Of a stretch of 59,613 nt of DNA, positions 1-59,613 are shown piece by piece. Position numbers and translations under genes: made by a program. The stretch spans positions 1-59,613 of the forward strand of contig JAFGHO010000065.1 of NCBI GenBank assembly GCA_016930085.1, given 5' to 3'. This stretch comes from Spirochaetales bacterium. Lineage in GTDB: Bacteria > Spirochaetota > Spirochaetia > SZUA-6 > JAFGRV01. Position 1 is the stretch's first letter; each line of letters starts with the position of its first letter. Below the pieces are notes generated by a model. It saw only the letters and a program-made list of their open reading frames with translations, was not told the origin of the DNA and did no database searches.

Positions 1-107
1 GGAAAAGGGAAAAAGAAATAATCGGAAAAATATGGTTCAGGTCTTATTGTTATGTGAGGAATGCGTCTCGGATAACGATAAGGGAACCGTCATGAGGCGG
101 CATCATA

Positions 108-2177
108 TCATAAACGTTTTCTGCCTTTTATTCGTTCTCCAAGCAGCTTTACCATGTAAATTTCGATATACTGTTGAAAATGGGACTTGTTCTTGATCTT
201 TTCAAACGAACGATTTTCTGAAAGGGTTTCAGCGAGATTACGGATACGGTCAAGATCGGGGGGCTTGACCCTGAAGGTATATTTTAGCCGGCGGATATAG
301 TCCCGGATGATTGAATTGACGTCCTCGACAAGATTACTCTTTGCGACGGAATCATAGAGAGGGTTCCATCGATCGGCAAGTTTTTCCAGTTTCTCATCGA
401 TAGACATGTCATGCCCGACAAGATGATGTTTGAGTCTGATGATCGCTTTGTCAAATGCGGCCCGTGAATCCATGGAACGTCTGCGGATTTCGTATTTTTC
501 CGTTTGAAGGTCCTGTCGGGGATTGGCCGGTTCATCCATCGGCATTCTTTCAGGAACGGTTACCGAATCATATGGATGCAACGGCAGTACATTGGTATCG
601 GTCATTTCCTGGGTATTGGGATCCTTTCCGAAAAACAGACGTTTTAAAAAAGAGACGATCAAACGAAGAATGGGAATCGATTCCCAGAAAGGAAGATGGG
701 ATTTAGCTTCCTGAAGTATTTCCTTTCGGTCCAGAGAAAGTATCTCGAAATATGGACGAAGCATTGAAGTTTTTCTGTCAAAATATCGTTTGATTTCCTG
801 TATTTCATTTTTTTTATCGTCTTCATCCTTGCTCGCCATGTAGAGGAGATTGTAATCCAGTAGCGTAAAAAGAATGGGAAAATGATTTTTAAGCTGTAAT
901 TCGATATTCTTTAAAAATGCTCCATCATCAAACATTATCTTTAATTTTTTGTGTTTCTTGAGTAAGATGATCCAGTTATTGAGATATGCCTTCCTCAATT
1001 CATGTGATGCCGTCAATCCCCGTTTGATGCAAAGGGGGACGATTTTCGATTTGTGAATGAAGTATTCCTTGCCGTCGACTGTCTTGAATTTAAGCAGTTC
1101 GGGTAGCGTAGTATCCTTTTTTATGGTAAGCTTATCCTGTAAATAATCGTTAATGGTCGATTTGGATATTTTTCTTATAATAGGATATCCATTGGAATCT
1201 TTTATATGGTAAATATCGGTCAGGGTGAAGATAAAAGGCGGCTTGCAGAGTTTTTTGTCGAGGATATCAAGGGCGCGTTTTTTCTCCTTTTCCTTTTGCA
1301 TCACCCCTTTGTAATAGATATTATAAAAAGACAAAATATAAGCAGCCTGGCAATAATCGTGTTCTTTTGGCAGTTTATTATCCTTTGTAATGAACTCCTG
1401 GATCATGAGATTACAGAAATGTGCCCAAAATCGAAACGTAAAATCCGACATTTCATGTATGGTTTTGATGATAAAACTCGGTTTTAATACAACACTGGTC
1501 ATCATTTCTCTAAGCCCCAGGTCTTTGTTTTGAAAAATTGCGGTTAATTTATTTTCTATATATCCCGAGTTTCTGGGATTATCCATATATAATTTTATTT
1601 TGTTTGCTGCAAACTCGAGCATTTTACCGCTTAAAAGGTCCTGGGTGAGAATAATCGGCTTTATTCCTTCTGGAAGAATAAGCCTGATTATTTTGCCCTC
1701 TTCGATTCTGGATGATGTCATCATCATAAGGAGGTCGGTCTTTATATTGATAACGGAAACAAGCTGCTGTGGTATGATAATGCCGAGGCTTTCCTCTGAA
1801 GGAAAGGGGATCTGGGGATCGTTCTCGATTTCCTTGTATCGTTTACGGATAATATCGAGAAAGTATTGATTGAAGAATATAATCGAAATGGCATCGTTAC
1901 CGTATTCAAGAGTGCATTTTTTATTTTCACAAATTTTTTCAAGCTGACAGGTGAGGGATGAATCGGTCTGTTCGGAAAGGGTTTTAAGCACCTGGCTGGT
2001 AGCGTCATAAAGCTCGAGGTACCGTTCGACAAACGCCAAAAATTTTGAATACTCCACTCGCGGTGTTTTATATTTGAGTGCGAAACACCTCAGGAGGTAC
2101 AATACCGCATCTGTGAGTGAGTCGAAACGCTGTTCGTTTTGCTTTCCGTTTTTCGACGGAGTCATGTCGTCGGACAT
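108..2177 (-). CDS. Uncharacterised 689-aa protein
   Basis: I do not recognise this protein. It is a complete 689-residue reading frame with no signal peptide and no obvious membrane segment, so it is probably cytoplasmic. The N-terminal 130 residues look mostly helical. The middle is mixed, with many Lys, Ile and Leu residues. A short amphipathic stretch near residue 520 (ILRLIVSFLKRLFFGK) precedes a polar linker, and the last ~120 residues are again charged and helical. The start at 2177 lacks a strong Shine-Dalgarno; Met5 is an alternative. It lies 134 bp downstream of galU on the same strand and may be read through from it. The reading frame is long and intact with normal codon use, so it is a real gene; its function is unknown. 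Confidence 0.75.
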   Translation of the reverse strand: MSDDMTPSKNGKQNEQRFDSLTDAVLYLLRCFALKYKTPRVEYSKFLAFVERYLELYDATSQVLKTLSEQTDSSLTCQLEKICENKKCTLEYGNDAISIIFFNQYFLDIIRKRYKEIENDPQIPFPSEESLGIIIPQQLVSVINIKTDLLMMMTSSRIEEGKIIRLILPEGIKPIILTQDLLSGKMLEFAANKIKLYMDNPRNSGYIENKLTAIFQNKDLGLREMMTSVVLKPSFIIKTIHEMSDFTFRFWAHFCNLMIQEFITKDNKLPKEHDYCQAAYILSFYNIYYKGVMQKEKEKKRALDILDKKLCKPPFIFTLTDIYHIKDSNGYPIIRKISKSTINDYLQDKLTIKKDTTLPELLKFKTVDGKEYFIHKSKIVPLCIKRGLTASHELRKAYLNNWIILLKKHKKLKIMFDDGAFLKNIELQLKNHFPILFTLLDYNLLYMASKDEDDKKNEIQEIKRYFDRKTSMLRPYFEILSLDRKEILQEAKSHLPFWESIPILRLIVSFLKRLFFGKDPNTQEMTDTNVLPLHPYDSVTVPERMPMDEPANPRQDLQTEKYEIRRRSMDSRAAFDKAIIRLKHHLVGHDMSIDEKLEKLADRWNPLYDSVAKSNLVEDVNSIIRDYIRRLKYTFRVKPPDLDRIRNLAETLSENRSFEKIKNKSHFQQYIEIYMVKLLGERIKGRKRL

Positions 2178-2311
2178 ATTTCAGGTACCTGCTAAAAATA
2201 AATGACAGTATGATAGCATACGTCTCTTATTCATATTATCGATAGAATATCGTTTTTTCTCCATAATTTTAGCTATAAAAAATCAACGTCACCCGGTAAG
2301 GTTTTATCTTA

Positions 2312-3157
2312 TCACGTGTCCGTGGAATTTGATCGCAAAAATTGATTCACTATCGTTTCATACTCCGGTCGCATCTGTGCATAAAAGAGAATGGCCTGCA
2401 AATAACCGCGCGGTTCACCGATATCAAGCCGATTGGCATCAATTCTTTTAAAGGCAAGTCTGCCTTCTTCTGCGAGTGCTTTGAGTCCGACAGTATGATA
2501 AAATTCTCCGTTTTTATGCAGCGCCAATCCGTCTTCGAGTTTTTTGAAAATTTCAGGTGTAAAGAGAAATCGGCCGATTGATGCCTCCTTTGATGCTTCG
2601 GTTCCCGGTGGCGGTTTTTCGACAATATCTGCGACATGAACGGCATCAGACGCCATGGTGATGATTCCGTAACGGTTGAGATCCGGAGGATTATAGGCAG
2701 TCGCGAGGACGGAACAGCCCGTTTTTTCGTACTGATCGAAAAGCTGAAGCGGGACCGGGCGCGTACTGAAGAAAATATCGTCGGGATAGGCGACGATAAA
2801 AATATCGTCGCCGACAAACGCTTTCGAAAGAAGGATCGCCTGTCCTGTTCCCATCATCTTTTGCTGTCTGACAAAATAAAAATTGGCGTCGGGTGGCGTG
2901 ATTATTCTGATTTTATCGAATTTTTCTTCTTTTGAAAGTACGCTTTCGAGTTCTATTTCACGATCGAGGTAATCCTCGAGGCTTTTCTTTCTTCTCGATG
3001 TTATGAGAAGTATTTCTTTTATGCCCGCAGCGATAAACTCATCGATAACGAAATCGATCGCCGGTTTATCGATAACCGGAAACATTTCCTTGGGTATCGT
3101 TTTCGTTGCCGGAAAAAATCTCGTTCCGTATCCCGCGGCGACAATGACACCTTTCAC
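2312..3157 (-). CDS. galU: UTP-glucose-1-phosphate uridylyltransferase (GalU)
   Basis: GalU converts UTP and glucose-1-phosphate into UDP-glucose, a precursor of surface polysaccharides and glycolipids, in the cytoplasm. The 281 residues match the usual bacterial length. The N-terminal nucleotidyltransferase signature GYGTRFFPATKTIPKEMFPV is clear (residues ~9-28), followed by DKPAIDFVIDE, and the central GTGQAIL segment is typical of the family. Translation starts at a GTG (3157) preceded by AAGGAG. The gene lies 37 bp after aroB in the same direction, so the two are probably cotranscribed. A related sugar-nucleotide pyrophosphorylase with another sugar specificity is possible but less likely. 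Confidence 0.92.
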   Translation of the reverse strand: MKGVIVAAGYGTRFFPATKTIPKEMFPVIDKPAIDFVIDEFIAAGIKEILLITSRRKKSLEDYLDREIELESVLSKEEKFDKIRIITPPDANFYFVRQQKMMGTGQAILLSKAFVGDDIFIVAYPDDIFFSTRPVPLQLFDQYEKTGCSVLATAYNPPDLNRYGIITMASDAVHVADIVEKPPPGTEASKEASIGRFLFTPEIFKKLEDGLALHKNGEFYHTVGLKALAEEGRLAFKRIDANRLDIGEPRGYLQAILFYAQMRPEYETIVNQFLRSNSTDT

Positions 3158-3194
3158 ATCATTTCTCCTTTTTTATATATATATGACTCACATT

Positions 3195-4331
3195 TCACGG
3201 GTACACGGGTGATTCCATGAATGCAGCCAGCATGGAACGAAGTTTCGTTTCCTCGATCGCGGTTGTCGTCTTCCCGCCTTTAAATAACTTGACTTTTCCT
3301 ATGGCGGCGAGCATGACAAACGACGGCTTGCCAGAACGGGCCTTTTTGTCGATATACATGGTTTCGATAATATCGTCAATACCGATATTATCCGGTATAC
3401 TGAACGGAAGGCCGATATCCCTGATAAGGGAGATCTGTTCCGTATATGCCGGGGCAGAAAGATACCCGCATTTCAATGAAAGATAGGCTTCGGCCGCTAT
3501 ACCGGTCGCGACCGCTTCACCGTGCAACAGTGAGTAACCGGAGAGATGTTCAATCGCATGACCGATCGTATGGCCGTAGTTGAGAATTTTTCTCAAGTTA
3601 TTCTCTTTCGCATCCTTTGCAACGACATCGTTTTTTATACGGCAATTGAGAGTCATTAATGACGTTATAACGGATGGATAGTCGGGACCGCCTCTCGATA
3701 ATATGATATCGAGATGCTTTCTGATAAAAGAGATGAGTCCCGCGTCGCGAATAAGACCGTGTTTGATGATTTCGATGAGACCGCTTCTGTAGTTGCGTTC
3801 GTCGAGCGTCGAGAGGGTTTTAGTATCGATGAACACGCCGACCGGATGATGAAAGGCCCCGATAAGATTTTTTCCCTGAGGACAATCAACGGCGGTTTTA
3901 CCGCCTATACTGCTGTCCGCCTGTGCCATAACGGTTGTGGGGATCTGATAAAATGGAATCCCGCGCATATAGGTCGCGGCGACAAAACCGGCCACATCGC
4001 CGACAACACCCCCGCCAAGGGCGATAATGATACTGTCACGCTGGAAACGGACGTCGAGGAGACGGTTATCGAGGTATCGCTTTGTCTCCATCGTTTTATG
4101 AAGCTCTCCCGCGGGAAAATCAATAAGAAATGCGTTGACACCTGCATTTTGAAGGTATTCGAGGACGAGTCCGCCATATAATTCTTTCACCGTCGAATCG
4201 GTGATAATAGCGTATTTCCTTGCGGGATAACGGTCGACGATAGTTTTCACGGCGCTTTTCAGGATATCGTAGCCGATCGAAAGCGTATATTTTTGGGGTT
4301 GAACCCTGACCCTGACGTTGATCTGTTTCAT
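3195..4331 (-). CDS. aroB: 3-dehydroquinate synthase (AroB)
   Basis: AroB cyclises DAHP to 3-dehydroquinate, step two of the shikimate pathway, using NAD and a divalent metal. The frame contains the NAD-binding GGGVVGDVAGFVAATYMRG motif, the IPTTVMAQADSSIGGKTAVD core and the metal-binding histidines in GHTIGHAIEH and HGEAVATG. I chose the ATG at 4331 (378 residues): it is preceded by AAAGAGAG and begins MKQINVRV, the usual AroB N-terminus. The frame is open 53 codons further upstream, but that stretch looks like non-coding leader. No other shikimate genes are present; galU follows after 37 bp. Confidence 0.95.
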   Translation of the reverse strand: MKQINVRVRVQPQKYTLSIGYDILKSAVKTIVDRYPARKYAIITDSTVKELYGGLVLEYLQNAGVNAFLIDFPAGELHKTMETKRYLDNRLLDVRFQRDSIIIALGGGVVGDVAGFVAATYMRGIPFYQIPTTVMAQADSSIGGKTAVDCPQGKNLIGAFHHPVGVFIDTKTLSTLDERNYRSGLIEIIKHGLIRDAGLISFIRKHLDIILSRGGPDYPSVITSLMTLNCRIKNDVVAKDAKENNLRKILNYGHTIGHAIEHLSGYSLLHGEAVATGIAAEAYLSLKCGYLSAPAYTEQISLIRDIGLPFSIPDNIGIDDIIETMYIDKKARSGKPSFVMLAAIGKVKLFKGGKTTTAIEETKLRSMLAAFMESPVYP

Positions 4332-4885
4332 CGGTATCTCTCTTTGTTTTGTATCATTACCTGTTTTGTGCATGTGTGTCAAGAGACGGAAGAATACGTT
4401 ATACGGCGCCGTTATAATAATGACGCAATGAACCTGTGGAGCGGTACATGCCGCTTTTAAGGTCACCGCCTTTGTTGTGTTCGAATGCAAATAGTACAGG
4501 ATGCCATGATGGGGTAATCCTTACTTACCTCTATTGCAAAACATTTATCGGCTACCTATTGCAAAGATGATCAAAATGAATTATGCTAAAACGTGACACG
4601 GAAATAGGCATCGACTATCGTATGGCGTGACGATACGTTCGCGTCAAGGCGGTCGTCGAAATATCAGGCGGCGTCAATGGTCTGCGTGGAGTGCCTGTTT
4701 TTGGGATAGTGAAGTGATAGTGAATAAGATATTGAAAAAAATAAAAAAAACAAAGAATGAAAATAATATTAACGAAAACGAGATGCTGTCGCGTATGAAA
4801 AGTGGTTATGTTTCGTCGCGATACCGGGAATATTTCCGGTATCGGAGATACATTATAATTTTAATATAAGGAGAATGACAGACGC
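4332..4885. other. Intergenic region between divergent aroB and the H1-like gene
   Basis: No convincing gene lies in these 554 bases. They contain a 10-base word CTATTGCAAA repeated at 4531 and 4556 (25-bp spacing), a perfect 9-bp inverted repeat at 4819-4844, and a TATAAT at 4855-4860 just before the ribosome-binding site AAGGAG of the downstream gene. An 80-codon open frame at 4627-4869 is Lys/Arg/Asn-rich with no recognisable start signal, and I do not call it. Confidence 0.5.
4819..4844. promoter_or_regulatory. Perfect 9-bp dyad upstream of a TATAAT box
   Basis: CGATACCGG and CCGGTATCG flank an 8-base AT-rich spacer. The dyad ends 10 bp before a TATAAT (4855-4860), so it occupies the -35 region of the putative promoter of the H1-like and Mla genes, where no TTGACA-like box is seen. 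That position suits an operator for an activator or repressor. The same outer arms, CGATACCG and CGGTATCG, recur at 21658-21701. Confidence 0.45.
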
Positions 4886-5374
4886 ATGGAACCAATGAAA
4901 ATTACCGTTAAAAAACTGGAGTTGGTAATGAGTGAACTCATGAATGGCTCCGAAGAGGCAAGAGGGACTTTTTTATATAAAGGTTTCCGGCTTCAAATAA
5001 GTAAATATAAGGCGTCCGGTGCGGAACGTACATCGCGGCTTTACCATAAACGACGCAAACTCGGGCTTTGTATACGATGCGGTGCAAAGGTGACGGATAA
5101 AAATCCGAGATCGGGTAAATTATACAGGCTTTGCGAATACCACAGGGATATCATCGACAGGAAAGAAAGCGGTTCGGAAAAAACATTAACAATTGCGAGA
5201 AAAACCGGGACAACAAAGTCGACGTCGGCAAAAACAAGAAAAACGGCTAAAACATCCGGAACGACAAAAAAAGCAAAAAAAACCGGATCGGCAAAACCGA
5301 AAAAAACGGCTGGAAAAAGCAGTTTGGCAAAAAAGTCGAAATCCGTAAGAACAGTGAAAAAGGGTAAAAAATAA
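4886..5374 (+). CDS. Zinc-finger protein with histone H1-like lysine-rich tail
   Basis: This 162-residue, strongly basic protein has two parts. Residues 1-95 hold a compact domain with a C-x2-C-x17-C-x2-H array (Cys62, Cys65, Cys83, His86) that could bind zinc, preceded by a basic helix (YHKRRKLGL). Residues ~95-162 are almost only Lys, Thr, Ala, Ser and Gly, like the C-terminal tail of histone H1 and bacterial H1-like proteins. The combination suggests a DNA- or RNA-binding, nucleoid-associated role (inference). The start is supported by AAGGAG and an upstream TATAAT. It sits 62 bp before mlaE and may share its transcript, though no functional link is evident. Confidence 0.75.
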   Translation: MEPMKITVKKLELVMSELMNGSEEARGTFLYKGFRLQISKYKASGAERTSRLYHKRRKLGLCIRCGAKVTDKNPRSGKLYRLCEYHRDIIDRKESGSEKTLTIARKTGTTKSTSAKTRKTAKTSGTTKKAKKTGSAKPKKTAGKSSLAKKSKSVRTVKKGKK

Positions 5375-5436
5375 ACAGCCGTCGATTTTGCCTTTATCGA
5401 AAGGAGCGATATTAACCCGGAAGAAAAGAATCGGGG

Positions 5437-6228
5437 ATGACGATGGTAACGAGAATAGGACGATGGGCGAATAAAAAGCTGAAGCTTTTCTTTTATGCAA
5501 TGGGATTTTTTTTCCATGTGTTGAAAGAAGCCGTCTTTTTTTTCCGTCGAAAACAGGTGGCTTTTAAAGTCCTTGTAATGCAGATTTATTTTACCGGGGT
5601 AAAAGCCCTGAGTATTATTTCATTTATCGCATTAGCGATGGGTGTCATCATTATCGTACAGGGGATTACACTTCTTCCGCAATTCGGACAGGGAAAACTG
5701 ATCTATGTTATTCTGACGACAATTATTACCAGGGAACTCGGTCCGATTCTGACCGCCTTTATCGTCATTGCAAGATCGGGTACGGCAATAGCGACCGAAA
5801 TCGGTCATATGGTGGTCACTCATCAGATCGAAGCGTATGTCGCGGTCGGTATAAACCCGATATCCTATCTCGTCGTTCCCAGATTCCTTGGTGTCATTAT
5901 ATCGCTTCTTGTGCTTACTCTTTATTTCAATATAATCGGACTCTTTGCTTCATTTATGATAACGCAAGTCATCAGACCTATGCAATTTCTCGAATATTTT
6001 CAGAATCTTCTGGCGGCACTAAAGCTTTCCGATGTCATTACCTCTCTGGTAAAAAGTATCGTATTCGGTGTTATTATTTCAACGGTCGCAACCTATAACG
6101 CTTTCAAGGTAAAGGTCGCATCGACTGAAGTGCCGCAAGTTGTCATAAAAGCGGTGGGGCAGGGATTCATCCTCTGTATTCTGGCAAATGTGTTTATCAC
6201 ACTCATATATTATATATCGGCCAAATAA
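5437..6228 (+). CDS. mlaE: MlaE-family lipid ABC transporter permease
   Basis: MlaE is the membrane subunit of the MlaFED-type (MCE) ABC transporter that moves phospholipids between inner and outer membrane. The 263-residue protein has the family length, an N-terminal amphipathic helix, five or so hydrophobic segments and the signature RELGPILTAFIVIARSGTAI followed by EIGHM. The start at 5437 has GGGG close upstream; another Met lies two codons later. The ATPase gene follows 54 bp on and the MCE protein after that, a normal E-F-D order. No mlaB, mlaC or mlaA homologue is in the window. Confidence 0.9.
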   Translation: MTMVTRIGRWANKKLKLFFYAMGFFFHVLKEAVFFFRRKQVAFKVLVMQIYFTGVKALSIISFIALAMGVIIIVQGITLLPQFGQGKLIYVILTTIITRELGPILTAFIVIARSGTAIATEIGHMVVTHQIEAYVAVGINPISYLVVPRFLGVIISLLVLTLYFNIIGLFASFMITQVIRPMQFLEYFQNLLAALKLSDVITSLVKSIVFGVIISTVATYNAFKVKVASTEVPQVVIKAVGQGFILCILANVFITLIYYISAK

Positions 6229-6282
6229 CGTGAAAACGACGGCGGCTAATTATGATTACATAACGGGGGTACCGGTTACGAT

Positions 6283-7065
6283 ATGGAAAATCTGGTGACC
6301 ATCGAAGGAATAAGTTTTTTATCGGAAGATTACAGTATTTTAAAGGATATTTCTCTTTCAGTGCCAAAGGGACAGTGTACGATCATTATGGGCAGTTCGG
6401 GCTGCGGAAAAAGCACGCTGCTTAAGATCATCGCAGGTATTTATCCTCCCGATTCCGGGAGAGTGATGATAGAGAACAAGGATATGCTTTTACTTTCCGA
6501 CAAAGAACTCAAGGAATTCAGAAAGAAAAGCGGCTTCATGTTCCAGGATTCCGCTTTATGGGAAAATACGAATATCAGTGAAAATATATCGCTTCCCGTA
6601 AAGTTTCATTTTTCAGAACTCACGGGTGAGGAAATCAATAATCGTATAAAGACAATGGTCACGAAAATCGGATTCCTTGATTCAATACAATTGCGGCCCG
6701 CCATGCTTTCATCCGGTGAGAAAAAGGTAATATCTTTTATCCGCGCGATTATCAATGATCCCGATATTCTTTTTCTCGACGATCCCACGGAAGGTATGGA
6801 TAATATGTATTCGAGAAAACTTATACAGATACTCAAGGAAAAAAAGGAAAAACAATCGACAATTGTCGCTGTTTCACACAATACGAATCTTGTTTCCCTT
6901 CTTGCGGATTATCTGATCATCCTTAAAAAGGGGACCGTTATCGAGTACGGAGAGTTCAATACCATCAAACAAAGCAACAATACATACGTAAAGGAAATTC
7001 TTTCAAAAGTATTGGGAGAAGCGGCAAGTTATGATACGGAACTGCTTGATCTTCTCAATGAATAA
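6283..7065 (+). CDS. mlaF: MlaF-family ABC transporter ATPase
   Basis: This is the ATP-hydrolysing subunit partnering the MlaE-like permease. Walker A is GSSGCGKST (residues 37-45), the Q-loop is FMFQDS, and Walker B is ILFLDDPTEGMD (about residues 162-173), followed by the switch histidine in VAVSHN. The signature motif reads SSGEKKV, a divergent form of LSGGQ in which the first Leu and second Gly are replaced. Length (260 aa) fits the family. The C-terminal 25 residues, rich in Glu and Leu, extend beyond the core domain as in other MlaF proteins. Confidence 0.9.
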   Translation: MENLVTIEGISFLSEDYSILKDISLSVPKGQCTIIMGSSGCGKSTLLKIIAGIYPPDSGRVMIENKDMLLLSDKELKEFRKKSGFMFQDSALWENTNISENISLPVKFHFSELTGEEINNRIKTMVTKIGFLDSIQLRPAMLSSGEKKVISFIRAIINDPDILFLDDPTEGMDNMYSRKLIQILKEKKEKQSTIVAVSHNTNLVSLLADYLIILKKGTVIEYGEFNTIKQSNNTYVKEILSKVLGEAASYDTELLDLLNE

Positions 7066-7121
7066 AAAACAAAGGCCGATCGGGTGGAAATCTCCGGTGG
7101 AACAGCCGGGGAGGTCCTCTA

Positions 7122-7150
7122 TTGACATAATTTATGTATATGACTAGACT
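7122..7150 (+). promoter_or_regulatory. Sigma-70-like promoter upstream of mlaD
   Basis: TTGACA (7122-7127) is followed by a 17-bp spacer and TAGACT (7145-7150). The spacer contains a 13-bp palindrome (ACATAA-T-TTATGT). The promoter lies in the 180-bp gap between mlaF and mlaD, so the MCE protein and the downstream envelope genes may be transcribed independently of mlaEF. Confidence 0.5.
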
Positions 7151-7245
7151 TACAGATGAATGTTGTATGGCCGGTGAATCGTATACGTGGATGAACGGTG
7201 AATACGCGTGTACGGCACTCGGGACGGCGAAAGAAAGACGGCACG

Positions 7246-8385
7246 ATGAAATTACGTATTAAATATATCGACAAGGTTGTCGGGCTTTTTATTCTCATAT
7301 CTGTCCTCACACTTGCGGCGCTTTTGGTCTTTATCGGGATCAGTCAGCGGTGGTTGAAAAAAAACTATTATTTTAAATCGAAATTTGAATCGGGAAGCAA
7401 TCTCGAGGTCGGTATGCCGATCAAGCTCAAGGGAATAGAGATCGGGAAATTAAGCCGCATAGAGCTTGATCCCCTCGAAAGAATCGTCAATGTCGATTTT
7501 TATATCTACGAGGAATATTACAAGCATACGGTCTATGAAAATTCGGTATTACAGGTTTCGGTGAGTCCGATAGGATTCGGAACGAGTCTGGTATTCCATC
7601 CGGGTAAATTCGAAGGCCCGCCCCGCCCCGAATTACAGGAAGGCGCGTATATTCCTTCAAATCAGACAAAAGAAGGACAGGAAATACTCATGAGGGATGT
7701 CGGTGCCGCCGGGACAGGGGAAAGTGTCGGCGACCTGATCGCTTCTGTCGCCCCGCTTTTAAAACAACTCGAACCCACGATGCTCAATATCAACCAGACG
7801 CTTGTTTCGATCAATGACGCGATCATGGGAACAAAAAAAAGCAAGCTGGGAAAACTTCTGTTTGACGTGGATGATCTTGTCAGCAATGTCGACAGCATCA
7901 TTACGGGAAAGGACAAAGGTCCCGTCGGTAATATAATCACGAATGTGAGTTCGATTTCGGATACCCTGGACGGTCAGGTGGATCAGGAAATGAAAAGAAT
8001 CGATGGAATCCTCAAGAATGTGGAAGCGATATCATTACAGGTTTCGACCATGACAGCCGATCCGAAAGGGCTTATCGTCGATCTTGTCGATCCGAAGGGT
8101 TCACTGAAAACGCTTTTGGATGATAATAATGTCCTCTTCAACGACATCGAGGAAATGTTGGAAAGCGTGAAGGAGATTATCCGGGAAATGGAAAAAGTGG
8201 CTAAATTTATAACCGGTGTGACGCCGCAGATTTCTGGTATACTGGAAGAGGGAAAGAAAACACTCGATCAGGGACAAGATGTGCTTGAGGCGTTAAAAAA
8301 CAATCCCCTTCTGTCAGGAGGAATAACGGCTGAGAGAAAGCAGCCGACGACATATCAAAGTCACCGTGATGATGAATTTGAGTAA
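7246..8385 (+). CDS. mlaD: MCE/MlaD-family substrate-binding protein
   Basis: MlaD-type proteins are anchored in the inner membrane by one N-terminal helix and expose an MCE domain that carries lipid across the periplasm. Here a transmembrane segment (about residues 10-32) is followed by the MCE domain, recognisable from FKSKFESGSNLEVGMPIKLKG and IEIGKLSRIEL (about residues 40-135). A long amphipathic, coiled-coil-like tail (about 170-350) contains repeated VDDLVSNVDSI-like heptads. At 379 residues it is longer than E. coli MlaD because of this tail, which resembles the extended helices of other MCE proteins. I prefer the ATG at 7246 over a GTG at 7198, because the 16 extra residues are very basic and precede the MKLRIKY start. 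Confidence 0.85.
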   Translation: MKLRIKYIDKVVGLFILISVLTLAALLVFIGISQRWLKKNYYFKSKFESGSNLEVGMPIKLKGIEIGKLSRIELDPLERIVNVDFYIYEEYYKHTVYENSVLQVSVSPIGFGTSLVFHPGKFEGPPRPELQEGAYIPSNQTKEGQEILMRDVGAAGTGESVGDLIASVAPLLKQLEPTMLNINQTLVSINDAIMGTKKSKLGKLLFDVDDLVSNVDSIITGKDKGPVGNIITNVSSISDTLDGQVDQEMKRIDGILKNVEAISLQVSTMTADPKGLIVDLVDPKGSLKTLLDDNNVLFNDIEEMLESVKEIIREMEKVAKFITGVTPQISGILEEGKKTLDQGQDVLEALKNNPLLSGGITAERKQPTTYQSHRDDEFE

Positions 8386-8432
8386 CTAACATATATGTGT
8401 TTATATGAAACGATGTGAAAACGGGAAGGAAG

Positions 8433-9476
8433 ATGAAATTCAATAACAATGACACGACAAATAAGCCGGCGGTAACGACTGCATGCTTTGAAATAAAAAT
8501 AAAATCCTTCATGAAGAAATGCCTCAATATAATCGTTTTCGTGATCGTCTGCACGGTGATGATGCATGGGTGTTCAAGCGCACCGGAAAAAAAAGAAGGG
8601 GAGGTTGAAAAAAAGAACAGGGCCGCCGAATATGCCCGGTATGGTAACGATTATTATAACCAGGGAATCTATGATCGGTCGCTTGATTTTTTTAACCTTT
8701 CGCTTGCCTATAATGGAGCGGTTTTTAATGAGAAAGGGATGATAAGCTCGTATAACTCGATAGGAAAGGTGTACAGCGCGATTGGCGATATGGAAAGTGC
8801 GGAAGAAAATTTCAGCAATGCACTCGAAATAGCCAGGAGACTCGGGACGGCCGATCTGATAGCACAGACACTGAATAACCTCGGAGAACTTTATTTCAGA
8901 ACCAGGCAATTTAACGAGTCACTCGCGCATTTCGAAGAGGCACTTACCTATAAAAATAAAATACCTCGATCGGAAATCGCAGTCATTTACCATAATATGG
9001 GAACAGTCTATAAACGCCTTGACGATTTCGATACGGCTTTTTCCTATTTTAAAAAAGCACTTACAATAAACACGGAAAAGAAACTGTACGAGGAAGCGGC
9101 ATCGAACCAATACATGATCGCATCACTGCATCTGGAAAAGGGCGATATTAAAAAAGCTTTGGATTCGGCTGAAAAGGCTTTATCGCTTGATAAAAAAGTG
9201 GAAAATTCCCTTGGTATCGCAAAGGATTATTATGCGTTGGGAATTATCAACCTGAGGGCTGAAAATGAAGAAGAAGCGTACCGCTTTTTCAAGCAAAGTC
9301 TTTTTATTTATCAATCACTCAAAGTAATTTATCCCAACTTTACAATCGAGCGGGAATTACAGACACTCCTCGAATATCTCATTCCACTTTCGGAGAAAAT
9401 AGACGGTTCCGAAAAAGCGGATGAATACAGAGAATTACAGAAAGAGTCTGTATTACAGAAAGAGTCTGCACAATGA
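8433..9476 (+). CDS. TPR-repeat lipoprotein
   Basis: This 347-residue protein contains a run of tetratricopeptide repeats (about residues 75-290; for example GNDYYNQGIYDRSLDFFNLS, then NNLGELYFRTRQFNESLAHF), which usually mediate protein-protein contacts. A lipoprotein signal (MKKCLNIIVFVIVCTVMMHGC) begins at an internal Met at 8511. The only good ribosome-binding site, GGAAGGAAG, precedes the ATG at 8433, which would add 26 polar residues ahead of the signal peptide. Either start is possible; the mature lipoprotein would be the same if the extension is tolerated. The stop overlaps the next start by four bases (ATGA), so the two genes are translationally coupled. The specific partner is unknown. 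Confidence 0.75.
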   Translation: MKFNNNDTTNKPAVTTACFEIKIKSFMKKCLNIIVFVIVCTVMMHGCSSAPEKKEGEVEKKNRAAEYARYGNDYYNQGIYDRSLDFFNLSLAYNGAVFNEKGMISSYNSIGKVYSAIGDMESAEENFSNALEIARRLGTADLIAQTLNNLGELYFRTRQFNESLAHFEEALTYKNKIPRSEIAVIYHNMGTVYKRLDDFDTAFSYFKKALTINTEKKLYEEAASNQYMIASLHLEKGDIKKALDSAEKALSLDKKVENSLGIAKDYYALGIINLRAENEEEAYRFFKQSLFIYQSLKVIYPNFTIERELQTLLEYLIPLSEKIDGSEKADEYRELQKESVLQKESAQ

Positions 9477-10084
9477 ATACGTCAAGACAAAAAATACTCA
9501 CGACTATAAACCGTATTGGATACGGGTATGCTCATGTTTTTAAAAATCTGTTTTTTTCATTATTGCTCGTTTTAATATTATTGGTAACAAGTATTATCAT
9601 CGTTGTCCCTTTCTGGTTTTTTTCAACCTCCTTTACGATGAGTTATACGATATTTGTCATTGTATTGTTCTTGGTAATCGCGCTTTTCCTTTTGATATGG
9701 AAGATATCGAAAGGAAAGCATTGGAAGAAAATAGGGATGTTTTTCGCCCTTCTTGTCGAATTTGTTATGATACTTGCCCTCTATATGAATGAAGCGGTGG
9801 AAATCAATATTATCGCCGTACTATTATCGTTTGAGTTTCTTTTTTTTCTGACATTAATTAAGAAAAAAACCGAACTGATATTTCCCGGAATGGCAAAAAT
9901 TATTATATTTATTGCTTTTTGCGGTCTTGTCTATGCAGTCTCTGTTTGTATAAGCAGAAATCTGTTATGGCTGGGAATACCCGTAGGGATCGTTTATTTT
10001 CTCATCTTTGGCAATCTTGTTTATGAAAAACAGAAGAATTTTAAGAAATATTTTCTCGAAAAGACCCGTGAAAAGGAAGCATAG
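9473..10084 (+). CDS. Small multi-pass membrane protein of unknown function
   Basis: I do not recognise this 203-residue protein. It contains about six hydrophobic segments (around residues 22-47, 50-74, 84-102, 106-122, 133-152 and 160-180), with a basic N-terminus and a very basic C-terminal tail (KQKNFKKYFLEKTREK). It overlaps the TPR lipoprotein gene by four bases and the M23 peptidase gene by 62 bases, so it belongs to the same tightly packed operon and presumably acts with those envelope proteins. No catalytic motif is visible. Confidence 0.65.
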   Translation: MNTSRQKILTTINRIGYGYAHVFKNLFFSLLLVLILLVTSIIIVVPFWFFSTSFTMSYTIFVIVLFLVIALFLLIWKISKGKHWKKIGMFFALLVEFVMILALYMNEAVEINIIAVLLSFEFLFFLTLIKKKTELIFPGMAKIIIFIAFCGLVYAVSVCISRNLLWLGIPVGIVYFLIFGNLVYEKQKNFKKYFLEKTREKEA

Positions 10085-10982
10085 ACTCATAATATATTTC
10101 CTCTTGAACCTGTTCTTTATACGGGATATGTATGCCGATTATCCCGAACTTACATCGTTATCCAATTCGGACATACTTTACAAACAGCTTCAGGATGATA
10201 TAAGCGCATATTACCGGAGTCTCTACTCCGGAAAAGAGAAAGGAAGGCCGCCACTCACTTTTTTTACGTATTCAATTGAAACGAAGGATGACCTGTTTTC
10301 GGTGTCCGCTAAGGTTAATATTCCATACGAAACACTTGCGACATTGAACAGAATCGGAAATACATCTTTTTTTCGAGATGTCGGGATGATCATCATTCCG
10401 AATACCCCCGGAATATTTGTTCCCGATGATCCCGAATCCGACCTTGAACAGATAATGCACAGCTTCAGACTTCAGGGCGGCGCCGGATCGGGTAATGGCG
10501 TCATTGTAATGGCAAAAATCAGAGAGAAAATGCAGAAATTTTATTTTTTTCCAGGAAGCAGATTCCATCCGGTCGAGCGTGCATATTTTCTCCAGATTCT
10601 TTTCCGCTTCCCCGTCAGGACGGGAAAAGTCACCTCTGCTTTCGGAAACAGAAAAAATCCTTTTTCCGGTCATCCGGAAGTCCATAATGGCATCGATATA
10701 GGGGCAAAGGCAGGTTCGGATGTCTATGCGGCACGTGATGGAAAAATAATAGAAACGGGATATAGTGAGATATATGGCAACTATATTCTGATTTCACATC
10801 CGGGAGGGTATCAATCTTTTTATGGACATTTAAAGGAAATTTGTGTAACATTATTGCAGGAGGTGTATTCGGGAATGATTATCGGAAAAGTCGGTACAAC
10901 GGGACGTTCGACCGGACCTCATCTTCATTTTGAAATAAGAAGGAACGGGAAAGCGCAAGATCCCGCTACTTTTTTTGATTAA
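10023..10982 (+). CDS. M23-family (LytM-type) metallopeptidase with LysM-like domain
   Basis: This exported protein likely cuts peptidoglycan cross-bridges or regulates amidases. A basic N-terminus and hydrophobic stretch (HRLIIYFLLNLFFIRDMYA) form a signal peptide or anchor. Residues ~80-135 look LysM-like (FSVSAKVNIPYETLATLNRI). The C-terminal half is a LytM/M23 domain with zinc ligands in HNGIDIG and HLHFE and the catalytic-region histidine in FYGHL; all are present, so it is predicted active. The ATG at 10023 is the likely start, although no Shine-Dalgarno precedes it; the gene begins inside the preceding one, so coupling may replace it. Confidence 0.88.
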   Translation: MKNRRILRNIFSKRPVKRKHRLIIYFLLNLFFIRDMYADYPELTSLSNSDILYKQLQDDISAYYRSLYSGKEKGRPPLTFFTYSIETKDDLFSVSAKVNIPYETLATLNRIGNTSFFRDVGMIIIPNTPGIFVPDDPESDLEQIMHSFRLQGGAGSGNGVIVMAKIREKMQKFYFFPGSRFHPVERAYFLQILFRFPVRTGKVTSAFGNRKNPFSGHPEVHNGIDIGAKAGSDVYAARDGKIIETGYSEIYGNYILISHPGGYQSFYGHLKEICVTLLQEVYSGMIIGKVGTTGRSTGPHLHFEIRRNGKAQDPATFFD

Positions 10983-10990
10983 CCGGGTTT

Positions 10991-11992
10991 ATGACAATGA
11001 GATATTTTTATAATACTGTACTCACAATCATATGGGTGGCCTTGTTTACCGTAACCGCTTTTTCGGAGACTATCAGGGGTCCGATTATCGATCATATCGT
11101 TATCGAAGGGGAGGCCGGTTACAGAAAACAGGCGGAAGTCAAAGCGGGAGGTCTCATTTTTGTCTCTCTTGGTGAAAATAAAAGGTTTCTTAAGGGACTT
11201 CAGCTTCAAATCAACATGAGTGATCTGCTTAAACGGTATTCGGACTGTTTCGCCCTGGAATTATATCATTCGATTTCTCCCGATCCGGATACGGGCATTG
11301 TCGAGTTCAGCGGGAAACGGGTGTTTTTTAATGTCCTTCCCGTACTCAATAAACTCTATGTGATAATACCGGTGGGCGAAAATGGAGGTAATTCCGGATA
11401 TCGACAACCCGATAAATTCGTCCTTTCGGTCCCGATACCGTTCGACCGCTTTCCGATTCTCATCTCGATTCAACCTGTCGCCAAGGGTGTTCCGGATTCT
11501 GTCCTTGAAAAGGATTTTTATTTTAATATCGAACCGGAACTCGATAAAAAGGGTATTTTGGAGCTTTCAATCAAAAAACCTGCCGGTTTGGAATCACGAT
11601 TATATGATATCTATATCGATGATGTTCTCCTTGACGGAACACAAAACTCTTACATTTTTCCTGAAGGTCTCCATTCTCTTAAGGTGAGATCCGAAACGTT
11701 TACGGAAGAAAATACCAGTTTTTCGATAGAAGCGGGAAAAACAACACGGATAGAAATCATACTAAAGCGTAGTAAACCTATTCTTATTGTCGATGCGATC
11801 GAAGGAGCATCGCTTTTCCTGGATGGAGAAAAACTAAATATCACCTCAGGTGAGGAAATGGCGATTGAAGAAGGCCCTCATACGATTCTAATAAAAATAG
11901 GTAGTCAGACAATAACAAAAAAGATTGATGTAATAAGCGGAAAAAGGTATATTATATCGCTGATTTTTGATATAATAATAAAGGAAAACTAA
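10991..11992 (+). CDS. Exported protein with two PEGA domains
   Basis: The 333-residue protein starts with a cleavable signal peptide (hydrophobic residues ~8-22, cleavage near FSET). Residues ~25-190 form a beta-rich region I cannot assign. The C-terminal third carries two PEGA-type beta domains in tandem (LYDIYIDDVLLDG to TTRIEIIL, then ILIVDAIEGASLFLDGEKL to GKRYIISLIF); the family is named for a PEGA motif and is common in surface proteins. It follows the M23 gene by 8 bp and is the last gene before a terminator at 12085. It may be a periplasmic or surface structural partner of the peptidoglycan enzymes upstream (inference). Confidence 0.7.
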   Translation: MTMRYFYNTVLTIIWVALFTVTAFSETIRGPIIDHIVIEGEAGYRKQAEVKAGGLIFVSLGENKRFLKGLQLQINMSDLLKRYSDCFALELYHSISPDPDTGIVEFSGKRVFFNVLPVLNKLYVIIPVGENGGNSGYRQPDKFVLSVPIPFDRFPILISIQPVAKGVPDSVLEKDFYFNIEPELDKKGILELSIKKPAGLESRLYDIYIDDVLLDGTQNSYIFPEGLHSLKVRSETFTEENTSFSIEAGKTTRIEIILKRSKPILIVDAIEGASLFLDGEKLNITSGEEMAIEEGPHTILIKIGSQTITKKIDVISGKRYIISLIFDIIIKEN

Positions 11993-12084
11993 TTTTTTAT
12001 ACGGTCGAAGTCGATAATATCAATGTCGGTGACCTATATAGTTCCCCTCCCAGTTACTATATTACACCGGCATTTTGAGGAATA

Positions 12085-12118
12085 GGTCGGCTCTTTCAAG
12101 AGTCGGCCTGTTTTTTTT
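12085..12118 (+). terminator. Rho-independent terminator
   Basis: A 9-bp stem (GGTCGGCTC with GAGTCGGCC, two G-U pairs) closes a six-base loop and is followed by TG and eight Ts. It lies 93 bp after the PEGA gene and ends the envelope operon. Confidence 0.85.
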
Positions 12119-12287
12119 ATGTAAAGATCTCTATCGACGATAAAGCAATCAAAATGTCGAAAATAATTAAAAAATACACGAATTTTAAAAAACAATAGGA
12201 TTTCTCGGAAAAAGACGCCTGTACGGGATTTTTACCCCAAGGAGGAAGCAACGGTACGGATCGTCACGAGAATTGCGGTAAATAGTA

Positions 12288-12316
12288 TTGACAATTTTTA
12301 TATCCCGTTTTAATGT
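12288..12316 (+). promoter_or_regulatory. Promoter placed to give a leaderless transcript
   Basis: TTGACA (12288-12293), 17-bp spacer, TAATGT (12311-12316). Normal spacing puts the transcription start at about 12322-12324, on the ATG at 12322 of the next gene, which has no Shine-Dalgarno. Confidence 0.45.
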
Positions 12317-12321
12317 TATAC

Positions 12322-14871
12322 ATGTCATTTCCACGTCGAAAAAAACTTGTTGTCGATATACTGTTGGGAATTATTTTTGTTTTAGCCGTTGTCTTTGGGG
12401 TGCTGTTGGGACTTTCTCTTGCCGTCATGCACAGCGTCAATCTTGAAGAACTTGATCCGACAAAATCGGCCTTACCCACGCAGATTTTTGATATTAATGG
12501 AGAGCTTATATCGGAATTTTATACCGATGAACGACGGGAGATCGTCTCCCTTGACGTCATACCCGATCATCTCGTACATGCCATTCTCACAAGAGAAGAT
12601 CAGGATTTTTATAGTCATCCCGGTTTCAACATAAAAAGAATCATAAGTGCCGCTTTTCATTTGATGATAGGTCAGTATGCCGGAGGAGGAAGCACGATTA
12701 CACAGCAGGTCGCAAAAAACCGGTACTGTGACCGAACCGAGTTCACCCTGAGTAGAAAACTGGTCGAGTTATGGTACGCTTTCCAGCTCGAACGCCAATA
12801 TACAAAAAATGAAATACTCGAGTTTTATATCAATGAAGTCCCTTTCGGAGGTGGTACGAATGGTGTTGAAGCCGCTTCCCTGTATTATTTCGGCCATTCC
12901 GCTCGTGAGATAACCCTCGCAGAATCCGTTATTCTGGCAAATCTTATCGCGGCACCCACAAAATATTCTCCCTTTCAGAATCCGGATACCGCCAGAAAAA
13001 GGCAGCAGGAAATTCTCGAACAGATGGTGGCACTCGGATATACAACGGAAGAAGAAGCGGACAAATCCTACAGGGAATATTGGGCGAGTTATGATTACAC
13101 ACGCGCCGGCGGCGGAATGTATGAGTTCCGGACGGATAACGCTCCATGGTTCAGCTGGTATATATTTTCACAACTCGAAGAACTCGGATTCAATGCCGAT
13201 GCCATTTATAAAGGGGGGCTCAAGGTCTATACGACCCTTAATCTCGAATATCAGGAACTGGCACGCGAAATCATGGTCAGATCAATTGAAAATGTCAATA
13301 AAAAGTACGAGAATGTAAAAAATACACGGCTGCAATATGGTGATAAAGTATTTCTACCGATTATCGACCTGCTTTCGCTTACATTTAATATAAGGGATAT
13401 TCGCACGGCAGGACAAAAGGAACGGCAGCGGGCAATCCAATATTACCGGGAACATCTTAACCCTCTGGTCGATTTAATGTCGACAATGTTCGGGGACGAT
13501 GATTTAAAAATGTGTGCCGATTCTATCCATGAAAAAGAAAAGAAAATTGTGAAAAAGACAGAGGTTGAAGGTGCGCTTGTCTGTATCGATTCACGAACGG
13601 GACATATTTTAGCAATGGTCGGCGGAAGCAGCCTCTCAAGCAGGACGAACTGGTTCAACAGGGCCGTCGATGCAAAAGTTCAGCCCGGTTCAGCATTCAA
13701 GCCGCTTTATTATTCGGCCGCGATAGAGGACGGGGTATTAACGCCGGCATCAATGATCGTCGACGCGCCGGTGATATTCTGGAATGACGATGGGACGCCG
13801 TATACGCCGCTCAATTATAAAGGCCGGTGGTACGGAAGGGTATTGGCAAGATATGCCCTGGCCAAGTCACTCAATGTTCCTTCTCTCAAGGTCTTGAGCC
13901 GTGTCGGATTCGACAGGGCGATAGCAAACGCGAGCAAGATGCTGGGAATAAAGGATAAAAGGGAAATAGAGAGTAATTTCCCGAGAAAATATCCGCTCGG
14001 GCTTGGAATTGCCGAAGTGTCTCCCCTGCAGATGGCACGGGCATATGCGACGTTTCCGAATGAAGGGATGGCGGTCGAACCGATCGGTATCCGGTTTATC
14101 GAAGACCGTCACGGCAAGAAAATCAGGGAGCCGGAGAAGGAATTACGTGCACGGCAAAAACAGGGCGGAAACGCGTTGAGGATCATGAGTCAGCAGACAG
14201 CCTATATTATGACAGATATGATGAAGAGTGTCGTCAGTTACGGAACCCTTGCGGGACAGGCAAGGAAATTCAAGGACAGGCCGATTGCAGGAAAGACGGG
14301 GACGACACAGAACTGGTCGGATGCCTGGGCAGTAGGGTTTACACCACAGATTACGACGTCCGTATGGTTCGGATTCGATACGCCGGGCAATTCGCTGGGT
14401 GTCGATCTGAACGGGGCCGCGATTGCCGGGCCTGTATGGGGAGAGTTCATGTATCGGCTTCACAACAACCTCCCTGTGGAAGAATTTAAAAAACCTGAAA
14501 CGGGATTAATCGAGGTTGAAATATGCGCGAAATCGGGATTGTTACCGGACCTCGAAGGATATTGTAAAAATGAGACGAGACTCGAGTTGTTTAAAAAAGG
14601 AACCGAGCCAAAGACGTACTGCGATCTCCATCGGACTGAAAGCGAACGGCGGGCTAAAATAAAATCGAAATTACATGACGCACTTTATTATGATGATCCA
14701 CAGGAAATAAGTATGTCTGAATTCGAAAAAAGTCTTGCAGAGGATACGGAAGGAGAAACGGTATCAGGGGTTACACCGGAACCGGAGGATGCTGAAAGCG
14801 GGAATTACATCGATTATGATGAGGAAGATGAAGTTGATATTTTTCAGAATAACCCTCTGCTTGATGAGTAG
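12322..14871 (+). CDS. mrcA: Class A penicillin-binding protein 1A
   Basis: A bifunctional peptidoglycan synthase that polymerises glycan strands and cross-links them in the periplasm. A cytoplasmic basic tip and one transmembrane helix (about residues 9-36) lead into a GT51 transglycosylase domain with catalytic Glu at EDQDFYSHPG (about residue 92) and GGSTITQQVAKN. The transpeptidase domain has all three motifs: SAFK (Ser457), SLN (Ser516) and KTGT (Lys658). The acidic, Glu/Asp-rich C-terminal tail of ~130 residues includes CAKSGLLPDLEGYCKNE, a PBP1A-like extension. Two Met starts exist (12313, 12322); the promoter position favours 12322. The ParB-like gene follows 46 bp later. Confidence 0.93.
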   Translation: MSFPRRKKLVVDILLGIIFVLAVVFGVLLGLSLAVMHSVNLEELDPTKSALPTQIFDINGELISEFYTDERREIVSLDVIPDHLVHAILTREDQDFYSHPGFNIKRIISAAFHLMIGQYAGGGSTITQQVAKNRYCDRTEFTLSRKLVELWYAFQLERQYTKNEILEFYINEVPFGGGTNGVEAASLYYFGHSAREITLAESVILANLIAAPTKYSPFQNPDTARKRQQEILEQMVALGYTTEEEADKSYREYWASYDYTRAGGGMYEFRTDNAPWFSWYIFSQLEELGFNADAIYKGGLKVYTTLNLEYQELAREIMVRSIENVNKKYENVKNTRLQYGDKVFLPIIDLLSLTFNIRDIRTAGQKERQRAIQYYREHLNPLVDLMSTMFGDDDLKMCADSIHEKEKKIVKKTEVEGALVCIDSRTGHILAMVGGSSLSSRTNWFNRAVDAKVQPGSAFKPLYYSAAIEDGVLTPASMIVDAPVIFWNDDGTPYTPLNYKGRWYGRVLARYALAKSLNVPSLKVLSRVGFDRAIANASKMLGIKDKREIESNFPRKYPLGLGIAEVSPLQMARAYATFPNEGMAVEPIGIRFIEDRHGKKIREPEKELRARQKQGGNALRIMSQQTAYIMTDMMKSVVSYGTLAGQARKFKDRPIAGKTGTTQNWSDAWAVGFTPQITTSVWFGFDTPGNSLGVDLNGAAIAGPVWGEFMYRLHNNLPVEEFKKPETGLIEVEICAKSGLLPDLEGYCKNETRLELFKKGTEPKTYCDLHRTESERRAKIKSKLHDALYYDDPQEISMSEFEKSLAEDTEGETVSGVTPEPEDAESGNYIDYDEEDEVDIFQNNPLLDE

Positions 14872-14917
14872 AAACCGGCGTCAGGCAATTATCCTGCGAT
14901 GAAAGGATTGTATCGGT

Positions 14918-15328
14918 ATGCAACTTCCTGTTGATGCAATAAAAATTAAAAAACGAATACGAAAAGATCTGGGTGACCTCTCTCCGCTTGTAGCAAGTAT
15001 TAAAAAATACGGACAATTGAGTCCGATCATCGTCGATCCGGACTATATATTGATTGCAGGGCACAGAAGGCTCGAGGCGGTAAAACGACTGGGTTTACGG
15101 ACAATAGAAGTCATTGTCACCGACAGTGAGAATGAGATCGATAAGATCGAGATCGAACTCGAAGAGAATATACAACGGAGAAATCTTTCGACAGATGAAA
15201 TTTCAGACGGCATTAACACCCTGCACAGGCTGAGGAATCCGAATATAATTCAGCGGATTATCAATTTTTTCAAACGGCTTTTTCGATGGCTGATTAAAAA
15301 CCTGAGAAATGGCAAAACACGCTCCTAG
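14918..15328 (+). CDS. Short ParB/sulfiredoxin-fold protein with cationic C-terminal helix
   Basis: The 136-residue protein is essentially one ParB N-terminal domain: LSPLVASIKKYGQLSPIIV, then GHRRLEAVKRLG (residues 48-59, the nucleotide-binding GxRR-type motif) and IELEENIQRRNLS (79-91). It lacks the helix-turn-helix and dimerisation domains of chromosome-partitioning ParB, so it is not the segregation protein. Residues 109-130 (IIQRIINFFKRLFRW and following) form a strongly amphipathic, cationic helix that could lie on a membrane. It follows the PBP1A gene by 46 bp. ParB folds can bind or hydrolyse CTP/ATP; a regulatory link to cell-wall synthesis is only an inference. Its stop overlaps the opposing CHAT gene stop. 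Confidence 0.75.
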   Translation: MQLPVDAIKIKKRIRKDLGDLSPLVASIKKYGQLSPIIVDPDYILIAGHRRLEAVKRLGLRTIEVIVTDSENEIDKIEIELEENIQRRNLSTDEISDGINTLHRLRNPNIIQRIINFFKRLFRWLIKNLRNGKTRS

Positions 15329-18300
15329 CGCCAGTTTCCAATCATGATGAACGGGGCCCAATAGAATGGGTGTGAGTAGCGTTTGTCGCGTAGCAGCATA
15401 AGCTGAGCCGTCCGTAACGCGTCGAGTTTATCGTTATCAACGTCATTGAGTTCCCTATAAAATGATATGACAAATTCACTTGTCGATACATCATCGACTT
15501 CCCAGAGTGTGGCGATAAGTGTCGGCGGACCGGCCATGGCGAAAGCTTCCGCCAAGGATAACAGCTCGGACCCGTTTCCCCCCGATGTATCCATCGCGGT
15601 CTGACAGGCGGAAAGAAATACAAGACCGGTTTTTTCTCGAAGTGCCGTGTATCCGGCAACTTCGAGCAATGTCAGTCTTTTTTCTTCATTTGTTTTCCCG
15701 GCAAAAAGAAGATACGATTCGAGGGGATTATTGAGAATAACCCCATGAGTGGCGAGATGAATGATGTCGTAATTTTTGGCGTACATGAAAAATTTTTCTT
15801 TTGTCGCTTCCGATTTCGTCAAAATAACCGCGTTTGTCGTAAATACTTCTTTTTTAAGCATTTCTATTTCTTTCGATGCAGCAGGGAGACTGCCGTCGGG
15901 ATTACCGAGCGCGAGAATATTCTTTAATTTCCTTTTGTCTGCTTTAAGCATATCGGTGAACGTCGCGGAAGTCGTGTATGAAACTCTTTTCGTTTCGACG
16001 AGATAATGGGGATCTGTACATTCATCGGTGATGAGGGCATGAAAGGGGAGGTAATAGAGAATACCGAAGGGAACGATCACTATGTTTTCGAACATTTCCA
16101 TTTCTTTCTCGACGGGTTTGATCAGGACGGTGTATAATTTTTTCCCTTCTTTGACAAGATCGTTCATCCGGGGAGAGTGAGGTTTCTGACATAATCGCAA
16201 GTAATCCAGTACGGAGCGTTCCAGTACGGCAGTTTCGATCTCGACGGATTTTGCAAAAAAGTAATCCTTTCCGATGCAAAAAATATAAAGACCATTATCC
16301 GAAATAAAATATTCAAGAATCAGGCTGCCTGCGGGTATATCCTTCTGAATATCGGCTAGTGTTGTCGGAGTGATTGTAAGGGCATCATACATTTTTCTGT
16401 TTTGAACCTTTAATTTTAGCATCCATTGATTGAACTCCCCTTCTGTTGTGGCAAGTGTGTTGCTTAGTATCCGTATTTTTACCTTGTCCTGTTCTTCGAC
16501 CGGTTTTCCCTTTTCCTCCTGAAGCTTTTTTTCGATAGCATCTTTCTTTTTCTCGTATTTGTCGACATTGACCAGCGTCTCCTTGAGAGTCGCGTCGAAA
16601 GCTTTCGGCTTTACTTCACCGAACGCATCCTTGATGATCTTGGATTTACTTTCTTCGATATACTTGAACGCTTCCTCCTGCCTGTCCCCCTTGATAAGGG
16701 CTTCGATAAGCCGTTTATAGACATTAATCTGACGTTCCTGTTCGGAAAAACCCTTTTTTTGAGTATCACTCGTTATCCTGTTTTTTATGGCGGAAAGAGT
16801 GTCGACGGCGGCAAGGTAATATTCAATCGCTTTCCCGCTGTTCTTTTTCGATTCATAATCGATACCGGCATTCAGCTGATATTTCCATTTCTCGGAATTA
16901 TTTCCAAGGGAGGTGGCTATTTCTATCGCTGAAAGATGACAGGCAAGCGCATCGTCGTATCGTTTCATTTTCTGTAATGTTTCACCCTTCTCATTAAGCC
17001 CTTGCATTTCCGTATATTTATTGTTCAAAGAGCGAACAATAGCGAGCCCTTCGTCGTGAAAGGCCAACGCACGTTTGTAATCATGTTGCCGTGAGTAAGT
17101 GACACCGATATTGGAGGTCGCCACGCCGTCAAGGAGCGTATAGCCGATAAGTCTCGCAATGGTAAGTGATTCGGTAAAACATTCGAGTGCCTTGTTGTAG
17201 TCTTTGGTAAACTCGAGGTGTACCCTGCCGATATCATTCAATGCAACCGAACGTTCGGATTTGTTTCCGAGGGCCGTCGCTGTATCCAGAAAGTGTCTGA
17301 AAGCCTTGAGTGCGTTGTCACCATCGCCGAGATCAAAATAAATATCACCTATCCCACGGTACGACCAGAGTTCATTCACGTGATCGTCATCTGCTCTTGC
17401 TTTCGTGAGCGCTTTCAGCTTGAAATCGAGGCCTTTCGAGTAATCGCCGCTGTCGACATAGGCACTCCCTATTTCGCTCAGTGTCGTTGCTTCGCCGCTT
17501 GAGTTCATTATTTTCTGATGGATCGAAAGCGCCCGCTCGTAATACTCGAACATGAGTTCGGTTTCCCCGAGAAGGCCAAAAGTACTGCCGAGTGGGACAA
17601 GGGTCATGGCCGCTTCATTTGAAAGATCATTATTCGAATGATAAATCTCTTGAGCCCGTTGTTTGTAATCCATCGTATTATCGAAATCACCGATACTTTT
17701 ATAATAATCACCTAACGATGATAGATAATGTGCTACAAGCGTCTCGTTGCCCGCCTCATCGGCCAGGATGCCCGCCTGCTTGTAGCAGGAGAGTGCGTCG
17801 GTATGGTTGAACATATTCGCATGGCACCATCCCATACGAAGGAGACACCATATTTCTCCTTCTTTCGCGCCAACTTCCCTGTAGGCAGAACGGGCCAGTT
17901 GTGCGTATTCAAGTGAATGTTCGTATTCGGCGCGGTTGTAGAAATCGCCTGAAATAGAGTAAAGGTGTTTCGCTTCTTTCCCCTTGCGGGCCGTTTCCAT
18001 GAGTTTGAAAACCGAATCAGGATCGGCTCCCTTTTGAACCGCCCTTTCAAAGTCGGTAAGCGCGTCATCGAAATACTCCCAGTAAAGATCGTTTTCACCG
18101 AGTTTACGATATACCGCAGGATCATCCGGATTCTTTTCAAGCAGTATTTGTGCGTCGATGTAGGCAATCCATGCGTTCAGGTTGTAGTTTTTTCTGATCC
18201 CGAAAGCCTTTTCGATATACGTTTTTGCCTGTTCGTATTTGCCAAGGCGACAGTACGAATATCCAAGATAGGCGAGGGCGACGGGATCGTTTCGTTTCAA

Positions 18301-20349
18301 CTTGATGACCCTGTTCAGTTCAATAATCGACTGCCCGTAATCTTCGAGCCCATAAAGCGCTCGTCCGAGTCGAAGCCGCGCCCCGACATTATTGCTGTTC
18401 ATATCCAGAAGCTGTTTTGTTTCAAGCAGACATTCAATATCGATAAGGTCGTTACGTGCTTCCCAGTAATCCTTGTCGATCTCGAGACTCTGGCGGAGAT
18501 ACTTCCGGGACTCACTGTAATCGCCTTTGATGGCATACGCGGTACCAAGATTTCGAAGGGGATATTTATAGTCGGGGTCGCAGTCGACCGCTTTCAAAAA
18601 GCTTTCGATCGCTTTATCGATCAAAGAGCGTTTCAGATATATATACCCCCGTATATTGTAACCCCACCCGTCTTCCGGATTTATCGTAATGCCTTTTTCG
18701 ACCCAATCGAGCGCCTTTGTATAATCTTTTTTTTCTTTGTAACAATTGCTCAGGCTGATATAGCTGTCATAATGACCTGAATCGATATCGAGAATTTGAG
18801 TGTAGATATCGATCGCGCTGTCATAGAAATTCCAATCGAACATTTTATCCGCCATTTCATCCAGAATATCGATCCTGCCGGCATTATCATGTATTTCAGT
18901 GCACAAAGAAACGGCATTACGCCACCAGGTTTTTGCCTGTTCGAAATCTCCGCTTTCCCAATAGTCAAGCGCCCATTTCTGGTACTGATATGCTTTACGT
19001 CGCTTTGTCGTTGCGATGATGAGTTTCCATACTTTTTCGTTGTCCGGTTCCAGTTCGAGGGCCTTTTTATATTCTGAAATAGCCTCATCGTAGTCTTCCC
19101 ATTCGTACCACAGATTACCGGTTGTTATATAGGCTTCGCCCCGGGGCGTTCCTTTCTGTTCCTCGCGTGCCTTCGTATAGGTAAGCCACATTGTAATATT
19201 TTTATTATCGGGATCCCGCACGAGAAGATCTTCAAAAACCTTCCGTGCTTCGCCGTATCGTCCCATTGCCGTATATGTATAACCGATATATTTATTGAGG
19301 TCGAATGTATCGTATCCGAGTTCACGCGCCCCGGTGTATTCGGTCAATGCTTCTTTATACAGGTCGATCTCGTAGTACTCATTACCGAGTTCGAATTTTG
19401 CGATAACATCCCGCGGGTCTTCCTGAAGCATTTTTTTGTGCTTCAGCATACTGTTGATACGATCGACACCTTTTACCGCTCGGGTAAAATCAGGCAATAT
19501 ATCAAGGGCTTTTTTGTAGGCCTCGACCGCTTTTTGATATTCGCCTTTTTTGACAAGACGATCGCCGCGATCGGCATAGGGGGAGGCCAGGATTCGTTTT
19601 TTTTCAGGTTCCCCGGAACGGGTCTGGTTGATCACCCATGTCGAGTAGGTTTCGATAAATGTCCAGTCGTAATTGATATAATCGCCCGGATAATAACTGA
19701 CATACTCGATATAGTTTTTGATTTCATCAATGGTTGTTTTTGTAAAGGCCTCTCCCCAGGAAAGACCGTCAAAAATACCGCCTTTTACAATTTTACCGTC
19801 AGACCATACATCGACATCATCGGAGAAACGGTGAACCTCATCGAGCAAAAGGCGGTAGATGTGGTCGAAATTGGTTTTTGACGGATCATCGATAAGATCT
19901 TTCAGGAGAAAAAAGGGTTCACCGTTATAGTAGTCCAGGAAGGAAATATCGAATAACGCGATTCTACCAAGGTCTTCGCTGACGAGCGATGAGGGGATAT
20001 CGGCCTGTACTTCGCAATAATCACCGACAAGAACCGTATCGATCATCATGGTTACCGCTACAGACGATGTGTCGGGGAACGTTTTTTTTATTGTCCCGCG
20101 GGCAATGTCAATATCCCATTCGATCTGCGCATACCCGTCTCCCCTGTTGTACCGTATGACACATTCGAGCCCTTCTTCTATATTATCAGCAGATCCCCTG
20201 TTGATCGTCAACTCTTTGTCATCGGCTGAAATCCCGATGACCCTCGCGGAAACTGCCTCACGGGAAGTTTTTCCGCCGGAAGCGCCGGAGAAAAGAATGA
20301 CGGATGCAAGGATGAGGGCGGCGGTAGAATAAAAGGTTATTTTTCTCAT
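15325..20349 (-). CDS. Exported TPR-CHAT caspase-like protein (1,674 aa)
   Basis: A very large protein: signal peptide (MRKITFYSTAALILASVILF), an N-terminal beta-rich segment (~30-250), many tetratricopeptide repeats (~260-1190), a Lys/Glu-rich coiled coil (~1220-1330) and a C-terminal CHAT domain (~1380-1674). CHAT is a caspase-fold cysteine peptidase family; the dyad is intact, His1535 in HLATHG and Cys1582 in LSACQT, with the typical AFAMAGPPTLIATLWEVDD after it. The repeats probably bind a partner that controls or feeds the peptidase. I chose the ATG at 20349 because the signal peptide starts there; the frame is open to 20433. Substrate unknown. It converges on the ParB-like gene with overlapping stops; no terminator lies between. 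Confidence 0.85.
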   Translation of the reverse strand: MRKITFYSTAALILASVILFSGASGGKTSREAVSARVIGISADDKELTINRGSADNIEEGLECVIRYNRGDGYAQIEWDIDIARGTIKKTFPDTSSVAVTMMIDTVLVGDYCEVQADIPSSLVSEDLGRIALFDISFLDYYNGEPFFLLKDLIDDPSKTNFDHIYRLLLDEVHRFSDDVDVWSDGKIVKGGIFDGLSWGEAFTKTTIDEIKNYIEYVSYYPGDYINYDWTFIETYSTWVINQTRSGEPEKKRILASPYADRGDRLVKKGEYQKAVEAYKKALDILPDFTRAVKGVDRINSMLKHKKMLQEDPRDVIAKFELGNEYYEIDLYKEALTEYTGARELGYDTFDLNKYIGYTYTAMGRYGEARKVFEDLLVRDPDNKNITMWLTYTKAREEQKGTPRGEAYITTGNLWYEWEDYDEAISEYKKALELEPDNEKVWKLIIATTKRRKAYQYQKWALDYWESGDFEQAKTWWRNAVSLCTEIHDNAGRIDILDEMADKMFDWNFYDSAIDIYTQILDIDSGHYDSYISLSNCYKEKKDYTKALDWVEKGITINPEDGWGYNIRGYIYLKRSLIDKAIESFLKAVDCDPDYKYPLRNLGTAYAIKGDYSESRKYLRQSLEIDKDYWEARNDLIDIECLLETKQLLDMNSNNVGARLRLGRALYGLEDYGQSIIELNRVIKLKRNDPVALAYLGYSYCRLGKYEQAKTYIEKAFGIRKNYNLNAWIAYIDAQILLEKNPDDPAVYRKLGENDLYWEYFDDALTDFERAVQKGADPDSVFKLMETARKGKEAKHLYSISGDFYNRAEYEHSLEYAQLARSAYREVGAKEGEIWCLLRMGWCHANMFNHTDALSCYKQAGILADEAGNETLVAHYLSSLGDYYKSIGDFDNTMDYKQRAQEIYHSNNDLSNEAAMTLVPLGSTFGLLGETELMFEYYERALSIHQKIMNSSGEATTLSEIGSAYVDSGDYSKGLDFKLKALTKARADDDHVNELWSYRGIGDIYFDLGDGDNALKAFRHFLDTATALGNKSERSVALNDIGRVHLEFTKDYNKALECFTESLTIARLIGYTLLDGVATSNIGVTYSRQHDYKRALAFHDEGLAIVRSLNNKYTEMQGLNEKGETLQKMKRYDDALACHLSAIEIATSLGNNSEKWKYQLNAGIDYESKKNSGKAIEYYLAAVDTLSAIKNRITSDTQKKGFSEQERQINVYKRLIEALIKGDRQEEAFKYIEESKSKIIKDAFGEVKPKAFDATLKETLVNVDKYEKKKDAIEKKLQEEKGKPVEEQDKVKIRILSNTLATTEGEFNQWMLKLKVQNRKMYDALTITPTTLADIQKDIPAGSLILEYFISDNGLYIFCIGKDYFFAKSVEIETAVLERSVLDYLRLCQKPHSPRMNDLVKEGKKLYTVLIKPVEKEMEMFENIVIVPFGILYYLPFHALITDECTDPHYLVETKRVSYTTSATFTDMLKADKRKLKNILALGNPDGSLPAASKEIEMLKKEVFTTNAVILTKSEATKEKFFMYAKNYDIIHLATHGVILNNPLESYLLFAGKTNEEKRLTLLEVAGYTALREKTGLVFLSACQTAMDTSGGNGSELLSLAEAFAMAGPPTLIATLWEVDDVSTSEFVISFYRELNDVDNDKLDALRTAQLMLLRDKRYSHPFYWAPFIMIGNWR

Positions 20350-20581
20350 ATATTTAAATGTAGGTCTTTTTGGATCGGCTTTCAAGTGGAAGCGGCTGGA
20401 TGTTACCGGTATCATGCACCTCACTCGTCTCACCGCTGGGACGGTGTGATGTTGAAATGATAGTCCATCATCGTTTTACTAATACACCGGGGGATATCAT
20501 GCGGCATTCAAAGAGGCACGCACGAAGGGGATTTCACGTACGGGCGTGCACATTAATCGAATTTATCCACGGGGCTGTCTA

Positions 20582-20603
20582 TATATACAACCAGATGTAT
20601 ATA
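20582..20603. repeat. AT-rich perfect hairpin
   Basis: TATATACA and TGTATATA flank a six-base loop, 28 bp after the stop of the DUF1566-type gene on the minus strand. It could be a weak terminator, but there is no following T tract on that strand. Confidence 0.35.
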
Positions 20604-20630
20604 AAAACCTCAAGAAAACTAAAAAAGCTC

Positions 20631-21508
20631 TCAGCGTATCCGCACCTCGTTCGTCCAGACGCAGCGGTACGGCAGCTGAACGGTGCCGTACCGCTGCGTC
20701 TGGTCGGAGGCATCCGTGCTCCACTGGTCGGCATAGGACGACGTTTCAGGATCATACGTTCCCGTCCATCCGACGACTTCCTGCTGGTCATAGCGAGCCC
20801 TGTCCGAAGTCCAGATGAAATTGCCAGATCCGTTCGGCAGACCGTCCCTGATCGTGGAAGTGAAAACGGACTCGGGGGGAATGAATGCGTGGTAGAAGGC
20901 CGCTTCACGGACCGCCGAATTGTAGGTCACCTCCGGCCTGTCGAAGGTATCCATGGCAAAGCGGTTCCCGTTCATGGCGACCCGGAATCCGTCCTCACCA
21001 GGGGGTCCGTACACATAGCTTTTCCTGAAGGTGTCGTATTCCTTGTCCGGCCAGACGCAGCGGAAATAGCACGAACTCGTCTTTGTATAGTTGGTGCCAT
21101 TCCCGTCACTCAGCCTCACCGCGACCATATTGTCCGGACTGAAACCGATCATTGTCCATAAATAATAACTTTCATCCGGCGAGCTGATCGATCCGCCGAA
21201 TCCGTTCGGGTTATTGTGGCAGTTTCTGTAGAGTTCGGTTATCGTCGGCAGCCTGCCGCCTTTGCTTTTACAGATCGCGTCCGCGTTTTCCCAGGTGGTC
21301 TGAGCCCTGACCGTCGCGTCCCATGAGTATCCCCACGGATCGATGCGGAATCCGGAGCCGGGACCGGCTGCGAAATCCCTATCGGAGATATTCTGTTTCA
21401 CATCGATATAAAAGGTACCGGGGGTAAAATCGAATCCGGTTCGGCGCAATTGATACAGAGAAAGGTGCACAATATACCCGCGATAACGATCATGCGATTT
21501 TTTTTCAT
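20631..21508 (-). pseudogene. DUF1566-type lipoprotein gene, split by a one-base frameshift
   Basis: Two frames together make one lipoprotein. The first starts at 21508 with ribosome-binding site AAAGGAGAG and encodes a lipoprotein signal (MKKNRMIVIAGILCTFLCINC) plus about a dozen residues, then stops. The second, in the -1 frame, encodes the mature domain: TTWENADAICKSKGGRLPTI and later YYLWT and FRCVW, typical of DUF1566/Lcl-like proteins. The frames join if one C is added to the CCCCC run at 21420-21424 (minus-strand sense), giving SILPPGTFYIDV and a 292-residue protein. The rest is intact. This is a recent mutation, a phase-variable tract or a sequencing error. It is followed by the TPR-CHAT gene 281 bp on. 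Confidence 0.75.
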
Positions 21509-21657
21509 ACTGTCTCTCCTTTGGTTATATAGATGATAATAAATGAATGATATGAGTTTACTAACAAAAGAAAAAACTTTTTAGCACTTCATTACGTTAG
21601 AACAGATTAGCTTGGAAAAGCCGGTTTGTAAAGAATAAAATCATGGCGCCTTAACCG

Positions 21658-21701
21658 CGATACCGCTGATTGGGTTTTTTTGTTTGTAAATCACGGTATC
21701 G
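21658..21701. promoter_or_regulatory. Imperfect 13-14 bp inverted repeat upstream of the Rrf2-cys promoter
   Basis: The left arm (21658-21671, CGATACCGCTGATT) and right arm (21689-21701, AATCACGGTATCG) match except for one missing base, separated by 17 T-rich bases. It ends 3 bp before the TTGACA at 21705, so a protein bound here would touch RNA polymerase. It may be an operator, or a hairpin for the divergent lipoprotein transcript. Confidence 0.45.
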
Positions 21702-21704
21702 GAC

Positions 21705-21733
21705 TTGACATTCGGTTTGGAATATATTAAATA
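21705..21733 (+). promoter_or_regulatory. Putative promoter of the Rrf2-cysK-metY-metXW operon
   Basis: TTGACA at 21705-21710, 17-bp spacer, TAAATA at 21728-21733. The -35 box is perfect, the -10 box weak, which is common for activated promoters. About 60 bp of leader precede the regulator start. Confidence 0.4.
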
Positions 21734-21796
21734 TTATAAAGACGATTGAAATAGTAGTGATTAACATTATGATACAATAATGAAAGGCGGTTTTCA

Positions 21797-22240
21797 ATGA
21801 GACTTTCCAAACGGACACGATACGGGCTGCGATTCATGTTCGAACTTGCCCTCAATGAAGAGGGAAGACCAGTGCAGCTTAGTGACATCGCCAGGAAAGA
21901 AGAGATTTCAAGGAAATTCCTGAGTCAAATAGCAATTCCCTTAAAGGGTGCCGGTATAATACAGTCGAGCAGGGGAGTAAACGGAGGCTATTCACTTTCC
22001 AGATCCCCGAAAGAAATTACCGTTGAGGAGATAGTAAGGGTTCTTGAAGGCGATACATCACTCGTCGAATGCGTTGAGGATCCCCCGATCTGTCACCGGA
22101 TCGGATATTGTGTCACACGGGATGTATGGGGTATGCTATCCGCTGAAATTTCGGGACTGCTTCGCTCGATCAGCCTGGCCGATCTTGTGGACAAGGCACA
22201 AAAGCAGAAGGAAGATGCCGCGATCGACTTTCAGATATAG
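21797..22240 (+). CDS. Rrf2-family regulator with IscR-like cysteines
   Basis: The 147-residue protein has the Rrf2 winged-helix N-terminus (KRTRYGLRFMFELAL; LSDIARKEEISRKFLSQI; GVNGGYSLSR). Three cysteines, Cys92, Cys99 and Cys105, are spaced C-x6-C-x5-C, close to the [2Fe-2S]-binding C-x5-C-x5-C of IscR. The cysteine-metabolism regulator CymR, also Rrf2, lacks such a cluster. The gene heads a cysteine/methionine operon, so it probably controls it and may sense Fe-S status, redox or nitric oxide as well as sulfur supply (inference). Ribosome-binding site AAAGGCGG. cysK follows after 57 bp. Confidence 0.88.
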   Translation: MRLSKRTRYGLRFMFELALNEEGRPVQLSDIARKEEISRKFLSQIAIPLKGAGIIQSSRGVNGGYSLSRSPKEITVEEIVRVLEGDTSLVECVEDPPICHRIGYCVTRDVWGMLSAEISGLLRSISLADLVDKAQKQKEDAAIDFQI

Positions 22241-22297
22241 TCCGGAAAGCGGAAGAACATTATCGTTTGATATTGCGGAAGGAAAAGGAGGAAAGGC

Positions 22298-23209
22298 ATG
22301 AAGATAGCTGAAAATATGACGAAACTCACGGGACATACCCCGCTGGTAAAGCTTTCTGCAATCGGCAGGGAATCCGGCGCCGTCATTGTCTGTAAATGTG
22401 AGTTTTTCAATCCCTGTTCGAGTATAAAGGACAGAATCGGTGTGGCAATGATCGAGGATGCCGAAGCCGCAGGGCTCATCGACAAAGAGACGGTAATTAT
22501 CGAACCCACAAGCGGAAATACCGGTATCGGCCTTGCATTTACCTGCGCGCAGCGCGGCTACAGGCTGATTCTTACTATGCCGGAGAGCATGTCTCTTGAA
22601 CGAAGAAAGATACTCACCCATCTCGGGGCGGAACTGTCACTTACCCCGGCGGAAGAAGGGATGGGGGGGGCGATCCGGAAGGCGGAAGAAATTTTAACGT
22701 TATACGCGAAATCATTTATGCCGCAGCAGTTCAAAAACAGCTCGAATCCTGAAATTCACCGAAAGACAACGGCGATCGAGATCTGGGACGACACGGACGG
22801 TACGGTCGATATATTTGTCGCCGGGGTCGGCACCGGAGGGACGATTACCGGAGTCGGTGAAGTACTCAAGAAAAAAAAACCGGGGGTAAGAATAGTCGCG
22901 GTCGAACCCGCGGAATCGCCGGTGTTATCGGGCGGTAGTCCGGGGTCACACCGTATTCAGGGAATCGGCGCCGGATTCGTTCCCGATAATCTCAACAGGA
23001 ATATAATCGATGAGGTTCTGACAGTGACCGGTGAGGAGGCAATCGCCATGTCGGGGCGTCTCGCTAAGGAAGAAGGAATCCTGTCCGGTGTTTCGGGCGG
23101 CGCTGCGGTACAAGCGGCGCTCAGTGTGGCCGAGAAAAAAGAAAATGCGGGCAAACTTATCGTCGTCATCCTGCCGGACACGGGAGAACGTTATCTTTCG
23201 GTATGGTAA
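22298..23209 (+). CDS. cysK: Cysteine synthase (O-acetylserine sulfhydrylase)
   Basis: A PLP-dependent enzyme forming cysteine from O-acetylserine and sulfide. The PLP lysine is Lys44 in SSIKDRIG; the phosphate-binding [12 protein letters not shown] motif, the GTGGTITG loop (about residues 182-189) and the C-terminal [10 protein letters not shown] are all present, which is diagnostic of CysK/CysM. The length (303 aa) is standard. The ribosome-binding site is AAAAGGAGG. It sits between the Rrf2 regulator and the sulfhydrylase metY, so the operon can make cysteine and homocysteine directly from sulfide. A CysM-type specificity cannot be excluded by eye. Confidence 0.93.
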
Positions 23210-23232
23210 GCGTTGACGGGAAAGGAAAAAGA

Positions 23233-24522
23233 ATGAAAAACGAAAAATATCATTTTGAAACACTCGCCCTTCATGGGGGCCATGTTCCGGATCCTTCGAC
23301 ATTAAGCAGGGCGGTACCCGTACACAGAACGACATCGTATCTGTTCAGGGATACCAGCCATGCGGCCGACCTTTTCGCGCTCAGGGAACCGGGAAATATT
23401 TATACAAGAATCATGAATCCCACCCAGGATGTCCTCGAGAAGCGGATCGCCCTTCTCGAAGGGGGCGGCGCCGCGCTTGCCGTCGCTTCGGGCACATCCG
23501 CGATATTTTATTCCGTCATCAATATATGTGTTTCGGGCGACGAGATCGTTTCGGCGAACAATCTCTACGGCGGCACGTTTACCATGTTCAATGATATTCT
23601 CCCGAAGTTCGGTATAACCGTCAGATTTGTCGACCCGCGCGACCCGGAAAATTTCAAACAGGCGATAAACGGCAAAACACGGGCGCTTTTTTGCGAAACC
23701 ATCGGGAACCCGGTGCTGGATGTGACAGATATCAGTGAAGTGTCCGGTATCGCGCACGAAGCGGGCATTCCCCTGATCGTCGATTCGACGTTCACAACGC
23801 CGTATTGCGCGCGGCCTATTTCTCATGGCGCCGATATCGTCGTTCATTCGCTGACAAAGTGGCTGGGCGGCCACGGGACGGCGATCGGAGGCATTGTCGT
23901 GGATTCGGGAAAATTCCCCTGGGCGGAAAACGGCCGTTTCCCATTGATTAACGAACCGGATGAAAGTTACCACGGAATGCGGTGGGCACATGATCTCGGC
24001 GAAAGCAATCACCTCGCCTATATCGTCAGAATGAGGGTCGTCGCGCTCCGAAATCTCGGAGCGTGTCTATCGCCGGACAACGCATGGATGTTCCTCCAGG
24101 GGATCGAGACACTCCCATTGAGAATGGCCCGTCATTGTTCGAACGCACTCGCGGTAGCGAAATATCTTTCAGGCCATCCCGGGGTCGCATGGGTGAGGTA
24201 CCCGGGCCTGGAATCCGACCCCGCGTATCCGGTCGCGAAAAAATATTTCACCCGCGGATTCGGCGGAATGGTCGTATTCGGGCACAAAGGGGGACGGGAA
24301 GCCGGTGAGAGGTTTATCGACCGGCTCGAACTTATTTCGCACCTGGCAAACGTTGGTGATGCGAAAACGCTCGCGCTTCATCCGGCAAGCACCACGCATT
24401 CCCAGCTGACGGAGAAACAACAGAAGCTGGCCGGTCTCTCGCCGGGCCTGATTCGCCTTTCGATCGGGATCGAACATCCGGATGACATAATCGGTGATAT
24501 CGAGCATGGTCTCAAGGGATAG
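23233..24522 (+). CDS. metY: O-acetylhomoserine sulfhydrylase (MetY-type)
   Basis: A Cys/Met-metabolism PLP enzyme of fold type I that makes homocysteine from O-acetylhomoserine and sulfide. The sequence has the N-terminal FETLALHGGHVPDP, YTRIMNPTQDVLEKRIALLEGG, the ETIGNPVLDVTDI segment and the PLP lysine at Lys209 in SLTKWLGGHG. The 429-residue length and the DAKTLALHPASTTHSQL region fit MetY rather than the shorter cystathionine synthases. I prefer the ATG at 23233 (AAAGGAAAAAG upstream) to one at 23203 that overlaps cysK. The MetX fusion following it would supply its substrate. Confidence 0.92.
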   Translation: MKNEKYHFETLALHGGHVPDPSTLSRAVPVHRTTSYLFRDTSHAADLFALREPGNIYTRIMNPTQDVLEKRIALLEGGGAALAVASGTSAIFYSVINICVSGDEIVSANNLYGGTFTMFNDILPKFGITVRFVDPRDPENFKQAINGKTRALFCETIGNPVLDVTDISEVSGIAHEAGIPLIVDSTFTTPYCARPISHGADIVVHSLTKWLGGHGTAIGGIVVDSGKFPWAENGRFPLINEPDESYHGMRWAHDLGESNHLAYIVRMRVVALRNLGACLSPDNAWMFLQGIETLPLRMARHCSNALAVAKYLSGHPGVAWVRYPGLESDPAYPVAKKYFTRGFGGMVVFGHKGGREAGERFIDRLELISHLANVGDAKTLALHPASTTHSQLTEKQQKLAGLSPGLIRLSIGIEHPDDIIGDIEHGLKG

Positions 24523-24575
24523 CGCCGTGCGCGGGTGTGCGTGGTTGTTGCCACAGACAGGCGGGGAGTAACTGA

Positions 24576-26414
24576 ATGGGAAAAAGCGGGATCGAAAGCA
24601 GTGATGACCTCAGGGCGGCCCGTCCGCTCGAATACGGACGCACCTTTCACCTCGGAAAACCAGTCTCACTTGAAAAAGGCGGCGTGCTTGAAAACATATC
24701 GGTCTTTTACGAAACGTACGGCGCCTTGAACAGGGAGAAAAGCAACGCCGTTTTGATATTCCATGCGTTAAGCGGTGATTCCCATGTTGCATCTCATGAT
24801 GAAACGGACGATCCGGGATGGTGGGAAATCGCGGTGGGGCCGGGGAAGCCGGTGGATACTGAGAAATACTTCGTGATCTGCGCGAATGTCCTCGGCGGGT
24901 GCCGTGGAACGACGGGCCCAAACAGTATCAATCCGCTAACCGGTCAGCGTTACGGCATTGATTTTCCGGTCATTACGATTGACGATATGACCGCGGTTCA
25001 ATACCGTCTCATTGAATATCTCGGGGTCGGGAAGCTTCTTGCCGTCATCGGCGGATCGATGGGGGGACACCTCGTGTTGAGTTGGGCCCGGCAATATCCC
25101 GATAGTTTCGGGGGCGCGATCGCGATAGCGACATCCCCCCGGCTGACGAGTCAGGCACTGGCGTTCGATATCGTCGGCCGCAACGCGATCATGCACGATC
25201 CGAACTTCAGGAACGGGATGTATACGGAAGCGGGGACGGCCCCCGATGTCGGTCTTGCGATCGCGAGAATGATCGGGCATATCACCTACCTTTCGAGAGA
25301 ATCAATGCAGGAAAAGTTCGAAGCGGACAGAAACAGGCCGAAAGAAGTGGTTACACGATTCGAATCGCGTTTTTCCGTGGGTTCGTATCTGGGATACCAG
25401 GGAGACAAATTCGTCGAACGATTCGATGCCTTGAGTTATATATTCCTTACCCTCGCCATGGACATGTTTTCAATCGGGGTCGATATCGAAAGTATCGGAT
25501 CGGCGTTCGGGAAAGCCGCAGGAAAGTGGCTCGTGATGAGTTTTTCGAGTGACTGGCTTTTTCCTGAAGACCAGTCGCGGCTCATCGTCGATTCGCTGAT
25601 TTCACGGGGAAAGGAAGTAAGCTACTGTCATGTAACAAGTTCATGCGGCCATGACGCCTTTCTGCTTAAAAACAATATCGATACATACGGTGAAATGATA
25701 CGCTTTTTCCTCGACAATCTCGATATCGGCGGGCAGGAAAAAGGAAAACCTTCTCGCGGGAGCGGGCAGAAAAAAGGAAATATGACTTCGGTGACCGATA
25801 TCGCTTCGAACAATATTTTTACATCCGGACGTATCGATTACGAGATGATCATCGGTCTTATTCCCGAACAAAGCAGCGTGCTGGATCTCGGATGCGGAAG
25901 GGGGGAGTTGCTTTCTCTGCTCAAAGAGAGGGGGCACAAACGGCTTTCGGGCGTCGAAATAGACGAATCGGCGATCCTTTCATGCGCGGGAAAGGGACTC
26001 AATGTCATCCATGCCGATTTGAACAACCAGCTCCGGCAGTTCACGGACCGTCAGTACGATATCGTGGTTCTGTCACAGACACTACAGGTAATCGACGATA
26101 TTGAAGGATTATTATGCGACATCGTCCGGGTTGGAAAAAAGGGAATCATCAGCATACCGAACTTCGCTTATTACAAACTGAGGCGTATGCTTTACCATGA
26201 GGGGAGGGCACCTGAATCCCCCGGCGTGCTCAAGTACAAGTGGTATAATACCCCGAACAGGCGTTTTATGTCGATAGACGACGTAAAGGAGTTATGCCGG
26301 CTTAACGGGATACGCGTCCGTCTTTTAAAGGCGTTCGATACGGAAGAGGGGAAAGAGGTCGGCGAACGGCCCAATTACTATGCCGATATCGCCGTCATGG
26401 TGATAAGCCGGTAA
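24576..26414 (+). CDS. metX: Homoserine O-acetyltransferase fused to MetW-like methyltransferase domain
   Basis: One 612-residue frame joins two proteins usually encoded separately. Residues ~15-388 are MetX, an alpha/beta-hydrolase acyltransferase with the triad Ser161 (GGSMGGH), Asp326 (SSDWLFP) and His359 (SCGHDAFLL). A polar Gly/Lys/Ser linker (~390-410) leads to MetW (~415-612), with the SAM-type motif VLDLGCGRGELLSLL, SQTLQVIDD and IPNFAYYKLR. MetW acts with MetX in methionine synthesis in many proteobacteria. The start has GGGGAG upstream and lies 53 bp after metY. Acetyl versus succinyl donor cannot be settled by eye. No frameshift or internal stop separates the halves. Confidence 0.92.
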   Translation: MGKSGIESSDDLRAARPLEYGRTFHLGKPVSLEKGGVLENISVFYETYGALNREKSNAVLIFHALSGDSHVASHDETDDPGWWEIAVGPGKPVDTEKYFVICANVLGGCRGTTGPNSINPLTGQRYGIDFPVITIDDMTAVQYRLIEYLGVGKLLAVIGGSMGGHLVLSWARQYPDSFGGAIAIATSPRLTSQALAFDIVGRNAIMHDPNFRNGMYTEAGTAPDVGLAIARMIGHITYLSRESMQEKFEADRNRPKEVVTRFESRFSVGSYLGYQGDKFVERFDALSYIFLTLAMDMFSIGVDIESIGSAFGKAAGKWLVMSFSSDWLFPEDQSRLIVDSLISRGKEVSYCHVTSSCGHDAFLLKNNIDTYGEMIRFFLDNLDIGGQEKGKPSRGSGQKKGNMTSVTDIASNNIFTSGRIDYEMIIGLIPEQSSVLDLGCGRGELLSLLKERGHKRLSGVEIDESAILSCAGKGLNVIHADLNNQLRQFTDRQYDIVVLSQTLQVIDDIEGLLCDIVRVGKKGIISIPNFAYYKLRRMLYHEGRAPESPGVLKYKWYNTPNRRFMSIDDVKELCRLNGIRVRLLKAFDTEEGKEVGERPNYYADIAVMVISR

Positions 26415-26480
26415 GGGAGAAAGGGAGGGAGGCGCGGCTGTCTTCATGTTTTCAATGATGCCTTTCATTACCGCAGTATA

Positions 26481-28064
26481 TCAATAACGGTATTCCTGTT
26501 TCAGGAGTTTTGTTTTGGCCCTTTTTCTCCCGGTGATATCGAGGATTCCCGAAATAATAAGCAGACCGGCGGCAAGAAGCCAGAAGGAGAGGGGCGACGG
26601 ATAAAAAAAGGCGACGAAGACGATCATGGGAAAAGGAAGGATGAGTGAGAACATGAGACGGAACAGGATACTCAGCATATTTCGGCCGCGCTGTGGAAGT
26701 CTCGTAAAGGGAAGTTCCGCGAAAAACAGCATGAATATATCGGTCTGGACAAACGCGAGTAAAAAAACGATCAGAAAGTGTTTGATTATTTCCCAGACCA
26801 GTCCGGTGAATAACATATAGGTTGTCATGAAAACGAGCAGGTAGGGAATGATAAAGTAAATCAGAACGAAATTTCTTAAGGTAACGACCAGCGAGACCCT
26901 GTCGTAGGGGGACGTGAAAAGAATCCAGCTGGCTTTCGCATGGATGCTGTAGAGAAGCGCCGTTTTTATATAAAAAGGAAAAAAACCGATCGCCACATAA
27001 AGGAGAATTGTTTCGACAAATTCGGAAATATCCCGGAGTGAAAAGGGATTGACGAGGGTGGCTGAGTTCACAAAGATAACGATGATAAAATAGAGAATGG
27101 TAACGGGAATAATGACGAGAATGCCCATGCGGAACTGGGCGTCGTATTTGAAGCTGTGTCTGATCATAAAGGTCGCGGCCGCCCCTTCGGGAGATTTTTT
27201 CCAGAACCACAGCGGGTACGCCTTTGCCGATTCTTTTTTCACAGCGGGTACATGAGACAATTCGGACAATCGTTCCGCGTAGCGGGTGGAAATGATCGTG
27301 CGGGAAAGGGTAAAAAACAGCGGTATGACGGCGATCGATAGGATAAAAGAAAAAACTGCCGCCGGGCCGGATGACAGTTTATAGAGTGCGGGACCCCACG
27401 TGTTCGGAAGCAATATGAACCACGGCAGAAGGGGGATCGAGATGAACGAGATATTCCTGATAAAAGAAGCCATCATGAAATATCCGCCGTAAATAAGGAA
27501 AAAAAGAATCATGTTGACGATTCCGGCCGCAGCCCGTATTATCGAAAGCCGGATCTTTTTTAGAACAAGTCCGTAGATGTTAACGATGATCAGGCTGATG
27601 ACAATCCCGCTTTCGAAGATCGAAAGGAAAAGACCGGTTTCATCAACGCCGAACATACCGTTAACGAATAATACGGCGCCGAACGGAACGGAAAACGCGA
27701 TAAAAAAGAGGATATTGAAAAGAAAGAGAAGCCCAATCTTGCTGAGAAAATACGTCGTCGAGCTTACCGGTTTCGTCGAATAAAAGATAAAATCCTGCGG
27801 TCCGGTAATAAGCGTCGGAAACTCGAGGAGAATGAAGTTCGCGATGAGGACCATAAAAAAGGTCGAGGATATAAAGGCGGCGGTATAGAGATCGGCCGTC
27901 CTCGAACAGACGGTCCCGCACATCATCCCCGAAAACCCGTACATGAGAAGCAGGGTGATGATCGAAGCATATGAGGGCGTTTTTGTAATCCGTTTTTTAT
28001 GGCGGATTTCCTGAAGAAAAGTATACCGGATAATCGTCAGAACCTGCGAAACATCGATATTCAC
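26481..28064 (-). CDS. ABC-2-type transporter permease
   Basis: A 527-residue membrane protein with about twelve hydrophobic segments in two halves separated by a hydrophilic region near residues 270-310 (ERLSELSHVPAVKKESAKAY). It begins at a GTG (28064) three bases after the ATPase stop, so the two genes are translationally coupled. The pairing with a single ATPase of the multidrug/polysaccharide-export type suggests an exporter, but the substrate is unknown. The N-terminus (YTFLQEIRHKKRI) is typical of large ABC-2 permeases. No other subunit is nearby; the next gene downstream on the other strand is metXW. Confidence 0.8.
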   Translation of the reverse strand: MNIDVSQVLTIIRYTFLQEIRHKKRITKTPSYASIITLLLMYGFSGMMCGTVCSRTADLYTAAFISSTFFMVLIANFILLEFPTLITGPQDFIFYSTKPVSSTTYFLSKIGLLFLFNILFFIAFSVPFGAVLFVNGMFGVDETGLFLSIFESGIVISLIIVNIYGLVLKKIRLSIIRAAAGIVNMILFFLIYGGYFMMASFIRNISFISIPLLPWFILLPNTWGPALYKLSSGPAAVFSFILSIAVIPLFFTLSRTIISTRYAERLSELSHVPAVKKESAKAYPLWFWKKSPEGAAATFMIRHSFKYDAQFRMGILVIIPVTILYFIIVIFVNSATLVNPFSLRDISEFVETILLYVAIGFFPFYIKTALLYSIHAKASWILFTSPYDRVSLVVTLRNFVLIYFIIPYLLVFMTTYMLFTGLVWEIIKHFLIVFLLAFVQTDIFMLFFAELPFTRLPQRGRNMLSILFRLMFSLILPFPMIVFVAFFYPSPLSFWLLAAGLLIISGILDITGRKRAKTKLLKQEYRY

Positions 28065-28067
28065 CGG

Positions 28068-28835
28068 TTACGCTTCCTGTATGGAGGAGACGATGATTTC
28101 AGCTTCTTTTGTCACATCGGTTTCTCCGGTCAGTTTGATAAAGGCCGATTCGAGGTTTTCACATCCCGATTCCTTTACGATCGTTTCGGATTTTCCCGTC
28201 GCGAGAATCGTACCCCCGTTCATGATCGCTATTTCGTCGCAGAGTTTTTCGACCACGTCGATCACGTGTGAAGAAAAAAGAACGGTTCTTCCCTGACGGG
28301 CGAAAGAGCGGATCACCTCCTTGAGAATCGCTGCGGATTTCGCGTCGAGTCCGGAAAGCGGTTCGTCGAGAATGAGGTTTGCGGGGTTATGCATGATGGC
28401 GGAGGCTATGACGAGTTTCTGGGTCATCCCCTTCGAGTAGGAGGCAATCTGCTCGTCGGCCCGGTCGATTAGTTCGAACCGCCGAAGGAGGGCTTCGATT
28501 TTCGCCCTGAGATTCGCCCCCGTGATGTGATACAATTGGCCGGTGAGGAAGAGGTATTCCCTCCCAGTCAGATTGGGGAAAACATCCGGGTTCTCGGGAA
28601 CATATCCGATCCTGCTTTTTACTTTCTCGGGATCCTTTGTGATGTCGAGTCCGTCGACGATTATCCGGCCTTCCGTCGGTTTTATCGCCCCGGTGATTGT
28701 TTTCACGGTTGTGGATTTTCCGGCGCCGTTCGGGCCGAGCAGTCCGAAAATCATACCCGATTCTATGTTCAGTGTTATTCCCGATACCGCGCGAAAGGAG
28801 CCGAAAGATCTGCTGAAATTCCTGATTTCGATCAT
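28068..28835 (-). CDS. ABC transporter ATPase (ABC-2 exporter type)
   Basis: Cytoplasmic ATPase of the exporter whose permease follows. Walker A is GPNGAGKST (residues 34-42), the Q-loop region is IGYVPENPDVF, the signature is YSKGMTQKL in place of LSGGQ, Walker B is NLILDEPLSGLD and the switch His lies in LFSSHV. The ATG at 28835 (255 aa) starts at the conserved MIEIRNFSRSFGSF; the frame is open further upstream, but that stretch is not typical. The C-terminal ~35 residues are the regulatory tail common in drug and lantibiotic exporters. Confidence 0.88.
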   Translation of the reverse strand: MIEIRNFSRSFGSFRAVSGITLNIESGMIFGLLGPNGAGKSTTVKTITGAIKPTEGRIIVDGLDITKDPEKVKSRIGYVPENPDVFPNLTGREYLFLTGQLYHITGANLRAKIEALLRRFELIDRADEQIASYSKGMTQKLVIASAIMHNPANLILDEPLSGLDAKSAAILKEVIRSFARQGRTVLFSSHVIDVVEKLCDEIAIMNGGTILATGKSETIVKESGCENLESAFIKLTGETDVTKEAEIIVSSIQEA

Positions 28836-28903
28836 TTTTATTATCCCCGCCGACGAGAGTATACATGCGGCCGGTACGGTATGTCTACCCCGCAAAACAG
28901 ATT

Positions 28904-28926
28904 GTTTAGCCGGTACGCGGCTAAAC
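28904..28926 (-). terminator. Hairpin after the xylanase gene
   Basis: GTTTAGCC and GGCTAAAC form a perfect 8-bp stem around a seven-base loop, 33 bp downstream of the GH10 stop on the minus strand. The following AATCTGTTTTG is only a weak T tract, so it is a possible but not certain terminator. Confidence 0.5.
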
Positions 28927-28958
28927 GATCCGTTTGATCCGTATCGGGTGGTGCCCCC

Positions 28959-30440
28959 TCATTCTGAAAAAGAGAATTCCAGATAATCGATATTCCCGAT
29001 ATCCTCAGCCCCTTCGAATACAAGATAAACGTCGAACATCCCTTCCACTCCTTTCCATGCCGTCTCGCCCTCAATAAATGATTGCGGCCCGCCGGAGAAC
29101 TTTGTTTCGATAGCGGCCGCGTTATCCGCTTCGAGCTTATCGAGTCTTACCAGTATCTTTCCGGGTACCTCGGATACGCCTGTATACGATATCCGTAAAC
29201 GGGAATATCCCGCCATGAGGAACACTTTTTCGTACAAAACCCAGTCTCCCGCCCCGCAGCCGGTAATGACGCCGTTATCGGCTTCCAGTCCTTTGGCGTC
29301 ATTGAATGATTCGGCTTCGATGCGAATGCCGTCCGGGCTTCCGTATCGCATTCCTTTTGCCGGCGGCGGAATCTCGTAATCCTCCCCTTTCAGGTAGGCT
29401 GAAAGCCATTTCAGAGATTCCCTCGCACTGCCGTCGTCGCGTACCAGGTACGCGGATTTCCGCCAGACCATTTTTTCTCTGTATCCCCAGATTGTGATTC
29501 CCTTTACCGCTTCATGTTCCCAGAAAAAAGTAAAGATGTCTTTCAGGCGTTTTGCCTGAATCGAATCGTTACCGAGATCGATATCGAGTTCCGTTATATG
29601 GACCGGAAGGCCGGTTTCCGCAAGACGATTCATGTTCCTCGATATCGTGGCGACCGGAATTCTTTCGAGAAAATGCCCCTGCAGACCGATGCCGTCGATG
29701 AGATTGCGTTTTTTGAGGAGTTCGATGACATTAATATATGTCGTCGTCGCATCCTCCGAAGACGTGATACTGTAGTCGTTCAGATGAAGGGAGGCTCCCG
29801 GGAAATATTCCCTTGCCAATTCAAACGATGAGATCACCCAGTCCCAGCCGGTTTTCCCGCTTCCGCCGAGGGCGTTTCTGTAGGACGGCGGTGCGTGGAG
29901 CGGTTCGTTCACGACATCGATAAAATCGATGTCGGGGTACCGGTCCGAAAGGAGGGCCATCCATTCCTCGATTTCTTCGAGCTGTTCGGTAGGGGATAAT
30001 GAAGAAATCCATTCGGGCTGCTGATTGCCCCAGACGAGGGTGTGAAGGCGAAACGGGAAATTATTGGCTTTGGCGAAATTATAGGCATTGTCGAGAAGCT
30101 GCCACCTCATCGTGTCCTGAATTACTTCGACCGAACCCCATTTCCCCGCGTTTTCCGGGGTAACCTGGTTCCATAATTGTAAAAACAGGGGATCTTCGGA
30201 GACGCTGGTGGACCATATATTACCGAGATATTTGTCGCCTTTTGGTTCGAGGGTGATATCGAGTGCCGGGGTTTCGGGAGCCTTTGTCGAAACATCGCCC
30301 GTGGTGGTTTTTTGAGGAACCGGAGTCGACGTGGGAACCGCGGTATGTGTTTCCTGTACCGGTTTCGACACGCAGCTCGAAACAACAGACGACATCACAA
30401 GACATAAGAGAAATACCGATAACCGGGTATATAAATTCAT
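28959..30440 (-). CDS. GH10 endo-beta-1,4-xylanase lipoprotein with CBM6-like domain
   Basis: A surface-anchored enzyme predicted to cut xylan. The signal peptide ends in a lipobox (SSVVSSC); a Thr/Pro-rich linker (~30-65) leads to a GH10 barrel (~65-365) with acid/base Glu179 in VVNEPLH and nucleophile Glu284 in HITELDID, both intact, plus FRLHTLVWGNQQPEWI and ITIWGYREK. Residues ~385-493 resemble a CBM6-type carbohydrate-binding domain (IRIEAESFNDAKGLE to GNIDYLEF). The ATG at 30440 has an excellent AGGAGGTGG site. It faces the kelch lipoprotein gene across a 491-bp divergent region. It points to a plant-polymer diet. Confidence 0.93.
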   Translation of the reverse strand: MNLYTRLSVFLLCLVMSSVVSSCVSKPVQETHTAVPTSTPVPQKTTTGDVSTKAPETPALDITLEPKGDKYLGNIWSTSVSEDPLFLQLWNQVTPENAGKWGSVEVIQDTMRWQLLDNAYNFAKANNFPFRLHTLVWGNQQPEWISSLSPTEQLEEIEEWMALLSDRYPDIDFIDVVNEPLHAPPSYRNALGGSGKTGWDWVISSFELAREYFPGASLHLNDYSITSSEDATTTYINVIELLKKRNLIDGIGLQGHFLERIPVATISRNMNRLAETGLPVHITELDIDLGNDSIQAKRLKDIFTFFWEHEAVKGITIWGYREKMVWRKSAYLVRDDGSARESLKWLSAYLKGEDYEIPPPAKGMRYGSPDGIRIEAESFNDAKGLEADNGVITGCGAGDWVLYEKVFLMAGYSRLRISYTGVSEVPGKILVRLDKLEADNAAAIETKFSGGPQSFIEGETAWKGVEGMFDVYLVFEGAEDIGNIDYLEFSFSE

Positions 30441-30931
30441 CGTATCCCACCTCCTGAATTCATAAAAGGTATGTATACAATAAATCATAAGAAATCGGGG
30501 GAAATTATGCAAGGATGTGGAGAGAATAGAAACGGAAACAAAATAAAATACACTGTTATATTCCACCGGGAAATGCAAAACACAGGAGTCGTCTGTCCGG
30601 ATAAAACTTCGTGTTATGGGCCCGGTATACATGAAAACGGGGTAGAAAGAGGGGTGTACGCTGATGGAAATATGTGCGGTCCCGTCTCGGGCGTGCATAT
30701 TGTTCAGCGCATTAAAACATTATAGCGACAAAAAAACCGTTTCATCAGGATGTAATAAAAAGATATATTTTTATATCCGGTGATGCAACTATGTTTTTTC
30801 TTGAATCATGATGTATACGGGTAGTATATTTATAACGGGATACGGCGTTTAGCTAAAAAGCCGCTTTATACAAGAAAAAAAACACGAAAATTGTTTCAAG
30901 AATAGGGCCATCCGAAAAGAGGACGTGATTG
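30441..30931. other. Divergent intergenic region, xylanase / kelch lipoprotein
   Basis: No credible gene. It holds a likely promoter for the kelch gene (TTGAAT at 30801-30806, 18-bp spacer, TATATT at 30825-30830), followed by a leader with short complementary words (CGGC near 30845 and GCCG near 30862), and a TATAAT on the minus strand near 30720 that could serve the xylanase. An 84-codon frame at 30471-30725 has no similarity I recognise and poor start signals. Confidence 0.4.
30801..30830 (+). promoter_or_regulatory. Putative promoter of the kelch lipoprotein gene
   Basis: TTGAAT, 18-bp spacer, TATATT, about 100 bp before the start codon. It is a moderate match to sigma-70 consensus. Confidence 0.35.
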
Positions 30932-32455
30932 GTGGTGAACGTAAAAAAAATCGTATGGCTGACTCTGCTATTTACATGCGTATTTTCGTGCAATATCGCC
31001 TTCTATAATCCTTTTTTGGATGAACAGACGAAAGAAAATCCGGATAGTACCATGACTCCGGAGTCTACAGGAGAACCGACCTCCGATCCTGAAAATACTC
31101 CGGATGTTTCACCGGAACCGACACTGGAATTGACGGAAGAGCCGACAATAGAACCGACACCCGATACCGGTCACGATACATGGATGTGGGTATCCGGAAG
31201 CGATACGGGCGGGCAAATCGGTATATATGGAACAAAAGGTGTCGCCGCGGCGGCCAATATGCCCGGTGGTAGAAATTACGGTATCGGCTGGACTGATGTT
31301 TCGGGAAATTTTTGGTTGTTCGGCGGATCCGGATACGACAGTCTCGGAAATAACGGGCATCTTAATGATTTGTGGCGATTCGACGGAATAAACTGGACGT
31401 GGGTGTCAGGAAGCGATCTATGGTGCGAAAGCGGGGTGTACGGAACCAAAGGCATTGTTTCAGGTTTGAATGTTCCGGGAGCCAGATACGGGAGTATAAG
31501 CTGGATTGACACTTCCGACAACCTGTGGCTTTTCGGCGGATATGGCTATGACAGCACATCAAGCAAGAACAATCTCAATGACCTGTGGAGGTTTGACGGG
31601 ACGAACTGGACGTGGATTTCCGGAAGCGACACGGGAGGTCAAAGTGGGGTATATGGCACAAAAGGCGTCGCTTCCGCGGCAAATATTCCGGGCGCCCGAT
31701 ATGGGAGTATTAGCTGGATCGATGTTTCGGATAATTTGTGGTTGTTCGGGGGGTATGGGTATGACAGCGCAGGCAGCAATGGGCATCTCAATGATCTGTG
31801 GAGGTTCGACGGAACGAACTGGACATGGATTTCCGGAAGCGATATATGGTGTCAAAGCGGTGTGTATGGAAGCAAAGGTGTTGCATCCGGCTCGAATATA
31901 CCCGGGGCACGATACAACGCGGTAAGCTGGATTGATGCTTCGGATAATTTGTGGTTGTTCGGGGGATATGGGTATGATCGAACCACGACAAAATATAATC
32001 TCAATGACCTGTGGCGATTCGACGGATCAAATTGGACGTGGATATCAGGAAACGATACGGGCGGGCAAATCGGTATATATGGAGTAAAAGGTGCCGGATC
32101 GGCGACGAATATCCCCGGAGCCAGATATGGTTGCTCCGGTTGGATCGATGATTCAGATACGATATGGCTTTTCGGAGGATTTGGTTATGACAGTGAGGGA
32201 AACAATGGTCGACTCAACGATCTGTGGAAGTTCGACGGGATCGACTGGACGTGGATGTCCGGAAGCGATATAAGGGATCAGAATGGGGTATACGGTACAA
32301 TAGGAGTGCCCTCGGGTTCCGTAATTCCCGGAACGCGGTATCATCCGATAGCTTGGTTGGGCGAAAACGGTGCTTTTTATTTGTTCGGGGGAGACGGGCA
32401 GGACAGTATCGGGAATAAAGACAGACTCAATGATCTTTTTCACTATAAACCCTGA
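30932..32455 (+). CDS. Kelch-repeat lipoprotein with six identical-length blades
   Basis: A predicted surface lipoprotein of 507 residues. A signal peptide (KKIVWLTLLFTCVFSC) gives a lipidated Cys; a Thr/Pro/Glu-rich linker (~30-80, EPTSDPENTPDVSPEPTLEL) holds the domain away from the membrane. Six kelch-type units of exactly 71 residues follow, each with WTWxSGSD, GVYGTKG, IPGARYG, WLFGGYGYDS and LNDLWRFDG, the makings of a six-bladed propeller. GTG at 30932 is the likely start, eight bases after AAGAGGA; TTG at 30929 and GTG at 30935 are alternatives. The propeller probably binds a ligand or protein; none can be named. Divergent from the xylanase gene. Confidence 0.85.
   Translation: MVNVKKIVWLTLLFTCVFSCNIAFYNPFLDEQTKENPDSTMTPESTGEPTSDPENTPDVSPEPTLELTEEPTIEPTPDTGHDTWMWVSGSDTGGQIGIYGTKGVAAAANMPGGRNYGIGWTDVSGNFWLFGGSGYDSLGNNGHLNDLWRFDGINWTWVSGSDLWCESGVYGTKGIVSGLNVPGARYGSISWIDTSDNLWLFGGYGYDSTSSKNNLNDLWRFDGTNWTWISGSDTGGQSGVYGTKGVASAANIPGARYGSISWIDVSDNLWLFGGYGYDSAGSNGHLNDLWRFDGTNWTWISGSDIWCQSGVYGSKGVASGSNIPGARYNAVSWIDASDNLWLFGGYGYDRTTTKYNLNDLWRFDGSNWTWISGNDTGGQIGIYGVKGAGSATNIPGARYGCSGWIDDSDTIWLFGGFGYDSEGNNGRLNDLWKFDGIDWTWMSGSDIRDQNGVYGTIGVPSGSVIPGTRYHPIAWLGENGAFYLFGGDGQDSIGNKDRLNDLFHYKP
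31181..32455 (+). repeat. Six tandem 213-bp units inside the kelch gene
   Basis: Units start at 31181, 31394, 31607, 31820, 32033 and 32246, each TGG-xxx-TGG codons, with no indel between units. Odd units carry TGGQ and even units WC[E/Q]S or RDQN after SGSD/SGND, so the array has a two-unit higher-order period. Confidence 0.9.
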
Positions 32456-32477
32456 AACCGGCTAAGGTTTCAGGGTT
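32448..32477 (+). terminator. 12-bp perfect stem-loop spanning the kelch stop codon
   Basis: AACCCTGAAACC and GGTTTCAGGGTT flank a six-base loop (GGCTAA). The stop codon TGA (32453-32455) is inside the left arm. A short T-rich run follows but not a full T tract; it likely ends or protects the kelch mRNA. Confidence 0.6.
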
Positions 32478-32568
32478 GGATATTGCTTTCGAAAAAAAAT
32501 CACTCCCGGTTATAAAAGGAACAGGAAAATGACGGTACCGTCACGGAAACAAAAGAGGACCTCTTTTA

Positions 32569-33906
32569 CTATACACCGTATTCCTTTGTGAACTCGATCA
32601 GTGTTTTTATATTTTCCGGTTTTGCACGGTCGAAGAACGCCCCGTTCGCCATGACGAACCCGCCGTCCTTCCCTGCTGTATCGATGAGGCGTTTGGCGTA
32701 CTCTTTCACTTCATCCGGGTCTCCCAGTTCGAGCATGGCGGATGATACATTCCCGAAGAGACAGATGTTGTCGCCCACGATTTTCTTGGCTTTCGCCATG
32801 TCGGTTTGATCGAACATCCACATGGTTTTGCCTTTCGGCAGATCCTTTATGATCTCGAGCCGTGTATTATATGCACCCTCGGCGGCGGGAAACGGTACAC
32901 ATCCGCCGTCGATCAACCCAAGGATGACTTTTTGAAGGGTCGGCCAGTAAAACTTTCTGAACTGCTGGTCGGAGAGAAATCCGTCAGCGCCTTTATGCAG
33001 CGGAATGAATATAAGCGGGTTTCCGGTCTGTTGCGCGGAAGCGATACCCATGTTTATCATGATGGGTGTGAGCGCTTCCATGGCAGCGATGAGTTTTTCC
33101 GGTCGGCGGTACATGTCGAGCATGATGCCTTTGGTGCCCCTGAGGGTGTCACCGATCGTGTCGAAGGGCGCCTTGGTAAATCCGCCGAGGATATTCGGAA
33201 TACCCTCGCTCGTCATCTCGGCATCGAATCCGCCCATCGCACCGGCCCATTTGAGGGCTTCGGCACCGGCTTCAAAGAGTTTGTTATAAGTGTTCTGGAC
33301 GGGCGGCAGACCGAATGGTATGAAACTGAAAGCGAGGCCGTACATTTCGAGAATGCCGGTGAACGGCGGAAGCATTGTAAAGCCTTGCAGGGCCCCGAAT
33401 ACCCGCGGAAGGTAAAAATTCCTGAAGTAAAACGAGGGGTCCGTGATAAGCGCATCGTATTCGTCCTCGTTCATGTATTCGCCTTCGACACACTGATACG
33501 AGTGGGTCGGATCGACGCCGTGTCCGGGCCATTTGTACAGTTTATAGTCGAGTTTTTCGAAAAATGTTCCCGGCCCGGGTGCCGCTGCGCCCCATTGGAC
33601 GTCGGGTCTGAACTCGAGAGTGTATTGTCTGAAAGCGGACACGCATTTGCCGTAATCGTACATCGCTTCCTCGACCGTCATCTTCGCGTGGTTGATCGGA
33701 AACATACTGGGGAATATCGTCACGGGAACCCGGTCGGGTTTTTTTAGCCTGATCGCATCCCATATCCGCTTGATGCTTGCCGTATAATTGTTTTTTGCTT
33801 CGGGACTTTTGAATGCGAGGTCATTGCCCTGCGGATCTTTCGGTGACAGCAATCGATTGAACATCATGTCCTGTTTTTCTTCTGAAGTCATCTGTTTTGT
33901 TTCCAT
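32569..33906 (-). CDS. URO-D-family corrinoid methyltransferase
   Basis: A 445-residue member of the uroporphyrinogen decarboxylase superfamily. With a corrinoid protein encoded four bases upstream, it is best read as a methyltransferase of the MtaA/CmuA/O-demethylase type and not as a heme enzyme. Recognisable segments are RVPVTIFPSMFPIN near the N-terminus and LIDGGCVPFPAAEGAYNTRLE near residue 345, whose Cys and downstream Glu could help bind zinc. It is longer than MtaA (~340 aa) and closer in size to aryl-methyl-ether O-demethylase components. It would move a methyl group between its substrate and the corrinoid. The substrate is unknown; methoxylated aromatics, methylamines or glycine betaine are candidates. 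Confidence 0.82.
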   Translation of the reverse strand: METKQMTSEEKQDMMFNRLLSPKDPQGNDLAFKSPEAKNNYTASIKRIWDAIRLKKPDRVPVTIFPSMFPINHAKMTVEEAMYDYGKCVSAFRQYTLEFRPDVQWGAAAPGPGTFFEKLDYKLYKWPGHGVDPTHSYQCVEGEYMNEDEYDALITDPSFYFRNFYLPRVFGALQGFTMLPPFTGILEMYGLAFSFIPFGLPPVQNTYNKLFEAGAEALKWAGAMGGFDAEMTSEGIPNILGGFTKAPFDTIGDTLRGTKGIMLDMYRRPEKLIAAMEALTPIMINMGIASAQQTGNPLIFIPLHKGADGFLSDQQFRKFYWPTLQKVILGLIDGGCVPFPAAEGAYNTRLEIIKDLPKGKTMWMFDQTDMAKAKKIVGDNICLFGNVSSAMLELGDPDEVKEYAKRLIDTAGKDGGFVMANGAFFDRAKPENIKTLIEFTKEYGV

Positions 33907-33910
33907 CGTC

Positions 33911-34540
33911 TCACCCCCCTATCCAGTTTTTCGCAAGCGTTACGGCAGCCATCGCGTCTTTTCCAAAGGCATCAGCCGCGGTGTATGTCTTTACCTTTTC
34001 GTCGATCTGGCCCCCGCCGATCATGATTTTGACATTGTCCCTGAGCCCGGCGTTTTTTATTGCGGTGATCGTCTCTTTCATGGCATCGAAGGCGAGGGTA
34101 AGGAATCCGCTGAGACCGACAACGTTTGGTTTGAAATCACGGATTGCCTCGGTAAATTTTTCAAAAGGAACATCCACACCGAGATCGAGGACCTCGAAAC
34201 CGTGCGCTTCGAGCATAAAGGTGACGATGTCCTTGCCGATGTTGTGGATATCTCCTTTAATCGTTCCCATGAGGATTTTCCCACGCCCCCCTTTCGGCGC
34301 GGCCGCCTCCATCTCCGGCTTGATGATTCCATTTATCTTTTTCATCATTTCTCCGGCGAGGATAAGTTCGGGGAGAAAATATATCCCCTTTTCATACCGT
34401 CGACCGACTATATCCATCGCTTCCCTCACCGCATCGAGGATCGCCATTGGCGAGGAGCCGTTTTTCACCATTTCTTCGACTATGGAAACGGCTTCTTTCT
34501 CCTTCATATCGGCGATCGCATTAATCAATTTTTTTGACAT
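33911..34540 (-). CDS. Corrinoid (B12-binding) methyl-carrier protein
   Basis: A 209-residue protein of the MtaC/MtbC/MttC type. Residues 1-80 are the helical cap domain (AILDAVREAMDIVGRRYEKG and LPELILAGEMMKK). Residues ~87-209 are the Rossmann-like B12 domain with the cobalt-ligand motif GDIHNIG (Asp97, His99, Gly102), GLSGFLT and a GGG turn. It carries the methyl group on cobalt between the URO-D and pterin methyltransferases. Ribosome-binding site AAGGAGG. The stop is four bases from the next start, so coupling with the URO-D protein is strong. Confidence 0.93.
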   Translation of the reverse strand: MSKKLINAIADMKEKEAVSIVEEMVKNGSSPMAILDAVREAMDIVGRRYEKGIYFLPELILAGEMMKKINGIIKPEMEAAAPKGGRGKILMGTIKGDIHNIGKDIVTFMLEAHGFEVLDLGVDVPFEKFTEAIRDFKPNVVGLSGFLTLAFDAMKETITAIKNAGLRDNVKIMIGGGQIDEKVKTYTAADAFGKDAMAAVTLAKNWIGG

Positions 34541-34613
34541 ACAAACCTCCTTTTTAAATAATAAAACCTTTCGAGCTTTCTCCGCGGCTCTCCGGGTCGA
34601 TTACCTTGAGGAA

Positions 34614-34631
34614 CCGCCTCCGTTGAGGCGG
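34614..34631. repeat. Perfect 7-bp hairpin between corrinoid genes
   Basis: CCGCCTC and GAGGCGG flank a four-base loop in the 277-bp gap between the pterin methyltransferase and corrinoid protein genes. No T tract follows on the minus strand. It may adjust expression of the downstream pair by mRNA processing. I see no cobalamin riboswitch core nearby. Confidence 0.4.
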
Positions 34632-34817
34632 CCGGCTGGACCGCTTACCCGCACATCGCGCGAGAGGCATGTCTTTTTTCGCCGTGTATAATGAACCATA
34701 CGCAATATCGTTACGCTCACGGCGATATCGGGTTCCGCTATCCGTAGAAGGCTATGCCGCGTATAGACCGATATGCTATGAAAAGCAATACGCACGAAAA
34801 GGAGGCGGAGTTATCGG

Positions 34818-35618
34818 TCACCTGTCTGAAAAAACACCGTCCCGGTATGCCTGGGTGAAGTTCAGACAATAATCGTCACGGCCAAGAACCAGTTGCGTGG
34901 TGAGAATGGCGGCCTGCAGTTCCCTGTCGAGCGGATCCATAATCGCGGTGTCGAGGCCGGCTACCATGGCCAGTGTCAAAAAGGTTCTGTTTATATATGA
35001 CCGCGCCGGCAAACCGAAAGATATATTACTCAGACCGGCTGTGAAATGTATATCTGGGTATTCCGCGCGGACCGCCTTCAAGGTTTCGATAAAAACATTG
35101 ACGCTCTCGATATTGGTGCTGAGGGCCATGACAAGGGGATCGATATAGATTTGTTGGTCGGGAATACCGGAGGACCGTGTTGCCGAGACGACCTTCTGAA
35201 CAATCGCAAACCGTTCACCGCATGTTTCCGGTATCTGAATATGGTCCATGGCAAGGGCGATAACGGGACAACCCGCACCGGCGGCAAGCGGAAGAATCTC
35301 CTCCAGTCTGGACGCTTCACCGCTGATTGAGTTGATCATCGGTGTCAGCTTCGCCGCCCTGATACCCGCTTCAAGTGCGGCCGGATTCGTCGAATCCAGA
35401 CAAAGCGGAATATCGACCGCCTCCTGAACGGTTTCGACGAGCCAGACCATGTCTTCGGGTTCACGCTCGGGGAGTGTCCCCGCGTTGATATCGAGCCAGC
35501 TCGCGCCGGCTTCGGCCTGCTTGCGGGCAAGGTCCTGGAGGAATACCGCGTTTCTGGCGGAGATCGCGCTTTTTACACGCTGCCTTGTGCCATTAATTTT
35601 CTCTCCGATTATTTTCAT
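34818..35618 (-). CDS. Methyltetrahydrofolate:corrinoid methyltransferase (MeTr/pterin-binding fold)
   Basis: A 266-residue TIM-barrel protein of the AcsE/MtgA/DHPS-like pterin-binding family. It shows IIGEKINGTRQRVKSAI at the N-terminus, AGASWLDINAGTLPERE, DIPLCLDSTNPAALEAG, PMINSISGE and FTAGLSNISFGLPAR, the standard pterin-site segments. It would pass the methyl group from the corrinoid to tetrahydrofolate (or the reverse), linking methylated substrates to C1 metabolism. The size equals known MeTr. It is 277 bp upstream of the corrinoid gene and 234 bp downstream of the PAS-LuxR regulator, all on the minus strand. Confidence 0.9.
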   Translation of the reverse strand: MKIIGEKINGTRQRVKSAISARNAVFLQDLARKQAEAGASWLDINAGTLPEREPEDMVWLVETVQEAVDIPLCLDSTNPAALEAGIRAAKLTPMINSISGEASRLEEILPLAAGAGCPVIALAMDHIQIPETCGERFAIVQKVVSATRSSGIPDQQIYIDPLVMALSTNIESVNVFIETLKAVRAEYPDIHFTAGLSNISFGLPARSYINRTFLTLAMVAGLDTAIMDPLDRELQAAILTTQLVLGRDDYCLNFTQAYRDGVFSDR

Positions 35619-35852
35619 GTTAATTCCCTTTTAGTGAAGCTTGTTGTTCGACCGTATGTTATCGTGCCCGCCGGCAATACGGCCGGCCGAGCATATTGAC
35701 GTTAGGGTATCGTTATATCATCATGATGTCAAGTGTCGGCACGCTGCTAATAATGTGGCCCTCAGGGAATGACGAAAGAGAACCGGGACGCCCGATGGCG
35801 CAAAAAAATATACCGCATACCAGAAACATTTCGTGTTCATGAATATTCCGGG

Positions 35853-37433
35853 TCAGAGATTGGAGAGGTAGGTGTACAGATTGATCTCCTTGTTGACGAT
35901 GTTGAGTTTTTTTCGAATTCTGTAGCGGTGTTTTTCGATCGTGAGAACGGAGAGATTGAGTACGCGGGCGATTTCCTTGTTGGTGAGACCGTTTTTTATC
36001 AGATTGCAGAGTTCGATTTCCCTCGGACTCAGCTTCATGAGGCGGCCTTTGAGATTCCGTGCAAAGGGAGAACATATCTGTCTGCAGCTTTCCTTGATGG
36101 ATAAAGCGGCTTTTCTCAATTCGTCATTGTCGGATACCTTTCCGATAAACCTGTCAATTGCGGGTATGAGAAGCTGCTCCACATTCAGATTGACCTGTTC
36201 GTGTATTTCCTTTTTATCGAGTTCGATCTGTGCAAGCACTTCTTTCAGGGCGATGTTTTTTCTTTCGAGTTCCTCCCTGTTCCCGACGACTTCCGAGACG
36301 TCCCTCCGGATGATGACAATCCCGATAGGTTTGTCGTTGTTCAAATAAAGGGGGAATATGGTCCATTCGAAAATGAGATTGGTACGGATATCGAGTCCGT
36401 ATTCCTTGTTGATATGCGATACGGGAACTTTCATTTCGGGAATAAAAACGGTCCTGCCATGCAAGGCCTCTTCGATATAGGCGAGGATCCCCGACGACTT
36501 CGCCACCGGTTCACTGAACAGGTTGAATTTACCGACGATATCGTCCGGGCTCGGTATATTGTAGACCTCGAGAAAGGCTTTGTTGACCATAATGATCGTT
36601 CCTGAACTGTCCATGATGTCGATCGGATACGGCATCTGATTGAATATATTCTCGAGGTATTTCTCCCGCAGTTTGAACTCGGCTTCCATGAGTTTGCGGG
36701 CCGTTATATCCTCACAGATCCCCGCTCGGCTCACCGATTTCCCCGTATCGTCTTTTATGGGGAGGCTTTTTGCGGAGATCCATCGCAGTTCGCCGTCGGG
36801 CCGGATTATTCTGTATTGTTCATCGATCATCTTATACGACCGGAAGACATTCATGTTATAGTATGATGCGATACGGGCTCTGTCTTCGGGATGCATACTC
36901 CCGAACAACACCGAGGGGTCTGAGTAGAGTGTCTCGCGCGGTATGCCCCATATTTTCTCGAACGAAGGGCTTATATAGACGAAGCGGTCGTTCGAGCGGA
37001 GGAACAGGACTTCGTTCAGGTTCTCGAAGAGCTGTCTGAACATTTTTTCACGTTTGTGCAGGAAGCTGATTTCATCTTTTTCGTCGGTTTTATTGTGTAT
37101 CAGCATGAGCGCACCGGAAAATCTTTCATCGCCGTACGGTATTCCCGTTACCGTTATCATCCTGCCGTCGATGCCGGGAAACTCGGCTTTTTCAGGTTTT
37201 CCGGCTGCGATGGACGTGCGCATGGGACAACCGGTGCACGGCTTTTCTTTATGCATGAGGACCGTGTAACACAGCTTTCCTTTCGTTTCGGTAGGAGAAA
37301 GACAGAAATACTCACCTGCGCTTTCATTCATCCATCTGATGGTGAATGAATCGTCATGAAACAGAACGATATCCGAGAGATGATCGAAAAATGGTTGAAA
37401 CGCCGTAAAAGATTTATCCGTAAAATCGTCCAT
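35853..37433 (-). CDS. Multi-PAS LuxR-type transcriptional regulator
   Basis: A 526-residue regulator with three PAS domains (~10-115, ~130-250, ~255-385) and a C-terminal LuxR helix-turn-helix (~462-526: LSPREIELCNLIKNGLTNKEIARVLNLSVLTIEKHRYRIRKK, cited in part). There is no receiver domain, so signals likely enter through the PAS domains. The first has a C-x2-C motif (KPCTGCP) that could hold a metal, cluster or disulfide; a PAC-like RYIIRPDGELRWIS occurs in the second. It sits just upstream of the corrinoid methyltransferase genes in the same direction and is the obvious candidate to regulate them. Confidence 0.87.
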   Translation of the reverse strand: MDDFTDKSFTAFQPFFDHLSDIVLFHDDSFTIRWMNESAGEYFCLSPTETKGKLCYTVLMHKEKPCTGCPMRTSIAAGKPEKAEFPGIDGRMITVTGIPYGDERFSGALMLIHNKTDEKDEISFLHKREKMFRQLFENLNEVLFLRSNDRFVYISPSFEKIWGIPRETLYSDPSVLFGSMHPEDRARIASYYNMNVFRSYKMIDEQYRIIRPDGELRWISAKSLPIKDDTGKSVSRAGICEDITARKLMEAEFKLREKYLENIFNQMPYPIDIMDSSGTIIMVNKAFLEVYNIPSPDDIVGKFNLFSEPVAKSSGILAYIEEALHGRTVFIPEMKVPVSHINKEYGLDIRTNLIFEWTIFPLYLNNDKPIGIVIIRRDVSEVVGNREELERKNIALKEVLAQIELDKKEIHEQVNLNVEQLLIPAIDRFIGKVSDNDELRKAALSIKESCRQICSPFARNLKGRLMKLSPREIELCNLIKNGLTNKEIARVLNLSVLTIEKHRYRIRKKLNIVNKEINLYTYLSNL

Positions 37434-37575
37434 TTACACCCTATACATCTATAGTGTAGCAGCATCTGTAAAATAGTCAATAAATACCGGAAATTTTCGC
37501 GATAATTTCACTGCCGTACTGCAGGATAATCATATGAATAAAAACGAATCCGTATTCTTGACTAAAGGTGTTATT

Positions 37576-37605
37576 TTGCTTTACTGTTCAATAGGATGAT
37601 ATAAT
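37576..37605 (+). promoter_or_regulatory. Putative promoter before the 255-aa protein gene
   Basis: TTGCTT, 18-bp spacer and a perfect TATAAT (37600-37605), 20 bp before the start codon and just ahead of AAAGGGAG. Confidence 0.5.
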
Positions 37606-37625
37606 TTTGAAAAGGGAGTGCTGTT

Positions 37626-38393
37626 ATGGGAATTTATCTCTATGTGTCGATGTATCCGGAGGCTCTTATCGCTTCTATGCTGACTCCTGAGGAGTTCGGG
37701 AATTATCTTGCAACCGGTACGAAAAAAAGGCAAAGCTGGCAGGAAGCGATATTTTTTGAAGTCGATATGGATGTATGCGGCAAGGTGTTCGATCTCTCGG
37801 ATGTGAAAAGCCGTTGTGTTTCTCATGAGGACGGAGAACCGAAACATTCCATATATTATTCAATTTACCGTGTTCTGGAAAGAACTCCTTTTGAGGCCGT
37901 CAAGGATCTTTATCTGGCGACAAAATCCGGTCGCGTCCTGAAACTCGAGAAAAACCGGGACCTGCCCTCATTCGACCGTCAATGCTATCTGTACCAGGAA
38001 ATAGTCCCCGTACACCCGCGGATCGCGAGCAGCCTGGATCCTTTCAAATTCGCACGGTTCATTACCGACAGCAATAATAAAATTTATGTTCCGAAAATTT
38101 GTTTCGTGGACTTGAGACTCGGTGAACTGGCGGACGACCCGGAGAACGGGAGTATTCATGATCTTCCGTACTCGCAAATCGATCATTTGAGAGAATGCCT
38201 CATGCAGGTCAAACGGGAATCGCAAAAGCATACGAAAACGGTGAACAGAATCCAATCCCAGAGTTTTATCTATAGAACGATAAACAATGGTTTCTTTCTC
38301 GCCGACAACCGGGAAACCCTGTTCTATCCGTTCCCGTCGGAAAAGGAACTCAATACGATCCATTACCAATGGTGGAGAACCGCAACCGAATAA
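37626..38393 (+). CDS. Uncharacterised 255-aa protein upstream of a two-component system
   Basis: I do not recognise this protein. It has no signal peptide or membrane segment and is predicted soluble. It contains three Cys residues, a Pro-poor alpha/beta N-terminal half (MGIYLYVSMYPEALIASMLTP) and aromatic-rich ends. The start is well supported: AAAGGGAG seven bases upstream and a TATAAT box. It is 83 bp ahead of the response-regulator gene and may be part of its transcript, as a sensor accessory or unrelated protein. The frame is intact. Confidence 0.75.
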   Translation: MGIYLYVSMYPEALIASMLTPEEFGNYLATGTKKRQSWQEAIFFEVDMDVCGKVFDLSDVKSRCVSHEDGEPKHSIYYSIYRVLERTPFEAVKDLYLATKSGRVLKLEKNRDLPSFDRQCYLYQEIVPVHPRIASSLDPFKFARFITDSNNKIYVPKICFVDLRLGELADDPENGSIHDLPYSQIDHLRECLMQVKRESQKHTKTVNRIQSQSFIYRTINNGFFLADNRETLFYPFPSEKELNTIHYQWWRTATE

Positions 38394-38476
38394 CGTATAT
38401 CGCACGCCCGCGAGACAACCGGGATAAATGAAGCGGAAAAGGCTTCTTCCGTGTGTGAGTCGGATGGAGATGCCTC

Positions 38477-39157
38477 ATGAAAATATTGATTGTGGAAGAC
38501 GATGCAATAACGATGGAGTTCGTCCGCAAAGGATTGCAGGAAAGCGGGTATAATGTGGAATGCGCAGCCGACGGCGAACAGGGGCTATCCCTTGCACGTC
38601 ACGGCCGTTTCGATGCGGCAATCATCGACATCATGATCCCGAAAATCGACGGATTGACAATGATCGAGCGGCTTCGCGCGGAAGGCAGCAATACACCTTT
38701 CCTCATTCTCAGCGCGAAACGGACGGTCGACGACAGGATTTTGGGTTTCAAAAAAGGGGGAGACGATTATCTCACAAAACCGTTCTCTTTTTCGGAGCTT
38801 CTTGTCAGGCTGCAGGCGCTGCTTCGAAGGTCGTCTTACGCGGGCAATCAGAACCGGTTGAGTATCGGAGATTTGACGATCGACATATTTACACGAAAAG
38901 TGAAGCGGGCGGGAAAAGAGATCGAATTGCAGCCGCGGGAGTTTTCACTCCTCGAATATTTTATGCGAAATCCCGGCATCACCCTGTCGAAAACATTACT
39001 TCTGGAGAATATTTGGGGATACCGGTTCGACACCCATACGAATGTGGTCGATGTACTGGTCCATCGGTTGAGAAACAAGATCGACAGGGGCTTCGGCAGG
39101 GAACTCATTCGTACGGTACGGGGCATGGGATATATGATAAAAGATGACAAGGATTAA
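38477..39157 (+). CDS. OmpR/PhoB-family response regulator
   Basis: A 226-residue DNA-binding response regulator. The receiver has the acidic pair at EDD, the phosphorylation site Asp51 (AIIDIMIP), Ser in LILSAK and the conserved Lys in YLTKPF. The C-terminal winged helix (~128-226) reads ELQPREFSLLEYFMRNPG through NVVDVLVHRLRNKID and RTVRGMGYM. It shares 14 bases with the kinase gene. The phased TGTA repeats upstream of the protease gene 1.4 kb downstream suit an OmpR-family dimer chain, so that gene is a likely target. Confidence 0.93.
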   Translation: MKILIVEDDAITMEFVRKGLQESGYNVECAADGEQGLSLARHGRFDAAIIDIMIPKIDGLTMIERLRAEGSNTPFLILSAKRTVDDRILGFKKGGDDYLTKPFSFSELLVRLQALLRRSSYAGNQNRLSIGDLTIDIFTRKVKRAGKEIELQPREFSLLEYFMRNPGITLSKTLLLENIWGYRFDTHTNVVDVLVHRLRNKIDRGFGRELIRTVRGMGYMIKDDKD

Positions 39158-40535
39158 GGCCTCCAAATTCACCATTCGATTGACCCTCTATTATTCGGTG
39201 ATTTTTATCGTCTCGTCGATTGTGATGGTGACGATCGTTTATTTTTTTCTCAGGCATGAATTGAACGGTCATCATTCGCAGGAGATCCGCCATCGTCTCC
39301 TCGAATACTGGGCGCAGTACGAAGCGGGGGGAATCGGACTCGTCGAAAGGGAGTTCGGATTCGAGAAAAAGTATCAGAAAACATATCAGATGCTGCTGCG
39401 AATTGCAGACAAAGGGAACAGAACGCTTTTTTTGGGAGCCTCCGACCAGATTGTCGCGTTCGATATAACGCCGCTTCTGACCGTGCCGTCTCCCGATACC
39501 GGCATCCCTATCCTGCTTTCCTCATCACGGTATCCGTATGATATCGATGTCCGGACGATTGAAATGGAACCGGGAATCTTCCTTCAGGTCGGACTGAGTA
39601 CCGAATTCGTCATGAAAATCGTTTCCGTTATCAGGCAGGGCTTTTTCTTTTTACTCATACCATTCATCTGTTTCGGGATAGCCGGGGGATATTTCATCGC
39701 TTCACGCCTGCTTTCTCCGATAAAAAAACTCATCCGTACCGTATCGTCGATCAAAAGGACAGCCGATATTTCAAAACGGATAAGGGAAACGGGAAGCGGC
39801 GACGAACTCGATACGTTGATAAAGCTTTTTAACGGCATGCTCGACCGGATTGGTTCGCTTATCAACGCGATGCACGTCACCCTCGATAATGTCGCGCACG
39901 ATCTGAAAACACCCCTCACGCGAATACGGGGAATCGCGGAGCGGGCGGCCGGCGATTCCGGGGACGCCGGGAAAAAAGATGAAGCTCTTTTAATGTGCAT
40001 CGAGCAATCCGATATCGTCCTCAAGATGCTCAATACGATCATGGATATTTCCGAATCGGAAGCCGGTGTTATGGCGCTGAAAAAAAGCGATGTCGCCGTC
40101 CGCTATATGATCGATCAGCTGCTTGAGCTATACGGCTATGTCGCGGAAGAAAAAGGGATAGATATCAGTACCGATGTGGAACAACACCTGACGATTTCCG
40201 CGGATCCCGACCGTCTGCGCCAGGCGGTCGGGAACCTCATCGACAACGCGGTCAAATATACCGGTCCCGGAGGGCATGTCGCCGTATACGCATTCGAGGA
40301 GAACGGGTCCGTCGTGATCCGGATAACGGATACCGGGGCCGGTATTCCTCAGGATGAACTCGAGCATATCTGGAAACGGCTTTACCGGATCGACAGAAGC
40401 GGGACGGATACCGGACTCGGGCTGGGGCTGAGTATCGTAAAAGCCGTAGTCACCGCCCACGGCGGCACGGTCGATGTGGCGAGTACCCCCGGCAGGGGAT
40501 CGGTATTCACCATCGTTCTGCCCATTTCCGCCTGA
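39144..40535 (+). CDS. Membrane sensor histidine kinase
   Basis: A 463-residue kinase partner of the preceding regulator. TM1 (~10-33) and TM2 (~163-187) enclose a periplasmic sensor of ~130 residues, followed by a HAMP domain (~188-240). The phospho-accepting His252 is in VAHDLKTPLTRIRG; the ATPase domain has NLIDNAVKYTG, DTGAGIPQDEL and GLGLGLSIVKAVV. All active-site boxes are intact. The layout resembles CpxA/QseC kinases, which monitor envelope conditions. It ends 96 bp before the DegP-like gene. Confidence 0.93.
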   Translation: MTRIKASKFTIRLTLYYSVIFIVSSIVMVTIVYFFLRHELNGHHSQEIRHRLLEYWAQYEAGGIGLVEREFGFEKKYQKTYQMLLRIADKGNRTLFLGASDQIVAFDITPLLTVPSPDTGIPILLSSSRYPYDIDVRTIEMEPGIFLQVGLSTEFVMKIVSVIRQGFFFLLIPFICFGIAGGYFIASRLLSPIKKLIRTVSSIKRTADISKRIRETGSGDELDTLIKLFNGMLDRIGSLINAMHVTLDNVAHDLKTPLTRIRGIAERAAGDSGDAGKKDEALLMCIEQSDIVLKMLNTIMDISESEAGVMALKKSDVAVRYMIDQLLELYGYVAEEKGIDISTDVEQHLTISADPDRLRQAVGNLIDNAVKYTGPGGHVAVYAFEENGSVVIRITDTGAGIPQDELEHIWKRLYRIDRSGTDTGLGLGLSIVKAVVTAHGGTVDVASTPGRGSVFTIVLPISA

Positions 40536-40553
40536 TACCAAACATTACAATTT

Positions 40554-40591
40554 TGTAATCCTCGTGTAAGGCTTATGTAATGTTCGTGTAG
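40554..40591 (+). promoter_or_regulatory. Four 11-bp-phased TGTA repeats: putative response-regulator operator
   Basis: TGTA begins at 40554, 40565, 40576 and 40587, exactly 11 bp apart (TGTAATCCTCG, TGTAAGGCTTA, TGTAATGTTCG, then TGTAG). One-turn direct repeats are how OmpR/PhoB/CpxR-type regulators recognise DNA. A palindrome, ATTACAA-TT-TTGTAAT (40544-40559), overlaps the first repeat. Confidence 0.65.
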
Positions 40592-40631
40592 TACATTCGA
40601 ATTGTCAACAAAATTTGACAGGAGGTGTACC

Positions 40632-42161
40632 ATGAACAGTAAAGGTATTTTTATCGCACGGGAAAGGATACCGGCGGTATCCTTTCTGAAAACGGTGATG
40701 GCGGCGGCCGTCATGTTTCTTCTGTTTTCGGCTTTCACATGCAACAGCGAGACATCGAAGGTGCTGTCGGATATGAACACGGCGCAATCGCAAGACTCAT
40801 CAGGTGTATCGGTCGTGTCGCCTGCAATCCTGCAAAGTTCCTACAGAAACACGGTAAAAAAGGTATTGCCCGTTGTCGTCGAGGTGAATGTCGTCGATAT
40901 CGTCCATGTGACGATTCCGGATTTTTCCCCGTTCTCGTTTTTCTTCGACCAGTTGCCGAACGGCGGAGGTTCGGGCGGGAGTTCCGGTGGTGAAAGGGAA
41001 TACAAGCAGTACGGCCTCGGTTCGGGGGTTATCGTACGCCAGACAAAGGACACCGCATATGTGCTCACCAACAACCATGTGGTCGGTGAAGCTGAAGAAA
41101 TCAGCATTAAACTCCCCGACGGACGCGAGTTCAAGGGGAGTCTCGTCGGGAACGACGAACATAAAGACCTGGCCCTTGTCGCGTTTAAAACGGACAAACC
41201 GGTTCCCGTCGCCGAACTCGGTGATTCATCGATTTTGGAGCCGGGGGATGTGGTTCTCGCAATCGGAAACCCGCTCGGGTTTGAATCGACAGTGACGGCG
41301 GGTATTGTCAGCGCGATCGGAAGAAAATCCGACGGCGGTACCGATATATCGACGTTCACCGATTACATACAGACGGATGCTTCGATCAACCAGGGCAACT
41401 CGGGGGGCGCGCTCGTCAACCTCGAAGGACAGGTGATCGGAATCAATACCTGGATCGCCTCGCCGTCCGGCGGGAATGTGGGAATCGGTTTCGCGATTCC
41501 GATCAACAACGCGAAAACCGCTATCAACGATTTTATCACAAAGGGAAGGATCGAATACGGGTGGCTGGGAATCAATATCGGTGAACCCGTTGACGGGGTC
41601 GCCGACGACATGCACCTTGCGGGAATCAAGGGCGCGATGGTCTTCGATGTCTTTACCGGTTCACCGGCGGACAAGGCTGACATATTCCCCGGTGACTTTA
41701 TTACGGTAATAGACGGGAAGCAGGTGTCGGATTCTCAGGAATTGATATTCACCGTATCGAAACTCACACCAGGACAGACGGTAGCGCTGAAACTCATAAG
41801 GCAGGGTAAGGAAAAACTGGTCGAGGTCGAGATCGCAAGCCGCGGGGACGAAAAATCGATCAAGGATAAAGCGGCAAATCTCTGGCCGGGGATGACCGTT
41901 GTCGGCCTTACCGACGATATCAGAAAACAGCTGAACCTGAAGGGTAATATCGGAAACGTCGTTGTCGGTTCGGTCGTTATGGGAAGTCCTGCGGATATCG
42001 CCGGTTTCAAGGGCGGGGATATTATCCGCACGATCAACAAGAAACCGGTCGCTTCGACGGCGGATTTTTACAGATTGTTTGCCGACAGGGAGAGAGAAAA
42101 GGTGTTCACGATATACAGGGAAGGCCGGGAGCTCATTTTAGGACTTGTAAGGCAGTCATGA
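40632..42161 (+). CDS. degP: HtrA/DegP-family periplasmic serine protease
   Basis: A protease and chaperone for misfolded envelope proteins. Signal peptide ending near SAFTC, possibly a lipobox. The trypsin-like domain has the complete triad His149 (NNHVVG), Asp179 (KDLALV) and Ser257 (GNSGGALV), preceded by a GlySer-rich loop. Two PDZ domains follow (~300-390 and ~410-509; second: GNIGNVVVGSV..GGDIIRTINKKPV). The start at 40632 has a textbook AGGAGG; the reading frame extends 10 codons upstream without a start signal. Sits directly after the CpxRA-like pair and before the proton ATPase gene (19 bp), so stress induction is likely. Confidence 0.95.
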   Translation: MNSKGIFIARERIPAVSFLKTVMAAAVMFLLFSAFTCNSETSKVLSDMNTAQSQDSSGVSVVSPAILQSSYRNTVKKVLPVVVEVNVVDIVHVTIPDFSPFSFFFDQLPNGGGSGGSSGGEREYKQYGLGSGVIVRQTKDTAYVLTNNHVVGEAEEISIKLPDGREFKGSLVGNDEHKDLALVAFKTDKPVPVAELGDSSILEPGDVVLAIGNPLGFESTVTAGIVSAIGRKSDGGTDISTFTDYIQTDASINQGNSGGALVNLEGQVIGINTWIASPSGGNVGIGFAIPINNAKTAINDFITKGRIEYGWLGINIGEPVDGVADDMHLAGIKGAMVFDVFTGSPADKADIFPGDFITVIDGKQVSDSQELIFTVSKLTPGQTVALKLIRQGKEKLVEVEIASRGDEKSIKDKAANLWPGMTVVGLTDDIRKQLNLKGNIGNVVVGSVVMGSPADIAGFKGGDIIRTINKKPVASTADFYRLFADREREKVFTIYREGRELILGLVRQS

Positions 42162-42180
42162 GGATTATAAGGAGTTTTTT

Positions 42181-44637
42181 ATGAAAACCTTGAAAAAGAA
42201 ACTGCGAAAAAGCATCGTGACGGACCGGATATCGGCACAGATGAAATTATACAGAAGTCTCTCCGTCGGCGAGACGATGCGAAAGCTTCAAACGACTCCG
42301 GAAGGTCTTGACGATAGGGAAGCGGAAAGAAGGGGGGCCGAATACGGATACAACAGGATCGAAGAAAAAACCACACATCCCCTTCTGAAGCTTCTCTCGT
42401 ACTTCTGGGGCCCAATACCGTGGATGATTGAAATTGCCGGCGTGCTTTCCGGTATTCTGGGCAGGTGGGAAGATACGGCCGTTATCGCCGTGTTACTCCT
42501 GGTCAATGTCGCGACCGCGTTCTGGGAAGAATATAAAGCGAGTTCGACTATTGCGGCGTTGAAAAAAAGGATGGCTGTCAGTTCGCGTGTCAAAAGGAAC
42601 GGAAACTGGATCATGAAAGGGGCGGAGGAGATCGTTCCCGGCGATATACTCCGCCTCAGGATCGGGGATATCGTCCCCGCCGATGTCAAACTTCTTGCGG
42701 GAGAATCGATACAGGTGGACCAGTCGGCCCTGACCGGTGAAGCCTTTCCGGTCGTTCTTTCCCCATCGTCGATCGCTTTTTCCGGATCGATCGTGAAACA
42801 GGGAGAGATCGATGCGGTAGTTTACGCAACGGGAATGAATACGTACTTCGGACAGACGACACACCTCGTCAAGGATACGAAGGAAAGCAGTCATTTTCAA
42901 AAGGCGATACTCAGAATCGGTAATTTTCTTATTGTCAGTGCATTTTTGCTTATCATCGTCATACTCACCGTATCGATGTTCCGGGGTATCGATATTCTCA
43001 CCAATCTTCAGTTCTCCCTCATCCTCCTGGTCGCAGCGATTCCCGTGGCGATGCCGACGGTACTCTCGATAACAATGGCGATCGGCGCCAGGGCATTGGC
43101 GAAAAAAAAGGTGATTGTCAGCCATCTCTCCTCGATTGAAGAACTCGCGGGCATCGATATACTTTGCTCGGACAAGACGGGGACCCTGACCCGAAACAAA
43201 CTCACCGTCGGCAAACCGTTTGTCGTGAACGGGTACGGCGAAGACAAACTTTTTCTTTTCGGCTCACTCGCGTCGAGAAAAGAGGACGGCGACGCCATCG
43301 ACACCGCCGTCATCGAAAGCAGCGCGGCTTCACTGCGGAATTATACGATACGGCATTTTTCACCCTTCGATCCGGTGCATAAACGTACGGAAGCGCATGT
43401 TGAAACGCCGGAAGGAAAGGATTTTTATGTGACAAAAGGGGCCCCGCAGGTGATTCTGGATATGTCGTCAAACAGGGAAGAGGTGAAGGATGCCGTCGGC
43501 AGAGAAATACGGGGATTTGCCGCAAAGGGGTACCGTTCGCTGGGAGTCGCGTACGCCGAAAAACCGGAAGACTGGCAATTTGCGGGTATTATTCCGCTTT
43601 ACGATCCGCTCAGGCGCGATTCAAGGGCGATGGTCGACAAGACGCGAAAAATGGGCATCGAGGTCAAGATGATTACGGGCGATCATGATATAATCGCCGG
43701 ACAGGTCGCGGGTGAACTTGGTCTCGGCGGGAAGATCATGAAAGCGGACGGGCTTTTGAAGGATGACGAGGAGGCGAACGTGAGAAACATCGAGGAGGCT
43801 TCGGGCGTCGCGCAGGTGTATCCGGAGCATAAATACACGATTGTCGATCTTCTCAAACAACACGATCACATTGTGGGCATGACCGGAGACGGGGTGAATG
43901 ACGCCCCCGCGCTCAAGAAGGCGGATGTCGGTATCGCCGTTTCAGGTTCCACGGATGCCGCCCGTTCCGCAGCGGATATCATTTTACTAAGGCCGGGGTT
44001 GTCCGTCATCATTGATGCGATCAGGGAAAGCAGGAAAATCTTCAGCCGTATGACGAGTTACGCAACATACCGCATTGCCGAATCGATCAGGATTCTTCTC
44101 TTTATGACGATGTCGATTCTGGCGTTCAATTTTTATCCCGTCACGGCGATCATGATCGTACTTATTGCGTTACTGAACGACGGTGCGATCGTATCCATCG
44201 CATATGACAGGGCGACGGCCTCAAGGAAGCCGGAACACTGGCACATTCCCGAGCTAATCACCGTTTCGTCGATACTCGGGGTTATGGGCGTGGCCGCATC
44301 GTTTTTGCTGTTTTACATCGGGGAGAATATATTCCATCTCGACAGGGATATCATACGGACACTCATCTATCTGAAATTATCCGTTGCGGGTCATCTTACG
44401 ATTTTCATAACGAGAACAAAGGGTCATTTTTGGACCCAGCGTCCCTCGGCAGTCCTTTTTTGGGCCGTCGTCATAACGCAGCTGGTAGCGACGCTTATCG
44501 CGGTCTACGGCGTATTCATGATGCCCCTTGGCTGGGGATGGGCCCTTATTGTCTGGGGGTATGCGATCGTCTGGTTCATTATAAACGATATCGTAAAAGC
44601 GGCGGCGGTAAGGGTGTTCCGTCTATATCGAACATAA
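42181..44637 (+). CDS. P-type (type III) proton-pumping ATPase
   Basis: An 818-residue P-type ATPase of the plasma-membrane H+-efflux group known from plants, fungi, archaea and some bacteria. It shows the phosphorylated Asp331 in CSDKTGTLTRN, TGEAFPV, MITGDH, TGDGVNDAPALKKADVG and about ten transmembrane segments. The N-terminal ~40 residues and the actuator domain fit the type IIIA layout; no metal-binding CPC motif is present, which argues against metal efflux. Ribosome-binding site AAGGAG; 19 bp after the protease gene, so in the same operon. It would expel protons or help set membrane potential under stress (inference). Confidence 0.88.
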   Translation: MKTLKKKLRKSIVTDRISAQMKLYRSLSVGETMRKLQTTPEGLDDREAERRGAEYGYNRIEEKTTHPLLKLLSYFWGPIPWMIEIAGVLSGILGRWEDTAVIAVLLLVNVATAFWEEYKASSTIAALKKRMAVSSRVKRNGNWIMKGAEEIVPGDILRLRIGDIVPADVKLLAGESIQVDQSALTGEAFPVVLSPSSIAFSGSIVKQGEIDAVVYATGMNTYFGQTTHLVKDTKESSHFQKAILRIGNFLIVSAFLLIIVILTVSMFRGIDILTNLQFSLILLVAAIPVAMPTVLSITMAIGARALAKKKVIVSHLSSIEELAGIDILCSDKTGTLTRNKLTVGKPFVVNGYGEDKLFLFGSLASRKEDGDAIDTAVIESSAASLRNYTIRHFSPFDPVHKRTEAHVETPEGKDFYVTKGAPQVILDMSSNREEVKDAVGREIRGFAAKGYRSLGVAYAEKPEDWQFAGIIPLYDPLRRDSRAMVDKTRKMGIEVKMITGDHDIIAGQVAGELGLGGKIMKADGLLKDDEEANVRNIEEASGVAQVYPEHKYTIVDLLKQHDHIVGMTGDGVNDAPALKKADVGIAVSGSTDAARSAADIILLRPGLSVIIDAIRESRKIFSRMTSYATYRIAESIRILLFMTMSILAFNFYPVTAIMIVLIALLNDGAIVSIAYDRATASRKPEHWHIPELITVSSILGVMGVAASFLLFYIGENIFHLDRDIIRTLIYLKLSVAGHLTIFITRTKGHFWTQRPSAVLFWAVVITQLVATLIAVYGVFMMPLGWGWALIVWGYAIVWFIINDIVKAAAVRVFRLYRT

Positions 44638-44662
44638 TATTCCTTCACGCCGCAATGGTAAC

Positions 44663-44703
44663 ATTCCCGGTGTTCCCGCTCCAGGCGCCGGAACACCGGG
44701 AAT
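44663..44703. terminator. 14-bp perfect stem-loop between convergent genes
   Basis: ATTCCCGGTGTTCC and GGAACACCGGGAAT flank a 13-base loop between the convergent proton-ATPase and DHH phosphoesterase genes. No T tract is present on either strand, so it may be a bidirectional barrier or RNA-stability element and not a classical terminator. Confidence 0.6.
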
Positions 44704-44741
44704 CCGGTGTCGGACCGCTTAATGAGCAAGGAGGATGTTAG

Positions 44742-45809
44742 CTATCCGGCTATATTATGCGGTATGATTTCTTCCTCAACGAGCGGCTTCCACTTTATTT
44801 TTTCTTCTGCATAACCTAGTTTTACGGCCAGGCTTACCGATAATTTTTGCACGAGGGCTTCAACGGAGGATTTCTGCGTATCTTTCAGTATGATAAATCC
44901 GCCCGCCGTCATGTCATGACCGCCGACGTTGTTGACGTCCCCGACGATTTTCTTGATTATTTTCCCGGCCTGGGCGTTATGCCGGGTCGTACGAAGGGAG
45001 AGATAAAGGAGGTTTTTATGATATCCGGTGCATAAACACCAGCTGATATTCCTGTGGCGGATGATGAAATCCGCTATCTCGGCGACAAACTCGGCGGAGG
45101 GAATTTCACCCAGGTTGGAGAACGCGAGGTTTCGGTATACGCATGTGTTTTTGAGCGACCTGGCGAAAATATTGAAATAATAATTCGGAAGGGACGGGGT
45201 GGTAATCACCGACAATTTTTTGAGGCTGGATTTGGGGTACACATAAAGATAGGCATTGAGATCCGCCGGATTTACCTCCCGGCTAAGATTTTGCGTCTCC
45301 GAACTAAGGGCATAGGTGATCGCGGTGGCGATATCGGCGGGCATGGGCTGGTTGAGGAGTCTGAACCAGGAAACGAGTATCGTTGCCGTGGCGCCCAAAG
45401 CCGGGATGATGATGATAAGGTCCGCTTTTGTATCCTTTCGTCTGGGATGATGGTCTAAAACGATATGGCATTTTTTTGTCAATGGGAAATCATTGTTTCC
45501 AGCGCCCGGCTGGGTATCGATAAGGGCAATGAGATCGTATTTATCGTATTTTATTCTTTTGATTTGTTTCAGTTGTATATGAAGCCGGGAAACCATCACC
45601 TTGTTTTCGATCCTGCCGATTGTGCCGCCGTAAGCGATACTTGGCTTGACGGCGCTTATTTTTTGCGTCAGGTAGCTTAACGCAAAGGCAGATGCGATCG
45701 CGTCGGGATCGGGATTGTTATGAATAACAATCAGGAGTTCCTTTTTATCCGTCAGTAGCCGGTTAAAACGTTCGAATTCCTTGGCATAGAGCTCGGTTGT
45801 CTCACCCAT
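44742..45809 (-). CDS. DHH-family phosphoesterase (NrnA-like)
   Basis: A 355-residue enzyme likely to degrade nano-RNAs, pAp or cyclic dinucleotide products. The DHH domain has VIHNNPDPDAIAS (motif I), LIDTQPG and the name-giving LDHHPRR; the C-terminal DHHA1 domain ends with GGHDMTAGGFI, the GG-H substrate motif. Metal-binding residues are intact. It is the last gene of a minus-strand run after the two DUF115 proteins, 60 bp downstream of the second. Whether it is NrnA (RNA/pAp) or a GdpP-type nuclease cannot be settled by eye; it lacks the PAS/GGDEF domains of GdpP. Confidence 0.85.
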   Translation of the reverse strand: MGETTELYAKEFERFNRLLTDKKELLIVIHNNPDPDAIASAFALSYLTQKISAVKPSIAYGGTIGRIENKVMVSRLHIQLKQIKRIKYDKYDLIALIDTQPGAGNNDFPLTKKCHIVLDHHPRRKDTKADLIIIIPALGATATILVSWFRLLNQPMPADIATAITYALSSETQNLSREVNPADLNAYLYVYPKSSLKKLSVITTPSLPNYYFNIFARSLKNTCVYRNLAFSNLGEIPSAEFVAEIADFIIRHRNISWCLCTGYHKNLLYLSLRTTRHNAQAGKIIKKIVGDVNNVGGHDMTAGGFIILKDTQKSSVEALVQKLSVSLAVKLGYAEEKIKWKPLVEEEIIPHNIAG

Positions 45810-45869
45810 GGTAATTCAGCTTACCCGTAACGGCAGGAAATATCAACCACCGTATTCCGCAAAAAACCG

Positions 45870-47537
45870 TCATTGAAGGATACGGCGGATCACACGCAAT
45901 GTCCATTCTCTTGTTTTATTAAGCAGTTCCGTGTTATCGCTTTCTTTAAGATCGGCATATTCCCGAAGATAGGTGGCGGCCGGCAACTGTGTAATCCAGA
46001 TTTGACGTTCGCTTCGTGAGAGGTGATAGAGGTATTTGCTTATTGGATGAAAGGGCGGCGGAAGGTTTTTCAATTTTTCGCTATAGTCGCGGAGAAACGA
46101 CCGCCAGTCCGTACTGACGGGACCCTGGGCAAGCAGTGTTTTCATTAAAAACGGCTTTTCCGGCTTCGCTTTATCATGGTCGATCGAAAGGGAAAGTCCC
46201 TTGCCGTCGAGCTGGACCACCTGCGGGGACGCATCATTGATGGCGGATTCCATTTTCTCCTTGTAATTGAGCAGTTGATGTGTCGTGTACCTGAATGTCC
46301 TGCCGGTTTTTTCCTTTGAGAGTGTTTTGTCGCCCGCGATAAATGAAAAAAAAAGGCTTTCACAGGGGAAGAATCTGTTTTCGAAGCTGTGAAAATACGG
46401 GTAGAGGTAGGTGTCGCGCGAATATGATTTTCCGTCCGGATAGGAGAAATCGATACCGGCAAGATACACCTGGCGTGCACCGAGTTCGCATGCGAGTGAG
46501 AATGCCGCGTGGGAAACATTCCCGCCGGAAGTATCGATTCTCGGAAAACTTCTCCATGTCTGTGAAAGATATTGTGAAAAGGGATGGCCGCTTGAAAAAA
46601 AGAAAAGGTTTTTCCCGAGACGGGTGAGAATCGGGGGGGATGCCAGATCGAGGACAAGCGGAATATCGGGCGGTAGTCCGGCAAAAAAATGAAGGTAACT
46701 TATCTGCTGACAGTCTATCGAAATTACGCAATCAGGTGAAATGCCGGAGGAAAGGAGTGTCGGGAGTGATGTGTCGGTCGCGAGGAGAAACATTTCCCTG
46801 CGCATCCTTTTGATGCGTGTAACCTGGGTTTCAAGCGACGGACCCGCGCCGGTGATGATAATTTTTTCCGCCGGTTTGAGCGATATGGTCGATTTTTCCG
46901 CGACCGCCAGATTGAAAAGGGTGTTGATGAACCATTTTCTGCCGAAACGGGCCTGTACCGTATAGTCGTCCGCGATCGGATTGATGATATTCTTGATACC
47001 GGTCACGATCTCCTGAAAATATGTTTTTTCCGTATTGAGTCTCGAACCGAGTGAAATCGTCTTGAGGTTTCCGGCGAACACGGGGAAATAGTGCTTCAGG
47101 ATGAAATCGGTGATTTGTCCGGCGTCCATGTCAATGAGAAAAGTCACTCTCGGATCGATGATAATCGACCGTATATCGATATGTTCGATGATGGAACGGA
47201 AAACGCGGATGTCCCTGTCGATGATGAGAATATTCGAGACCTCCGACCTCGAAAGAAACGGGGTTATATGGTAGCCGCCGCCGAATCCGAGAAACACGAG
47301 ATATCCCGCTTCCCGGTACACCGAAAGGTACTTTTCTCCCTCCCGAACCGGATCGAATTTCGAATGAAGGGGAATGGGTATCCCGTTGATCAGTTGGGCC
47401 GGAACGGGAAGGTTCGTCTTTGACTGCAGAAAAGTGATCTCCGGAGATGGTTCCGCGGCGCCGACAAGGGCCGAGAGAGCGGGATCGTATGAGGAGAGGG
47501 CGAGAAGGTTTCGTTCGAGAACGGGATTATCGGGCAT
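45870..47537 (-). CDS. DUF115/Maf-type protein (copy 2)
   Basis: A 555-residue member of the DUF115 family, related to MptE-like enzymes and to motility-accessory-factor (Maf) flagellin glycosyltransferases. The core contains ITGAGPSLETQVTRIKRM, LLATDTSLPTLLSSGISPDCVISIDCQQ and QVYLAGIDFSYPDGKSYSRDTYL; an N-terminal region (~80-120, GYLVFLGFGGGYH) looks Rossmann-like. It starts one base after the stop of copy 1, with GGGGAGA inside that gene's end. The frame is open 35 codons upstream, within the preceding gene. It may decorate flagellar filaments with nonulosonic or other sugars (inference); no flagellin is in this window. Confidence 0.8.
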   Translation of the reverse strand: MPDNPVLERNLLALSSYDPALSALVGAAEPSPEITFLQSKTNLPVPAQLINGIPIPLHSKFDPVREGEKYLSVYREAGYLVFLGFGGGYHITPFLSRSEVSNILIIDRDIRVFRSIIEHIDIRSIIIDPRVTFLIDMDAGQITDFILKHYFPVFAGNLKTISLGSRLNTEKTYFQEIVTGIKNIINPIADDYTVQARFGRKWFINTLFNLAVAEKSTISLKPAEKIIITGAGPSLETQVTRIKRMRREMFLLATDTSLPTLLSSGISPDCVISIDCQQISYLHFFAGLPPDIPLVLDLASPPILTRLGKNLFFFSSGHPFSQYLSQTWRSFPRIDTSGGNVSHAAFSLACELGARQVYLAGIDFSYPDGKSYSRDTYLYPYFHSFENRFFPCESLFFSFIAGDKTLSKEKTGRTFRYTTHQLLNYKEKMESAINDASPQVVQLDGKGLSLSIDHDKAKPEKPFLMKTLLAQGPVSTDWRSFLRDYSEKLKNLPPPFHPISKYLYHLSRSERQIWITQLPAATYLREYADLKESDNTELLNKTREWTLRVIRRILQ

Positions 47538-47538
47538 C

Positions 47539-49257
47539 TTAATCGGTTCTCCCCGCTTCGAGCAATTTACGGTGCAGGGCTTCGAGAAACTCGTCCGTAT
47601 CGCGGCACATTGAAAGCGCCGTCTCCAACGCCTCATGTTCATTGTTTACGGAGAAGGCCCGCTTTATCGATGAAAGATGGCGGAGATCGAGAAAATAAAA
47701 GAGATGAAACATCTCCGTATCGGTAAAAAGTGCGGACAGCGACCGTGTTTTTTTAATGCGGGATTCGGCGAGACGGCACATAGCCCGCCAAGCTGCGAGG
47801 AGATCGCAGATGCGTTTTTTCCTTTTTGAAAAAGACGGATAGTCACGGGCAGCGCGTCCGTGATCGGCCCTCTTCCGTTTTTTTCCTGCAACAAGCGACC
47901 CGACCGAACGACGATCGATGACGGAGATTCCCGGAAGCGGTACGGCAGACGGTTCGAGCCGATATATCCCCCTGGAAAATTCGTTGCCCGCCGAAGAAAA
48001 CCATCCGCAATAGGTCGAAAGGGCCCGTGACGTACGTGTCCCGTTGTCTTTATCGACAAGCGGTGCGAACCTGAAAGCGCGATCGAATTTTTCGCTGTGA
48101 AAGGGTCGAAATCTGTCGGCAGTATCTTCAAGAAGGGCGTCAAAGGCGTCGGGTCTCGCGTGGGAGCGTATATCCTCATAACAGAAGTCGAGTCCGCAGA
48201 GAATGAGCGGGGCTTTGGAAGCCGCGCGGGCATGTTGTATGGCGGTTGCCGCGACCGTTCCCTGCGGGGGAATCTTCGGGAAGACCGGATGAACTCCGGC
48301 AAGAAGCGCCTCTTCGAAAAAGGCCGGCTGGGCAAAAAAAGAAAATCTGAAGGGCATTCGTCTGAGGCCGGATGCGGCTGAAAGGGGCATAACGAGCCGG
48401 ACGGCCTCTTTTTTTACCCAGTGGAGATGATAGGCGGAATAATAGCCCGGATCGGTCATGATGATCATATCAGGTGATATCCGGTGCGCATCGAGACATG
48501 GAACGGAGGAGGGAAGGGCGAGGATAAAGAGGTTGTCCCGAAAGCGCTTCAATGTAAAGATACTTTTTTCAAGGGTGGGCCCGGAAGCGGTTATCGCGAT
48601 AGGCAGGTTTTCCGGATAGGGATTGTCCGTGTAAACCGGCTCGATATGAAGAAAGTTGAGAAGGCTGTTTCGCATCCACAACCTCCCCATTCCGATTGTC
48701 GTCAGAAGGCTTCCTTTCAATTCCCTGATTACCTGGCCGAGGCTGTCTTTCACTTTCCTGGACATATCGGGAAAGCATAACGCGGCCGCGGGCCATTCGA
48801 CGACGAGGAGTCCCCCGAGATCGAGTTCACCGAGCTGGTTTCTAAAAAAGACCTCGGGATTTGTTCCGTCTGCCGGATTCCAGGAAACATGGCCCCGCTC
48901 GCCGCACAAAGAAAAGAGTTCATCGGAATAAAAAAGCGTAATACAGCGTGCGGCCGGAAATATTTTTTTTACCGCTCCCGCCAGATATCCGCCGCCTTCA
49001 CCGAGTACAATGACTGTCTGCGGGGAAGGCCCGGCTTTGATCCTGACTCCGGCTGAGGCCCCCCCCGAACACGAATCGTTGACACCGCGCGCTTCGGCTT
49101 TGACATTTAGAATGCCCTCATCGTCCGAATCGAATTCGTTGTATGTGCGCTCGATGAAACGTATGGCTTCTTTTTCCGGATCGTAAGCCGAATGATAATG
49201 CCTGCCATTGACAGTCAGCCCGGGCATTCCGGATTTTGTGGTGACTTGTTCGATCAT
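47539..49257 (-). CDS. DUF115/Maf-type protein (copy 1)
   Basis: A 572-residue paralogue of the next gene. It shares the central ITASGPTLEKSIFTLKRFRDN, LALPSSVPCLDAHRISPDMIIMTDPGYYSAYHL and LILCGLDFCYEDIRSHARPD segments, and has a glycine-rich motif (VIVLGEGGGYLAGAV) near residue 85. The two copies differ enough to be old duplicates. The start (ATG, 49257) overlaps the previous gene by four bases, so translation is coupled. The ends of both copies are helical. Together they suggest surface or flagellar glycosylation, as Maf-like genes do in other spirochaetes and campylobacteria. Confidence 0.8.
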   Translation of the reverse strand: MIEQVTTKSGMPGLTVNGRHYHSAYDPEKEAIRFIERTYNEFDSDDEGILNVKAEARGVNDSCSGGASAGVRIKAGPSPQTVIVLGEGGGYLAGAVKKIFPAARCITLFYSDELFSLCGERGHVSWNPADGTNPEVFFRNQLGELDLGGLLVVEWPAAALCFPDMSRKVKDSLGQVIRELKGSLLTTIGMGRLWMRNSLLNFLHIEPVYTDNPYPENLPIAITASGPTLEKSIFTLKRFRDNLFILALPSSVPCLDAHRISPDMIIMTDPGYYSAYHLHWVKKEAVRLVMPLSAASGLRRMPFRFSFFAQPAFFEEALLAGVHPVFPKIPPQGTVAATAIQHARAASKAPLILCGLDFCYEDIRSHARPDAFDALLEDTADRFRPFHSEKFDRAFRFAPLVDKDNGTRTSRALSTYCGWFSSAGNEFSRGIYRLEPSAVPLPGISVIDRRSVGSLVAGKKRKRADHGRAARDYPSFSKRKKRICDLLAAWRAMCRLAESRIKKTRSLSALFTDTEMFHLFYFLDLRHLSSIKRAFSVNNEHEALETALSMCRDTDEFLEALHRKLLEAGRTD

Positions 49258-49793
49258 AGAATACTTCTCAAAAGCTGATCGGCATTCTCTCCATGTTCGG
49301 GGAAATAACGGATTTTACGATTGAACGTAATGGACGCAGTTTCTTTGAGATCACGGGAATAGTGACAGAGAGATCGGGACATCTGGTGACACACAAGCTG
49401 AGGATAGACGGTATCCGGGTTGAAAATGCTAAAAATGTAAAAGTCGTTGCCGTAAGGTGTGAGTTTGGATTCATCCGAAAGGAGTTTTTCAAGAAACGGG
49501 ACAAGGGTTCTCACGATATTTTCCCTTTCCAGCTTGTTGTTTATCGTAAGCATGGCATCGACCACCGGTTTCAAGGAAATACCGATCACGGCCAGGGGAA
49601 GATTGTTCGCTTTGCATATATTGATTTGCTGATTTATTTCGTCATATAAACCGGATATATCATCGATATCCGTACCGGTTTTTCTTTGATGATTGATGAG
49701 GTCCTGTCGCTGGTATTCGAGTGCCCTTTGAAATAGCCCCTTTTTTTTATCGTGTTGTCGATGTAATATTATCGCCTTTGCGTAAAGACCCAT
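49254..49793 (-). CDS. Degenerate GGDEF-like domain protein
   Basis: A 179-residue protein with no signal peptide. The order of segments fits a diguanylate-cyclase fold: INICKANNLPLAVIGISL (strand 1), LERENIVRTLVPFLEKLL (helix), LTPYGNDFYIFSIF (the active-site hairpin) and ITFNRKIRYFPEHGENADQLLRSIL (last strand and helix, like SIGVA-YPEDG-DAEELL). The GGDEF motif itself is replaced by GNDFY, so it is probably inactive and may bind nucleotide or a partner. The assignment is by pattern only. It lies between the acidic protein and the DUF115 pair and overlaps the latter by four bases. Confidence 0.55.
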   Translation of the reverse strand: MGLYAKAIILHRQHDKKKGLFQRALEYQRQDLINHQRKTGTDIDDISGLYDEINQQINICKANNLPLAVIGISLKPVVDAMLTINNKLERENIVRTLVPFLEKLLSDESKLTPYGNDFYIFSIFNPDTVYPQLVCHQMSRSLCHYSRDLKETASITFNRKIRYFPEHGENADQLLRSIL

Positions 49794-49912
49794 TCGTGGT
49801 GTTAATCCTCATTCCTTACATAACGCTATAACATCATTGATCCCGTACTCATTGCAGTGCGAAGCATTGTCACGGCGCCGTATGCTCCAATACGCCTGCC
49901 TTCCCCGTTTAC

Positions 49913-52801
49913 TTATGCTTTCTCGGAATAAACATCACTTTCTTTTGGCGCTATCCCCAATTCTTCAAACAGCTTTTTATATGTAATCCAGTAATCGGAA
50001 CGGGAAAATTCCTTGATTTTTTCTTCCGGAAGATTTACAAGCAGTTCATCCATATACGAGAGAACGCTTTTAAGATCCTTTTTAAGCTTTTCGGGAAGGA
50101 TACCGACATCACCCGATGTATCCCCGGGTATTTCAATCGAAGGCATCATATCCGGTTCCTCGGCGTCGATCGATATTTCTTCCGGTGTTTCATCGGTGAG
50201 TTCAGGTTCTTCAGCTTCGGATATGAACTCCTCATCCGGCTGGCCGATTTCATCTGTTTCGGGAATAATCTCTTCTTCCGGAAAACCGCTTTCATCTTCC
50301 TCTATTTCCGGGATGAGATCCTCTTCGGGCAGGCCTATTTCTTCCGTATCGTCAATTGCCTCCACTTCCGGCAGTCCTGTTTCTTCCTCTTGTGCTGAAA
50401 TATCCTCGATCCCCTCTTCGATTCCGAATTCAGAGATATCGATTTCCTCTATACTTTCCGCATCGCGCCCGGCCCCGCTTTCCTTTTCATTTTCGATTTC
50501 GAATCCTTCGTCTGTTTCACCGGGCTCGAAATCCGTGTCGACCTCCGACTCTTCTTCAGGGAGTTCGAGTTCGAGATCGTCGTCTTTGACGGAGACCTCG
50601 ACGATATCCTCTTCTTCGCCGGATATGGAGTCGGACATCGTTTCAGAAATCGCTTCATTTTTTTCAGATATGACGGGAGGTCCGTTCTCGACGATGAGAT
50701 CATCGATATCCGGCTTTTCGTCCTTGCCGGTTGTCTTGACATCGATTCGGCCGGATTTCTCATCCGATGCGAGGACCTCATCAATCTCGGCTTCGAGCGA
50801 ACTCGTTTCCGCTTCGTCGGCATCGAAGAAAGCGTCGTCAACGTCGCTGATATCCTGTGATACATCTTCTTCTTCGAAAACATCTTCTTCCGGAATTTCG
50901 AGTTCGATTTCTTCATCAAGCGCGAGGAACTCGTCTCCCGGAGCCGCCTCCCTCTCGCCTCCGGTTTCGGATGACTTCTCCTGCGGCACATCGGCGCCCG
51001 CCTCCTGAAACCCGCTTACATCCGTGAACCCTTCTTCGAACTCGATTTCATCTTCTCCCGTGAGTTTTTCTTCCATATCGGTTTCTTCAAAACCTTCTCC
51101 GTAAAGACCGCTTTCTTCCTCCGATACGTTATCCTCGATACCGATATCGGCGGCTTCGTCGAGATTTCGAGCGATGGTGCCTCCTTCGCCCCCTTCATCG
51201 TCGAAACCGGTATCCATAAATTCATCCGTTTCCGACGTTTCCCCCTGTGATTCTTCATGAAAATCATCGATAATTTCCTCACCTTCGAATGTCGAGTCGA
51301 TTTCAGTTTGCGGTGTTTCGTCCCATGTTTCGGACATCGGTGTTTCTTCGAGTTCGATTCCCCCGATGTCTGCTTCATCACCGCCGGACACCTCGTCAAT
51401 GGCGATACCCTCTCCTCCGGCAACCTCTTCGGGGCTTACTTCTTCGCCGGCAACCGCCGTTTCATCCACTTCCTCTTCCGTAATTTCCGCGGTATTGAGT
51501 ATGTTATTGAGTTCATCGCCGGTTAATGCGATAGTCTCGTCTTCTTCCTGGTCAAAAAAGCCGGTTGCATCGGAGGGCGGTACCTTTACATCGCCCACGG
51601 CCACTCCGGCAGGTTGAGGTTTGCGCAATGACTGAAGCTCGTTCTTGAGATGGGACAGATCTTCTTTGATTGAAAAAAGCTCATTTTCGATTTTGTTCAG
51701 AATCGATGTGGTATCGTCCGGCGTAAAGGCTTTAACGGCTTCGTTTTTCGGCATGGATGTTTCGAGACTGGATTCAAGTGTTTCGAGATCATCAAAACGC
51801 TCATCCGTTATTTTTTCTGAAAGAGGAACTTCAATCTCTTCACTCTCACCGGATTGATCGGCCTCGATACCGGTTTCTTCCGGAGACGTTTCGAACGAGG
51901 TATCCTCGGGCTCGATATGGTCGATACTTTCTTCGAGTTCGAGATCCGGGATATCATCGATGTCAAAATCGGTCATATCATCTTCATTCAAGTCCTCGAA
52001 ATCTTCCTCGTGACCGGCCCCGATATCCGGAAGTTCGGTTTCTTCACCGATGTCGGCTTCTGTCGAAAACGATGCATCCGTATCTCCAGCGATTTCACTC
52101 TCTCCTTCATCGAAGGCAATTTCATCTTCCGAGATGTCTATTTCGTCTTCGATACCCGGAATGAGATCACCTTCGAGGATTTCTTCTTCAGGTTCTTCCT
52201 CGAGGTCTTCGAGACTGATATCGATATCGACATCGTCGGTTTCAAGATCTTCCTCGTCGAAAAATGCTTCCTCAGCCCCTTCTTCCGGGCCTGTATCTCC
52301 GGATATTTCCATATCTCCCGCTTCAAGGGCGTCCTCTGTCCCGGCGGCATCCCCCGTGTCAACGGCATCCCCCGTGTCTTCGGAGTCCATAAAATCATCG
52401 ATCGAAAACTCTTCGATGTCTTCACCGCCGGAAAACCCTTCGATGCCGCCGCCGGCTTCTTCATCGACCGGTGTTATCGGGCTGTCGAACTCGGAGGTGT
52501 CGATGTCCTCTTCACTAGGGATGTCCAGATCATCGAATGAAATGTTTTCGAAATCGGTTTCGCTTTCCGAAGGCGTGATCTGTTCCGATTCATCTTCTTT
52601 TGATTCGTCGTCGAGGGCGGATATATAATCGTGTTTTTCGTCTTTTATTTCTTCAATGACCTCGGGTTCAACTTTTACCCACACGCCATACTCCTCGAGC
52701 ATATCCTGTGTCATATTATCGTCCGTCGTCATATCTGTATCCTCCATGGCAATATCACTATTGCCGAGGTCATCGAAGCCGTTATTGTCATAACCCGCCA
52801 T
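49913..52801 (-). CDS. Very acidic 962-aa low-complexity protein
   Basis: The protein is dominated by Glu, Asp, Ser, Ile and Gly with hardly any basic residues. Residues 1-60 include the less repetitive EEYGVWVKVEPEVIEEIKDE; residues ~385-410 form a short coiled coil (ILNKIENELFSIKEDLSHLKNELQSLRK, quoted in part); the last ~65 residues (LKKDLKSVLSYMDELLVNLPEEKIKEF to YKKLFEELGIAP) look like a folded helical module. Between them lie hundreds of residues such as GLPEEDLIPEIEED and FPEEEIIPETDE, probably disordered. No signal peptide. It may be a scaffold, counter-charge or stoichiometric binder; the role is unknown. Ribosome-binding site AAGGAGAG. Confidence 0.75.
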   Translation of the reverse strand: MAGYDNNGFDDLGNSDIAMEDTDMTTDDNMTQDMLEEYGVWVKVEPEVIEEIKDEKHDYISALDDESKEDESEQITPSESETDFENISFDDLDIPSEEDIDTSEFDSPITPVDEEAGGGIEGFSGGEDIEEFSIDDFMDSEDTGDAVDTGDAAGTEDALEAGDMEISGDTGPEEGAEEAFFDEEDLETDDVDIDISLEDLEEEPEEEILEGDLIPGIEDEIDISEDEIAFDEGESEIAGDTDASFSTEADIGEETELPDIGAGHEEDFEDLNEDDMTDFDIDDIPDLELEESIDHIEPEDTSFETSPEETGIEADQSGESEEIEVPLSEKITDERFDDLETLESSLETSMPKNEAVKAFTPDDTTSILNKIENELFSIKEDLSHLKNELQSLRKPQPAGVAVGDVKVPPSDATGFFDQEEDETIALTGDELNNILNTAEITEEEVDETAVAGEEVSPEEVAGGEGIAIDEVSGGDEADIGGIELEETPMSETWDETPQTEIDSTFEGEEIIDDFHEESQGETSETDEFMDTGFDDEGGEGGTIARNLDEAADIGIEDNVSEEESGLYGEGFEETDMEEKLTGEDEIEFEEGFTDVSGFQEAGADVPQEKSSETGGEREAAPGDEFLALDEEIELEIPEEDVFEEEDVSQDISDVDDAFFDADEAETSSLEAEIDEVLASDEKSGRIDVKTTGKDEKPDIDDLIVENGPPVISEKNEAISETMSDSISGEEEDIVEVSVKDDDLELELPEEESEVDTDFEPGETDEGFEIENEKESGAGRDAESIEEIDISEFGIEEGIEDISAQEEETGLPEVEAIDDTEEIGLPEEDLIPEIEEDESGFPEEEIIPETDEIGQPDEEFISEAEEPELTDETPEEISIDAEEPDMMPSIEIPGDTSGDVGILPEKLKKDLKSVLSYMDELLVNLPEEKIKEFSRSDYWITYKKLFEELGIAPKESDVYSEKA

Positions 52802-53406
52802 TTTACTCTCCTTACATACGAATACAAAACTCTCTATTATCTATTAATATCGGAAGGCTTTTTTCCTTACTTATGTACCTTTTTTCTTTTTTACGTTTTT
52901 TTTTAAAAGAATTATTGTATCGTCTTTCCCTCCCGTTTCTCATTAATCTTCATTTCACGTGATATATGTTCATAAAGACTCATTTCATATTGTCTGTTCG
53001 TCTTTATCCCCGGTTTTGTGTGCCGTAATGGAAGATCCCCCGTCTGTCAGGACCCGGCAGGAATAACGAATATCGTCTTTCCTCGAGCGGGTATCGCCTT
53101 TGCCGCAAAAAAGAGACCGTTTCAGGCGGGCTTCATCAAGCCTTATTACAAGACTATGACAGACATTCTGTCGAAAAATATACCCCACATGTCAAAAAGC
53201 CGTCCCGATACATCACATTTTTCTCTATTATATATATTACTTTATAACAGGTAGCCTGTCAAGAAATGAAAAAGAACAGCCTGACCTTTTACCCGTGATA
53301 TACCGGAAGGCTTTACCCGCATCCCAGACATATTCGTGGTGTGCCCGGGAAAGCGGGACTCAATCGGCCTAAAGAAAAAAAACAAATACGCCGTCATTTA
53401 TAATGA
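52802..53406. other. 605-bp divergent intergenic region
   Basis: It separates the acidic protein gene (minus) from ftsB (plus). I see AT-rich promoter-like stretches (around 52815-52850 and 53220-53245), a small palindrome ACAGG-TAG-CCTGT at 53247-53259 and no RNA gene. A 67-codon minus-strand frame at 52985-53188 has no good start and no recognisable domain. Confidence 0.4.
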
Positions 53407-53850
53407 ATGAAACTTTCTCACATCGTTCTTATCATCTATCTTGGTCTCATTATCGGTTCGCTCCTTATTTTTTTTCTGGGCGATGAAGGATGGTATCAAT
53501 ATAAGGTACTCCTTAACCATGAGGAGAAACTGAAAAAAAACCTGGAACATCTCAAACAGACCCATAGCGATCTTTCCCGGCAACTCGAGGCACTCAGAAC
53601 CAGCCCCGAAGTCATACGCCTTCTGGCAAGGGAACTGGGGTATTACCGGCCTGATGAGACCGTCATTAATATCAACGGAAGCAGACCCACACATAATTTT
53701 TATGAAGTGGGGAAACTGCTCAAACGCATTCCGTCTTCAAAAAACCGCAATCTGATCCTGCGGATTATCGGGATTGCACTGAGTACCTTATGTGTGTTAC
53801 TCTTTGTGCTTCTGAAAAAGAGGAAGCGTCATGATTATAAAAGAGGGTGA
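53407..53850 (+). CDS. ftsB: FtsB/DivIC-type septum protein
   Basis: A 147-residue membrane protein in the FtsB/DivIC style. One N-terminal transmembrane helix (~5-25) leads to a heptad-rich periplasmic coiled coil (~35-70; EEKLKKNLEHLKQTHSDLSRQ, quoted in part) and the typical RLLARELGYYRPDETVI. Unlike E. coli FtsB (~103 aa), there is a second hydrophobic segment near the C-terminus (~118-138) and a basic tail. It likely helps assemble the division machinery. It overlaps the next gene by 20 bases. Confidence 0.7.
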   Translation: MKLSHIVLIIYLGLIIGSLLIFFLGDEGWYQYKVLLNHEEKLKKNLEHLKQTHSDLSRQLEALRTSPEVIRLLARELGYYRPDETVININGSRPTHNFYEVGKLLKRIPSSKNRNLILRIIGIALSTLCVLLFVLLKKRKRHDYKRG

Positions 53851-54403
53851 TCCGCAATGTTTTTCCGTTATCGTTCGTACTTTACGGAAAGGGAACCCGA
53901 TCATTCTTCTCTGCGACACGATGTATGGACTCGTCGGAACGGCCCCGGATACGGAGGAAAAGCTATGTGCGATCAAAGGCAGGGCAAAGGGTAAACCCTT
54001 TCTTGAACTCATCCCCGACATCCGGTGGACTAAAATATATTCCGACATTATCATCCCCCCCTCGCTCGCCCGCTTGTGGCCGGGACCCCTGACCATTATC
54101 CTTCCGAGAAGGGATTCGGGAACCGTCGGTCTCAGGGTTCCCGGCGGTATTTTTCTAAGACGGATTATCGAAGGCTGCGGCAAACCGCTTTTTTCAACAA
54201 GTGTCAACAGGGAGGGGGAAGCCCCGCTTACGGATATCGACCGTATTATCGACGTGTTTCATGATGATGTCGAGCTTATCGTGGATTCGGGAAATGCCGA
54301 AAAGAATATCCCTTCGACCATACTGGATATTTCGAGAAAACCCTTCAGGATTGTGAGACAGGGCGTCATGACAATCGCCCCTGATGTGCTTCGCGATGAG
54401 TGA
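53831..54403 (+). CDS. tsaC: YrdC/TsaC-family threonylcarbamoyl-AMP synthase
   Basis: A 190-residue enzyme that makes threonylcarbamoyl-AMP for the t6A modification of ANN-decoding tRNAs. The single YrdC domain shows IILLCDTMYGLVGTA, the KGRAKGKPF box, LARLWPGPLTIIL and STSVNREGEAPLTDID. The C-terminal Sua5 domain is absent, as in TsaC. The start is nested in the end of the FtsB-like gene (AGGAAG upstream) and the stop overlaps epmA by eight bases, so the four genes form a coupled translation-quality cluster. Confidence 0.88.
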   Translation: MIIKEGDPQCFSVIVRTLRKGNPIILLCDTMYGLVGTAPDTEEKLCAIKGRAKGKPFLELIPDIRWTKIYSDIIIPPSLARLWPGPLTIILPRRDSGTVGLRVPGGIFLRRIIEGCGKPLFSTSVNREGEAPLTDIDRIIDVFHDDVELIVDSGNAEKNIPSTILDISRKPFRIVRQGVMTIAPDVLRDE

Positions 54404-55421
54404 ACGCATTAAAATTTGTTTCGAAATTTACAGAAAACGCGCCCTCTTCATCCAATGTGTGCGGGAGTATTTCCTCGCGAACGGTTATCTGGAAGTGGAA
54501 ACACCGGTTATATCGCCGTTTCTGCTGCCCGAGCCCTCGATCGAGGTGTTCCGGACGGATTATATCGATCCGGATGAAAGACGCTTTCCATGTTATCTCA
54601 TTCCGTCGCCCGAACTCTGGATGAAACGTCTCGTTGCAGCCGGAAGCGGGAATATTTTTCAGATAACAAAATGTTTCCGTAATATCGAGTCCGTGGGGAT
54701 TCAGCATAATCCGGAGTTCAGCATGTGCGAGTGGTATACGGTAAACGCCGACTATCTGGATTCCATGGTCTGCATCGAAGCATTGCTGGCGTACATCAAT
54801 AAAAGACTTCCAGAAATACCGTCCGGGATACTCGATGTCCCTCCGCGCCGCATGTCGGTGAAAGAGGCGTTCGAACGCTTCTGTAATATGGATCTCGACT
54901 CATTTATCGGGACGGATATTGAAGGCAAGCGGGAAGCGGCCGGCCGGACCGGTATCATCCTTTCTGAAGACGATACTGAAGAACAGCTCTTCAACAAACT
55001 ATTTCTCACGTTTGTGGAACCGAACCTCCCGGCGGCTTCACCGCTTATTCTCTACGATTACCCTCACTGCGTTCCCGTGTTTGCCAAAAAAAAGGCCGGG
55101 ACCCGATATTATGAACGGTGGGAACTTTATATGGGGGGAATGGAGATTGCGAATTGTTTTTCAGAAGAAACCGATATGAAGCGTATACGATCGTTTATCC
55201 GGAGTGAAACGGAAAGGAAAAAAAAGTGCCGTATTCTTCATGCCGTTGACGTCGATCTGCCCGCACATTTCAGAAAGGATGTTCCCCCTTTTTCGGGTGT
55301 CGCATTAGGACTTGACAGACTTTTCATGGTATTATTTAATAGGAACTCTATCGGGGATGTAATGTTTTTCCCTTTCTCTCAATTTAATGAAATAAATCGA
55401 ATGGAAGAAGAAGAGGAGTGA
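54396..55421 (+). CDS. epmA: EF-P lysyl/beta-lysyltransferase (EpmA, GenX/PoxA)
   Basis: A truncated class II lysyl-tRNA-synthetase homologue of 341 residues, lacking the anticodon-binding domain, that attaches (R)-beta-lysine to EF-P. Motif 1 is near YLEVETPVISP, motif 2 is CFRNIESVGIQHNPEFSMCEWY (quoted in part) and motif 3 is GVALGLDRLFMVLFN. I chose the ATG at 54396, overlapping the tsaC stop, because it gives the usual MSERIK start. Its substrate, EF-P, is encoded next door, one base away. The matching aminomutase EpmB is not in the window. Confidence 0.93.
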   Translation: MSERIKICFEIYRKRALFIQCVREYFLANGYLEVETPVISPFLLPEPSIEVFRTDYIDPDERRFPCYLIPSPELWMKRLVAAGSGNIFQITKCFRNIESVGIQHNPEFSMCEWYTVNADYLDSMVCIEALLAYINKRLPEIPSGILDVPPRRMSVKEAFERFCNMDLDSFIGTDIEGKREAAGRTGIILSEDDTEEQLFNKLFLTFVEPNLPAASPLILYDYPHCVPVFAKKKAGTRYYERWELYMGGMEIANCFSEETDMKRIRSFIRSETERKKKCRILHAVDVDLPAHFRKDVPPFSGVALGLDRLFMVLFNRNSIGDVMFFPFSQFNEINRMEEEEE

Positions 55422-55422
55422 T

Positions 55423-55983
55423 ATGATCAAAGCGGGCAATCTGTCAAAGGGGATGTTTATCCTTGCCAAGGACGAGCCACATTATGTTGCGGAACGGGAG
55501 TTCGTCAACCCGGGAAAGGGGTCGGCGTTTGTTCGTCTCAAGCTGAAAAATTTAAAAACCGGTGCCGTGATAAAACAGACCATTAAATCACAGGAAATGG
55601 TCGAAGATGTCGAGGTGTCGATGCGTGATGCGCAATACCTGTACTCGGACAGTGACAACTACCATTTTATGGATACGGAGACCTATGAACAAAACACCAT
55701 ACCGGTGCCGAATATCGAGGAAAAAAAATATTTTCTCAAGGAGGGCGATTCATACCAGCTGGTATTGTGGGAAAATAATCCAATCGATGTCGTTATCCCT
55801 TATAAAATGGAGTTTGCCGTCATCGAGGCGCATGAAGGTCTCAGAGGAGATACCGTTTCCGGCGCCACAAAGGTGGTGACCCTGGAAACGGGGCTGAAAG
55901 TAAAAGTACCACTTTTTATCAAGCAGGATGATAAAATCATCATCAACACGGAAACGCAGGAGTATGTGGAGCGCGCGAAATAA
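55423..55983 (+). CDS. efp: Translation elongation factor P
   Basis: EF-P relieves ribosome stalling at polyproline and, when modified, does this efficiently. The 186-residue protein has three beta domains in the normal layout: modification loop NPGKGSAF (Lys32), the central FMDTETYEQ and the C-terminal APQ-like TVSGATKVVTLETGLKVKVPLFI and GEYV-like end. The modification site is Lys rather than Arg or Ser, agreeing with an adjacent EpmA. Ribosome-binding site GAGGAG. Confidence 0.97.
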   Translation: MIKAGNLSKGMFILAKDEPHYVAEREFVNPGKGSAFVRLKLKNLKTGAVIKQTIKSQEMVEDVEVSMRDAQYLYSDSDNYHFMDTETYEQNTIPVPNIEEKKYFLKEGDSYQLVLWENNPIDVVIPYKMEFAVIEAHEGLRGDTVSGATKVVTLETGLKVKVPLFIKQDDKIIINTETQEYVERAK

Positions 55984-56055
55984 ATGCCGGACGTAAGCCG
56001 TCCGCGCCTCCGGAATCCGGGACGGAAGCGATTTCCTGTTTTTTCAGCCGTCCAC

Positions 56056-56085
56056 TTGACAATTTTTTTCCCGATATAGTAATAT
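56056..56085 (+). promoter_or_regulatory. Promoter of tRNA-Val
   Basis: TTGACA (56056-56061), 18-bp spacer, TAATAT (56080-56085), ending 12 bp before the tRNA. Confidence 0.75.
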
Positions 56086-56097
56086 GATCGGGAATGA

Positions 56098-56170
56098 GGG
56101 CGATTAGCTCAGCTGGGAGAGCGTCTGGTTTACACCCAGAAGGTCGTAGGTTCAAGCCCTGCATCGCCCA
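56098..56170 (+). tRNA. tRNA-Val (anticodon UAC)
   Basis: A 73-nt cloverleaf. The acceptor stem is GGGCGAT with ATCGCCC; the anticodon stem TCTGG/CCAGA carries the loop TTTACAC, so the anticodon is TAC (Val); the T arm has GGTTCAAGCCC. CCA is not encoded. Its 3' end is the probable attachment site of the adjacent recombinase. Confidence 0.97.
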
Positions 56171-56199
56171 TTATAACCTGTTATAAAACAGGTACTTGG

Positions 56200-56228
56200 A
56201 AGCCGGCTATTGACAGCCGGCTTTTTTT
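56200..56228 (+). terminator. Rho-independent terminator after tRNA-Val
   Basis: AAGCCGGCT and AGCCGGCTT form a 9-bp stem around a six-base loop, followed by seven Ts. Confidence 0.85.
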
Positions 56229-56259
56229 ATGCCATAATAGTGGTCTTGGTATTCAATTT

Positions 56260-56281
56260 GTCATCAAAATGTCATCAAAAT
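56260..56281 (+). repeat. Tandem 11-bp direct repeat before the integrase
   Basis: GTCATCAAAAT occurs twice back to back, 12 bp before the integrase start. Spacing of one helical turn suits a protein-binding (arm-type) site or a regulatory site of the element. Confidence 0.6.
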
Positions 56282-56292
56282 AGCGGGAAATC

Positions 56293-57435
56293 ATGGCCGG
56301 AATCAAAAAAGAACCAAAACTTATAAAAAGAACCAATCGTGAAGGCTGGCATTTCTATTATTATGATAAAGCCGGTGTAAGGAAACTTGTTTCTACAGGT
56401 GAAACTGTCCGCCATAAAGCCGAGGCAATGAAAAGAGAATTCCTTGCCAGCCTGGAAAAAGAAAAAATATCGATTCGACTCCGGGATTATGCCGCCCATT
56501 TCTTCACTGCCGAATGCCCGCACCGGCGCCGGCTCCGCGATGAAGGAAAAAGCGTAACAGCCCGACATAACAAGAACCAACGGATATGGCTTGAGAACTA
56601 TATCAAAAAAGATCCGATTTCGAATATCTTCCTGAATGATCTCACCAGGGCGGACGTCATTGATTTCCGGTCCAGGTTAAAGAACAAACTCGGGGAAAAG
56701 ATGAATACCCTCAACAAAGTCATGGAGACATTGAAGGTCATTACGAACGAAGCCCTCATCAGAGAAGATATGGATCGGGACCCGTTCAAAGGGATAGGCC
56801 CGACAAAGTACGAGAAGATACAGGCCGGTATATTCACGATGGAAGAGTTGAACACTCTTTTCGTCAAGAATCCTCCCTGGCAGGATATTTTCGATTACAC
56901 GGCTTTCCTGATCGCAGCCACCCTCGGCCGGAGAAGGGGAGAGATACTTGCCTTGAGGTGGCAACACGTGGACCTCGATGAAGATAAAAAAGGATGGATG
57001 GGGGTGATACATATTCATGAAGCATGGAAGGGTGGGGAAGAATACGGTGGAACGAAAACGGGGGTGAAACTCGACATTCCTCTTCCCCGGATCACGGCCG
57101 CGGCGATAGCAAAATTGAAAGAGGAAGCATTGAATAAGAACCCGGATATGTTTTTATTTGGATATCCCGAAGGCAAAGCCTTTGGTGAAACATGGTGGCG
57201 GAAGCGATTTCTAAAGGCCATGGATAAAGCCGAGATCGATGTTGAATCGCGGCATCTGAAACCGCATTCATTCAGGCATACTCTCAACACGATACTCCGG
57301 GAGAGAATCAAAGACCCGGCGCTTGTCCGGGCGTATTTGGGCTGGACGAATGAACGGACGCAGGACGGGTATACGCACTTTCAAATAGAGCACCTGCAGA
57401 AAGAAGCGGAGGCTGTGGACGGGTTGTTTGGGTGA
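56293..57435 (+). CDS. int: Tyrosine recombinase / phage-type integrase
   Basis: A 380-residue integrase. Residues ~1-70 form the arm-binding-like N-terminus, ~75-175 the SAM-like core-binding domain (RLKNKLGEKMNTLNKVMETL), and ~185-380 the catalytic domain with Arg214 (GRRRGEIL), His325/Arg328 (HSFRH) and nucleophile Tyr360 (DGYTHF); all are intact. It is transcribed away from tRNA-Val, 122 bp after it, in the usual arrangement for an element inserted in a tRNA 3' end. Codon use resembles the host more than the genes after it. It would excise the element together with a partner site not seen in the window. Confidence 0.92.
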   Translation: MAGIKKEPKLIKRTNREGWHFYYYDKAGVRKLVSTGETVRHKAEAMKREFLASLEKEKISIRLRDYAAHFFTAECPHRRRLRDEGKSVTARHNKNQRIWLENYIKKDPISNIFLNDLTRADVIDFRSRLKNKLGEKMNTLNKVMETLKVITNEALIREDMDRDPFKGIGPTKYEKIQAGIFTMEELNTLFVKNPPWQDIFDYTAFLIAATLGRRRGEILALRWQHVDLDEDKKGWMGVIHIHEAWKGGEEYGGTKTGVKLDIPLPRITAAAIAKLKEEALNKNPDMFLFGYPEGKAFGETWWRKRFLKAMDKAEIDVESRHLKPHSFRHTLNTILRERIKDPALVRAYLGWTNERTQDGYTHFQIEHLQKEAEAVDGLFG

Positions 57436-57509
57436 TTAGCGTTATTCTGGTAAAGATATTGAATTTACTTCTTGGGGTATAATTGATGTAATACAAGGAC
57501 TTGTGAAAT

Positions 57510-58133
57510 ATGCAAAATCATATAATTAGTGTGAAGATTGAACTCCTGATTATAGGCTTAATAATACAGTTTTTTTATTCGATAAATTTAATAAATATGA
57601 ACTATTTAGATTTAGATCAACTAAATGAAGGATTGCCTACTCTTACATCAAATTGGGGCAGGTTCCTATCTGAAGCTGCTTTATTTTGCCTTACTCAAAA
57701 TCAGCATACTAATAATGTTGATTTACATATTTTAGATCGACAAGATCAAATTTATAAAATAAGGTGGGGATTTACTCTTGATGATCGGGCTTCTTCAAGC
57801 TATGCTGATCACTCTGAAGCTACCGAGTATGGTGCTACTTGTATAGCTATTTTATTGGTAATAAATATAACAGATAATAAAACTATTGAAAGAGCCGTAA
57901 AAGGCAATGGATTTGATTATTGGGTTGGAAATGTAGATGATAACCAAAATTTACTTTTTCAAAGAAAAGCCCGGTTAGAAATATCTGGAATAATGAAAGG
58001 CAATGAATCAAATGTGAAATCCAGAACTAAAGAAAAAATAAATCAAACTGATATTTCAGATAATATGAAGATACCAGCATATATTTCTGTTATTGAATTT
58101 AGTAAACCAATGGCAAGCTTTGTAGAAAAATGA
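57510..58133 (+). CDS. Cargo gene 1: unknown protein, possible nuclease-like motif
   Basis: An AT-rich gene for 207 residues, or 178 from the Met at 57597. The upstream start has AAGGA ten bases away and would add a hydrophobic segment (IELLIIGLIIQFFYSINLI) that could anchor the protein; the internal start has no ribosome-binding site but begins the compact, conserved-looking part. The core reads ATEYGATCIAILLVINI, KGNGFDYWVG, then about 14 residues and RLEISG. This Asp-x(n)-Glu-x-Ser pattern is reminiscent of restriction-endonuclease-type folds (D...ExK), but the Lys is not present; that is speculation. It overlaps the next gene by four bases (ATGA). Unlike the host in codon use, so probably acquired. 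Confidence 0.65.
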   Translation: MQNHIISVKIELLIIGLIIQFFYSINLINMNYLDLDQLNEGLPTLTSNWGRFLSEAALFCLTQNQHTNNVDLHILDRQDQIYKIRWGFTLDDRASSSYADHSEATEYGATCIAILLVINITDNKTIERAVKGNGFDYWVGNVDDNQNLLFQRKARLEISGIMKGNESNVKSRTKEKINQTDISDNMKIPAYISVIEFSKPMASFVEK

Positions 58134-59239
58134 AAGAGTCAAACGATTTACATCAACAAGCTATGATACTCGCAGAGAAAGCCTTCTTTTTAAAATTTGA
58201 GAATAAAATAAAGGAAGCTATTGAATTTTTTAAACAAGCCTATGAATTAGAAAAAAAAGCAGCCTTATTGTTAAATGTTACAGACTTAAATGAACCGACT
58301 CGATCAGTATTATTTCGGAGTGCAGCCTCTTTAGCTATAAATGCCAGAAAATATCGTGAAGCAGAAATTATGGTTTCTTATGGTTTAATCGGAAATCCTC
58401 CATACGATGTTGCAGAAGAATTAAGAAATTTATTAGAACAATTAAATATGGAAAGACATTTGGACATAAAAGGAATAATTCTTCGGGATGATGAAATCCA
58501 ATTATCTCTTGCCGGGCCGGAAATTGGTTTCGGTATGGTAAAAAGTGACGAATTTCTAAAGCGAATAGATATAATTGAAAAATTAGCATATAGAATAGCT
58601 GAAAGGAGAGAAAGATTACCGTTTAGGGAACAGGGGCGTGTACCCAAACATATTAAAAATAATGTTGAACCATATTTCTCAATACCAAGGGCTGCGAGTT
58701 TTGCAGTTACAATACGTTTTGGTCAAGAAGCGAAGAATTATTTGCTGTTTGATGATGAAATCACGGCTAAAAGTATGATTGAAGAATTAACTGATAATAT
58801 TGAACTTGTAAATAATAGCCAAGAAGAGCAGTTAAAAAATATTATCAAGCAGGAAGATTATTTTAACAATTTTATTGCATTAACAAAAAAACTATCACCT
58901 GATTCAAAAAATATAAATTTGGTTGGAATAACATCAAGGAAAGGTAATAAGGAAAAAAGAGTTGCATTTATAAGACCCGGAAAAGATATTAAGATTCCAA
59001 AGCATAAAGAAATGGATGAATCAATCGCTCAAAAGATCGAGATAATCGGAATAATAAAATATGCAAGTGCCTTTGTTAATCGAGTTGAATTAACTGACGA
59101 GGACGGTAATAAATATAAAGTAATTATTCCAAAAGGTATGATGAGTGATATTGTCAAACCCTATTGGGAAGAAAAGGTAAAAATATTTGGAAATATCATT
59201 GCTGATAAAATATATTTCGATGATATTGAGAAGGTATAA
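58130..59239 (+). CDS. Cargo gene 2: unknown 369-aa protein with TPR-like N-terminus
   Basis: I cannot assign a function. Residues ~5-110 are helix-turn-helix-like repeats of the TPR type (DLHQQAMILAEKAFFLKFENKIKEAIEFF, quoted in part; then VLFRSAASLAINARKYREAEIMVSYGL). The middle (~115-215) carries GIILRDDEIQLSLAGPEIGFGMVKSDEF and EPYFSIPRAASFAVTIRFG. The C-terminus (~270-369) is beta-rich and OB/SH3-like (IEIIGIIKYASAFVNRVELTDEDGN, then VKIFGNIIADKIYFDDIEKV). It starts at an ATGA overlap with cargo gene 1, so the two are made in fixed proportion and probably work together. Both genes are AT-rich and end the visible element. Confidence 0.65.
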   Translation: MKESNDLHQQAMILAEKAFFLKFENKIKEAIEFFKQAYELEKKAALLLNVTDLNEPTRSVLFRSAASLAINARKYREAEIMVSYGLIGNPPYDVAEELRNLLEQLNMERHLDIKGIILRDDEIQLSLAGPEIGFGMVKSDEFLKRIDIIEKLAYRIAERRERLPFREQGRVPKHIKNNVEPYFSIPRAASFAVTIRFGQEAKNYLLFDDEITAKSMIEELTDNIELVNNSQEEQLKNIIKQEDYFNNFIALTKKLSPDSKNINLVGITSRKGNKEKRVAFIRPGKDIKIPKHKEMDESIAQKIEIIGIIKYASAFVNRVELTDEDGNKYKVIIPKGMMSDIVKPYWEEKVKIFGNIIADKIYFDDIEKV

Positions 59240-59357
59240 ACAAAGCAGAATACAGAGGATAACCCCATCCCTCACTAATAATATAGACATTATTAATAAT
59301 CAATTCCCCCAAAAAGACGGGCACTGGGCAGTGGACCCGCCTTCCCAGGGTATGCAA

Positions 59358-59418
59358 AAGAAGGCGAGACGCTTTGCGGGATAGAATTGTGAAGAGTCAA
59401 TTCCTTCCTCGCCTTCTT
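59358..59418. repeat. 11-bp perfect inverted repeat
   Basis: AAGAAGGCGAG (59358-59368) and CTCGCCTTCTT (59408-59418) are separated by 39 bases. It may be a terminator-like structure for the cargo operon or part of a mobile-element end. Confidence 0.55.
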
Positions 59419-59531
59419 GAAGGAATAAAAAAGGGCGGCTCAAAGGGTGACTTTGACAAAATAAAGCACGTGGTGGGCTATATTGTGCAGAAAACTATCA
59501 AAACCCCGAACCGCCCGGGACGCTCGATGTC

Positions 59532-59575
59532 CAGGGTAATCATATTCCCCAGTCAGGGTAATCTGAATTCCCACC
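59532..59575 (+). repeat. Two 22-bp imperfect tandem repeats
   Basis: Both copies begin CAGGGTAATC and contain ATTCCC at the same place; they differ at the middle and last positions. Multiple ~20-bp repeats occur at the ends of some insertion sequences, and this could be such an end. Confidence 0.5.
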
Positions 59576-59613
59576 CCCTTCAGAACAAGAAAATCATGCA
59601 CCAAAAAAAATAA

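Follow-up and report, generated by a model that had tools for sequence, protein, structure and literature searches.

What controls degP in this spirochaete, and does the array of short repeats in front of the gene belong to a CpxRA-like envelope-stress circuit, as the initial annotation of this DNA had suggested? CpxR activates degP in E. coli, and two-component control of HtrA proteases is found in several lineages (CpxRA, CssRS-htrA, CiaRH-htrA and MprAB-pepD). CssRS, CiaRH and MprAB are independent OmpR-family systems that belong to other regulator branches and use other binding sites than the system described here. To our knowledge, little is known about the regulation of the envelope stress response in spirochaetes. 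Our analysis indicates that a CusR/HprR-type regulator probably turns on DegP via a promoter switch that is conserved in many spirochaetes. In the window, i.e., the whole 59,613-nucleotide stretch of DNA analyzed, the following genes surround the site:

38477..39157, forward strand: OmpR-family response regulator, CusR/HprR-like (Pfam PF00072 and PF00486; TIGR01387; sequence identities; tree)
39144..40535, forward strand: membrane sensor histidine kinase with a predicted extracytoplasmic PAS-type sensor domain (HAMP, HisKA and HATPase_c; structure model)
40632..42161, forward strand: periplasmic serine protease of the DegP/HtrA type carrying two PDZ domains; conserved predicted target (TIGR02037; Pfam)
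42181..44637, forward strand: plasma-membrane-type proton P-type ATPase (TIGR01647, 988 bits)

The regulator and kinase genes overlap by 14 bp. The protease scored 439.3 bits against TIGR02037, above the cut-off of 416.2, and Pfam recognized a trypsin-like domain (Trypsin_2) and two PDZ domains, which identifies it as a DegP/HtrA (Do) protease. The proton ATPase gene lies 19 bp downstream of degP and is possibly co-transcribed with it in the window's genome. It had initially been counted as part of the circuit; as no ATPase homologue was detected near degP in any of the 16 relatives examined (0/16), it was discarded as a conserved member. Just upstream of the regulator gene, a 255-aa protein is encoded (37626-38393) that has no Pfam or NCBIfam match; no homologue was found beside the orthologous loci and the gene was not retained as a conserved neighbor.

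The gap between the kinase stop codon (40533-40535) and the protease ATG (40632) comprises 96 bp (40536-40631) and contains these elements:

40544..40559, forward strand: palindrome ATTACA-N4-TGTAAT, predicted core operator of the HprR/CusR box type CATTACAAAATTGTAATG (aligned promoters; box from PMC9302797)
40565..40569, forward strand: second direct half-site at +11, here TGTAA (GTAA or GAAA in 21/26 promoters; also present at E. coli hiuH and cusC)
40576..40580, forward strand: third direct half-site at +22, TGTAA (GTAA or GAAA in 22/26 promoters)
40587..40590, forward strand: fourth TGTA at +33, unconserved, against the -10 element (TGTA in 1/26 promoters, the window itself)
40592..40597, forward strand: predicted -10 hexamer TACATT, 11 bp past the third half-site (26 gap-free aligned promoters)
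40620..40625, forward strand: ribosome-binding site AGGAGG (from the sequence)

The four TGTA copies that had first been noticed in this gap were confirmed at 40554, 40565, 40576 and 40587, with a spacing of exactly 11 bp. When the gap was shuffled 20,000 times with dinucleotides preserved, four in-phase copies of any 4-mer at a step of 9-13 bp never arose, and three such copies occurred in 71 of the 20,000 shuffles. When the whole 5.36-Mb genome was scanned for further arrays, as had been proposed, the exact four-copy array was found only before degP, the runner-up carrying one mismatch. The palindrome overlaps the array in such a way that its right half is the first TGTA, and its only other genomic copy (contig C40) lies within coding sequence. 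Neither a sigma-70 site nor a good -35 hexamer was found in the gap, and the degP transcript would be expected to start near 40604. An inverted repeat, TGTCAA-N6-TTGACA (40603-40620), is located at this predicted start and the ribosome-binding site; no counterpart was apparent in the aligned gaps of the relatives.

One of the genomes ranked in the same class contains a contig identical to a plasmid of Borrelia turicatae, which assigns the window to the class Spirochaetia. Conservation of the element was analyzed in a set of 97 genomes (96 relatives plus the genome of the window), in which a kinase orthologue was defined by E<=1e-55 and an alignment starting in the N-terminal part of the kinase. 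Such orthologues were present in 26 genomes besides the window's, and the gene order regulator-kinase-degP was kept in most of them. Seventeen kinase-degP gaps aligned gap-free over 62 columns with fixed spacing between palindrome and -10 hexamer, and the gap-free alignment could be extended to 26 promoters. The common layout is TTACA-N4-TGTAA, half-sites at +11 and +22, then 11 bp and the -10 hexamer. The palindrome is the best conserved part (left half TTACA and right half TGTA each in 25/26 promoters), while in the -10 hexamer the initial TA is invariant and the final T is kept in 24/26; at +11, many relatives have GAAAG instead of TGTAA. The fourth TGTA, which ends one base ahead of the -10 hexamer, was seen in the window alone and hence falls outside the conserved signal; it is best read as chance or promoter sequence. 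Thus, the proposal that all four repeats are sites is not supported, only the first three being conserved.

Furthermore, a sequence model (R1) was built from the 17 kinase-degP gaps and run over the 97 genomes. In nine of nine further genomes with a kinase orthologue and degP, none of them used in training, the top R1 match was located directly before degP. In six of these nine, degP is clearly unlinked from the kinase gene (G012, G030, G055, G067, G072 and G090); it is linked in G083 and G086, and in G047 the kinase gene lies at a contig edge and is cut by the contig end. Since the element precedes unlinked degP genes, it follows degP and not the kinase gene. Six genomes have no degP downstream of the kinase gene, and the sequence found there instead does not contain the element. 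Among the 85 degP-bearing genomes, 26 possessed kinase and motif, none the kinase only, one the motif only and 58 neither (9, 0, 1 and 58, respectively, without the training set), counts that ignore the shared ancestry of the genomes, so that nominal P values for co-occurrence overstate the case. All 59 degP-bearing genomes without a kinase orthologue lacked the element at degP; the motif-only genome, G034, carries it upstream of the regulator orthologue and not at degP. The threshold for kinase orthologues was chosen with the data in view, and counting G003 and G004 as carriers changes the score to 26/28. In these two members of the window's family, the matches to the kinase are partial and weaker (31-35%), and degP has no motif. 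Their regulator relatives display an altered recognition helix (NVVEARICKLREKID and NVVEARICKLRDKID) and, with the degP element absent, appear to represent a natural specificity variant.

Sampling beyond the close relatives gave a similar picture. When 149 genomes were drawn evenly from the phylum, the kinase was detected in three and the motif (E<=1e-4) in the same three; G133 and G154 from this draw belong to a different class, and in both the element sits between kinase and degP. A search at the level of the order led back to the 26 genomes already known, and a scan of genome contigs with the kinase as query gave distant matches only. The computed results comprise the element as such and how well it is conserved, its association with degP and the fact that it co-occurs with regulator and kinase; conservation and co-occurrence support the earlier view of a conserved regulatory element that is tied to the adjacent OmpR-family regulator and kinase and has degP as its target.

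The identity of the operator was addressed by comparison with E. coli. The recognition sequence is common to HprR and CusR (PMC8249747), the published box being CATTACAAAATTGTAATG (PMC9302797), and the degP palindrome is identical to this box type. Moreover, R1, which contains spirochaete DNA only, recognized the hiuH promoter of E. coli (29.1 bits, E 9e-9). In this promoter, TGTAAGG stands at +11 behind the palindrome, and a -10-like TATCCT starts 48 bp after the start of the left half-site, as compared to 47 bp in the window; the cusC promoter has the same layout, namely TGACA-N4-TGTCA, TGTCA at +11 and TAAAGT at 48 bp (both E. coli -10 elements were read from the sequence). The regulator itself showed 44% identity to CusR, 43% to HprR and 33% to CpxR. 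In a tree with 11 E. coli regulators, its orthologues were placed as sister to CusR plus HprR (support 92/74), and its recognition helix TNVVDVLVHRLRNKID resembles those of HprR (TNTVDVAIRRLRAKVD) and CusR (TNAIDVAVKRLRGKID) and is unlike that of CpxR. Its best NCBIfam match was TIGR01387 with 241.6 bits, below the cut-off of 279.2, and the regulator is therefore called CusR/HprR-like and not a member of that family. Among the E. coli OmpR-family regulators, CusR and HprR thus appear to be its nearest relatives.

These comparisons bear on two other explanations of the site. Because the palindrome equals the HprR/CusR box, R1 finds hiuH and the regulator is 43-44% identical to the E. coli proteins, the palindrome that overlaps the array most likely forms the core of the operator and is not the site of a second factor, as had been suggested. 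A different protein, e.g., a repressor, binding the palindrome while the two-component system acts on the direct repeats only would be in line with that earlier suggestion and with the fact that palindromes are typical of many repressors. However, the distance between palindrome and tandem half-sites is constant throughout the 26 promoters, the two are present or absent together, and the same composite is found in the hiuH and cusC promoters of E. coli, to which HprR and CusR bind; we consider this explanation very unlikely and regard the palindrome as the most conserved part of one operator, holding the first TGTA.

Very improbable, too, is a true CpxRA system, in which a CpxR-like regulator would bind direct GTAAA-type repeats at degP. 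The shared target gene, the adjoining two-component system, the resemblance of TGTAA to GTAAA and the established activation of degP by CpxR would fit such a system, but the regulator is 33% identical to CpxR, and 24% in the DNA-binding domain, vs. 44%/40% for CusR/HprR, the operator, with its palindromic core and steps of 11 bp, is identical to the HprR/CusR box and is not of the GTAAA-N5-GTAAA kind, and CpxA is missing from the best models for the kinase. Given this identity and the distance from CpxR in the tree, orthology of the regulator with CpxR was rejected. In its functional logic (two-component system, envelope stress, periplasmic DegP), the circuit would resemble CpxRA-degP of E. 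coli, but the regulator is from another family, and the operator sequence and the order of the genes are different as well. The term CpxRA-like may hence be kept for the proposed function, from envelope stress to degP, whereas in descent and operator the circuit appears to be CusR/HprR-like.

Tandem repeats of this kind also occur elsewhere. In G155 (C14:87190-87240), TGTAA-N6 repeats without a palindrome precede a pstS-like gene with an adjoining phoU-like gene and probably represent a PhoB box, which indicates that tandem repeats alone are not specific. It could accordingly be asked whether the degP array is a PhoB box as well, so that phosphate starvation would drive degP: the G155 pstS site, with its TGTAA/TGTAA/TGTAA, is a weak R1 match, showing that PhoB boxes of the phylum can look alike, and the spacing from half-site to -10 hexamer is the same as in phoA. 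Yet the palindrome, the most conserved part at degP, is lacking at the pstS site, and the degP element is missing wherever a regulator and kinase of the adjacent type are missing, which makes control by PhoB highly improbable.

In its sequence geometry, the site corresponds to an OmpR/PhoB-type class II activated promoter: the tandem 11-bp half-sites stop roughly 11 bp short of the -10 hexamer, no good -35 element is present, and TGTAA-N11-TACATT in the window parallels TGTCA-N11-TATAGT in phoA. Following this, we propose that the regulator, once phosphorylated by its kinase, would bind the palindrome TTACA-N4-TGTAA; regulator dimers would spread to both downstream half-sites (+11 and +22), which share a helix face with the palindrome, and occupy the -35 position in place of the missing element, and RNA polymerase would be recruited to the weakly supported -10 hexamer TACATT as by PhoB at phoA. 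As the outcome, the DegP protease/chaperone would be induced by envelope stress sensed via the extracytoplasmic PAS domain of the kinase. It is probable that positions 40544-40597 constitute a degP operator-promoter bound by the adjacent CusR/HprR-like regulator, which would induce DegP under envelope stress; binding by the regulator, activation rather than repression and the nature of the signal are inferred. The opposite sign, i.e., repression of degP, or action in both directions depending on the phosphorylation state, is conceivable but unlikely. When unphosphorylated, CusR has the cusR/cusC spacer as its sole binding site and is described as repressing it (PMC8249747), and in the window the array extends close to the -10 element. 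Against this, the half-sites stop 11 bp before the -10 hexamer, the geometry of PhoB-activated phoA, and a gap without a good -35 hexamer fits activation.

With regard to the signal, the sensor domain of the kinase was modelled as an extracytoplasmic PAS-type domain with a mean pLDDT of 87. A fold search returned WalK sensors at the top, the CusS sensor lower, and PhoQ and many other PAS sensors; as the matches are spread over so many PAS sensors, no ligand is named. The orthologue alignment of the sensor domain contained no conserved His, Met or Cys, so that sensing of metal (copper) or peroxide is not indicated; copper sensing by the kinase was set aside, although a metal might still be the signal.

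Concerning further targets, R1 was strong only at the degP site in the window's genome, and a wider regulon was discarded there; degP appears to be the only clear target. Autoregulation was discarded likewise, as no R1 match lies upstream of the window's regulator gene. Near-perfect 11-bp TGTA arrays without a palindrome are present in the same genome about 110 bp before a LiaF-like gene (C125:38608-38644) and before a gene for a secreted VWA-domain protein (C28:67000-67047). The tandem arrays on C28, C125, C128 and C69 have no palindrome and no relevant R1 score and were excluded as regulon sites. In relatives, strong copies of the degP element were observed before MoxR/DUF58/Bat-type operons in G066 (C80) and G083 (C138), which are likely a second target in that family, and G066 has a further R1 match before an ABC transporter operon (gene names were read from the translations). 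In G034 (C10), the element is placed between the regulator orthologue and a divergent gene, which suggests autoregulation; this genome yielded no complete kinase orthologue, and R1 did not score strongly at its degP. Taken together, the matches before the MoxR/DUF58/Bat and ABC operons and at the G034 regulator suggest a small envelope regulon outside the window's genome.

Compared to HprSR and CusSR of E. coli (hiuH-msrPQ and cusCFBA), the system of the window has the same palindrome with a half-site 11 bp downstream, nearly the same distance to the -10 hexamer, a regulator of 43-44% identity with a matching recognition helix, and a regulator gene that adjoins the target. It differs in that the target is degP and not metal efflux or methionine sulfoxide repair, in the extra half-site at +22 and in the sensor domain without conserved His, Met or Cys. 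A degP gene adjoining a kinase and a regulator described as CusS/CusR-like, as in the window, has been reported for Desulfamplus magnetovallimortis BW-1, where DegP was 2.2-fold up in copper-sulfide-producing cells; this organism belongs to a different phylum, and an operator is not among the features given in the part of the description available (PMC9534983). No report of the operator found here or of its distribution in spirochaetes was found in the open-access literature searched. Whether the locus represents a previously undescribed envelope-stress system of the Spirochaetota, for which a regulator of the CusR/HprR type, along with its palindrome-plus-tandem operator, was redirected from defence against metals and oxidants to the quality control of proteins under a new, non-metal signal (with degP as target nearly everywhere and MoxR/Bat-type or transporter operons in some genomes), is in our judgement an evenly balanced question. 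The analysis provides a base-level operator and promoter together with a regulator/kinase pair and its probable target gene, which are found again in at least two classes of the phylum. As E. coli and the Spirochaetota would have one operator design in common but differ in the target gene, the locus may serve as a case of two-component rewiring.
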